Assembly: GCA_003228915.1 (NCBI GenBank)
Contig: QIGL01000023.1
Coordinates: 1-40,059, forward strand
DNA from: Acidiferrobacteraceae bacterium
Lineage (GTDB): Bacteria > Pseudomonadota > Gammaproteobacteria > Acidiferrobacterales > SZUA-150
Length of the DNA stretch: 40,059 bases
Direction of reading: 5' to 3'
Shown here piece after piece: positions 1-40,059 of this stretch. The notes under the pieces were generated by a model, which was not told where the DNA came from, ran no database searches, and worked only from the letters and a program-made list of their open reading frames with translations. Every line of letters begins with the position of its first letter. The first letter of the stretch is position 1. The translations under genes were made by a program, and so were the position numbers.

Positions 1-861
1 ATGAAATTTTCAGCCATGCTGATTTTCATGACCCTCTGGCTGCTTGTGGTTTATGCCCCGATTACCCATTGGGTATGGGGTGACGGTGGCTGGCTTGGCG
101 GTAAGGGTATTCTCGACTTTGCAGGTGGCACCGTGGTGCACATCAATGCCGGTATTGCCGGTCTGGTGGCAGCCCTGGTGCTGGGCAAACGCAGGGGTTA
201 TCCAAAAACCGCTATGCCTCCCCATAACCTGGGCCTGACGATGATTGGTGCGGCCATGTTGTGGGTGGGCTGGTTTGGCTTTAATGCTGGTTCCGAGTTG
301 GCAGCAGACGGGGTTGCCGGAATGGCGATGGCAGTAACGCAAATAGCCGCAGCCACCGCAGCAGCGACCTGGATGTTCAGCGAGTGGATAACTCATGGTA
401 AGCCCAGCGTACTGGGCATTGCATCCGGTGCGGTTGCTGGCCTGGTGGCCATCACCCCGGCTTCCGGTTACGTAGGTCCCATGGGTGCCCTCGCCATTGG
501 TCTGGCCGCAGGTGTGGGTTGTTTTCTTGCTTCCACCAAGATCAAGCGCGCGTTTGGTTATGACGACGCCCTGGACGTTTTTGGTGTCCATGCCGTTGGC
601 GGCATTATCGGCGCCCTGCTCACGGGCGTGTTCGCGGCTACCGCCCTCGGTGGTGCTGGCTTCGGTGGTGAGATCAAGAGTATCGGTGAGCAGGTAGGGG
701 TGCAGTTCTATGGCATCATTGCTACCATCTTTTACACTGGTATTGTTACCCTGATAATACTGAAAGTACTGGATGCCGTTATGGGTCTGCGTGTTAATGA
801 AGATCAGGAAACCGAGGGACTGGATATCGCACTGCACGACGAGCGCGGTTACAACTTGTAG
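1..861 (+). CDS. amtB: Ammonium transporter (Amt family), 3' part
   Basis: Inner-membrane channel that takes up ammonium as ammonia. The two pore histidines are visible at H47 (VVHINAG) and H197 (VFGVHAVGG). They are 150 residues apart, the same spacing as His168 and His318 of E. coli AmtB, so about 120 residues of the mature protein lie upstream of the window. The first methionine here (MKFSA) matches an internal helix of the family and is not the real start. The WFGFNAGS motif and the C-terminal tail EGLDIALHDERGY, which in this family contacts the PII protein GlnK, are present. The gene is intact to its stop and is followed by a strong terminator. A glnK gene often precedes amtB, but that region is outside the window. 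Confidence 0.93.
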   Translation: MKFSAMLIFMTLWLLVVYAPITHWVWGDGGWLGGKGILDFAGGTVVHINAGIAGLVAALVLGKRRGYPKTAMPPHNLGLTMIGAAMLWVGWFGFNAGSELAADGVAGMAMAVTQIAAATAAATWMFSEWITHGKPSVLGIASGAVAGLVAITPASGYVGPMGALAIGLAAGVGCFLASTKIKRAFGYDDALDVFGVHAVGGIIGALLTGVFAATALGGAGFGGEIKSIGEQVGVQFYGIIATIFYTGIVTLIILKVLDAVMGLRVNEDQETEGLDIALHDERGYNL

Positions 862-903
862 TATTTGGTTCTGTAAGTTTCGGTTTTTATTTTTAGCAAC
901 ATG

Positions 904-932
904 AAAAGACGGGCGCAAGCCCGTCTTTTTTT
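904..932 (+). terminator. Rho-independent terminator after amt
   Basis: Perfect 11-bp stem (left arm 904-914, right arm 919-929) with a GCAA tetraloop and a run of seven T from 926 to 932. The left arm begins with four A, so on the other strand the same hairpin can also stop transcription of the convergent speE gene, which ends at 951. Confidence 0.93.
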
Positions 933-950
933 ATCGTAAGATTATTTATT

Positions 951-1793
951 TTAGATTTTTTGTTCGAGTTTTCGTTTCAGGAAGGGCGGTAAAACCTGCG
1001 CGCTTTCGTGGATGCCACTGGAATAATAAAGCGTATCAACGTCACATGTCCTTGGTTGGTTGAGACTGCCCTTGCTTGCCAGTGTGGCGCTCCACCAGCC
1101 TGAGGGATAGGTGCATTGGGGGAATAAGAGTGTCGATAGTGTTTCAAATCCGGATTTGTTCATGTCCTGGCGCATCGAATTAATAAGCGCATCATGGAAC
1201 AGGGGCGACTCGCTCTGGGCAATAAGCAGCCCCTCATCTGTTAATGCCGCAAAACAGGCACGGTAAAACCCATGTTCAAACAGTCCTGCTGCCGGACCCA
1301 CGGGGTCGGTTGAGTCAATAATGATCAGGTCGTAGCTTGCAGCCGCGGATTTCTGAATCCATTTAATGCCATCGTCGAATACCAGGTTGGCCCGGGTATC
1401 GTTATTTGATGTACACAGGGCTGGAAAGAATTTTTCCGCCGCCCGGGTGACGCCCGCATCCAGCTCTACCTGGTCCACCCGGACGATATTTTTATGTTTC
1501 AGGACTTCCTTGAGGGCGCCACAGTCACCCCCGCCGATGATTAATACTTTTTTGGGATTCGGGTGCGTGAGTATGGCGGGATGAGTCATCATTTCGTGGT
1601 AAATAAAATTGTCGCGATCAGTCACCATGACCAGGCCATCGAGGGTCATCAAACGACCAAATGATTCGGTCTCATAGATTTCAATTCGCTGGTAATCAGT
1701 TTGTTCGTCGTGAATTTTATCGGTTACGCGCAGTGAAATGGCCGCGCCCTGCCCTTGCCATTTTTCTGTGTACCAGGTTTTATCAAGTGTCAT
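951..1793 (-). CDS. speE: Spermidine synthase (polyamine aminopropyltransferase)
   Basis: Transfers an aminopropyl group from decarboxylated S-adenosylmethionine to putrescine, giving spermidine in the cytosol. The protein has 280 residues. It shows the nucleotide-binding GGGDCG (87-92) with the acidic VELDAG that follows, and the catalytic DSTDPVGP loop (160-167). The AQSESP segment resembles enzymes of the Thermotoga type. Family members usually have GGGDGG or GGGDGA, so Cys91 is a mild variation. The gene is divergent from speA, with 139 bases between them. A TATACT element on the minus strand (1811-1816) could be its -10 box, but no convincing -35 is seen. No speD or agmatinase gene lies in this window. 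Confidence 0.95.
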   Translation of the reverse strand: MTLDKTWYTEKWQGQGAAISLRVTDKIHDEQTDYQRIEIYETESFGRLMTLDGLVMVTDRDNFIYHEMMTHPAILTHPNPKKVLIIGGGDCGALKEVLKHKNIVRVDQVELDAGVTRAAEKFFPALCTSNNDTRANLVFDDGIKWIQKSAAASYDLIIIDSTDPVGPAAGLFEHGFYRACFAALTDEGLLIAQSESPLFHDALINSMRQDMNKSGFETLSTLLFPQCTYPSGWWSATLASKGSLNQPRTCDVDTLYYSSGIHESAQVLPPFLKRKLEQKI

Positions 1794-1932
1794 AATGTCG
1801 TTCCGTATTCAGTATACTCAGTTTTTTTGGCAACGCCTTCTAGCCAGCACCAGGGACTTTGCCTCATAATCGCGATGCAAAACAAGGTGTGAGCCCCAAT
1901 TAATTAGTTATTTTAGTTTTTGAGAAACGTTT

Positions 1933-3903
1933 ATGAGCAAATGGTCAATCGACAAGGCGCGTGCGGTCTACAATATTGCTAGCTGGAGCGATGGTTTTTT
2001 CGACATCAACGAGTCTGGCCAGCTGGAGTATTGTGACCAGGGCCAGCAACAGTCCCGGAAACAGACTGAAAAGACCAGCAAGCTGTCCTTCCCGGAACTG
2101 GTACAAGCAATCAGGGATGAAGGTTTACAGCTTCCCGTACTGGCCCGTTTTTCAGGTATTTTACGGGAGCGTCTGCAACACTTGATCACCGCCTTTGATC
2201 AGGCCCGGGATAGTCTCGACTATACAGGTAAGTACACAGCGATTTACCCGATCAAGGTTAACCAGCAACGCAGTGTGGTTGAAACTTTGCTCAAGGCTGG
2301 CGGTGACCGACTGGGTCTTGAGGCTGGCAGTAAACCTGAGTTGTTGGCGATGTTGTCAACTATGGCACCTGGCGGCGTCATTGTTTGCAACGGCTATAAA
2401 GACCGGGAATTTATTGAGCTTGCCATGGCCGGGATTGCCATTGGTTTTCGGGTGTTTGTCGTCATTGAAAAACTGAGCGAGCTGGATTTGTTAATCGAAG
2501 TGGCCCGGGAAGTCGGCCTCAAGCCGAACATCGGGTTACGTGTTCGCCTGGCAACAGTTGGCAGCGGTAATTGGCAAAATAGTGGTGGAGATAAATCCAA
2601 ATTTGGCCTGGCCGCCAGCGAGATCCTGCAGGCAATTACAAAAATAAAATCGGCCCGGTTGGAAGACTGTTTCAACATGATTCATTTTCACATGGGCTCG
2701 CAAATTGCCAATCTCGATGATATCAGCAAAGGCTTACAAGAGGCCGTCCAGTATTACGTTCAGTGTTGCACCTTAACCCGGCCGGTGAACGTGATTAATG
2801 TGGGCGGCGGCCTCGGTGTGGATTACGAAGGTACCCAGTCGCACAGTTACTTTTCAAAAAATTATAGCTCAGAAGACTATGCCCGCACTATCACAACGGC
2901 CATTAAGGAGGCCTGTACCCGACATCATTTGCCGGAGCCTGAGATATATAGTGAATCAGGCCGGTCACTGACGGCCCACCATGCGGTGTTGATTACCAAC
3001 GTCCTTGAGGTGGAGCAGCCACCTCGATTCCAGCCCGGGAATTTGACTGATATAAAAAAATCCCAACTGCCTGTGGCTCTGGGAAAATTACTGGATTTAT
3101 ATCAATCACTGCCAAAGATCATGCAAGAGACCCTACCAGAGAGCTTGTCTGGCGAAGTTGTAGCGAAAACTTACCACCAGGCAGGCCAGTATTTATCAGA
3201 ATTACAGGGGGATTTTTCACGGGCACAATGTTCTTTGGAGTATCGCGCTGCCGGAGAAAGCATTTATGTGTCTATTTGTGTTGCCATAAGAGAAATACTG
3301 GACCTGGCCAATCATGGGCAACCTGAAAAAATTAAAGGCGAGATCCTGGATCTATTAAATGAAAAACTGGTAGATAAATATTTTTGTAATTTTTCTGTAT
3401 TCCAGTCGGCACCTGATATTTGGGCCATGCAGCAAATTTTTCCGATCATGCCTGTGCAGGGTTTAAAAGATGAGCCCACCAGGCGCGGCGTGATTGTTGA
3501 TATTACCTGTGACTCCGACGGCCGTATTGATCATTATGTGGATAACAAAGGCATTGAGGCCAGTCTGCCGCTACATGAAGTGGACAATGACCAGGACTAT
3601 TTAATTGCAATATTTTTGGTGGGTGCTTACCAGGAAATTCTTGGTGATATGCATAATTTATTTGGCGATACCAATTCTGTAAATGTTAGCATCACGGGGG
3701 AAAACAGCATTAAACTATCCGAAATTGATCGTGGTGACACGGTCTCATCTGTTCTGGAATACGTGCACTACGACCAGACCGTCCTGGCCGTGGCATTGGA
3801 ACAAAAAGTAAAGGCAGCATCGCATTTACAGGATTCAACCAGAGAGTCTTTGTTGACGACAATCAGGCGCGGGTTAGCGTCTTACACTTATCTGAAAAAT
3901 TAA
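1933..3903 (+). CDS. speA: Biosynthetic arginine decarboxylase
   Basis: PLP-dependent enzyme that converts arginine to agmatine, the first step of the agmatine route to putrescine. Its 656 residues are close to the 658 of E. coli SpeA. The fold-III decarboxylase motifs are present: the PLP lysine in YPIKVNQQ (K108), GLEAGSKPEL (128-137), HFHMGSQI (251-258) and GGGLGVDYEG (291-300). The catalytic cysteine lies in DITCDSDG near residue 526. The start MSKWSIDKARAVYNI is typical of the family. Divergent from speE, it forms a polyamine pair, although the steps from agmatine to putrescine are not encoded nearby. Confidence 0.96.
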   Translation: MSKWSIDKARAVYNIASWSDGFFDINESGQLEYCDQGQQQSRKQTEKTSKLSFPELVQAIRDEGLQLPVLARFSGILRERLQHLITAFDQARDSLDYTGKYTAIYPIKVNQQRSVVETLLKAGGDRLGLEAGSKPELLAMLSTMAPGGVIVCNGYKDREFIELAMAGIAIGFRVFVVIEKLSELDLLIEVAREVGLKPNIGLRVRLATVGSGNWQNSGGDKSKFGLAASEILQAITKIKSARLEDCFNMIHFHMGSQIANLDDISKGLQEAVQYYVQCCTLTRPVNVINVGGGLGVDYEGTQSHSYFSKNYSSEDYARTITTAIKEACTRHHLPEPEIYSESGRSLTAHHAVLITNVLEVEQPPRFQPGNLTDIKKSQLPVALGKLLDLYQSLPKIMQETLPESLSGEVVAKTYHQAGQYLSELQGDFSRAQCSLEYRAAGESIYVSICVAIREILDLANHGQPEKIKGEILDLLNEKLVDKYFCNFSVFQSAPDIWAMQQIFPIMPVQGLKDEPTRRGVIVDITCDSDGRIDHYVDNKGIEASLPLHEVDNDQDYLIAIFLVGAYQEILGDMHNLFGDTNSVNVSITGENSIKLSEIDRGDTVSSVLEYVHYDQTVLAVALEQKVKAASHLQDSTRESLLTTIRRGLASYTYLKN

Positions 3904-3967
3904 TTTTCGTGAATGAAATAATACTACCAACATGTCTTTGGTTTATTTTTTTTAAATTATTTAAATT

Positions 3968-4573
3968 TTAATGATCGCCGGATTTTACTTTCAATAAATA
4001 AGCCCGTATGCCCATTTGTTTGAGTTTCTGGTTAGTTGATTCCAGGCTGCTGAGGCTGGTAAATGGCCCGAGCCTGACCCTGTGAAACTGGCCCCTGCCC
4101 TCAATGGTGACTTTTTGAATCCTGGCGTTTAAACCATTGAGCACGAGACTGGCCTTGAGTCGGTCGGCATCCTGGAAGCGTGTAAATGAGCCGGCCTGTA
4201 AAATGTAACGTACGTTTTTTGCAGTTTTTTCTGGCGGCAGTTTTTTAACATCTGATTCAGATACGACCGTCTCGATTTCTGGCAGGATAGTATAAAAATT
4301 AAAATGGGGTTTTGCTGTTTTTTTAATTTCTTTTTTAACCCTGTCTTGCTGGTCATGTTTATTTTGTGATTGTTTGGCAGCGTTTAGCAGGTTATGAAAA
4401 CCACTGCCTGGCTGACCGGTTCTGCTGATAACAAGCTGGATCAAGAGCACAAATATTACGCCAGTAACCAGGCCAATCCCCAGCATTACCCATGTCGGTA
4501 ATGGTTTGGGTTTGCCACGACGGGTTGCCGAGCGTCGCTTGGTATTTTTTTTAGCCCTTTTTTTAATTTGCAT
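3968..4573 (-). CDS. SPOR-domain membrane protein, FtsN-like
   Basis: Bitopic inner-membrane protein of 201 residues. A basic cytoplasmic tail (residues 1-27) is followed by one membrane helix (about 28-50), a variable periplasmic linker, and a C-terminal SPOR domain (about 121-198, with VRYILQAGSF and FHRVRLGPF). SPOR domains bind denuded glycan strands at division septa, and this layout matches FtsN, the division activator. I place the start at the ATG of MQIKKRAKK. The longer frame from 4624 would overlap argS and adds a cysteine-bearing stretch unlike the family. The position directly downstream of argS on the same strand is common in Gammaproteobacteria. Function as the true FtsN is likely but not proven by sequence. 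Confidence 0.82.
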   Translation of the reverse strand: MQIKKRAKKNTKRRSATRRGKPKPLPTWVMLGIGLVTGVIFVLLIQLVISRTGQPGSGFHNLLNAAKQSQNKHDQQDRVKKEIKKTAKPHFNFYTILPEIETVVSESDVKKLPPEKTAKNVRYILQAGSFTRFQDADRLKASLVLNGLNARIQKVTIEGRGQFHRVRLGPFTSLSSLESTNQKLKQMGIRAYLLKVKSGDH

Positions 4574-4598
4574 AGTTCGGCATACCTTACCTTGTTTG

Positions 4599-6356
4599 CT
4601 ACATACTCTCCGGGACTGATACACCCAGTATCGTTAATCCATTTTTAATTACCTGGCGAACGGTAGAGATCAGGGCTAGTCGCGCATCCCTGATTTTTGC
4701 ATCATCAGTGATAAAGGTATGAGCGTTGTAGTAGGTATGGAAATCATTGGCCAGGTCTCTCAGGTAATGACCGACATGGTGCGGATCATGACTCAGTGCT
4801 GCGTTTTCTATCAACTCGGGATATTTTGATAACGTAACCATTAAATCACGCTCGTGGCCTTCATTTAAAAAATTAAAATCCAGGTCGTTTTGCTTAATGT
4901 CAAAACTTAACCGTTTTTCCTTTAATTGCCGAAAAACACTGCATATTCTGGCATGAGCATACTGGATATAATACACCGGGTTGTCATTGCTTTGGGACTT
5001 GGCGAGATCCAGGTCAAAATCCATGTGCTGCTCGCTTTTACGCATGACATAAAAAAAGCGGGCGGCATCGTTGCCTACTTCCTGGCGCAACTCCCTTAAG
5101 GTTACAAACTCACCACTGCGGGTTGACATTTGCATTTTTTTGCCATTTTGATAAAGCACGGCAAACTGCACCAGGGCCACATCCAGTTTTTCTGCCGCCT
5201 CACCCAGGGCTGCCAGTACCGCCTTTACCCGGGGCACATAACCATGGTGATCGGCGCCCCAGATATCGATTAACTGGTCATAGCCCCGTTCCAGTTTATT
5301 AACGTGGTAGGCGATATCAGAGGCAAAATAAGTGGGTGCACCATTTTCACGAATCAGCACGCGATCTTTTTCATCACCGAAATCCGTGGAACGAAACCAC
5401 AGGGCCCCGGCTTTCTCGAAGGTATGGCCGGTATTTTTCAAGCGTTCGATGCCGTGCTTTAAGGCGCCGCTATCAACCAGTGTCCGTTCCCGAAACCACT
5501 CGTCATAAACGACACCAAATTCCTGCAAGTCCTTGCGGATATCACCCAGGATCGCATCGAGTCCGGTGTCCAGCACCTGGCGGTAAATGTTTTCGCCCAG
5601 CAATTTTTTGGCATTGGCGATTAAGCCGTCGATATGTTTTTCCTTGTCGCCGCCGGCTGGTTCGTCTGCGGGCACGTTTTGAAAAACAGCGGTTACGCCG
5701 TGTTGATAGGCGTCGTTATTCTCTCGGTGTAAGGTGGCGGCTACGTCCCAGATATAATCGCCCTGGTAACCATTGGCCGGGAAGGCGAACTTCTCACCAC
5801 ACAAATCCAGGTAACGTAACCAGATACTGGTGGCCAGGATATCCATTTGCCGGCCGGCATCATTGACATAATATTCCCGGGACACCTGGTAACCCACCGT
5901 CTCAAGCAAGGTCGCCAGGGTGGCGCCATAGGCGGCGCCACGGCCATGGCCCACATGTAAGGGCCCAGTTGGGTTGGCCGAGACATACTCCAGCAGGATT
6001 TTTTTGCCTTTGCCGATTTTACTAAAACCGTAGTTATCGCCCTGTTCGATAATGTTTTGAACAACCTGGTGATATGCCGCCGGGGCCAGGAAAAAATTGA
6101 TAAAGCCGGGACCAGCCAGCTCGATTTTTTCAACCAGGTCTGACTTGGGAATGACTGCAATTATTTTTTCGGCCAGTTGGCGCGGGTTGGTGCCTAGTTG
6201 TTTGGCCAGTACCATGGCGATATTGCAGGAGAAGTCGCCATGAGATTGTTGGCGCGTGCGTTCTATAACAATTGATTCTAGGTCAAAAGGATGAGCACGA
6301 AGTTCAGTAATACTGGTAAATGTTTTTTCCAGTAAATTCTTTAGAAAAATTTTCAA
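4599..6356 (-). CDS. argS: Arginyl-tRNA synthetase
   Basis: Class I aminoacyl-tRNA synthetase that charges tRNA-Arg in the cytosol. The 585 residues cover an N-terminal tRNA-recognition domain (about 1-90), the Rossmann core with the HIGH box as HVGHGRG (134-140), the KMSKS-like loop as KMQMSTRSG, and the DALR anticodon-binding domain at the C terminus (YNAHTF region). No ATG or GTG lies in frame near the 5' end. The only start that keeps the N-terminal domain (MKIFLKNLLEK) is TTG at 6356, with a weak Shine-Dalgarno sequence. The SPOR gene follows with a 25-base gap, suggesting co-transcription. Confidence 0.95.
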   Translation of the reverse strand: MKIFLKNLLEKTFTSITELRAHPFDLESIVIERTRQQSHGDFSCNIAMVLAKQLGTNPRQLAEKIIAVIPKSDLVEKIELAGPGFINFFLAPAAYHQVVQNIIEQGDNYGFSKIGKGKKILLEYVSANPTGPLHVGHGRGAAYGATLATLLETVGYQVSREYYVNDAGRQMDILATSIWLRYLDLCGEKFAFPANGYQGDYIWDVAATLHRENNDAYQHGVTAVFQNVPADEPAGGDKEKHIDGLIANAKKLLGENIYRQVLDTGLDAILGDIRKDLQEFGVVYDEWFRERTLVDSGALKHGIERLKNTGHTFEKAGALWFRSTDFGDEKDRVLIRENGAPTYFASDIAYHVNKLERGYDQLIDIWGADHHGYVPRVKAVLAALGEAAEKLDVALVQFAVLYQNGKKMQMSTRSGEFVTLRELRQEVGNDAARFFYVMRKSEQHMDFDLDLAKSQSNDNPVYYIQYAHARICSVFRQLKEKRLSFDIKQNDLDFNFLNEGHERDLMVTLSKYPELIENAALSHDPHHVGHYLRDLANDFHTYYNAHTFITDDAKIRDARLALISTVRQVIKNGLTILGVSVPESM

Positions 6357-6434
6357 GGCTAGCGTCCGAGCCGTGTCAAAGAGGTCAGAGTCTACAGGGT
6401 ATTCCAGATACGAGAGAAGTAATAAAGCTTTAGT

Positions 6435-6443
6435 ATTCTACCA
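6435..6443 (-). promoter_or_regulatory. Extended -10 promoter candidate for argS
   Basis: Read on the minus strand this is TGGTAGAAT: an extended -10 (TGn) with TAGAAT, one mismatch from TATAAT. It is preceded by an A-tract and has no good -35 box, which fits an extended -10 promoter. It lies about 80 bases upstream of the argS TTG start. Assigned from motif only. Confidence 0.4.
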
Positions 6444-6516
6444 GTTTTTTTTGATATGTTGTATTCGGTAAATTTTTCGCTTCACACACCCTGTTTCATT
6501 TGAGAATCCCGATATA

Positions 6517-7068
6517 TTACGACGCCGTATAAGCTATATCAAACGAATTTGATAACACACCGCTTGAAACAGTTATTTGGCCAGTGAAGCCGCAGCTTCC
6601 GTCGGCATGTACGGCGATGTAAATTTTCTTAGTGCCAGCTGAGTTTGTTTTTGTCCTATATGTGGTCGGATTGCCTATTCCGCTAACGAGTTCGGCATCA
6701 TCCAGTAAAGTGCCGGTCGGATCTCTAATATCACCATCATTATTTCCTGCTTCATCATCAAACAACCAAAGACGGCGATAAAAATTGCTACTGTTTGAGG
6801 AAAAAGATGCATTAATCTCAATATCAACGTTTCCGAGTGGATTCCCATTTCTATCAACAACGGAAATAGTAAAATCACTGGTAATAAAAGATGCGGGGGG
6901 GTAAACATCAGGACACGCCGCGATGGCAGCAGTTGTGAGCGTGTAATCAGTGGGCGCAAGGTTAATCGAACCATCTGATGGCGCGGTACTATCGTTGCCA
7001 CAGCTTGTTAACAATAGAAGCGGTATTAACCCGGCAATTGTGATTTGAATGATTTTTTTAATTATCAT
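6517..7068 (-). CDS. Hypothetical lipoprotein with Ig-like fold
   Basis: I do not recognise this family. The 183-residue product starts at the ATG at 7068, with AGGA about eight bases upstream, rather than at 7092. It has a lipoprotein signal: two lysines, a hydrophobic stretch and the lipobox LTSC with Cys23. Residue Gly24 after the cysteine suggests sorting to the outer membrane. The mature part contains a segment (DFTISVVDRNGNPLGNVDIEI, split over two strands) typical of bacterial Ig-like beta sandwiches, where substituted variable regions and a polymorphic loop with NNDGDIRD follow. The gene stands alone, with about 160 bases to argS and about 250 bases upstream free of genes. Confidence 0.7.
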   Translation of the reverse strand: MIIKKIIQITIAGLIPLLLLTSCGNDSTAPSDGSINLAPTDYTLTTAAIAACPDVYPPASFITSDFTISVVDRNGNPLGNVDIEINASFSSNSSNFYRRLWLFDDEAGNNDGDIRDPTGTLLDDAELVSGIGNPTTYRTKTNSAGTKKIYIAVHADGSCGFTGQITVSSGVLSNSFDIAYTAS

Positions 7069-7314
7069 CTCTTGATCCTGTTTTGTAAGCAATCATCTAT
7101 AGATTCCCATATTGATTGGAGCAAAAAAGCCGAAGCTCGTTGCAGTACGTCTTAAAGATTAGACGACATTCAGCTTAGATGCAAATATTCATGTATCAGT
7201 TCAGAGAACTCCATTAACATACTGTTATTATTGAAGATTTATAAACTTTTACAGGACGGTGTCAAACGCCGACTATTTTCAACACCAGAATTTTCTCAGA
7301 ATTGCACGTTTTAA

Positions 7315-7932
7315 TTATAGTATATTTTTCATGGAAATTAAGCTGCATCGTTCCGCCGGTTTGCCGGTGATGGGGTCAATCGGTATTTTGCGCCTTTCAT
7401 TTTCACTAAAAACATAGAGGCTTATGGGCGTGTCACCCATTAAAAAATTGTAAGCAGGTTTATTTTCAGTTTTGGTCGCTGTGTATCGAATAACCTGTTC
7501 AGTGAGCTGGTAGGGGATATTTTTCTCCATCAAGGCGGTGGCAACATATTCCGGCGTGGGGGCAAATAGGTGAATTTGTAAACGGCTGCTTTTGGTTATG
7601 ATTCCGTCAACTATAGAGCCTACTGCCAGGGGTTGGAAATCTTCCAGCATATCCATGATTTCCTGGGCTAATTTCCTGGATTGTGTCTGGCGTCTGGCCA
7701 GCCCGTTTTTATCAAACAATTCCATATAATCAGCAAGATATTTATGGATTTCGCTATTTTTTGGCAAGCTCGTTTTGGCCGGTAAATGTAGTCGCTGGAT
7801 TGCTCGTTGCTTGGCGAGTAAATAGTCGTTGATGCCTTCTTCCGCCAGTATTTTAGCTGCCAGCCTGGATATTTCCTGGGTAGTCGCTAGCTGGTTTGAA
7901 TGGCCGCGATTTCGTTCGCGGTGTCGTTTCAT
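7315..7932 (-). CDS. Conserved hypothetical, possible degenerate nucleotidyltransferase
   Basis: A soluble 205-residue protein with no signal peptide or membrane segment. The N-terminal half (about 15-100) is helical and basic. Residues 105-123 read GSIVDGIITKSSRLQIHLF, which has the spacing of the nucleotidyltransferase pattern GSxxxGxxxxxSDxDLxL, but the two catalytic aspartates are replaced. If the fold is right the protein is probably inactive as a transferase. The ATG at 7932 is chosen; a GTG two codons earlier is also possible. It lies 24 bases downstream of mrcA on the same strand and may be co-transcribed, hinting at a role near cell-wall synthesis. Function unknown. Confidence 0.75.
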   Translation of the reverse strand: MKRHRERNRGHSNQLATTQEISRLAAKILAEEGINDYLLAKQRAIQRLHLPAKTSLPKNSEIHKYLADYMELFDKNGLARRQTQSRKLAQEIMDMLEDFQPLAVGSIVDGIITKSSRLQIHLFAPTPEYVATALMEKNIPYQLTEQVIRYTATKTENKPAYNFLMGDTPISLYVFSENERRKIPIDPITGKPAERCSLISMKNIL

Positions 7933-7956
7933 GGGCACGAAATTTATTTTGACAGG

Positions 7957-10608
7957 TTAAAACAAGTCTTCCGGGATCTGCTGCTGGTCATTTGGCGCGG
8001 TTCCAGACGAGGGGTCGAGGTTGTTTGTTGCTGGCATTGAATCCTGGGCATTTTCCGTGGCCAATCGTGCCGCATCGGACTCAGTTTGTTGACTGGCAAA
8101 GAAATATTCTTCGAATCCTTCCGGATCATCGGGCCCAGTAGGCTGCCCAGACTCCTTGTTGATAAAGCGTGTGACAATACTGGCAGGTTTTGGCCAGCCG
8201 TTCTCAGGCATGCCATCCAGCACCACGCGCATGAAATCTATCCAGATAGGTAGTGCTGCACGGGACCCAGCCTCCCCCCTGCCCAGTGTCTCAGGTTGGT
8301 CATAACCCAGCCAGGCAGTGGCCACGATTTGGTCATTAAAGCCGGAGAACCAGGCATCACGAAATTCATTGGTGGTGCCGGTCTTGCCCGCCAGATCCGG
8401 ACGATTCAGGACCAGGGCACGACGGGAAGTACCGCGCTTGATCACGTCTTGCATAATGGTCGTCAAAACAAAGGCATTTTCAGCGGTAATGGTGCGGGGC
8501 GCTAATCGTCTCTGGTCAATTTGTATCCGGCCTGATGCTGTAGCAGATGCTTCAGTCTCTTCCTTATTTTCTTTACTGGTTGCAACACGAATTATTGCCG
8601 GTGGTTCGATGGTAGCGGGTTGCTCGTTTGCGTCGGCTTCCTTGTTTTCGTTTTGTTGCTTGGTATCCGATTCTGCCTCGAGGTATTTACTGGCTACTTT
8701 TTTTGTTTCAGGACAGTCGCGACAGACCAGGGTTGGATTGGCGTATTCCAGTAAATTGTGGTCCCCATCCTCAACCCTGCTGATAAAATAGGGATCAACC
8801 AAAAACCCACCGTTGGCAAAGACTGAAAAGGCACGCGCCATATTGATGGGCTCAACAGATAACGAGCCAAGCGCTAGCGACAAGTTATTAGGCAGTTTTT
8901 CCGGGTCGAAACCAAAGCGCGCTAAATATTTGACCGCGTAGGATGGTTTGATGGCGCGTAATAATCGTACCGATACCAGGTTCAGGGATAGTGTCAGGGC
9001 TTTTCGTAATCGTGTCGGCCCAAAAAATTTACCGCTGTAATTTTCTGGCCGCCAGACATCTTCAAGATTGACATCTTCAATGGCAATGGGTGCGCCACTA
9101 ACCATGCTGGCCGCGGTGAAGCCTTTTTCCAGGGCACTGGAATAAATAAAAGGTTTAATGTTTGAGCCTGGCTGGCGACGGGCCTGGATCACACGGTTGA
9201 ATTTACTTTGCCTGAAATCAAAACCACCGCTTAGTGCCAGGATGCCGCCATTTTTGGGGTCCAGGGCCACGATTGCGCTGGCAGCCCTGGGCGGTTGTGC
9301 CAGTAACCAGCGACCTTCCGTAAGACTTTCCAGGTATACAACATCACCAACACGGACAATGTCGGCAGCAGTTTTCGGGTTCGGGCCCATGGCATTGGCG
9401 TTGATGTATTTTTTTGCCCAGGAAAGTCCGTTCCAACCGACGGTGGCGACATAACCATCCTGGGTATAAACAGTGATAGATCGATCATCGGTGAGCATGA
9501 CTATGCCCGGAATCAGGCTGCCCACCGAGCGATAATCCTTGAGGGTGATATCCAGGTGAGATTTATCGATATCTCCTCGAATGCTGACATGGCCGGATGG
9601 TCCGCGGTAACCATGACGACGTTCATAGGCCAGCAAGCCCTTGCGCAGTGCTTGGTTGGCGGCCTGTTGATAGCGGGAGTTAAGGGTGGTGTAGACATTA
9701 AAACCGCCGGCGTAAACTTTATTTTTATAGGTCTTGATCATGTACTGGCGCACCATTTCTGCGATATAGGGTGCTTCAACATCATAAGCCAGCTTGTGCT
9801 TGCTGGCCGTTAATGGCGCAAACCTGGCTTCCCGGTAATAGGCCTCATCAATAAAGCCCAGTTTATACATGCGACTGAGAATATAGTTGCGTCGGTCCCT
9901 GGCAGTTTCCGGGTTGGTCAGGGGATTATTTCGTGACGGGGCTTTCGGTAAACCGGATAACATGGCTACTTCGGGTATGGTCAAATCGGCCAGGGGTTTG
10001 CCGTAATAAATACGACTGGCAGCGGCAAAACCATAGGCACGATGACCCAGAAAAATTTTATTAATATAGAGCTCAAGAATATCGTTTTTGCTCAGCTCCC
10101 GTTCCAGTTTGAAGGCCAGCAGGATTTCCTTGAGCTTGCGGGTATAGGTTTTTTCGGGACTGAGAAAAAAGTTTCTTGCAACTTGCATGGTGATGGTGCT
10201 GGCGCCCTGGCGGTGACCACCTGACTGAAAGTTGATCCAGGCCGCGCGGGCGATGCCCAGGAAACTGACACCATAGTGGTCATAATATCCCGCATCTTCA
10301 GCTGCCAGTATGGCCTGAATCAGCAGCGGTGGGACTTCATCGATTTTTCTGGGCAGGCGTCGTTCCTCGCCAAATTGGCCAATGAGTACGCCATCAGCGG
10401 TATAGACTCGCATGGGCACCTTGAGCTGGCCACCGCCCCTGAGTTCGTCTGGAGAAGGCAGAGTGGGCGTTAAAATAAGGCTAAGCAGGGAAAATACCGC
10501 AATCCCGGAAAAAACCAGACCTATAATAACAAGTACGGTAATTTGCCAGGTTTTTCTGGTGCGTTGGGGTGGGTTGATGTCGCTCCCGGGACTATCCTGA
10601 TTTTCCAT
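7957..10608 (-). CDS. mrcA: Penicillin-binding protein 1A, bifunctional
   Basis: Class A PBP, anchored in the inner membrane with its catalytic domains in the periplasm. It polymerises lipid II into glycan strands and cross-links the peptides. Numbering from the ATG at 10608 (883 residues): a membrane helix at about 23-47; a glycosyltransferase domain with catalytic Glu104 in EDAGYYDHYG and the GASTITMQVARN motif; an OB-like segment; and a transpeptidase domain with Ser482-x-x-Lys485 (GSNIKPF), Ser541-x-Asn543 (SLN) and the KTG box at 742-744. A Glu/Lys/Ala-rich low-complexity insert lies between SxN and KTG. A TTG three codons earlier is the alternative start. Divergent from pilM, as in many Gammaproteobacteria. 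Confidence 0.95.
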   Translation of the reverse strand: MENQDSPGSDINPPQRTRKTWQITVLVIIGLVFSGIAVFSLLSLILTPTLPSPDELRGGGQLKVPMRVYTADGVLIGQFGEERRLPRKIDEVPPLLIQAILAAEDAGYYDHYGVSFLGIARAAWINFQSGGHRQGASTITMQVARNFFLSPEKTYTRKLKEILLAFKLERELSKNDILELYINKIFLGHRAYGFAAASRIYYGKPLADLTIPEVAMLSGLPKAPSRNNPLTNPETARDRRNYILSRMYKLGFIDEAYYREARFAPLTASKHKLAYDVEAPYIAEMVRQYMIKTYKNKVYAGGFNVYTTLNSRYQQAANQALRKGLLAYERRHGYRGPSGHVSIRGDIDKSHLDITLKDYRSVGSLIPGIVMLTDDRSITVYTQDGYVATVGWNGLSWAKKYINANAMGPNPKTAADIVRVGDVVYLESLTEGRWLLAQPPRAASAIVALDPKNGGILALSGGFDFRQSKFNRVIQARRQPGSNIKPFIYSSALEKGFTAASMVSGAPIAIEDVNLEDVWRPENYSGKFFGPTRLRKALTLSLNLVSVRLLRAIKPSYAVKYLARFGFDPEKLPNNLSLALGSLSVEPINMARAFSVFANGGFLVDPYFISRVEDGDHNLLEYANPTLVCRDCPETKKVASKYLEAESDTKQQNENKEADANEQPATIEPPAIIRVATSKENKEETEASATASGRIQIDQRRLAPRTITAENAFVLTTIMQDVIKRGTSRRALVLNRPDLAGKTGTTNEFRDAWFSGFNDQIVATAWLGYDQPETLGRGEAGSRAALPIWIDFMRVVLDGMPENGWPKPASIVTRFINKESGQPTGPDDPEGFEEYFFASQQTESDAARLATENAQDSMPATNNLDPSSGTAPNDQQQIPEDLF

Positions 10609-10664
10609 TTTCGTCAAAAAAAGAAGCTAAAATAGGGGCTTGAGGGTTCAATAAGGGGGCGAGT

Positions 10665-10725
10665 ATATAGTCCGTTCAAAGACTTAGAAAGGTTAATTGT
10701 CATTTTTGTTTGTCTTGGACTATAT
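10665..10725. repeat. Interrupted inverted repeat between mrcA and pilM
   Basis: Arms ATATAGTCC (10665-10673) and GGACTATAT (10717-10725) are perfect complements. Pairing continues inward with AAGAC (79-83 of the 10600 block) and GTCTT (10712-10716), after a five-base GTTCA bulge in the left arm. Together this gives 14 paired positions around a 28-base spacer. The left arm overlaps a TATACT -10 candidate for mrcA on the minus strand (10662-10667). The right arm overlaps the pilM -35 box. It could be a paired operator or an RNA/DNA hairpin. Confidence 0.55.
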
Positions 10726-10743
10726 TTGGAGGTAGTATTTAAT
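10715..10743 (+). promoter_or_regulatory. Sigma70-type promoter candidate for pilMNOPQ
   Basis: TTGGAC (10715-10720), a 17-base spacer, then TTTAAT (10738-10743): two mismatches from the -35 consensus and one from the -10. Predicted transcription would start near 10750, about 45 bases upstream of the pilM GTG. Confidence 0.5.
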
Positions 10744-10794
10744 GCATAGTTGCATGTATACAATATAACTAATTGATATTTAAGGATATGACAC

Positions 10795-11871
10795 GTGTCT
10801 TGGTTAGCTAAATCGTTCGCAAAAAAGTCACCACCGTTGATCGGTATCGATATCAGCTCATCTGCTGTCAAGGTATTGGAGCTCAGCAAGTCCGGCAATC
10901 AATTGCGGGTCGAACGTTTTGCTGCTGAGCCTCTACCTCAGAATGCAGTGGTTGAACATGCCATTACTGAAATTGAGCAGGTATCAGATGCAGTCGAACG
11001 GGCCATTAAACGATCCGGTACTAAATGTAAAAATGCTGCGGTTGCCGTGGCCGCTACTCATGTGATTACCAAGTCTATAAAAATGCCGGCAAACCTGAGT
11101 GAGCAGGAATTACAGACCCAGATAGAAATGGAAGCGGATCACTACATCCCCTACCCCCTGGATGAAGTCAATCTGGACTACCAAATACAGGGTATTTCCG
11201 AAGAAAATCCTGAAGAAAATAATGTCCTGATTGCGGCTTGTCGAAAAGAAATTGTGGACGACTATATCGCTGTTATTGAAGGCCCGGGATTAAGTCCCAA
11301 AGTGATAGATGTTGAAACTTATGCTATGGAAAATTCTTACGAATTAATTGCTGAGCATATGCCGGGCGGCGGCATGGAAAAAACCGTCGCCATTATGGAT
11401 GTCGGTGCCACCACGACTAATATAAATGTTGTTCATAACAATCGGTCTGTTTATACACGAGATCATGCCTTTGGTGGTCGTCAGCTGACAGAGGAAATCC
11501 AGCGTCGTTACGGCTTATCTTATGAAGAAGCGGGCCTGGCCAAAAAACAGGGCGGCCTGCCTGATAATTACCAGACAGACGTGTTACGACCGTTTATGGA
11601 GGCAATGTGCCAGGAAATTATGCGTGCCTTGCAGTTCTTTTATTCTTCAAGTCCGTTTAGCAGCGTTGACCAGATTTTGTTGTCTGGCGGCTGCGCCCAG
11701 ATCCCTGGGGTTGATGAACTGGTGGCCGCCCGAATTGGCGTGCCTGCCATGGTATCCAACCCTTTTACGAGCATGTCATTGTCATCAAGAATCAAGCCAC
11801 AAATGTTAAGCAATGACGCGCCCTCACTCATGATTGCCTGTGGCCTGGCAGTCAGAAGCTTTGACGAATAA
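10795..11871 (+). CDS. pilM: Type IV pilus assembly protein PilM
   Basis: Cytoplasmic actin-like ATP-binding protein that holds the N terminus of PilN and links the pilus alignment complex to the assembly motor. The 358 residues carry the FtsA-like nucleotide-binding motifs: LIGIDISSSAVKVLEL near the start, AIMDVGATTTNI in the second phosphate site, and LLSGGCAQIPG near the C terminus. The start is GTG (10795), supported by AAGGA eight bases upstream. It is the first gene of pilMNOPQ, with only seven bases to pilN. Confidence 0.96.
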   Translation: MSWLAKSFAKKSPPLIGIDISSSAVKVLELSKSGNQLRVERFAAEPLPQNAVVEHAITEIEQVSDAVERAIKRSGTKCKNAAVAVAATHVITKSIKMPANLSEQELQTQIEMEADHYIPYPLDEVNLDYQIQGISEENPEENNVLIAACRKEIVDDYIAVIEGPGLSPKVIDVETYAMENSYELIAEHMPGGGMEKTVAIMDVGATTTNINVVHNNRSVYTRDHAFGGRQLTEEIQRRYGLSYEEAGLAKKQGGLPDNYQTDVLRPFMEAMCQEIMRALQFFYSSSPFSSVDQILLSGGCAQIPGVDELVAARIGVPAMVSNPFTSMSLSSRIKPQMLSNDAPSLMIACGLAVRSFDE

Positions 11872-11878
11872 CTGAGTT

Positions 11879-12478
11879 ATGGCAACTAAACTTAATCTAC
11901 TGCCATGGCGCGAAATGCGCCAACGAGAAATGGACCGGAAGCTGGTGGGCATCGGTACCGGTGCCGCTGTGGTTATGCTGTTACTGGTGTTTCAGGCCTA
12001 CTTGTATCACAGCAACCTGATTGAAGTGCAGACTGGCAGGAATAACTTTCTCAAAGAAGAAATTAAAAAAGTAGAAAAAGAGATAAACGAGATCAAAGAA
12101 CTTAAAAAACAACGCCAGGCACTAATATCCCGTATGAATGTAATTTACCAGTTACAAGGTAGCCGCACCCAGATTGTCCATGTATTTGAGGACTTTGTTC
12201 GGCTCATGCCTGAGGGTATTTATTTCAAGAGCCTGGTGCAAAAGGGGGCTTTGCTATCCATAGAAGGGACCGCTCAATCAAATGCTCGTGTTTCCGCACT
12301 CATGCGCAATCTTGACGAATCTAACTGGTTCACTGCCCCCAATCTTGAAGTGATTAATGTTAAAAATGAGGGCACAGATCGTGTCAGTCAATTCAAGTTA
12401 AAAATCACCCAAACCGATAAAAGCGCCAAAAAAGGTCAGGATAAATCCGGTGCCCCTGTTCCGGCCAGAGCCAGGTAA
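11879..12478 (+). CDS. pilN: Type IV pilus assembly protein PilN
   Basis: Inner-membrane protein of 199 residues. The conserved cytoplasmic tip KLNLLPWRE (4-12) is the PilM-binding peptide. It is followed by one membrane helix (about 21-42), a coiled coil rich in Lys and Glu (about 50-85), and a periplasmic ferredoxin-like domain. PilN pairs with PilO in the periplasmic ring that connects the inner membrane to the PilQ secretin. The C terminus is basic and low in complexity. Confidence 0.95.
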   Translation: MATKLNLLPWREMRQREMDRKLVGIGTGAAVVMLLLVFQAYLYHSNLIEVQTGRNNFLKEEIKKVEKEINEIKELKKQRQALISRMNVIYQLQGSRTQIVHVFEDFVRLMPEGIYFKSLVQKGALLSIEGTAQSNARVSALMRNLDESNWFTAPNLEVINVKNEGTDRVSQFKLKITQTDKSAKKGQDKSGAPVPARAR

Positions 12479-12483
12479 AATTT

Positions 12484-13110
12484 ATGAATCTAGAAGATCT
12501 CAATAATATAGATTTACAAAATCCAGCTTCCTGGCCGTTGCCGATTAAAGTTGGCGCGATTATTGCGATTTGTATTGCGATTCTTGCCGCTGGTTATTTT
12601 CTGCGTATTGAAGGGGACAGGGAAAACCTGGCACGACTCGAAGCGGAAGAGCAAAACCTTCGTCAGGCCTATTTGACCAAAAAGGCATTTGCAATCAATT
12701 TACCCGCCTACAAACAACAAATGGTCGAAATGGAGCAAACTTTTGGTAGCCTGTTAAGGCAACTCCCCGACTCGGCCGAGGTGCCAGACTTGTTAGTCGA
12801 TATAACACAGGCAGGTCTCGGTCGTGGTTTAGAGTTTGTGTTATTCAAGCCTGAACGAGAACGCCCTGCCGAGTTTTATTCCGAGTTGCCTATCAGTATC
12901 AAGGTAAAAGGCACCTATCACGAGTTGGCACAATTTATCAGTGATGTGGCCGCCCTGCCTCGAATTGTAACCTTTGGCAGTGTCAGTATTAAGGGGTCAG
13001 GAAAACTGACCATGTCAGCCAAGGCCAAAACCTATCGTTACCTTGATGAAGATGAGATCAGCGCCCAGGCCGCCAAAAACAAACCAAAACGTGGCAGGAG
13101 GCGTCGATGA
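12484..13110 (+). CDS. pilO: Type IV pilus assembly protein PilO
   Basis: Inner-membrane partner of PilN, 208 residues. A short cytoplasmic N terminus (LEDLNNIDLQNPASWPLP) precedes a membrane helix (about 20-40), a coiled coil (45-75) and a periplasmic ferredoxin-like domain (about 85-180). The C terminus ends in a basic KPKRGRRRR run. The gene overlaps pilP by four bases (ATGA), implying translational coupling. Confidence 0.95.
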   Translation: MNLEDLNNIDLQNPASWPLPIKVGAIIAICIAILAAGYFLRIEGDRENLARLEAEEQNLRQAYLTKKAFAINLPAYKQQMVEMEQTFGSLLRQLPDSAEVPDLLVDITQAGLGRGLEFVLFKPERERPAEFYSELPISIKVKGTYHELAQFISDVAALPRIVTFGSVSIKGSGKLTMSAKAKTYRYLDEDEISAQAAKNKPKRGRRRR

Positions 13111-13625
13111 AGAGACGCACGTTTTATCGTCTGGGTTTGATATTGATTGTGCTTTCCATTGCCGGCTGTGGCAGTGATCACCTCGATGATTTACGTGGTT
13201 TTGTCCGTGATGCCCATAAAGACAAAAAGCCAAGGATAGAGCCTTTGCCTGAGGTCAAAACCTACGAGAGTTTTGCCTACAGTGCTGAAGATGGTATTGA
13301 TCCATTCGCGTCATTTAATCTCAAGCCCAGGGGCACTTCTACTGCCGGCGGGCCGAGCCCGGATTTGCATCGCCGGAGAGAGCCATTGGAAGACTATCCG
13401 CTGGATTCGCTGAAAATGGTGGGTACTTTATCGAGGGGAAACGAAAACTGGGCTGTAATTCAGGCACCGGATGGCACCGTCCACCGGGCCCAGGTAGGCA
13501 ACCACATGGGTCAGAATTTTGGCAAAGTATTAAAAATTAATGAAGAAAAAGTTGAGCTGGTTGAGTTAATTCAGGATCCTCTTGGTGAATGGATTGAACG
13601 CAAAGCCAGCATAAGCATAGAGTAG
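13107..13625 (+). CDS. pilP: Type IV pilus lipoprotein PilP
   Basis: Periplasmic lipoprotein of 172 residues that bridges PilN/PilO to the secretin PilQ. The signal peptide ends in a lipobox, SIAGC (Cys21). A disordered linker (about 22-95) leads to the compact HR beta-sandwich domain (about 97-165, from DSLKMVGTL to ELIQDPLGEW), which docks on the N0 domain of PilQ. The start overlaps the end of pilO. Confidence 0.95.
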   Translation: MKRRTFYRLGLILIVLSIAGCGSDHLDDLRGFVRDAHKDKKPRIEPLPEVKTYESFAYSAEDGIDPFASFNLKPRGTSTAGGPSPDLHRRREPLEDYPLDSLKMVGTLSRGNENWAVIQAPDGTVHRAQVGNHMGQNFGKVLKINEEKVELVELIQDPLGEWIERKASISIE

Positions 13626-13641
13626 CAAGAGGCTAACAGCT

Positions 13642-16239
13642 ATGAGTAAAAAAATATTTAGTAAAATTTCATTTTCGTTTGTAACGGGTCCGGTACTGGC
13701 ACTTTTGTTGGTGGCGTCTGGTTCCCTGTCTGCAGGTGAAATTACCAACCTGTCATGGGCGAGCGATAACGTTCTTGATATTGCTGTATCGGGTAACGCT
13801 AAATACAAAGTTGAGGATTTTGAAGACGGAAAACGATTGCGAATCAGCTTTCCAGGCAGCACCCTGGGTGCAGATGTTGCCGAGCCGGGTGGACGCAGCG
13901 GTATCAAGGGTGTTTACCCTTATCTCGCCGATAACGGTGCCACGGTTAATATTGACATCCTGGCAACAACAGCCAGCAAGTTAAACGTCACCAAAACTGG
14001 TTCTGGTTACCAGGTGGCAGCAGTATCGACTGATGCAACTACGGCATCCCAATCGGAGGTGGCAGAGGTGGCAACAGCTGCTGCGCCCGCACAAGTACTA
14101 GAAACCGCAGCGCCTGTGGTGGCTGCGGCCGCACCAGTCGTACCGACACCGGCTACTGAACCAGTGCCTGTTAGCCAGGGTCCAGCAAACTCTATAACTG
14201 ATATTTCATTTGTAAAATTACCGGGCAGCCGCGTACAAATAAGATTAAAAATGACGAATACACCAGTCAAACCACGGGCGTTTACTATTACTAATCCCGC
14301 CAGGATTGCATTTGATTTTGATAATACCGGATTGAATGCTTCCAAACGGACACTGCGTGTGGGTGTCGGCGCTGTGGTTAGTGTCAATGCCGTGGCAGTT
14401 GGCAACCGTACACGTGTCGTGTTGAACCTTGTGCGACCCGTCGGATATGAAACCGGTATAGTTGATAATGACCTGGTTTTTACCCTTGATAGTCCGGTTA
14501 CAGCAATTGGTGGCGCAGTGACGCAGAACAGAACCCGTTTTTCTACCAAAACAGTCGCCGCCCGCTATTCAATCAAGAATATAGATTTTCGACGTGGACC
14601 GGCCGGTGATGCGAAAATTATTGTGACTTTGTCAGATCCTTCAATCGGCATTGATGTAAAGGATCAAGCGGGTGATATTATTCTCGATTTTCTGAATACG
14701 AATTTGCCGGCAAATCTGGAGCGCAGGCTTGATGTGGTAGATTTTGCTACCCCCGTGCAAACAATTGATGTATTTGGCCAGGGTAAAAATGCCAGGATGA
14801 TCATTACACCGACTGGGAAGTACGAACACCTTGCCTATCAAACAGGTAACACCTTTACGCTTAGTATCAAACCCATCACCGTTGATGAAGACGAATCTCG
14901 TATGGATGAGTTTGGATATAGTGGTGAGAAACTCTCCCTGAACTTCCAGAACATCGAGGTCAGGGCGTCGTTGCAAGTATTGGCGGATTTTACCGGTCTG
15001 AATTTTGTGGTTAGTGACACAGTCACCGGCGAACTGACCTTGCGTCTTAAGGATGTGCCCTGGGATCAGGCGCTGGATATCATTCTTGATGCCAAGGCGT
15101 TATCCATGCGTAAAAGGGGAAATGTTTTATCAATTGCCCCGGCGGATGAAGTTGCGGCCAAGGAGAAGGCAGCGTTCGAATCGGCAAAGGCCGCGGTGGA
15201 TCTCGAACCCCTTACCTCTGAATTAATCCAGATCAATTATGCCAAGGCGAGTGATATAGCCAATTTGTTAAAATCTATTAAGGCGATTACAACTGGCGCA
15301 GAATCGGCCCAGCACCCCGTGTTTAATAGCGGTGTCACTATCACCAAGGAAAGCACCAATTCAAATACCCTGTTATCTCCCCGGGGGCAGGTCACGGTAG
15401 ATAACAGAACCAACTCCATTTTAGTTCAGGATACACCGGGTAAAATCGTGGAAGTCAGGAAACTGATTGCCAAGCTGGATCAACCCGTACGCCAGGTGAT
15501 GATTGAAAGCCGATTGGTTGAGGCGATATCATCTTTTAGTAAATCACTTGGCGCCAAGCTGGGCACAAGTAATAATTTCACCGGCAGCAGCTCCCAAATT
15601 GATCAGGCAGCCATACTGAACGGCAATAATAGCCTTAGCACTGCTGATGGCCTTAATGTTAATTTGCCCTCACCGGGTATTGGCAACCAGGAAGCCGGTG
15701 CTTTGGCGCTCACCATCGCAAAACTGGGTACCGGGGCAGTATTGGGGCTTGAATTATCGGCCCTGGAGCAGGAAGGCAAAGGTAAAATTATCTCGAGCCC
15801 AAGGATTGTTACTGCCAATGGCCAGAAGGCCAAGATAGAACAAGGTCAGGAACGTGTGTTTACTACCAGTGTTTTAGGTGTGGGTACAGTCGTGACCAAG
15901 AAAGCAGTATTGAGCCTGGAAGTTGTACCCCGGATCACACCGGATGATCGAATCATTATGGATGTTAAAGTGAGCAAAAATAACTTTGTTGACGCTGTTC
16001 GGGGTATTCTGAACATCAAGGACATAGAAACCCAGGTACTGCTGGATAATGGCGAGACCATTGTAATTGGTGGTATTTACGAGTTGGACAGAAATGATAC
16101 TGATACCAAGGTCCCGTTTTTTGGCGATCTTCCCTTGCTAGGCTGGTTGTTTAAAAATCAGGAAGTGATTGATAACAAGACCGAGTTGTTGATATTCCTG
16201 ACGCCCAGGATTATGGCTGAGCTCGCCTCTGCTCGATAA
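13642..16239 (+). CDS. pilQ: Type IV pilus secretin PilQ
   Basis: Outer-membrane secretin through which the pilus passes. At 865 residues it is larger than the roughly 710 of Pseudomonas PilQ. In order: a signal peptide (about 1-32); an AMIN domain (about 33-125); an Ala/Pro/Val-rich linker (about 128-178); a second AMIN domain (about 183-290); a third AMIN-like segment (about 305-415, from YSIKNIDFRRG); the N0/STN domain (about 430-510, KLSLNFQNIEVRASLQVLA); an N1 domain; and the secretin barrel (about 615-860, ending VPFFGDLPLLGWLFKN). AMIN domains bind peptidoglycan. Last gene of pilMNOPQ, followed by a terminator-like hairpin. Confidence 0.96.
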   Translation: MSKKIFSKISFSFVTGPVLALLLVASGSLSAGEITNLSWASDNVLDIAVSGNAKYKVEDFEDGKRLRISFPGSTLGADVAEPGGRSGIKGVYPYLADNGATVNIDILATTASKLNVTKTGSGYQVAAVSTDATTASQSEVAEVATAAAPAQVLETAAPVVAAAAPVVPTPATEPVPVSQGPANSITDISFVKLPGSRVQIRLKMTNTPVKPRAFTITNPARIAFDFDNTGLNASKRTLRVGVGAVVSVNAVAVGNRTRVVLNLVRPVGYETGIVDNDLVFTLDSPVTAIGGAVTQNRTRFSTKTVAARYSIKNIDFRRGPAGDAKIIVTLSDPSIGIDVKDQAGDIILDFLNTNLPANLERRLDVVDFATPVQTIDVFGQGKNARMIITPTGKYEHLAYQTGNTFTLSIKPITVDEDESRMDEFGYSGEKLSLNFQNIEVRASLQVLADFTGLNFVVSDTVTGELTLRLKDVPWDQALDIILDAKALSMRKRGNVLSIAPADEVAAKEKAAFESAKAAVDLEPLTSELIQINYAKASDIANLLKSIKAITTGAESAQHPVFNSGVTITKESTNSNTLLSPRGQVTVDNRTNSILVQDTPGKIVEVRKLIAKLDQPVRQVMIESRLVEAISSFSKSLGAKLGTSNNFTGSSSQIDQAAILNGNNSLSTADGLNVNLPSPGIGNQEAGALALTIAKLGTGAVLGLELSALEQEGKGKIISSPRIVTANGQKAKIEQGQERVFTTSVLGVGTVVTKKAVLSLEVVPRITPDDRIIMDVKVSKNNFVDAVRGILNIKDIETQVLLDNGETIVIGGIYELDRNDTDTKVPFFGDLPLLGWLFKNQEVIDNKTELLIFLTPRIMAELASAR

Positions 16240-16244
16240 TTCTC

Positions 16245-16270
16245 AAGTGAGGGTACTTTTACCCTCACTT
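16245..16270 (+). terminator. Terminator-like hairpin after pilQ
   Basis: Perfect 10-bp stem AAGTGAGGGT / ACCCTCACTT with a six-base loop, five bases after the pilQ stop. The tail (AATTTCTCTTTACTT) is only partly T-rich, so it may weaken rather than stop read-through into aroK. Confidence 0.65.
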
Positions 16271-16320
16271 AATTTCTCTTTACTTGATTTCTCCATTCAG
16301 AGCTGGCATATCTTGCTGTC

Positions 16321-16845
16321 ATGGAAATGCCAGACAATATTTTTATTATCGGTCCAATGGGGGTGGGTAAAACCACCATCGGCCGTCATCTTGCCAATGT
16401 TTTCAAAAAGAATTTTCTTGATACTGATCATGAGCTTGAAAAGCGGACCGGGGCTGATATCTCGTTAATATTTGAGATAGAAGGTGAAGCCGGGTTTCGA
16501 AAAAGAGAAAGTGCGATTATAAAAGAGCTGACCACTAAAAATAACCTGGTGCTTGCGACCGGTGGTGGCGCCATACTCAGTGAACAGAACCGCCAGGCAT
16601 TGCGAAAGAATGGTTTTGTATTATATCTTTCAGCAGATGTTGAAACACTTGTCGGTCGCACCAGGAAAGACAAGTCCAGACCACTACTACAAACTGAAGA
16701 TAAACGAAAAACACTCACTGACATGATGGCCATACGGGACCCCCTTTATCGCCAGGAGGCAGACCTGGTTGTGAAGACAGATAACCGGCCACCGGCAATT
16801 GTTGCCAGGGACGTGGCTGCCCACATTCAAAATCAATCCCGATAA
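16321..16845 (+). CDS. aroK: Shikimate kinase
   Basis: Phosphorylates shikimate at the 3-hydroxyl with ATP, the fifth step of the chorismate pathway. The 174 residues include Walker A GPMGVGKT (11-18), the shikimate-binding DTDHELE, the FRKRES segment with the conserved Arg and Glu, the GGGAIL glycine loop and the lid region [12 protein letters not shown] second ATG two codons on (16327) is equally possible; neither has a strong Shine-Dalgarno. Only one base separates its stop from aroB. Confidence 0.95.
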
Positions 16846-16846
16846 T

Positions 16847-17926
16847 ATGAAAACATTAAGCCTTGATTTGGGAGAGCGCAGTTATCCAATTTTCATTGGT
16901 AGAAATCACTATGCCGATGGGGAAATTTTAAGAAAGTATATATCCGGGCAACGTGTTGCCATTATTTCAAATGAGACTGTTGCGCCAATTTATATTGAAA
17001 AATTAACGACTGCACTTGCGTCTTATGATCCTGCCAGTATTATCCTGCCAGATGGTGAAAAATATAAAGTATTAAGTACGATTGATTCGGTTATTGATCA
17101 GCTGTTGGCTGCCAGGTGCGACAGAAAAATAACTTTAATTGCACTGGGCGGTGGTGTGATTGGTGATATGGCAGGTTTTGCCGCAGCGTGTTATATGCGG
17201 GGTGTGCCATTTATCCAGATACCTACCACCCTGCTTTCCCAGGTTGATTCATCGGTAGGCGGGAAAACCGGTGTTAACCACAAGCGCGGTAAAAACATGA
17301 TTGGTGCATTTTATCAGCCTAAATGTGTGCTGATAGATACGGCAACGCTCGATACACTGCCTGATAAGGAATTATCCGCAGGGATGGCTGAAGTAATTAA
17401 ATACGGCCTGATAAGGGATCGCAATTTTTTATCATGGTTGGAAGAAAATATGGCCAGGTTACTAGCGCGCGAGCCGGAAGCACTATCTCATGCAATCTAT
17501 GAATCCTGCCGACACAAAGCTGAAGTTGTTGCTGAGGACGAGTTGGAGCAGGGTGGTCGTGCCTTGTTAAACCTGGGTCATACGTTTGGTCATGCCATAG
17601 AAGCAGGAATGGGATACGGAAACTGGTTACATGGTGAGGCCGTTGCTGCCGGCATGGTGATGGCAGCGGAATTATCATGTCGCCTGGGTTGGCTGAAACG
17701 AGCGGATGTAGTGCTAGTGGAAAAAATACTATCTATGGCAAAGTTGCCAATCTGCGCCCCAGCTGAACTGTCAGTAGCCGTAATGCGTGAACACATGGCC
17801 GTAGATAAAAAAGTTACGGATGGAAAACTGCAGCTGGTTTTGCAGAAAGCAATTGGCGAAGCAATTTTAACTGATGATTTTTCAGAGAAATTGCTGGATG
17901 ATGTTTTGGCGGATTGTCGCAACTAG
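16847..17926 (+). CDS. aroB: 3-dehydroquinate synthase
   Basis: NAD- and metal-dependent enzyme that converts DAHP to 3-dehydroquinate, the second step of the shikimate pathway. The ATG at 16847 directly after the aroK stop gives 359 residues, the family's usual length; a longer frame from a TTG inside aroK is rejected. Motifs: [21 protein letters not shown] (the NAD loop), [19 protein letters not shown] with the active-site Lys, the metal ligand Glu in AEVIKYGLI, and the metal-binding histidines in [11 protein letters not shown] and [11 protein letters not shown]. Co-transcribed with aroK, the usual arrangement. Confidence 0.96.
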
Positions 17927-17974
17927 ACTTATTCTTAATTATATTTATCTTAAAATAATTTATAAAACTGGCCA

Positions 17975-19114
17975 ATGAACTTTGCATCCTACGCAGCCTG
18001 TGATGAAAATTCGCGCGGCAGAAAATACGATGAACCGTCACCGGCTCATCGCAGTAATTTTCAGCGTGACCGCGATCGCATCATCCATAGTGCAGCGTTC
18101 AGAAGACTGGAATATAAAACACAGGTCTTCGTGAATCATGAGGGTGATTTGTTTCGCACCCGCTTGACCCATTCCATTGAGGTTGCCCAGATTGGCAGGT
18201 CCATTGCCCGCGCCCTGAGCCTGAACGAAGATCTTGTTGAGGCGATTGCACTTGCCCATGACCTTGGCCACACGCCCTTTGGCCATGCCGGTCAGGATGC
18301 GCTTAACAAGTGTATGCAAAAGGTGGGAGGGTTTGAGCATAATTTGCAATCACTCAGGGTCGTTGACGTGCTGGAAGAAAGGTATGCCGATTTCCCCGGG
18401 CTCAATCTCATGTTTGAAACGCGCGAGGGTATCCTGAAGCACTGTTCGGTAAAAAATGCCCGTAACCTGGGTCAGTTGGGCGAGCGTTTTATCGATAAAA
18501 CACAACCCGGTCTCGAGGCCCAGCTAACCAATCTTGCCGATGAAATTGCTTACAATAATCATGATGTAGATGATGGTTTAAGGTATGGCTTGATCGACGT
18601 GAAGCAACTGCAGGATGTTCCCTTATTCGCCAACCAGTACCAGAAAGTGCTTAAAAAATACCCGGATCTAAATCCGAGGCGCGTCATTCACGAGACCATC
18701 AGGCGCATGGTAAATGAAATGGTGGTTGACCTGATTGAGACTTCGCGGGCAAGCATTGCCCAGCTTGGGATTGATAGTATTGACAAGGTTCGGGATCACA
18801 ATACCGCACTCATAAGTTATAGCGAATCTATGCAGGAACAGACCCAGGCCATGAAACGTTTTTTGCGAGAATCGATGTACCATCATTATCGCGTCAAACG
18901 CATGACTGCGAAATCCACACTTATATTAACCGCACTTTTCGAGGTATTTATGGGCGATTTTCAGCTGCTACCACCCCAGTACCGACAGAAAACGAGCGCC
19001 AGTGACAGTGAAGTCGACCAGGCCAGGGTCGTAGCTGACTACATTGCCGGCATGACAGACCGTTATGCCCTTGCAGAACATGGGCGATTATTCGCGCCTG
19101 ACCAACCCTCCTAA
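17975..19114 (+). CDS. dgt: dGTPase-like deoxynucleotide triphosphohydrolase
   Basis: HD-domain hydrolase that splits dNTPs into a deoxynucleoside and triphosphate. The 379 residues match the shorter dGTPase-like type rather than the roughly 500-residue E. coli Dgt. Metal-binding residues are visible: His66 (RLTHSIEV), His95-Asp96 ([13 protein letters not shown]), and the later Asp in [15 protein letters not shown]. The N-terminal [24 protein letters not shown] is characteristic (shown in two overlapping motifs RDRDRIIHS and [10 protein letters not shown]). It lies after aroB with a 48-base gap and before the gltB promoter; placement with aroKB is common in the class. Confidence 0.92.
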
Positions 19115-19180
19115 AGCCCTTTTTGTCATGCTATCTGGCTGAAAAGACAGAAAAATCCCCCTGAAAATGCCTGATTCTCA

Positions 19181-19209
19181 TTGAACCACGACAGGCGCAA
19201 CTGTATACT
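19181..19209 (+). promoter_or_regulatory. Sigma70 promoter for gltBD
   Basis: TTGAAC (19181-19186), exactly 17 bases, then TATACT (19204-19209). Both boxes are close to consensus. It would give a leader of about 105 bases before the gltB ATG. No obvious attenuator is seen in the leader, only a short GC-rich stretch near 19220-19245. Confidence 0.7.
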
Positions 19210-19322
19210 TTTTCGCCCTTTGGACCAGACCTGCCAGGGCGGGCCACTAGATAATGACAGCATAGATTTTATTGGATAAATTTTGACCAACTTAAAACAA
19301 CAGATTTTCGATTTGGACTAGC

Positions 19323-22300
19323 ATGACCTTAAAGCAACAAATCACCGGCCTCTATGATCCTGCCTTTGAAAAAGACAGTTGTGGTTTTGGCCTGATTGCC
19401 CAAATGGATGGTAAGCCCAGCCACTGGCTGCTTACCACGGCCATTAATGCCCTGGCACGCCTGACCCACCGTGGGGCGGTGGCCGCTGATGGCAAAACCG
19501 GCGATGGTTGTGGATTGTTATTGCGCATGCCCGACCAGTTCATGCGTGCGGTTGCCCAGGAAAAGGGCTGGCAATTGGGTGAATTATTTGCTGTTGGCAT
19601 GGTATTCCTTGATCCCGATTCGAAAAAAGCAGAATTTGCTCGCCAGGAACTAAACAAAGCACTGGTCTCACAAAAGCTAACAGTTACCGGTTGGCGTCAA
19701 GTGCCCACCGACAATAAAGCCTGCGGTGAAGAGGCATTAGCCAGTCAACCATTGATTGAGCAAGTATTTGTCACACCTGCCACCGGCATGGATGATGTTA
19801 CGTTCGAGCGACACTTATATATAGCGCGCCGGATAGCAGAAAAAATAATTGAACCGGTTGATGACGTTTTTTACGTTCCCAGCATGTCCAGCAGGGTGAT
19901 TTCCTATAAAGGGCTGGTGATGCCGAAGAACCTGCCAGTCTATTACAAAGATTTACAGGACGAGACTTTAACTACTTCGCTTTGTGTTTTTCACCAGCGC
20001 TTCTCAACCAATACCTGGCCCCAGTGGCGACTGGCACAACCCTTTCGTTACCTGGCCCATAATGGCGAGATCAATACCATCCAGGGTAATCGCAACTGGT
20101 CTATTGCCCGTGGCCATAAATTTGAATCTGAATATTTGCCCATGGAAGATATTCGTCCACTGGTTTCCATGTCAGGTTCAGATTCAAATAGCCTGGATAA
20201 CATGCTGGAAGTATTGCTGGCCGGGGGCATGGATATTTTTCGTGCCATGCGATTATTAATACCACCCGCCTGGCAAAATGTTGAACACATGGATGCCGGG
20301 TTACGGGCATTTTATGAGCTTACCTCCATGCACATGGAGCCCTGGGACGGACCAGCCGGTATTGTTTTAACTGATGGTCGTCATGCTGCCTGTAGTATGG
20401 ATCGAAATGGCCTGCGACCGGCACGTTGGGTGATCACCAAAGACCGTCATATCACACTGGCTTCCGAGATCGGTGTTTATGATTACAAGCCCGAAGATGT
20501 GGTTCGTAAGGGACGATTACGCCCTGGCGAAATGATCGCGGTCGACACTGAAACTGGTGAGTTGTTGTTACCTGAAGCGATTGATAAAAAATTAATGGCA
20601 CGGCATCCATACAAAAAATGGATGGCCGAAAAATCAGTTCGCATAACTTCACGATTACAGGACGAGGCCGATGGTCTGTGCGCCATGAGCCCTGATGAAA
20701 TCAATATTTACCAAAAATTGTTCCAGGTGTCTTTTGAAGAAAGAGACCAGGTATTACGGGTAATGGCAGAAGCAGGCCAGGAAGCCGTGGGTTCCATGGG
20801 AGACGATACCCCGTTACCGGTATTGTCGCGCCAGGTAAGAAGTTTGTATGATTATTTCAGGCAGCAGTTTGCCCAGGTAACCAATCCGCCCATTGATCCG
20901 ATTCGCGAACAAATCGTTATGTCCCTGGAGACATGTTTTGGCCGTGAAATGAACATGTTTGAAGAAAATTCGGAACAGGCCGCGCGTTTGCTTGTTGATT
21001 CCCCCGTACTGTCCATGAGCAAATACAACCAGCTGCTGGCGCTCGAGGATGAGCAGTATCAATGCGCAACAATTGATCTGAATTTTTCTGACCAAAGTAT
21101 TTCAAACCCGGGAAAATTAGTCCCGGGTAAGGCTGGTTCCGGCTTGCTGGTTTTGGCAATTAAGAACATATGCAAAGCGGCTGAGGATGCCGTTAAAGCT
21201 GGCAAGGTTATTATTGTTTTAAGCGACCGCAATATAAAACAAGACTGTTTAACGGTGCCGGCACCGCTCGCAGTTGGCGCGGTCCATCACCACCTGATTA
21301 AAACCGGCTTGCGTTGTGATGCCAACATCGTGGTCGAAACCGCCACCGCCAGGAACCCGCACCAGTTTGCGGTATTGATTGGATATGGGGCAACGGCAAT
21401 ATACCCCTACCTTGTTTATTCATGCCTGCATGATATGCACCGTACCGGTGAAATTTCCGAAAAAGATACCGCACTGGTATGTCGAAAATACCGGGACGGA
21501 ATTAACAAGGGGCTGTTCAAGATTATTTCCAAAATGGGAATTTCTACTATCTCCAGCTACCGCGGTGCCCAGTTATTTGAATCTGTTGGCCTCAATAATG
21601 AAGTTGTGGATCTTTGTTTCCGGGGCACGACTAACCGTATTTCCGGAACAAATTTTCAAGACCTGGAACAGGACTTGCGCATTTTATCAAAACTCGCCTG
21701 GAACAAGCGCAAGCACATGGAGCTGGGCGGGTTACTTAAATATACCCATGATGGCGAGGATCACGCTTATAACCCGGATGTTGTCCATGCATTACAGGCA
21801 GCCGTTACCAGCGGTAATTTTGATGACTACAAAGTTTTTTCCAGTCTTGTTGACGGTCGCAAGCCCCTGGCATTTCGGGATTTGCTTGCGCTCAAAAAAG
21901 GCAAAACTTCGATCGCGATAGATGCGGTAGAACCCGAAGAACAAATACTGAAAAGATTCGACAGCGCTGCTATGTCACTGGGCGCCTTGTCACCGGAGGC
22001 CCATGAAACCCTGGCCGAAGCCATGAATACACTGGGTGGTCGTTCCAACTCTGGCGAGGGCGGTGAAGACAAGGCCAGGTATGGCACCATCAAACGGTCA
22101 AAAATCAAACAGGTTGCCTCCGGGCGTTTTGGTGTCACCCCCGCCTATTTGCGCAGTGCCGAAGTGCTGCAAATCAAAATTGCCCAGGGTGCGAAACCGG
22201 GAGAAGGCGGCCAGTTACCAGGCCACAAGGTCAACGATTTAATTGCCAACCTCCGTTACTGCAAGCCTGGTGTTGCCCTGATCTCACCACCCCCGCACCA

Positions 22301-23834
22301 TGATATTTATTCGATTGAGGATTTGTCACAGTTAATTTTTGATCTCAAGCAGGTGAACCCGCAGGCACTGGTGTCGGTGAAGTTGGTGGCCGAGGCGGGG
22401 GTTGGCACCATTGCCGCAGGTGTGGCCAAGGCTTACGCCGATTTGATTACTATTTCAGGTCACGATGGTGGTACCGGGGCCAGTCCCCTGACCAGTGTAA
22501 AATATGCCGGCAGCCCCTGGGAACTGGGCTTAACTGAAACTCATCAAATACTGCGGGCCAATAATTTACGGGGCAAGGTCAGGTTGCAAACCGATGGCGG
22601 ACTCAAGACCGGTCTCGACGTGATTAAAGCGGCCATACTGGGTGCCGAATCGTTTGGTTTTGGCACCGGACCCATGGTCGCCATGGGCTGTAAATACTTG
22701 CGTATTTGTCACCTGAATAATTGCGCCACGGGCATTGCCACCCAGAACAAAGTGTTGCGTCTGAAGCACTACAAGGGCCAGGCGGTAATGGTCATGAATT
22801 ATTTCAAATTTATAGCCAAAGATGTTCGTGGTTACCTGGCTGAACTGGGTCTGAAGAGCTTAAACGATTTAATCGGCCGTACTGATTTGCTGGAATTTTC
22901 CGGCGCCATCACGGACAGGCAAAAAAGATTGAACCTGGATCCCTTGTTAAAAACTGAAGGCATTGATGGGGATAAACCCCAGTATTGTATTTCTGAAAGA
23001 AACGAACCCTTTGACAAGGGCGAGCTTGCTGAAGAAATGGTAAAACAAACCATCACTGCCATTGAAAAAAAATCTGGTGGCCAGTTCCATTTCCAGGTGA
23101 AAAATATTCACCGTTCAATTGGTGCTCGATTGTCTGGCGAAATCGCCCACCGTTATGGCAACAATGGTATGAACAGTAATCCCATTGAATTGTGCCTCAC
23201 GGGCACCGCAGGCCAGAGTTTTGGTGTCTGGAATGCAGGTGGCCTCAATATGTACTTGTCCGGAGATGCCAATGATTACGTGGGCAAGGGCATGGCGGGC
23301 GGTCGCCTGGTAATTTCACCACCACCGGGTAGTGTCTTTAAGAGTCACGAAACGGTTATTATTGGCAACACGTGTTTATACGGTGCCACGGGTGGTAAAT
23401 TATTTGCCTCCGGTGCTGCCGGTGAGCGTTTTGGTGTCCGCAACTCTGGTGTCACCGCAGTGGTAGAAGCCACCGGTGATCATGGATGTGAGTATATGAC
23501 CGGTGGTTTGATTGCGGTACTGGGTGCCACGGGTGTGAATTTTGGTGCTGGTATGACTGGTGGATTCGCTTTTGTCTATGACGAAAAGAATGTTTTTCCG
23601 GACTGTTACAACCATGATTCTGTTGATACACACCGTATCAATGTTGAGGCAATGGAAGCCTACAGAACGCTGTTACAAGAGTTGATACAGGAATTTGTCA
23701 GTGAAACCGGTAGCGAACGTGGCCAGGCTATTCTTGATGATTATTCCGAGGCGGTCAGACATTTCTGGCTGGTCAAACCAAAAGCATTGGCGCTTGATGC
23801 ATTGTTGGCTGATTTACGCCAGGCAGCGGCCTGA
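19323..23834 (+). CDS. gltB: Glutamate synthase (NADPH) large subunit
   Basis: Makes glutamate from glutamine and 2-oxoglutarate; with glutamine synthetase it assimilates ammonium. The 1503 residues comprise a class II glutamine amidotransferase domain whose nucleophile Cys20 (KDSCGFGL) becomes N-terminal after propeptide removal; a central domain; the FMN-binding synthase barrel ([24 protein letters not shown]); the 3Fe-4S ligands Cys1123, Cys1129 and Cys1134 in [15 protein letters not shown]; and the C-terminal glycine-rich beta-helix (GxxxG repeats, about 1240-1430). All key residues are present. It precedes gltD by 20 bases. Confidence 0.97.
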
Positions 23835-23851
23835 TGCGGAGCAGAGTTTAA

Positions 23852-25261
<1,410 letters not shown>

Positions 25262-25298
25262 ACCACCACTATCCGACTTCATCTGTAAAATTTAAAAA

Positions 25299-26366
25299 AT
25301 GAATGAATTAAAAAACGATCGCTTTCTCAGGGCGCTGCTCGGTCAGCCAGTGGACATGACGCCCGTCTGGATTATGCGCCAGGCAGGCAGGTATTTACCG
25401 GAATACAAGGCAACACGAAAAAAAGCCGGTGATTTTCTGACCTTGTGTAAAACACCTGAACTTGCCTGTGAGGTCACGATGCAACCCCTGGACAGGTTTG
25501 ACCTGGATGCGGCGATTTTATTTTCTGATATTCTGACGATTCCCGATGCCATGGGTTTGGGGCTGTATTTTTCAGAAGGTGAAGGGCCTAAATTCGAGCG
25601 CCCGTTACGTTCAGCAGCTGACGTAGAGGCGATTGGCATTCCCGACCCCGAGCAAGAACTTAAATATGTCACCGATGCGGTTCGTGTAATCAGGAAAGAA
25701 TTATCCGGGCGGGTGCCATTAATAGGGTTTTCAGGTAGCCCCTGGACCCTCGCTACCTATATGGTAGAAGGTTGTGGCACCAAGGAATTTGCCTACGTGA
25801 AAGCCATGATGTTTGATCAACCGGCGGTTTTACATCAACTGCTGGACAAGTTGGCGGATTCGGTAACCTTGTACCTGAATGCACAAATTCAGGCCGGCGC
25901 CCAGGCAGTGATGATATTTGATACCTGGGGCGGGGTGCTGGGGCCTCGCAATTACCTGGATTTTTCACTCCAGTACATGGAGAAGATTGTCAGCAATCTG
26001 ACCCGTGAAAATGAAGGCAGACAGGTGCCGGTTATTCTTTTTACAAAAAATGGTGGTCAGTGGCTGGAGGCCATTGCCGATACAGGTTGTGATGCAATTG
26101 GGTTGGACTGGACGCTGGAGATTGGTGACGCGCGTAAGCGCGTTGGTGAAAAAGTTGCCCTGCAGGGAAACATGGACCCCGCAGTGCTGTATGCCGCTGA
26201 ACCAAGAATACGTGCCGAGGTGGCGACAATTCTGGAAAGCTATGGTCCGGGCAGTGGTATGGTCTTTAACCTGGGACATGGCATTCACCAAAAAATTAAT
26301 CCCGACCATGTCACCATGCTCGTGAATGCGGTCCACGAGTTAAGCAAGCCTTATCATAAGCGCTGA
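25299..26366 (+). CDS. hemE: Uroporphyrinogen decarboxylase
   Basis: Removes four carboxyl groups from uroporphyrinogen III to give coproporphyrinogen III in haem synthesis. The 355 residues are the normal length. Signatures are complete: [15 protein letters not shown] (22-36), [10 protein letters not shown] with the catalytic Asp, [13 protein letters not shown], and [14 protein letters not shown] near the C terminus. The 37-base gap to gltD suggests it shares that transcript; no good Shine-Dalgarno is seen. Confidence 0.97.
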
Positions 26367-26436
26367 TTTTAATACCTAATCACAAACCCCAATATCTTGT
26401 TGCCTTAGCCCATCTGTTGTAGCTTGGTAATTACTC

Positions 26437-27753
26437 ATGGGAACAAATCAAAAATCCTCCATAATTTTATTGCTCACTATAATCATTAGTGGCTGGCTGC
26501 CGGATGCCCTGGCTGAAGAATTATTTATTGAGCCTGAAGATGCCGTGGTTCCCGTGGTTGATGAAATACGATTCGTTGGCAATGAAACTACTCAGCCAAA
26601 AATAATGTTACAGGAAATGATTATTGCGGTTGGTGACCCGGTGAATGCAAGGCTCATGGAAAAATCCAGACAGTACATTATGAACCTGAAGCTTTTTAAA
26701 ACCGTTAAGGCCGAAATGATTGAAGAGGATTATAAAAATATCCTGCTGATCACCGTAGATGAGAAATTTTATATATTGCCATTACCGCGAGTGAACAGGA
26801 ATTCCGACGGTGATATCAAGGCTGGAGGCGAAGTGCGCTGGGATAACATCATGGGCCTGAACCAGAGATTAAAAGTATCGTGGGATCGAACCCGGGCGGC
26901 CAAGAATGATATTAATGATAAGGATAAAAGCAAAATCGATTACACCTATCCGCGCATGTTTGATACACCTTTTACTTTTAATATTAATTCTCAACGGAAA
27001 ACGACAAATATTGAGGATGTTACTGATGCAGGCGAAAATGTAGAGGCTGAGCAGGTTGGTGTGTTTTCAGGCTTCAACTTCTTTAGGTGGCATAATCGAC
27101 ATGGGCCAAGCAGGGGGCTTCGATATGGCGCAGGCATGTCCCGTGGTGTCGTTAAGTATAAGACTAAAACAGGTCCCGATGATTTTTACATTAATACACG
27201 CCTTGTTACCTTAGACCTGGGCGTTGCTTATGAAGCGGTACAAAATCTGGAATGGAGCCGTACCGGGAGCGAGTATGGTTATAATATTGCTATCGGTTTG
27301 AGAGGCCTGGGTTCTGACCAGGGCCATACAACGAGTAGCTTATATTACCGTGGCTATACTCATATATTTGGTATCCCTAACTATAATCTAAATACCCAGG
27401 TGCGATTCGGGTTTTCAAATTTTAGAAATGAGGCACTGGCTATTGGCGGTGCCGACTCGTTACGTGGTTATGGCCGGGGTGATTTTACAGGCAACGCAAT
27501 GTTTTTACTGAACCTGGAATATTTAATGCCGATTTGGGGTTATAAGCCAATCCGGTTTTTACTTTTTACAGATATTGGTAATACCTATCCCAAATTAAGC
27601 GAAGTTGATTTAACCGACTTGAAATTTGCGATTGGTAGCGGTTTGCGTTGGAAGGTCAGACAGCTCGTTAAAACTGATTTACGCCTGGATGTCGCTTATG
27701 TGCCGGAGACTGGCGAGACCCGGGTTATTGCCAGTACCAATGAAACTTTTTAG
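26437..27753 (+). CDS. Omp85-family outer-membrane protein with one POTRA
   Basis: Secreted protein of 438 residues: a signal peptide (about 1-26, ending DALA), one POTRA-like domain (about 38-112, VVDEIRFVGNETTQPKIML to ILLITVDEKF), then a 16-strand-type barrel ending in phenylalanine, as expected for recognition by the BAM machinery. Motif GGADSLRGYGRGDF (about 337-350) is the conserved RGY/RGF loop of the Omp85 superfamily, and NLEYLMPIWG the following strand. With one POTRA it is shorter than BamA (five) or TamA (three), so the substrate is unknown. It could export or insert a partner protein or a lipid. It lies 70 bases after hemE and ahead of two GGDEF genes. Confidence 0.8.
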   Translation: MGTNQKSSIILLLTIIISGWLPDALAEELFIEPEDAVVPVVDEIRFVGNETTQPKIMLQEMIIAVGDPVNARLMEKSRQYIMNLKLFKTVKAEMIEEDYKNILLITVDEKFYILPLPRVNRNSDGDIKAGGEVRWDNIMGLNQRLKVSWDRTRAAKNDINDKDKSKIDYTYPRMFDTPFTFNINSQRKTTNIEDVTDAGENVEAEQVGVFSGFNFFRWHNRHGPSRGLRYGAGMSRGVVKYKTKTGPDDFYINTRLVTLDLGVAYEAVQNLEWSRTGSEYGYNIAIGLRGLGSDQGHTTSSLYYRGYTHIFGIPNYNLNTQVRFGFSNFRNEALAIGGADSLRGYGRGDFTGNAMFLLNLEYLMPIWGYKPIRFLLFTDIGNTYPKLSEVDLTDLKFAIGSGLRWKVRQLVKTDLRLDVAYVPETGETRVIASTNETF

Positions 27754-27854
27754 TGCTAACTTTATGGCTAGCAGAACAAGGTAATAACGCCTAGATAGTT
27801 GTTATTTAACCTAAACCTCGGTAACGTATCTTCCATAATATATTTGGGATATTT

Positions 27855-29102
27855 ATGGATGTAGGTGCAAATCGAGGACGGGATACACTGGAAAAAATCC
27901 TTGTGGTCTTGCGAAATCTCTTGCAAACAGAGGAAGGCGGAGAGATTTATGATCATATCGAAGCCGGGTATAAGATATCCGGGAAATTCACCGATATGGT
28001 TGATCATGCCTTTGTTAGTTTTCTTGATGGTCGCCTCAATGCTTATATTAAAAATGTAGATAGTGACCCGGCAACACGAATGATCGCCCGGCTCGTGCAG
28101 CGGCGGGTGATTCCCTATCTGGCTGATGCCGATACTGGTATTACAGATGAAAAAGATCTGGAGGCAGTTCTGGTGCTGGCACTGCAACAGGCCGCTGATA
28201 ATGTCAAAACCATTCAGCGAGAAGATATTGCCGCCATAGAATCTGCCCAGCTTGAAGACCTGGATAATTCTGTTATTTCCGAAGAAGAAAAGGTGCCGCG
28301 GGCCAACCTCACACGCCAACGACGGGAGCTCGAGTCATTACAAAATACTATTGACAAAAGCCTGCACCAGATTCTGCTGCGCAACACTGATTTTTTATCT
28401 AATCTAAAAACCATCCGGGTGGCCCTGGAAATACCGGAAGAAAGCAATAGTGGCGAGATGCAACACGTACTCCTGGAAGGAGTTGATGAAATGATTGCCT
28501 GGCAGGGCGCTCTCAAAGATGACCTTGAGTATGCCAGGAAAAATCTCAAAACCATGCGTGCCGGCAATATGAGCTTGCACGCAGAAATAATTAACGTACG
28601 CAAGTTGACCCAGACTGATGAATTTACCGGTCTGCCAAATCGCGTGGCGCTAATAAGACAATTACAATCAGAGATAACCAGGTCAGTCAGGTATAAAACG
28701 CCGTTGAGCCTGGCATTGATATCGATTGATGGCCAGGAGCAAACGATTAAACAATCTGTGGATCTTGCCGACGAAATTATCAGAATTTATGCAGAAGAAG
28801 TGTTATCAGGTTTCCGTGGTTACGATATGATTGCCCGCATTGGCATTAATGAATTTGCCTTGTTATTGCCCAATACACCTATTGATGGTGCCCACAGGGC
28901 CATGACCGAAGCGCAGCATCGTTCCGGCCTGGTAAAATTTGAACATGTGGCCAGGACCGAAACCTTGCCCACATTTACCTGTGGTGTTGCCCAACACCAG
29001 GAGGGCGAAGCTGCTGATAGTTTTCTGGCCCGAACCGAAACAGCCCTGAAATCGGCCCAGGACCAGGGCGCCCTCAGTATTGTGTCGGCGAGCGCAACTT
29101 AA
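27855..29102 (+). CDS. GGDEF-domain protein with degenerate active site
   Basis: Cytoplasmic, 415 residues, no membrane segment. The N-terminal domain (about 8-95) ends in DPATRMIARLVQRRVIPYL and is shared with the next gene's product. A helical middle part leads to a GGDEF-like domain (about 250-410, DEFTGLPNR). The signature is GINEF (330-334) rather than GGDEF, and the metal/substrate motif FKxxND is lost (ISIDGQEQTI). The inhibitory-site motif RGYD (321-324) is kept. By analogy with degenerate GGDEF proteins it is more likely a cyclic-di-GMP receptor or a partner of the next gene than an enzyme. Start ATG with a nearby GGGAT. Confidence 0.85.
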   Translation: MDVGANRGRDTLEKILVVLRNLLQTEEGGEIYDHIEAGYKISGKFTDMVDHAFVSFLDGRLNAYIKNVDSDPATRMIARLVQRRVIPYLADADTGITDEKDLEAVLVLALQQAADNVKTIQREDIAAIESAQLEDLDNSVISEEEKVPRANLTRQRRELESLQNTIDKSLHQILLRNTDFLSNLKTIRVALEIPEESNSGEMQHVLLEGVDEMIAWQGALKDDLEYARKNLKTMRAGNMSLHAEIINVRKLTQTDEFTGLPNRVALIRQLQSEITRSVRYKTPLSLALISIDGQEQTIKQSVDLADEIIRIYAEEVLSGFRGYDMIARIGINEFALLLPNTPIDGAHRAMTEAQHRSGLVKFEHVARTETLPTFTCGVAQHQEGEAADSFLARTETALKSAQDQGALSIVSASAT

Positions 29103-29267
29103 TACGTTCTACATGCAGGCTTGGCAAGCCCTGTTTCTGATAGCTGTCCTGCCCGCTTCGGCGTATACTTCAGTAAATACCCGTATTAACCCTTGTTTTA
29201 CCTATAGTTACGAGCTATTTTTGATATATAACTTGAGTTGGCTACCTCCTGACAGGGCCTCGCTAAT

Positions 29268-30824
29268 ATGACTGATTCACCAACCGGCACACCATCAATT
29301 CTGGAAGAGTTGCGCACGAGTCTGGAAGGACTCAAGCGCACCAATGATGGGGCAATGCTGTTCAGGATGATCGAACGTGGTCTGGCAAGATATGATACCC
29401 CCGGCGGCAGTATGGAAGACGCCTATATGCGTTTTCTGTATACCTTGTTGGGCCGGTTTGCCAGTGACAGTAACGGAAATCCCATGACCCGGGTCAAGGC
29501 CCGTATTATCCAGCAACGCCTGGCACCCTATGTTGATCTTGAGAAAATCAAAGATCGAGCCAGGCGACCCGTTAGTTCACGGGCAGCGGTAGCAAAACAA
29601 GTACCGGTATCAGCTCAGGGGACAGAAAAATCCAAACCGGAAATTACCACGAGCAATAAATTTGAGACTGATTTAAAGCCAGCAAAGTTTAGTCTTCCCC
29701 CGCTAGAAAATGAGCCAGAGAACGAGGAAATAGAGCCCTTAACGGAAAATCAATCGCCTGAAATTGAAACTCAGTCACTAGACTTGCCAGGTGAGCGAAC
29801 AGATGAACCAACAGGAGATCAGGCAGACACTGAAACACCGGAATTTTTTGAGTTAGACGATTCCGAGCCAACAGAAATTGAACCAGCAGAAATTATAAAA
29901 TCAGAACAAGTCGGGATCGATGGACTCGAAATACCTGGAGAACTTGAAGATATCAGGTCCGAGCTTATCAGTGAACCAGTACCAGGTATGGGTGCTGCTT
30001 CGATTACGTCTGTTCCTGTCCAGGCCGCCGGTGCAAATATTGATAATATTAGTGACGAGCTGGAATCAAACCTCAGTAATACCGTTGCCAAAAATAAAGA
30101 ATTTAACGGCTTGCTAAAATCAAACCTGAAGGCACTGGAGCTAGCGGAAAATGCCGATGACCTAATGGATTTAAAACAATTATTGATGCGGGGATTGCAA
30201 GATCTGGTGCAAGGTCAGGAAGTGTTAGGCAATGATCTGGTCCAGGCCAACCAATTTATCCAGGAAGTGAAAGAAGACAGAAAACTGCTTAAGGTTCGTG
30301 TTGAGAAATTGGCCAAAAATGGTGTAACTGATGAATTAACAGGGCTACCTAAACGTGAAATGTTAATCAGGCAGCTTGAGTCAGAAGTGGGCCGGGCCCG
30401 TCGTTACGGTTTTTCTCTGGCCCTGTCGATACTGGATATTGATAATCTTGATTTGATTAACCAGCAATATGGTCGTGCGGCCGGTGATGAAGTGATTTCC
30501 TGTTATGTACGGGAAGTATTGGCCAACTTTCGTGCCTATGATTTTGTGGCCCGTTACGGCGGTGATGAATTTGCAATTGTATTTCCCAACACACCAAAAG
30601 ATGGTGCTTACCGAGCACTGGAGAAAGCCAGAAAAGTTGCTGCAGATACCGTAATAAATCACGACGGCAAATCTATCCCTTTGCCAGGTTTTTCAAGTGT
30701 ATTAACGCTATACTCCCAAGGCGAAAAACCAGAGGTGTTATTGCAAAGGGCCGATGAGGCACTAAGCATGGCAAAATTACGGGGTACCGGTCAAACCCTG
30801 GTATCATTGCCGCCACCTCAATAA
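29268..30824 (+). CDS. Diguanylate cyclase (GGDEF)
   Basis: Predicted to make cyclic-di-GMP from two GTP. The 518-residue cytoplasmic protein is a paralogue of its upstream neighbour. The shared N-terminal domain (about 6-95) contains NPMTRVKARIIQQRLAPYV. A long acidic, low-complexity linker (about 120-260, rich in Glu, Pro and Thr) follows, then a helical segment and the catalytic domain (about 345-510). It has DELTGLPKR, LDIDNLDLINQQYG, an intact GGDEF (431-435) and the inhibitory-site RAYD (422-425). The linker is the main difference from the partner. No sensor domain I recognise is visible, so the input is unknown. Confidence 0.9.
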   Translation: MTDSPTGTPSILEELRTSLEGLKRTNDGAMLFRMIERGLARYDTPGGSMEDAYMRFLYTLLGRFASDSNGNPMTRVKARIIQQRLAPYVDLEKIKDRARRPVSSRAAVAKQVPVSAQGTEKSKPEITTSNKFETDLKPAKFSLPPLENEPENEEIEPLTENQSPEIETQSLDLPGERTDEPTGDQADTETPEFFELDDSEPTEIEPAEIIKSEQVGIDGLEIPGELEDIRSELISEPVPGMGAASITSVPVQAAGANIDNISDELESNLSNTVAKNKEFNGLLKSNLKALELAENADDLMDLKQLLMRGLQDLVQGQEVLGNDLVQANQFIQEVKEDRKLLKVRVEKLAKNGVTDELTGLPKREMLIRQLESEVGRARRYGFSLALSILDIDNLDLINQQYGRAAGDEVISCYVREVLANFRAYDFVARYGGDEFAIVFPNTPKDGAYRALEKARKVAADTVINHDGKSIPLPGFSSVLTLYSQGEKPEVLLQRADEALSMAKLRGTGQTLVSLPPPQ

Positions 30825-30857
30825 ATAGAACAGTAAGTAAAACAGTAAAGCAAACAA

Positions 30858-30885
30858 GCGATGTAACAAACATCGTCCCTTTTTT
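30858..30885 (+). terminator. Probable terminator after the GGDEF gene
   Basis: Six-bp stem CGATGT / ACATCG (30859-30864 and 30870-30875) with an AACAA loop, then TCCC and six T (30880-30885). The stem is short, so the confidence is moderate. It separates the cyclase from the GT2 gene 33 bases downstream. Confidence 0.5.
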
Positions 30886-30917
30886 AATTCCATAAACAGA
30901 AGCCGGCGAGTATTAAA

Positions 30918-32330
30918 GTGCCAGATAAAGTTGCAATTATAATCCCGGCCTACAATGAAGCCGCGACTATTAATGATATTGTCTTAAGGTGTCTGGCAAT
31001 TACAAAAAATGTTTTTGTTATTGATGATGGCTCAGTTGATGAAACACTGGCAATAATTCAGCAAACTACTGCCCATTTATTAATCAATCCAGCCAACCAG
31101 GGAAAAGCCGCCAGTATGTGGCGAGGCATGCAGGCAGCCCTGGAGAATGGCGCAGAATTTATTATTACCCTCGATGCAGACGGTCAGCATGCCCCGGAAG
31201 ATATCCCCCGTATTTTAGATGCAGCGAAAAAGAATCCTGAAAAAATTATTATTGGTTCGCGCATGAGCGAAAAATCAGCTTTTCCAAAAAAAAGATATTA
31301 TGCAAATAGTGTCGCCAATTTCTTTATATCCTGGGCCGCAGGTTATGAAATTGAAGACAGCCAGTCGGGCTTCAGGCTTTACCCGGCCAGTCTTGTCAGA
31401 AAATTAAAAATCCCATATGACAAGTCGCGGAGTTTCGTTTTCGAAAGTGAGGCCCTGATCGAAGGTGCCAGGATGGGTTATACCAGTATTTTTGTCGCTA
31501 TTCCCGCACTCTACCAGGAGAATGCCAGGGCCAGTCATTTTCGTTCGGTTCTGGATATTGTTCGCATAACGTTAATGGTGGCCTGGAAAATTAATAGTCG
31601 TTTCCTGTATTTGCCGGGTCTATACAGGGGCGTAATTCGACCTGCCCTAAGACGAGCAAGATTTGATGAGTTGGGTTTCCATGGATTACTGAGTTTGTTG
31701 CTTTCAAACTTGTTGATCGTGGGTACCCTGGGCCTGTCGTATATTTGGCATTGGTTTCGGGTATTGCGATTGGCAAAAACATCAGCTACTGATGCAAGGG
31801 AACCAAACGTTGTCATCGTATTGGGTATGCGCCTCAAGGAAAATAAACCCGTTAATGATTTTGTTTTGCGGTTAGAACGGGCGTTAAATTTATATCAAAA
31901 ATATGATTCTATTAAATATATTATTTTGGGCGGGTTTACGGGTAGCAGCAGGTTAACAGAAGCCCAGTGTGGTGCGGACTACCTGGTCAGTCAGGGTATG
32001 TCTGCCAACAACATACACCGGGAAGAAAGTTCCCGACATACTTTTGAAAATCTTGTCTGTGCCCGGGATCTTATTAAAAGTAGCGGGTCTGGCAGGCCTG
32101 TCATTATTTCCAACCGTTACCATTTGGCCCGTTGCCGGGTTTTTGCTAAGGAACTGGGCCTGGATTGTGAGCTCTGCGCCGCTGAAGAAAATTTTATATT
32201 CGGCCCGAAGAACTTTTTTCAGATAGGTCTAGAGGCCTATTATGTTCACTGGTTTATGGTCGCCCGACTCTGGTCAAAGATTACCGGTGCAAAATTTGCC
32301 CGCCATAGCTCGAGAAAGAATATTGCCTGA
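30918..32330 (+). CDS. GT2 glycosyltransferase fused to DUF218 domain
   Basis: Two families in one 470-residue chain. Residues 1-about 225 are a GT-A glycosyltransferase of the dolichyl-phosphate-mannose-synthase type: VAIIIPAYNEAATIND, VIDDGSVDETL, NQGKAASMWRG, and the DxD in LDADGQHAPEDIP. A hydrophobic segment (about 250-275) is likely a membrane anchor. Residues about 293-445 form a DUF218 (YdcF/SanA/ElyC) domain: NVVIVLGMRL, YIILGGFTGSSRLTEA and VIISNRYHLARCRVF. DUF218 proteins act in envelope and polyprenyl-phosphate steps, so the fusion may glycosylate or process a lipid carrier; this is inference. The start is GTG at 30918 with a weak Shine-Dalgarno. Confidence 0.85.
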   Translation: MPDKVAIIIPAYNEAATINDIVLRCLAITKNVFVIDDGSVDETLAIIQQTTAHLLINPANQGKAASMWRGMQAALENGAEFIITLDADGQHAPEDIPRILDAAKKNPEKIIIGSRMSEKSAFPKKRYYANSVANFFISWAAGYEIEDSQSGFRLYPASLVRKLKIPYDKSRSFVFESEALIEGARMGYTSIFVAIPALYQENARASHFRSVLDIVRITLMVAWKINSRFLYLPGLYRGVIRPALRRARFDELGFHGLLSLLLSNLLIVGTLGLSYIWHWFRVLRLAKTSATDAREPNVVIVLGMRLKENKPVNDFVLRLERALNLYQKYDSIKYIILGGFTGSSRLTEAQCGADYLVSQGMSANNIHREESSRHTFENLVCARDLIKSSGSGRPVIISNRYHLARCRVFAKELGLDCELCAAEENFIFGPKNFFQIGLEAYYVHWFMVARLWSKITGAKFARHSSRKNIA

Positions 32331-32341
32331 TAGTGCCGGGT

Positions 32342-32920
32342 CTATTCTTCAGCTTTACCTAACATCGCTGATTTTAAATCTTCAGTAGCGGGCTCCTGAC
32401 CCAGCCAGACCTTTAGCAAGGCTTGCTGGAAATCAACACCGCTTATTTCACCCCGGGATTTTTTGTTGATGACTACTTTTAAGGTTCCATCTGGTAAAAA
32501 ATGAAACCTCATTGTGTTACCTTTTTTTACCGTGATAAACATGTCATTAAACTTGTTTAACCTGTCCCTGAGTTTAGCCATTTCAGCACTTGAATTGTTA
32601 TCCTCGAATCCATCTGTCCAGCCAGCAGTTAGTTTCTTTTTAGTGACTTCTTTATAAAGAAAATGCAGAAAAATCTGTTTTTCGCCCTTACTGGTTATTA
32701 TTTTCTCCGCATCTGAACTTTTAGATTCCAGGTAAAGGGCGCCGACATAGATATCAAAAATGAATTTAGTACGGATACCCGCACCATTGAGCACAAGTGA
32801 GGTGCCAGGTGTGGCCGAGGAGATCGATTCTTGCAACTTAACATTTTCAATTTCCAGCGCAAAAACTGTACTGGCGACAGATAACAGCCACAAGGTAGAT
32901 AAAATTTTAATAGTCTTCAT
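32342..32920 (-). CDS. Chalcone-isomerase-like periplasmic protein
   Basis: A 192-residue secreted protein with an N-terminal signal peptide (MKTIKILSTLWLLSVASTVFA) and a chalcone-isomerase-like domain (TSLVLNGAGIRTKFIFDIYVGALYL, given here as LNGAGIRTKF and DIYVGALYLES). Bacterial members bind lipids or fatty acids and are not known to isomerise flavonoids. The ATG at 32920 has AGGGAG seven bases upstream, which decides it over the GTG two codons earlier. It converges with the GT2 gene (11-base gap). Function in this organism is unknown. Confidence 0.82.
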   Translation of the reverse strand: MKTIKILSTLWLLSVASTVFALEIENVKLQESISSATPGTSLVLNGAGIRTKFIFDIYVGALYLESKSSDAEKIITSKGEKQIFLHFLYKEVTKKKLTAGWTDGFEDNNSSAEMAKLRDRLNKFNDMFITVKKGNTMRFHFLPDGTLKVVINKKSRGEISGVDFQQALLKVWLGQEPATEDLKSAMLGKAEE

Positions 32921-33032
32921 AAACACACTCCCTGAAAATAAAAAATGAGCAAGATGACAATCATCATCCTAACGCCATTGGGCTTGCTTTGGAACGGTGC
33001 AGGTGTAAATATAATACAAGAAGCTATATTTT

Positions 33033-33049
33033 AAGGGAGACCTGTTATT
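33033..33049 (+). promoter_or_regulatory. Shine-Dalgarno and ATT start of the YfaZ-like gene
   Basis: AAGGGAG at 33033-33039 lies seven bases before ATT at 33047. A stop codon (TAA, 33032-33034) closes the frame just upstream, and no ATG or GTG occurs in the frame until well inside the coding region. A TTG at 33068 lacks a Shine-Dalgarno. Confidence 0.55.
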
Positions 33050-33643
33050 TCAATTTCTAGTAAAATTTTGTTTATTTCCTTATTGTATTTTCCGGTGGCT
33101 CAGGTGTTAGCAGATTCACTGGATATTAACCTCAATAATGATAGTGGCCGCATCACCTATGAATTTGCAGTCGGTGATGCCGAAATACCAATTTCAGGTT
33201 TGTATGGTAAAAACAACAAGAACGGCCGTTACTGGGCCATCAGCGGCGGTTTGCAGGTTTCCGGTGATAATTTTCTTGGCGAAACGTTAATGACAGGCTC
33301 CCTGGGTGTAAATGCCTATACGGTTGACACTGAAGATTTTGAGATATTGGCATTAGGTCTGGGGGGTATGATCGGGTTTTATCCCAACAACGGTTTCTTT
33401 GGATTCCAGGTAGGTGGTTATTATTCACCAGCAGTTGTGACCGGTCTCGATGGCGAGAATTTTTTGGAAGCGAAAGCCAGGGCCGATTTTCGAATCTTTG
33501 ATCAAGCCGTACTCTATATAGGGTACCGGGTGTTACGGGCTGACCTGAAAAATGGCACTACAGTAGATGGTATTTTAGTAGATGGTACTAAAGATGTAAC
33601 CATTGATGAAGGCTTCCATGGTGGTATTAATATTAGCTTTTAA
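33047..33643 (+). CDS. YfaZ-like outer-membrane protein, likely ATT start
   Basis: A small predicted beta-barrel of 198 residues, like the YfaZ family of unknown function. From ATT at 33047 the first residues read (M)SISSKILFISLLYFPVAQVLA, a normal signal peptide with a lysine and a clean cleavage site before DSLDINL. The alternative TTG at 33068 would remove the charged residue. The mature part shows repeated amphipathic strands (GLYGKNNKNGRYWAI, GGMIGFYPNNGFFGFQVGGYYS) and ends in phenylalanine, as outer-membrane barrels do. Expressed from its own region; a hairpin follows at 33760. Confidence 0.75.
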   Translation: MSISSKILFISLLYFPVAQVLADSLDINLNNDSGRITYEFAVGDAEIPISGLYGKNNKNGRYWAISGGLQVSGDNFLGETLMTGSLGVNAYTVDTEDFEILALGLGGMIGFYPNNGFFGFQVGGYYSPAVVTGLDGENFLEAKARADFRIFDQAVLYIGYRVLRADLKNGTTVDGILVDGTKDVTIDEGFHGGINISF

Positions 33644-33759
33644 ATCACCAGATTTTGTTTCATTATATTGTAATTCAGGGCTGATCCGGGCTGCCGTTTC
33701 CAGATTAATTTTGAGACCTGTGCTTTGATTTAGAAGCCTGGCTTTTTACATTGGCGCCT

Positions 33760-33785
33760 GCGAGGCTACTAGCGTGTAGCCTCGC
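33760..33785. terminator. Hairpin between convergent genes
   Basis: Perfect 10-bp stem GCGAGGCTAC / GTAGCCTCGC with a TAGCGT loop. On the plus strand it is followed by CACATTTT, a weak T-tract. It sits between the YfaZ-like gene and the small membrane-protein gene on the opposite strand, so it probably ends transcription from one or both sides. Confidence 0.6.
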
Positions 33786-33817
33786 CACATTTTGCAGGAA
33801 TTGTAAAAAACGTCTTG

Positions 33818-34099
33818 TTATTTTTTTTGCTTGCTAATGTACAATGCCGATGCCAGCAAAAAAACACCTGCTGCCACGCCGAACCGGGCAGCATCCATGT
33901 AATAAAAGCCCAGTTTTGCAATATTAAAATTAAATACGTTAAAAGCAATTAATGCCGGTCCAAATGTGTAGCCAACTATTTCTGTTATTTTAGTTGCACT
34001 GTTGATCAGTTCCGGTGAAATACTAACTGTTTTTGGTTTTATATGGCCATGTGACCCGTGTGACATGATGCTGTCGTTTGAAGTAAGTGTACTATTCAT
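33818..34099 (-). CDS. Small membrane protein, unknown function
   Basis: A 93-residue protein with a strong Shine-Dalgarno (AGGAGG about nine bases before the ATG). Residues 12-20 are histidine-rich (MSHGSHGHI). Two hydrophobic segments (about 41-60 and 68-87) are separated by a short loop, and the C terminus is SKQKK. I do not recognise the family. The good ribosome site and clean membrane pattern support a real gene. It is divergent from the ABC transporter, with 186 bases between them that contain a short CTCTGG/CCAGAG inverted repeat (34117-34140). Confidence 0.6.
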   Translation of the reverse strand: MNSTLTSNDSIMSHGSHGHIKPKTVSISPELINSATKITEIVGYTFGPALIAFNVFNFNIAKLGFYYMDAARFGVAAGVFLLASALYISKQKK

Positions 34100-34285
34100 G
34101 TTCAGCGCTCCTCCTGCTCTGGTATATTGGTAGTCCAGAGATAGTATATCGGAAACAGGATAATGGAAATAGTAACAATATAATCAGTTCAGAATTATCA
34201 GATAAAAGGCTGATGGCCGGGGTTGGCTCAATTACCAAACCGTTTGAGAATAACAATTAATTATTTGAATAATGTGTGATGACTG

Positions 34286-35209
34286 ATGCCAGAAAAAATA
34301 AATAAGATTGTCCGTATTGACGGGCTGAAAAAATCCTACAAAACCAATACAGTTGTTGACGGCATCAGCTTCGATGTCAGCCAGGGCAAATGTTTTGGTT
34401 TGCTAGGCCCCAATGGTGCCGGCAAGACCACCACCCTGCGACTGATTTTAGGATTATCACCAGCAGACTCAGGTGCGCTCTCGGTTTTTGATCTTGCTAT
34501 GCCAGCCAATGCACGATTGGTGCGCCAAAGAATCGGGGTGGTACCCCAGTCAGATAATCTCGATCCTGATTTTACCGTGGCCGAGAATCTTTATATCTAC
34601 GGTAGTTATTTTCAAATATCCCGCTCGGCCCTCGCCAAGCGAATAAAAGAATTGCTGGAATTTGCTGGCCTGCAAGACCGGGCCGAGACAAAAATCGGCG
34701 CTTTGTCTGGTGGTATGCAACGGCGGCTTACCATTGCCCGTGCCCTGGTGAACGACCCGGAGTTGATAGTACTTGATGAGCCTACCACCGGGCTCGACCC
34801 CCAGGCCCGCCACATGATCTGGGGTCGCTTGCGTAAGCTAATGCAACAGGGCAAAACATTATTATTAACCACCCACTACATGGAAGAGGCCGAACGTTTG
34901 TGTGACGAGCTTATTGTTATGGAGCAGGGAAAAATAATTGCCCAGGGTTCACCAACGCAATTGATCCATAAAAATGTCGAATCAGAAGTCGTGGAAGTGC
35001 GTAGCGGCGGTGAACAGGCAATAAAATTTCTTGACGACACGAATGGCTATCGTGTTGAAAAAGCGGGTGACACCCATTATTTTTATTCAAACAATGCCAG
35101 TGAACTGGTAATTAAATTTGAAAAAATAAAGGATATTGTTTTTCTCCACAGGCCCGCAAACCTGGAAGATGTTTTCCTGAAACTTACCGGCCGGGAGCTG
35201 GTTGACTGA
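34286..35209 (+). CDS. ABC-2 exporter ATP-binding protein, NodI-like
   Basis: ATPase subunit of an ABC exporter, 307 residues. Walker A is GPNGAGKT (41-48), the Q-loop is VVPQSDNLDP, the signature is LSGGMQRR (140-147), Walker B is IVLDEPTTG (161-169), and the H-loop is TTHYMEEAE. The C-terminal extension ends in EDVFLKLTGREL, typical of the DrrA/NodI class. It is two bases ahead of its permease gene. The substrate cannot be read; relatives export oligosaccharides or drugs, and outside rhizobia Nod-factor export is not expected. Confidence 0.93.
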   Translation: MPEKINKIVRIDGLKKSYKTNTVVDGISFDVSQGKCFGLLGPNGAGKTTTLRLILGLSPADSGALSVFDLAMPANARLVRQRIGVVPQSDNLDPDFTVAENLYIYGSYFQISRSALAKRIKELLEFAGLQDRAETKIGALSGGMQRRLTIARALVNDPELIVLDEPTTGLDPQARHMIWGRLRKLMQQGKTLLLTTHYMEEAERLCDELIVMEQGKIIAQGSPTQLIHKNVESEVVEVRSGGEQAIKFLDDTNGYRVEKAGDTHYFYSNNASELVIKFEKIKDIVFLHRPANLEDVFLKLTGRELVD

Positions 35210-35211
35210 AT

Positions 35212-35988
35212 ATGGATTTAAGATTACCCCGGGTAAGAAAATCTGCTTTTACCATTTGGCGAAGAAACGCCCTGGTATGGCGACGCCTGATAGGCCCGAG
35301 CCTGGTGATAAATTTTGGCGAACCATTTTTATATTTACTGGGCCTGGGTTTTGGTCTCGGTGCCTTTATCGAAACCATGGATGATATGCCGTACCTGACT
35401 TTTTTGGCGTCTGGTATTATTGCTGCCTCGGCCATGAATACCGCCAGCTTTGAAGGCATGTATTCTGTTTATACGCGTATGATTCCTCAGCGAACCTATG
35501 AGTCCATGATGGCCACCCCGATTGAAGTGGATGATATTCTGGCCGGTGAAATGATGTGGTGCGCCACCAAAAGTTTAATCAGTGGCACAGCGATACTGGC
35601 AGTGGCAGCCTTGCTGGGCGCGGTTTCCGGTTGGCAGGCACTTTGGGTAATCCCGGTAATTTTTCTCATGGGTTTGTGTTTTGCCGGCCCGGCCATGGTC
35701 ATGACCTCATTTGCTACCGGTTATGATTTTTTTAATTACTATATGACCCTGGTGGTGACGCCCATGTTTATTCTTTCCGGCGTGTTTTTCCCTGTAACAA
35801 GTTTGCCCGTAACCGCGCAATTTTTTATTCAACTATTACCCCTGACCCATGCCGTTGACCTGGTCAGACCGATTGTTTCCGGCCAGGCCGTCACCAACCC
35901 GGGACTGCATATTGCCGTGCTCCTGGCTTATGCAATGGTTGGTTATTACCTGGCCGTGATACTGGTCAGGCGCAGGCTCGTGGTATGA
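35212..35988 (+). CDS. ABC-2 exporter permease, NodJ-like
   Basis: Inner-membrane permease of 258 residues with about six membrane helices. The order of motifs (NFGEPFLYLLGLGFGLG, FLASGIIAASAMNTASFEG, TYESMMATPI, PMFILSGVFFPV, LLPLTHAVDLVRP) is that of the NodJ/DrrB branch. Forms the transporter with the preceding ATPase. Its last bases overlap sfsA (ATGA), so the three genes are probably one transcript. Confidence 0.92.
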   Translation: MDLRLPRVRKSAFTIWRRNALVWRRLIGPSLVINFGEPFLYLLGLGFGLGAFIETMDDMPYLTFLASGIIAASAMNTASFEGMYSVYTRMIPQRTYESMMATPIEVDDILAGEMMWCATKSLISGTAILAVAALLGAVSGWQALWVIPVIFLMGLCFAGPAMVMTSFATGYDFFNYYMTLVVTPMFILSGVFFPVTSLPVTAQFFIQLLPLTHAVDLVRPIVSGQAVTNPGLHIAVLLAYAMVGYYLAVILVRRRLVV

Positions 35989-36692
35989 AATTTCCGGCAG
36001 CTCTCATCGAAGGCACACTGATTAAACGCTACAAGCGTTTTCTTGCGGACATTACATTGAGCAATGGCGAGGTCATTACTGCCCACACACCCAATACCGG
36101 CGCCATGACTGGCTGTTGTGATCCGGGCAGCCCGGTGTGGTTATCACACCATGACAACCCGAAACGTAAATACGCACACTCATGGGAAATGGTACAGAAT
36201 TCACAAGGCACCAATATCGGTATCAATACCGGCCTGGCCAACAAACTTGTCCAGGAGGCAATTGAAACCGGTCTGGTAAAAGAATTGTCGGGTTATCAAA
36301 ATATTCGCCGTGAGGTTCGTTATGGCAATGAAAATAGCCGCGTAGATTTTTTACTGGAACACCATGCCAGCAAACCGGATTGTTATGTGGAGGTAAAAAA
36401 CGTCACACTTTGTGAAAACGGCAAAGGCATGTTTCCCGACGCGGTCAGCCTGCGGGCGACGAAACATTTACGTGAATTAATTGAAATGCGAAAGTCCGGT
36501 TTTCGATCGGTAATATTTTTTTGTATCCAGCGGCAAGATGTGACCACTATGTCAGCGGCCGCCCATGTTGATCCGGTTTATGCTGAAACCCTGGAACTGG
36601 CAAAAAAATCCGGCGTGGAAATGCTGGCCTACCGGGCCAGCCCGATTCCTGAGATGATTGAGCTGGACAAAAAGATTTCGGTTAAGGTGTGA
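35985..36692 (+). CDS. sfsA: Sugar fermentation stimulation protein SfsA
   Basis: A 235-residue member of the SfsA family (234 in E. coli), with an N-terminal OB-like DNA-binding part (LIEGTLIKRYKRFLADI) and a restriction-nuclease-like core (RVDFLLEH, YVEVKNVTL, FPDAVSLRATKHLREL). E. coli SfsA was reported to stimulate maltose fermentation and to bind DNA; the nuclease-like D-ExK residues (D in RVDF, E-V-K in VEVK) are present here. The start overlaps the permease by four bases. A terminator follows. Confidence 0.95.
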   Translation: MKFPAALIEGTLIKRYKRFLADITLSNGEVITAHTPNTGAMTGCCDPGSPVWLSHHDNPKRKYAHSWEMVQNSQGTNIGINTGLANKLVQEAIETGLVKELSGYQNIRREVRYGNENSRVDFLLEHHASKPDCYVEVKNVTLCENGKGMFPDAVSLRATKHLRELIEMRKSGFRSVIFFCIQRQDVTTMSAAAHVDPVYAETLELAKKSGVEMLAYRASPIPEMIELDKKISVKV

Positions 36693-36709
36693 AATTAACA
36701 AAAGACTGG

Positions 36710-36737
36710 CGGGCGATGAAAAATTCATCGCCCGTTT
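36710..36737 (+). terminator. Terminator after sfsA
   Basis: Perfect 11-bp stem CGGGCGATGAA / TTCATCGCCCG (36710-36720, 36724-36734) with an AAA loop, followed by TTT. It lies 18 bases after the sfsA stop. The short T-tract lowers certainty, but stem strength is high. It may also serve the convergent IscR-like gene ending at 36817. Confidence 0.75.
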
Positions 36738-36816
36738 CAGTCGAAACAGCTTGCGCCAGTTTTGATCAGAGTGGAGTTAAGAAAAAAATTCTGGTTTTTA
36801 TATCCAGAACTTTAAT

Positions 36817-37284
36817 TTACAACGCAGGTTCGAGTTCTTTGTTCGATGAAGATGACTGGGACCGATCTCCGCCCATACTGTTCTTAAGAATGTCATCCGG
36901 GAACTCCATGCAATCAGCCAGGCTGACATTGCTTAGAAAGCCCTCGATCCTTGCACTCAAGCCTTCCCATAATTTCGCCGGTGGGTATTTTTCACCATCG
37001 AGCGTGTCTTTATTGTTCGCCCCCCGGCTATCATCGACAGCCAGCATAATGTCGGCAACCGAAATTTCTTTAATTTCCCTGGCAATGCGATAACCACCAC
37101 CGGGTCCGCGACGGCCTTTTACCAAACCTTTGTCACGCAGATTGGCAAAAAGTTGTTCCAGGTATGATAAAGAAATGCCTTGGGATTTTGAGATTTCCGT
37201 GAGATTGAGCGGTCCTTGCTTTTCATGCATCGCCAATTCCAGCATGGCCATAATGGCGTAGCGTGCTTTGGTCGAAATTTTCAT
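36817..37284 (-). CDS. Rrf2-family regulator, IscR-like without Fe-S ligands
   Basis: A 155-residue transcription factor. The N-terminal winged helix matches IscR very closely (KARYAIMAMLELA, GISLSYLEQLF with Glu43, KGRRGPGGGYRIARE, AVDDSRGA). E. coli IscR binds a 2Fe-2S cluster through Cys92, Cys98, Cys104 and His107. Here the matching segment reads NKDTLDGEKYPPAKLWEGL with no cysteine, and the histidine is replaced by Ala. The only cysteine in the protein is Cys125. It therefore cannot bind the cluster in the known way. The start has AAAGGA close upstream. No isc genes are adjacent. Confidence 0.9.
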   Translation of the reverse strand: MKISTKARYAIMAMLELAMHEKQGPLNLTEISKSQGISLSYLEQLFANLRDKGLVKGRRGPGGGYRIAREIKEISVADIMLAVDDSRGANNKDTLDGEKYPPAKLWEGLSARIEGFLSNVSLADCMEFPDDILKNSMGGDRSQSSSSNKELEPAL

Positions 37285-37420
37285 ATCACTATTCCTTTTG
37301 TTTGTTGATCAACTGGTGGCGATAGTAAAACACGATATTTAGTAGGGAAGCAATGGGTAAATCAGGTTTTGTTGAAATATTTGGTCAGGCGTCATATGCC
37401 TTTTATCAAGCTGTCAAAAA

Positions 37421-37500
37421 CCGCCACAGAAAGTCGGGGTCGGGCCAAGGGAGCGACCCGAAGGGCCAGGAGTCTGCTCTAACCATTGAGCACAAGAAAT
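37421..37500 (-). other. GC-rich stretch with tRNA-like D-arm
   Basis: Minus strand contains GCTCAATGGTTAGAGC (37476-37491), a perfect 4-bp stem with the loop usual for a tRNA D-arm. The following bases cannot be folded into an anticodon arm and T-arm. The adjacent block is GC-rich, with GGGTCG/CGACCC pairing. It looks like a decayed tRNA-derived piece, not a working tRNA. It lies in the 251-base gap between the IscR-like gene and the kinase-like gene. Confidence 0.3.
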
Positions 37501-37535
37501 GTCACCTGAATGTAACCAAGGCAAGAGCCAGGCGC

Positions 37536-38429
37536 TTAAACTTCACTGAGTAACTGGCTTGTCATGTGTTCGGCCTGGGCACCGTAAGCGCCACCAAACA
37601 AATTGAAGTGATTCAGGATGTGGTAGAGGTTATATAGCGTCTTGCGCGTTGTATATCCCGGGTCCAGGGGCCAGGTTTCGTTATATGCATCATAAAACCC
37701 TTGCCCAAAACCACCAAAAAGCTCGGTCATGGCCAGGTCCGTCTCGCGATCACCATAATATACAGCCGGGTCAAAGATTGTCGGCTGGCCCGAGGTGAGT
37801 ACGGCAACATTCCCGGACCAGAGATCGCCGTGTAACAATGATGGCCTGGGTGTATAGCGGGTGAAAAAATGATGGAACGAGTCTAAAAGTTTGTGGCCTT
37901 TATCGGTCAGGGAAGCCTGGCCACCATTTTTGGCCGCCAGGTCGAACTGGTAAGCCAGGCGCGATTCGCCATAAAAAGCCAGCCAGTCCTTACTATAGGT
38001 ATTGGGCTGGGTGGTGGAACCAATAGTATTGTCCATTTTCCAGCCAAATTGATCCGACGTTTTTTTGTGCATAAGCGCCAGCTGCTGACCCAGAATGACA
38101 CTGGGGCTGGTTTTGGCGCTGGCACTATTTCCGCCCAGGTCCAGGAATTCCATGACAATATAACTGTGGTTTTCTGTAGCGCCCCAACAAATAGGTGTTG
38201 GCGCCCGGACACTGGTACTTTCGATAATTTCCTGCAAACCTGCGGCCTCAGCCACGAACATCGGCATTAACGCCACCGAATTGAGTTTTACAAAAAATGT
38301 CTGGCTGCTGTCGCTAATGGCATAGGCGTCATTGATGCAGCCACCCCCCACAGGCCGGTGATCGCGAGAAATAAAGGGCTCACCGAGTTTTTTACTTATT
38401 TCCTGGTCAATTGGTTGCCACTTTTGCAT
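37536..38429 (-). CDS. Fructosamine-kinase-family protein
   Basis: Cytoplasmic kinase-fold protein of 297 residues, related to fructosamine-3-kinase and E. coli YniA. The N-lobe has FFVKLN (Lys48) and a helix-C glutamate (Glu61). The C-lobe has the catalytic loop LLHGDLWSGN (198-207, with the HGD at 200-202) and the metal-binding Asp220 in IFDPAVYYGDRE. Family members phosphorylate ketoamines formed by protein glycation, allowing repair; the substrate here is not known. The gene stands alone. Confidence 0.92.
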   Translation of the reverse strand: MQKWQPIDQEISKKLGEPFISRDHRPVGGGCINDAYAISDSSQTFFVKLNSVALMPMFVAEAAGLQEIIESTSVRAPTPICWGATENHSYIVMEFLDLGGNSASAKTSPSVILGQQLALMHKKTSDQFGWKMDNTIGSTTQPNTYSKDWLAFYGESRLAYQFDLAAKNGGQASLTDKGHKLLDSFHHFFTRYTPRPSLLHGDLWSGNVAVLTSGQPTIFDPAVYYGDRETDLAMTELFGGFGQGFYDAYNETWPLDPGYTTRKTLYNLYHILNHFNLFGGAYGAQAEHMTSQLLSEV

Positions 38430-38576
38430 GTTTGTCTCGATAAGGTCTGAATAACAGTTAATAAGCCTGTTAATTTACTCTATTTTTGTGCCTGAATAAG
38501 CTAGAATGACATATGACAAGTCTGGCCCATTGCAAACGCAGTTAACCACTACAGACTGCCGATTATTGCACCATGA

Positions 38577-39149
38577 ATGGAAATTAAAATGAAGTCCCAG
38601 ATTCCCGGCAAGGCACAAATACAAACCTTGATGAGCGCATTCATCGACAAGAGCGCGGGCAGGATTAATAGCGACCTGAAGGCGCTGAAAAAAGACGGTG
38701 TTTTTGAGATCCAGTTTGCCGGGCCTGCCCGGGTCGCCCCTTTTTCGGGCGAGCAGTGCATTTGGCATCATTGTGTCAGGAAATTACACAAGGGATTTGG
38801 TGAGACCACTTACCAGGATCGGTCAAAAGTCGAAGACCTGATTATTATTGCCCCGGAATGCACCCTCAAGTTTTCGGAAAACAGGATAGAACCGTACCTG
38901 AAACCCACCATGGTCAGCGAAGAATTCAGCCAGGACCAGATATTCATGGTCAGTGAATATATATTAAAAGAAGACCAGGTTTATTATGGCGAGATTACCC
39001 ATGTTGAATGGACGCGAGAAAATAATAATTTTCCCATGATGAAAAAACAAAAACATTACCTGATGAAAATCTACGACCAGTATCCCCAAAATGGCAAAGT
39101 ACTTGCCGCCAAAATCCCGCCTTTCGGTGATTTAAGATTTAATGGATAG
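38577..39149 (+). CDS. Hypothetical with GIDE-like domain
   Basis: A 190-residue soluble protein I cannot name with certainty. Residues 48-63 (AGPARVAPFSGEQCIW) match the opening of GIDE-type domains, which have G-x-A then PxSGxxCVWY. The later pieces LIIIAPECTLKFSEN and VSEYILKEDQVYYGEI fit the rest of that beta-rich domain. GIDE was named in the mitochondrial E3 ligase MUL1, but most bacterial copies have no RING and no known role. Unlike many relatives, no membrane helix is visible. The start may be this ATG or the one at 38589. Confidence 0.6.
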   Translation: MEIKMKSQIPGKAQIQTLMSAFIDKSAGRINSDLKALKKDGVFEIQFAGPARVAPFSGEQCIWHHCVRKLHKGFGETTYQDRSKVEDLIIIAPECTLKFSENRIEPYLKPTMVSEEFSQDQIFMVSEYILKEDQVYYGEITHVEWTRENNNFPMMKKQKHYLMKIYDQYPQNGKVLAAKIPPFGDLRFNG

Positions 39150-39534
39150 CCCTAAGCGAGCTACATATACAAAGTGTAAAACTGAAAGTCTTTATTACCT
39201 TGGGTTACTGTTACAGTTAGAGAAATAATTAATTTATCCATTTAATAAAAATTCAGCAACTAAATAAATCAGTCTGCAATAAACAAGGGAACCTTTGGGT
39301 CTTTACTGTCCACACGGCACGAATAAGGGGTTCTGATGATTTCGTAAATTTGTAAGTTGGGCCGAAGGATGAAGCCCAACGCGAAGCGTGTAAAACTATA
39401 CTGCTGTTGGGTTTCGTGCCTCAGCACCTACCTGCGACTAAAGAAGAAATTCACCACAGACATCAAGCAATTAAATGTTGTCGTGATATAAACAATATTT
39501 AGGGCCAGAGTCAAAACTCTAACAGCATAACAGC
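39150..39534. other. Gene-free region before the RHS fragment
   Basis: No supportable gene on either strand. The first half is AT-rich, with small inverted repeats only (for example ACTGTTACAGT). The second half holds the degenerate repeat described separately. The in-frame stop at 39520-39522 marks where the RHS reading frame opens. Confidence 0.6.
39350..39440. repeat. Degenerate intergenic repeat with GTTGGG motifs
   Basis: GTTGGGC (39356-39362) pairs with GCCCAAC (39374-39380) in a hairpin, and GTTGGGTTTCGTGCCTCAGCACC follows from 39406 (given here as GTTGGGTTTCG). Similar GTTGGGCT/AGCCCAAC sequences are frequent between genes of many Gammaproteobacteria. This copy is partly decayed. Confidence 0.5.
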
Positions 39535-39933
39535 ATGCCAGTGGCCCAACTAGACCAAACCAACACAGGTGACGTCATTACCTATATTCACACCGATCAC
39601 CTCAATACCCCCAGAACCGGTACTGATGTCAATGGCATCACCGTCTGGGCCTGGTCAGGCACCGCCTTTGGCAGTTTCATCGCCAATGAAGACCCGGACA
39701 ATGATGGCATCAACACCACCCTTAATTTAAGATTCCCCGGTCAATACTATGATCAAGAAACAAAACTACATTATAATTATTTCAGGTATTATGATCCGAG
39801 TATTGGTAGGTATATCACCAGTGATCCGATAGGACTAAGAGGAGGGCTGAATACCTTTGGGTATATTGGGGGGAATCCAGGGAGGTGGGTGGATCCGTTG
39901 GGACTATATTTATATTCTGACCCACAGGTTTAG
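39535..39933 (+). pseudogene. Orphan RHS core fragment
   Basis: The 132 residues match only the end of an RHS/YD-repeat protein: MPVAQLDQT, YIHTDHLNTPRTGTD, FPGQYYDQETKLHYNYFRYYDP and the core-closing DPIGLRGGLNTFGYIGGNP then DPLGL. The long YD-repeat body that must precede it is absent; a stop codon lies five codons before the ATG. The frame also ends 10 residues after DPLGL, with almost no toxin tail. A different frame continues to 40045 (QENKRYHPADVAHHALKSND), which could be the remains of a tail after a frameshift. It is either a decayed end or a displaced orphan tip from an RHS locus to the right. Confidence 0.7.
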
Positions 39934-40059
39934 AACCCAAGAGAACAAGCGATATCACCCTGCCGATGTTGCTCACCATGCATTGAAAAGCAACGATGGT
40001 GAAGATACAAGAGAACAATTAATGCTAATATACCCATTATTCTGAATCACTTTTTTATT

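Follow-up and report, generated by a model that had tools for sequence, protein, structure and literature searches.

The window (the whole 40059-nucleotide stretch of Acidiferrobacteraceae bacterium DNA analysed here, genome G000) carries a gene that joins a GT2 glycosyltransferase and a DUF218 domain in a single chain. Comparison with related genomes identifies the GT2 half as a glycosyltransferase of xanthomonadin/aryl-polyene (APE) clusters, which make yellow bacterial pigments, and this DUF218 subfamily as an accessory part of those clusters, found fused, adjacent, or elsewhere. We consider it probable that the fusion is a membrane-bound two-part enzyme of APE assembly, in which GT2 and DUF218 would catalyse successive steps on the glycolipid anchor of the polyene.

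Architecture of the fusion protein

The gene occupies window positions 30918-32330 (plus strand, as are all the features below), starts with GTG, and encodes 470 amino acids; the first-pass annotation had warned of a possible hidden stop between the halves, and translation of the frame reveals no internal stop. Residues 1-244 (30918-31649) are the GT2 half, orthologous to the stand-alone GT2 of APE clusters: Pfam PF00535 matches residues 7-158 with 89.1 bits against a cut-off of 23.3, and a local HMM of the APE GT2 family, to which the window protein itself belongs, gives 372.8 bits. The DxD is D86-A87-D88 within LDADGQH (31173-31181); D86 is invariant in all 14 rows of alignment A1, and the second aspartate is lost in one genome (G111). 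There follows a probable membrane helix at about residues 256-274 (31683-31739), the only hydrophobic segment of its kind in the protein (19-residue Kyte-Doolittle mean 1.85), and then the DUF218 domain at residues 298-417 (31809-32168), where PF02698 scores 70.3 bits, above the curated threshold of 27.6; the corresponding local HMM of the APE DUF218 family, again with the window protein as a member, gives 281 bits. Pfam and hydropathy agree with the architecture originally proposed, namely a GT2 enzyme with an intact DxD joined through a single hydrophobic stretch to DUF218, and the domain limits given at that stage (residues 1-225 and 293-445) are fair.

In a 34-row alignment of the DUF218 halves, Thr375 (32040-32042) and His402 (32121-32123) are equivalent to SanA Thr125 and His149; the first column holds T and the second H in 33 of 34 rows, and the remaining row has a gap in each case. 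Glu439 (32232-32234), part of an E-A-x-x-x-H-W motif, is E in 31 of the 34 rows and is not in one alignment column with SanA Glu182; it is a candidate counterpart of Glu182 as the third residue of the triad. In SanA, Thr125, His149, and Glu182 are each reported to be needed in vivo (PMC12176290).

A hydrophobic segment with a mean above 1.6 is present in 14 of 17 fused rows and in 16 of 17 separate DUF218 rows, and at the C-terminus of none of 32 GT2-only rows, indicating that the helix belongs to the DUF218 module. The charges flanking it show no bias (mean net 1.6 on either side; 13 versus 14 of 34 rows), and by the positive-inside rule they favour neither a periplasmic nor a cytoplasmic DUF218. 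An AlphaFold2 model from the single sequence had a pLDDT of 38.5, too low for use.

The fusion recurs in other genomes

The GT2-DUF218 fusion is real and not an assembly error, an artifact that is excluded because the same fusion recurs elsewhere in 13 full-length and 3 cut copies. It is present in 17 genomes altogether, 14 with a full-length single frame and 3 in which the gene is cut by a contig end (G057, G156, and G178), and the 13 further full-length proteins are 33-86% identical to the window protein. Among 60 relatives (own genome included), a whole-protein search found the fusion in seven (G000, G001, G004, G007, G040, G054, and G057); among 369 genomes of the class, 41 had a whole-protein match at E<=1e-30, and 12 of these are fusions (G000, G057, G111, G156, G178, G179, G292, G324, G339, G345, G371, and G388). 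The two contig ends in G156 overlap with 99% identity over 229 bases, and were counted as one cut fusion, with both pieces kept as separate rows in the residue alignment, hydropathy, trees, and charge counts. The GT2 of G005 stands alone and ends at a real stop, and a scan of genome contigs returned only four distant GT2 loci. In a phylum sample of 398 genomes, the same threshold (E<=1e-30) gave seven matches, all from the same class, with no fusion besides the window's own. The first-pass annotation had suggested looking for the same fusion and for split neighbours in other genomes; the former is found in 16 others, and separate GT2 and DUF218 pairs are also found in 16.

The GT2 half and aryl-polyene clusters

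Stand-alone GT2 orthologues without DUF218, 55-58% identical to the GT2 half, occur in six relatives, either at the same site after the KR gene or in the same operon. In G052, G014, and G005 the row reads MMPL exporter, ketosynthase (KS), chain-length factor (CLF, PF13723), dehydratase-like gene (DH; it has no Pfam match and is named by its cluster position), ketoreductase (KR), and then GT2, with LolA and an LpxL-type acyltransferase upstream; in G052 there follow a gene resembling FAD halogenases, one for a chorismatase of the FkbO/Hyg5 type, and DUF218 as a gene of its own. By its content, this gene set is a xanthomonadin/aryl-polyene cluster.

The fusion itself lies in or beside an APE cluster, as recognized by local HMMs, in 12 of the 17 fusion genomes: i) directly after KR in G040, G054, G292, and G178, where the order is KS-CLF-DH-KR as far as the contigs show; ii) tail to tail with KR in G111, G179, G324, G345, and G339, and, by way of a contig bridge, in G057; and iii) near the AMP ligase of the APE cluster in G007 and G388. 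No APE gene was found in the stretch read around the fusion in the other five (G000, G001, G004, G371, and G156). In G339 (L137, L190) the fusion and a KR fragment are some 80 kb from the remaining APE cluster, which suggests more than one departure of the fusion gene from its cluster. Separately, G054 has what appears to be a second fusion of APE genes, a 925-aa frame (L066:4064-6841) with AMP-ligase and FAD halogenase-like parts.

The GT2 half is related in sequence to dolichol-phosphate-mannose (DPM) synthase and ArnC, with the DxD present, and the DPM-type label first given to it agrees both with this likeness and with the naming of Lysobacter ORF15 (see below). NCBIfam PpgS scores 91.8 bits, below its cut-off of 370. 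The solved GT2 structures of DPM synthase, ArnC, and Sll0501 share the GT2 domain and match only the GT2 half of the window protein; DPM synthase and ArnC are the closest solved relatives by sequence, and have, by name, polyprenyl- or dolichyl-phosphate as acceptors. The sequence of the window enzyme indicates neither a donor nor an acceptor.

DUF218 as an accessory component of APE clusters

GT2 and DUF218 are encoded by separate genes in 16 genomes (15 from the class sample, and G052). DUF218 adjoins GT2 in five of these, in the order of the fusion in G113, G249, G128, and G415 and in reverse order in G196; it lies elsewhere in the cluster in eight (G052, G124, G180, G254, G277, G355, G389, and G420), including G124 and G254 where it is found within LpxL-DUF218-DH-LolA; and in the other three it is on short contigs without other recognized APE genes (G186, 3.4 kb; G295, 4.1 kb; and G104, 5.0 kb). 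Taking PF13723, the APE chain-length-factor family, as a marker for APE clusters, we found that 27 of the 28 class genomes with an APE-type DUF218 at E<=1e-25 have the marker, compared with 87 of all 369; the hypergeometric p is 8e-18 with kinship ignored, the genomes bear 21 family labels, and the DUF218 cut-off was set after seeing the match list. Ten genomes have only weaker DUF218 matches, down to 1e-8, and PF13723 is present in four of these and missing from six. The single exception among the 28 is G067, with an APE-type DUF218 and no PF13723 match; this genome has one DUF218 gene and a partial second copy (L172:2305-3009 and 3797-4264), an orphan or a decayed cluster. We regard the link between DUF218 and APE clusters as strong.

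DUF218 is missing from 13 of the 41 class genomes with a whole-protein match, several of them finished or nearly so, and is thus an accessory part that is not needed for every APE product. Three genomes without DUF218 (G025, G029, and G044) have dialkylresorcinol (DAR)-like genes, which gave rise to the idea that DUF218 marks clusters without DAR genes. We rejected this idea: a DarB-like query matched 12 of 54 genomes, 8 of them with DUF218 (G000, G001, G004, G007, G128, G186, G295, and G371) and 4 without (G025, G029, G044, and G411).

Evolution of the fusion

The distribution of fused and separate states over the GT2 tree requires at least 3 label changes, yet a test of one clade for the fused GT2 domains gives p 0.054; a single origin of the fusion, the scenario that we tried on this tree, is at the edge of rejection and not clearly rejected. 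In G113 and G249 the two parts are separate genes with a 4-base overlap; this pair falls within the fused proteins on both the GT2 and DUF218 trees, and is best read as a later split of the fusion. One clade for the 34 APE DUF218 rows gives p 0.228, which neither rejects nor establishes it, in a tree that took three other DUF218 proteins and left out L006 and L081. LDAD is replaced by LDSN in the fused GT2 of G111 (L145:7611-9002), whose branch is very long, while the DUF218 of the same protein is intact; the GT2 half may be a pseudo-enzyme, and the loss of the second aspartate suggests that glycosyltransferase activity is not kept in every fusion.

The gene in its own genome

The APE cluster of G000 is on contig C63, where we found an LpxL-type acyltransferase, LolA, MMPL, KS, CLF, DH-like, and KR genes; the KS passes the NCBIfam PRK09185 cut-off and the KR that of a FabG model. 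A XanB2-type chorismatase is encoded on contig C37, with an FkbO/Hyg5 match below the cut-off. After the KR, the site occupied by GT2 in relatives, the GT2 is missing, and searches of the open frames in the fetched stretches of C63 and C37 with GT2 and DUF218 models found neither (best E 0.18 and 0.28). When the GT2 paralogues that the first search found in this genome are ranked by the APE GT2 HMM, the window gene comes first with 373 bits, followed by a paralogue with 102; the window gene is on a contig of its own (C12), outside the APE cluster. G001 and G004 are the same, with a cluster that has no GT2 in the stretches read and a fusion elsewhere. A cluster without GT2, together with a top-scoring paralogue elsewhere, points to the window gene as the relocated APE glycosyltransferase of this family, and we conclude from these scores and locations that it is an orthologue of the APE-cluster GT2 that has moved, rather than a cluster gene. 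Because the G000 assembly is incomplete (116 contigs), another APE GT2 copy in this genome is possible.

Contig C65 of G000 (L189:8309-9451) has a gene for a DarB-like KAS III, 58% identical to that of G029, near a KS and a halogenase-like gene; given this DarB-like gene, the G000 polyene may be a dialkylresorcinol ester of the arcuflavin/flexirubin type.

The region upstream of the fusion has two GGDEF-domain genes (27855-30824), the first probably inactive with GINEF in place of GGDEF and the second with GGDEF intact, and these are preceded by a gene for a short Omp85 protein of 438 aa with a single recognized POTRA match (26437-27753); the GGDEF pair and the Omp85 gene have the same order and place in G001 and G004. 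Every fusion-bearing genome of the family, three in all, retains the order Omp85-GGDEF-GGDEF-fusion. A pattern scan found a hairpin with a T run, a possible terminator, between the second GGDEF gene and the fusion (30858-30884; -7.7 kcal/mol, z -3.24), in a region that has 8 such patterns versus 1.5 expected. The hairpin makes simple read-through from the GGDEF gene less likely.

Relation to known systems

The arc genes of Azoarcus are described as a xanthomonadin/APE-type cluster with a glycosyl transferase, ArcE (PMC3949708), and the Lysobacter cluster as ORF1-17, in which homologues of ORF15 beside KS/CLF are called dolichyl-phosphate mannose synthase (PMC3691225). Both resemble the window GT2, ORF15 in being of dolichyl-phosphate-mannose-synthase type beside a KS/CLF pair (PMC3691225) and ArcE in being the glycosyl transferase of its cluster (PMC3949708), the likeness in each case being drawn from their descriptions. 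DUF218 is not mentioned for either in the available text of these papers (PMC3691225, PMC3949708), whereas in the window protein GT2 and DUF218 share a chain, and its gene lies apart from the cluster. The E. coli ape genes are likewise an APE cluster, for whose product the published model has a (glyco)lipid as anchor (PMC8253772); the anchoring of the polyene on lipid is proposed to be the task of ApeJ and ApeD, and apeJ and apeD mutants are reported to accumulate late intermediates (PMC8253772). ApeJ of E. coli CFT073 (558 aa) has a GT2 domain that is 32% identical over 222 residues to the window GT2 and works in the same pathway, which places the GT2 type of the window protein in a pathway modelled on (glyco)lipid anchoring (PMC8253772). 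The second part of ApeJ is described as an acyltransferase (PMC8253772), whereas that of the window protein is DUF218, and no DUF218 was found in the E. coli APE cluster. A preprint on the structure of the APE lipid is cited in PMC9966250 and PMC8253772.

Scored with the APE DUF218 HMM, SanA reaches 55.6, YgjQ 52.8, ElyC 37.4, and YdcF 8.3 bits. SanA and YgjQ resemble the window DUF218 in having one N-terminal membrane helix, a DUF218 domain, and the Thr/His site, but unlike the window protein are unfused and outside pigment clusters; ElyC shares the DUF218 domain, but differs in its two predicted membrane helices and more distant sequence. SanA is reported to act in peptidoglycan synthesis (PMC12176290) and has been tied to it and to lipid II availability (PMC12176290, PMC13251401), and ElyC has been linked to lipid-carrier metabolism and enterobacterial common antigen (ECA; PMC3879167).

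GT2 enzymes are known in APE clusters. The literature searched, with subscription papers, preprints, and supplements outside its scope, contained nothing that ties DUF218 to polyenes or APE clusters and no GT2-DUF218 fusion, and the available text of PMC12176290, PMC3879167, PMC12419801, and PMC10734462 describes no such fusion. PMC3482391 was rejected as a DUF218 source, as the match in its available text is to the longer name DUF2185.

Possible functions of the fusion

The two-part enzyme that we propose would work as follows: i) GT2 would use a nucleotide sugar to glycosylate a membrane lipid at the cytoplasmic face, where polyprenyl phosphate and the anchor lipid of the pigment itself are the candidates; ii) DUF218, held by its own helix and equipped with a SanA-type Thr/His site, would carry out the next step on the glycosylated lipid, before or during export via the MMPL/LolA machinery of the cluster; iii) the fusion would couple these two steps; and iv) in G000 the gene, though out of the cluster, would still be serving it. 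The first-pass annotation had taken the fusion as a hint of a shared lipid-linked substrate and as giving DUF218 a testable function, and both the cluster context and the co-occurrence place the two halves in the APE pathway.

DUF218 could instead be a regulator or substrate gate that ties the pigment GT2 to the status of carrier lipids or precursors in the envelope, as has been proposed for ElyC and SanA, whose phenotypes concern the lipid carrier and lipid II allocation (PMC3879167, PMC12176290, PMC13251401). The 13 of 41 matching genomes without DUF218 are in keeping with such a role, which we nonetheless think unlikely, given that no row reaching the Thr and His positions lacks these residues and that SanA requires each of its Thr, His, and Glu in vivo (PMC12176290); pocket residues that are both kept and needed suggest catalysis or specific ligand binding. 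The Omp85-GGDEF-GGDEF-fusion order common to G000, G001, and G004, away from the APE cluster, might mean that in these three genomes the fusion has left pigment synthesis for another glycan, perhaps a c-di-GMP-linked exopolysaccharide, beside the two GGDEF genes. This we judge quite improbable: all three keep an APE cluster, and the stretches read of these clusters contain no GT2 (the HMM check being for G000), the window sequence stays in the APE GT2 family with 373 bits, and a hairpin stands between the GGDEF gene and the fusion. Finally, the GT2 tree implies at least 3 switches between fusion and separation, as might be expected if chance co-transcription had led to a neutral fusion and DUF218 were an envelope housekeeping protein apart from the pigment; that 27 of 28 genomes have the APE marker, and that DUF218 takes three different arrangements in the cluster, makes this explanation very improbable.

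We wish to raise one wider proposal, speculative and on balance doubtful, in which DUF218 proteins in general would be enzymes acting at the membrane on sugar-bearing polyprenyl-phosphate or a similar lipid-linked sugar. The APE GT2 would make the lipid-linked sugar, DUF218 would transfer the sugar to the polyene anchor or free the carrier, and ElyC and SanA would perform the matching step in ECA and peptidoglycan. If true, such matching steps would explain the carrier-lipid phenotypes of these two proteins.

DUF218 is widespread, with effects on peptidoglycan and ECA among its E. coli members; one subfamily can now be placed, as comparison of genomes suggests, in a coloured and dispensable pathway with a defined product class. 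Sharing one chain with the glycosyltransferase of that pathway makes DUF218 directly testable by colour, by product mass, and by site-directed mutants.
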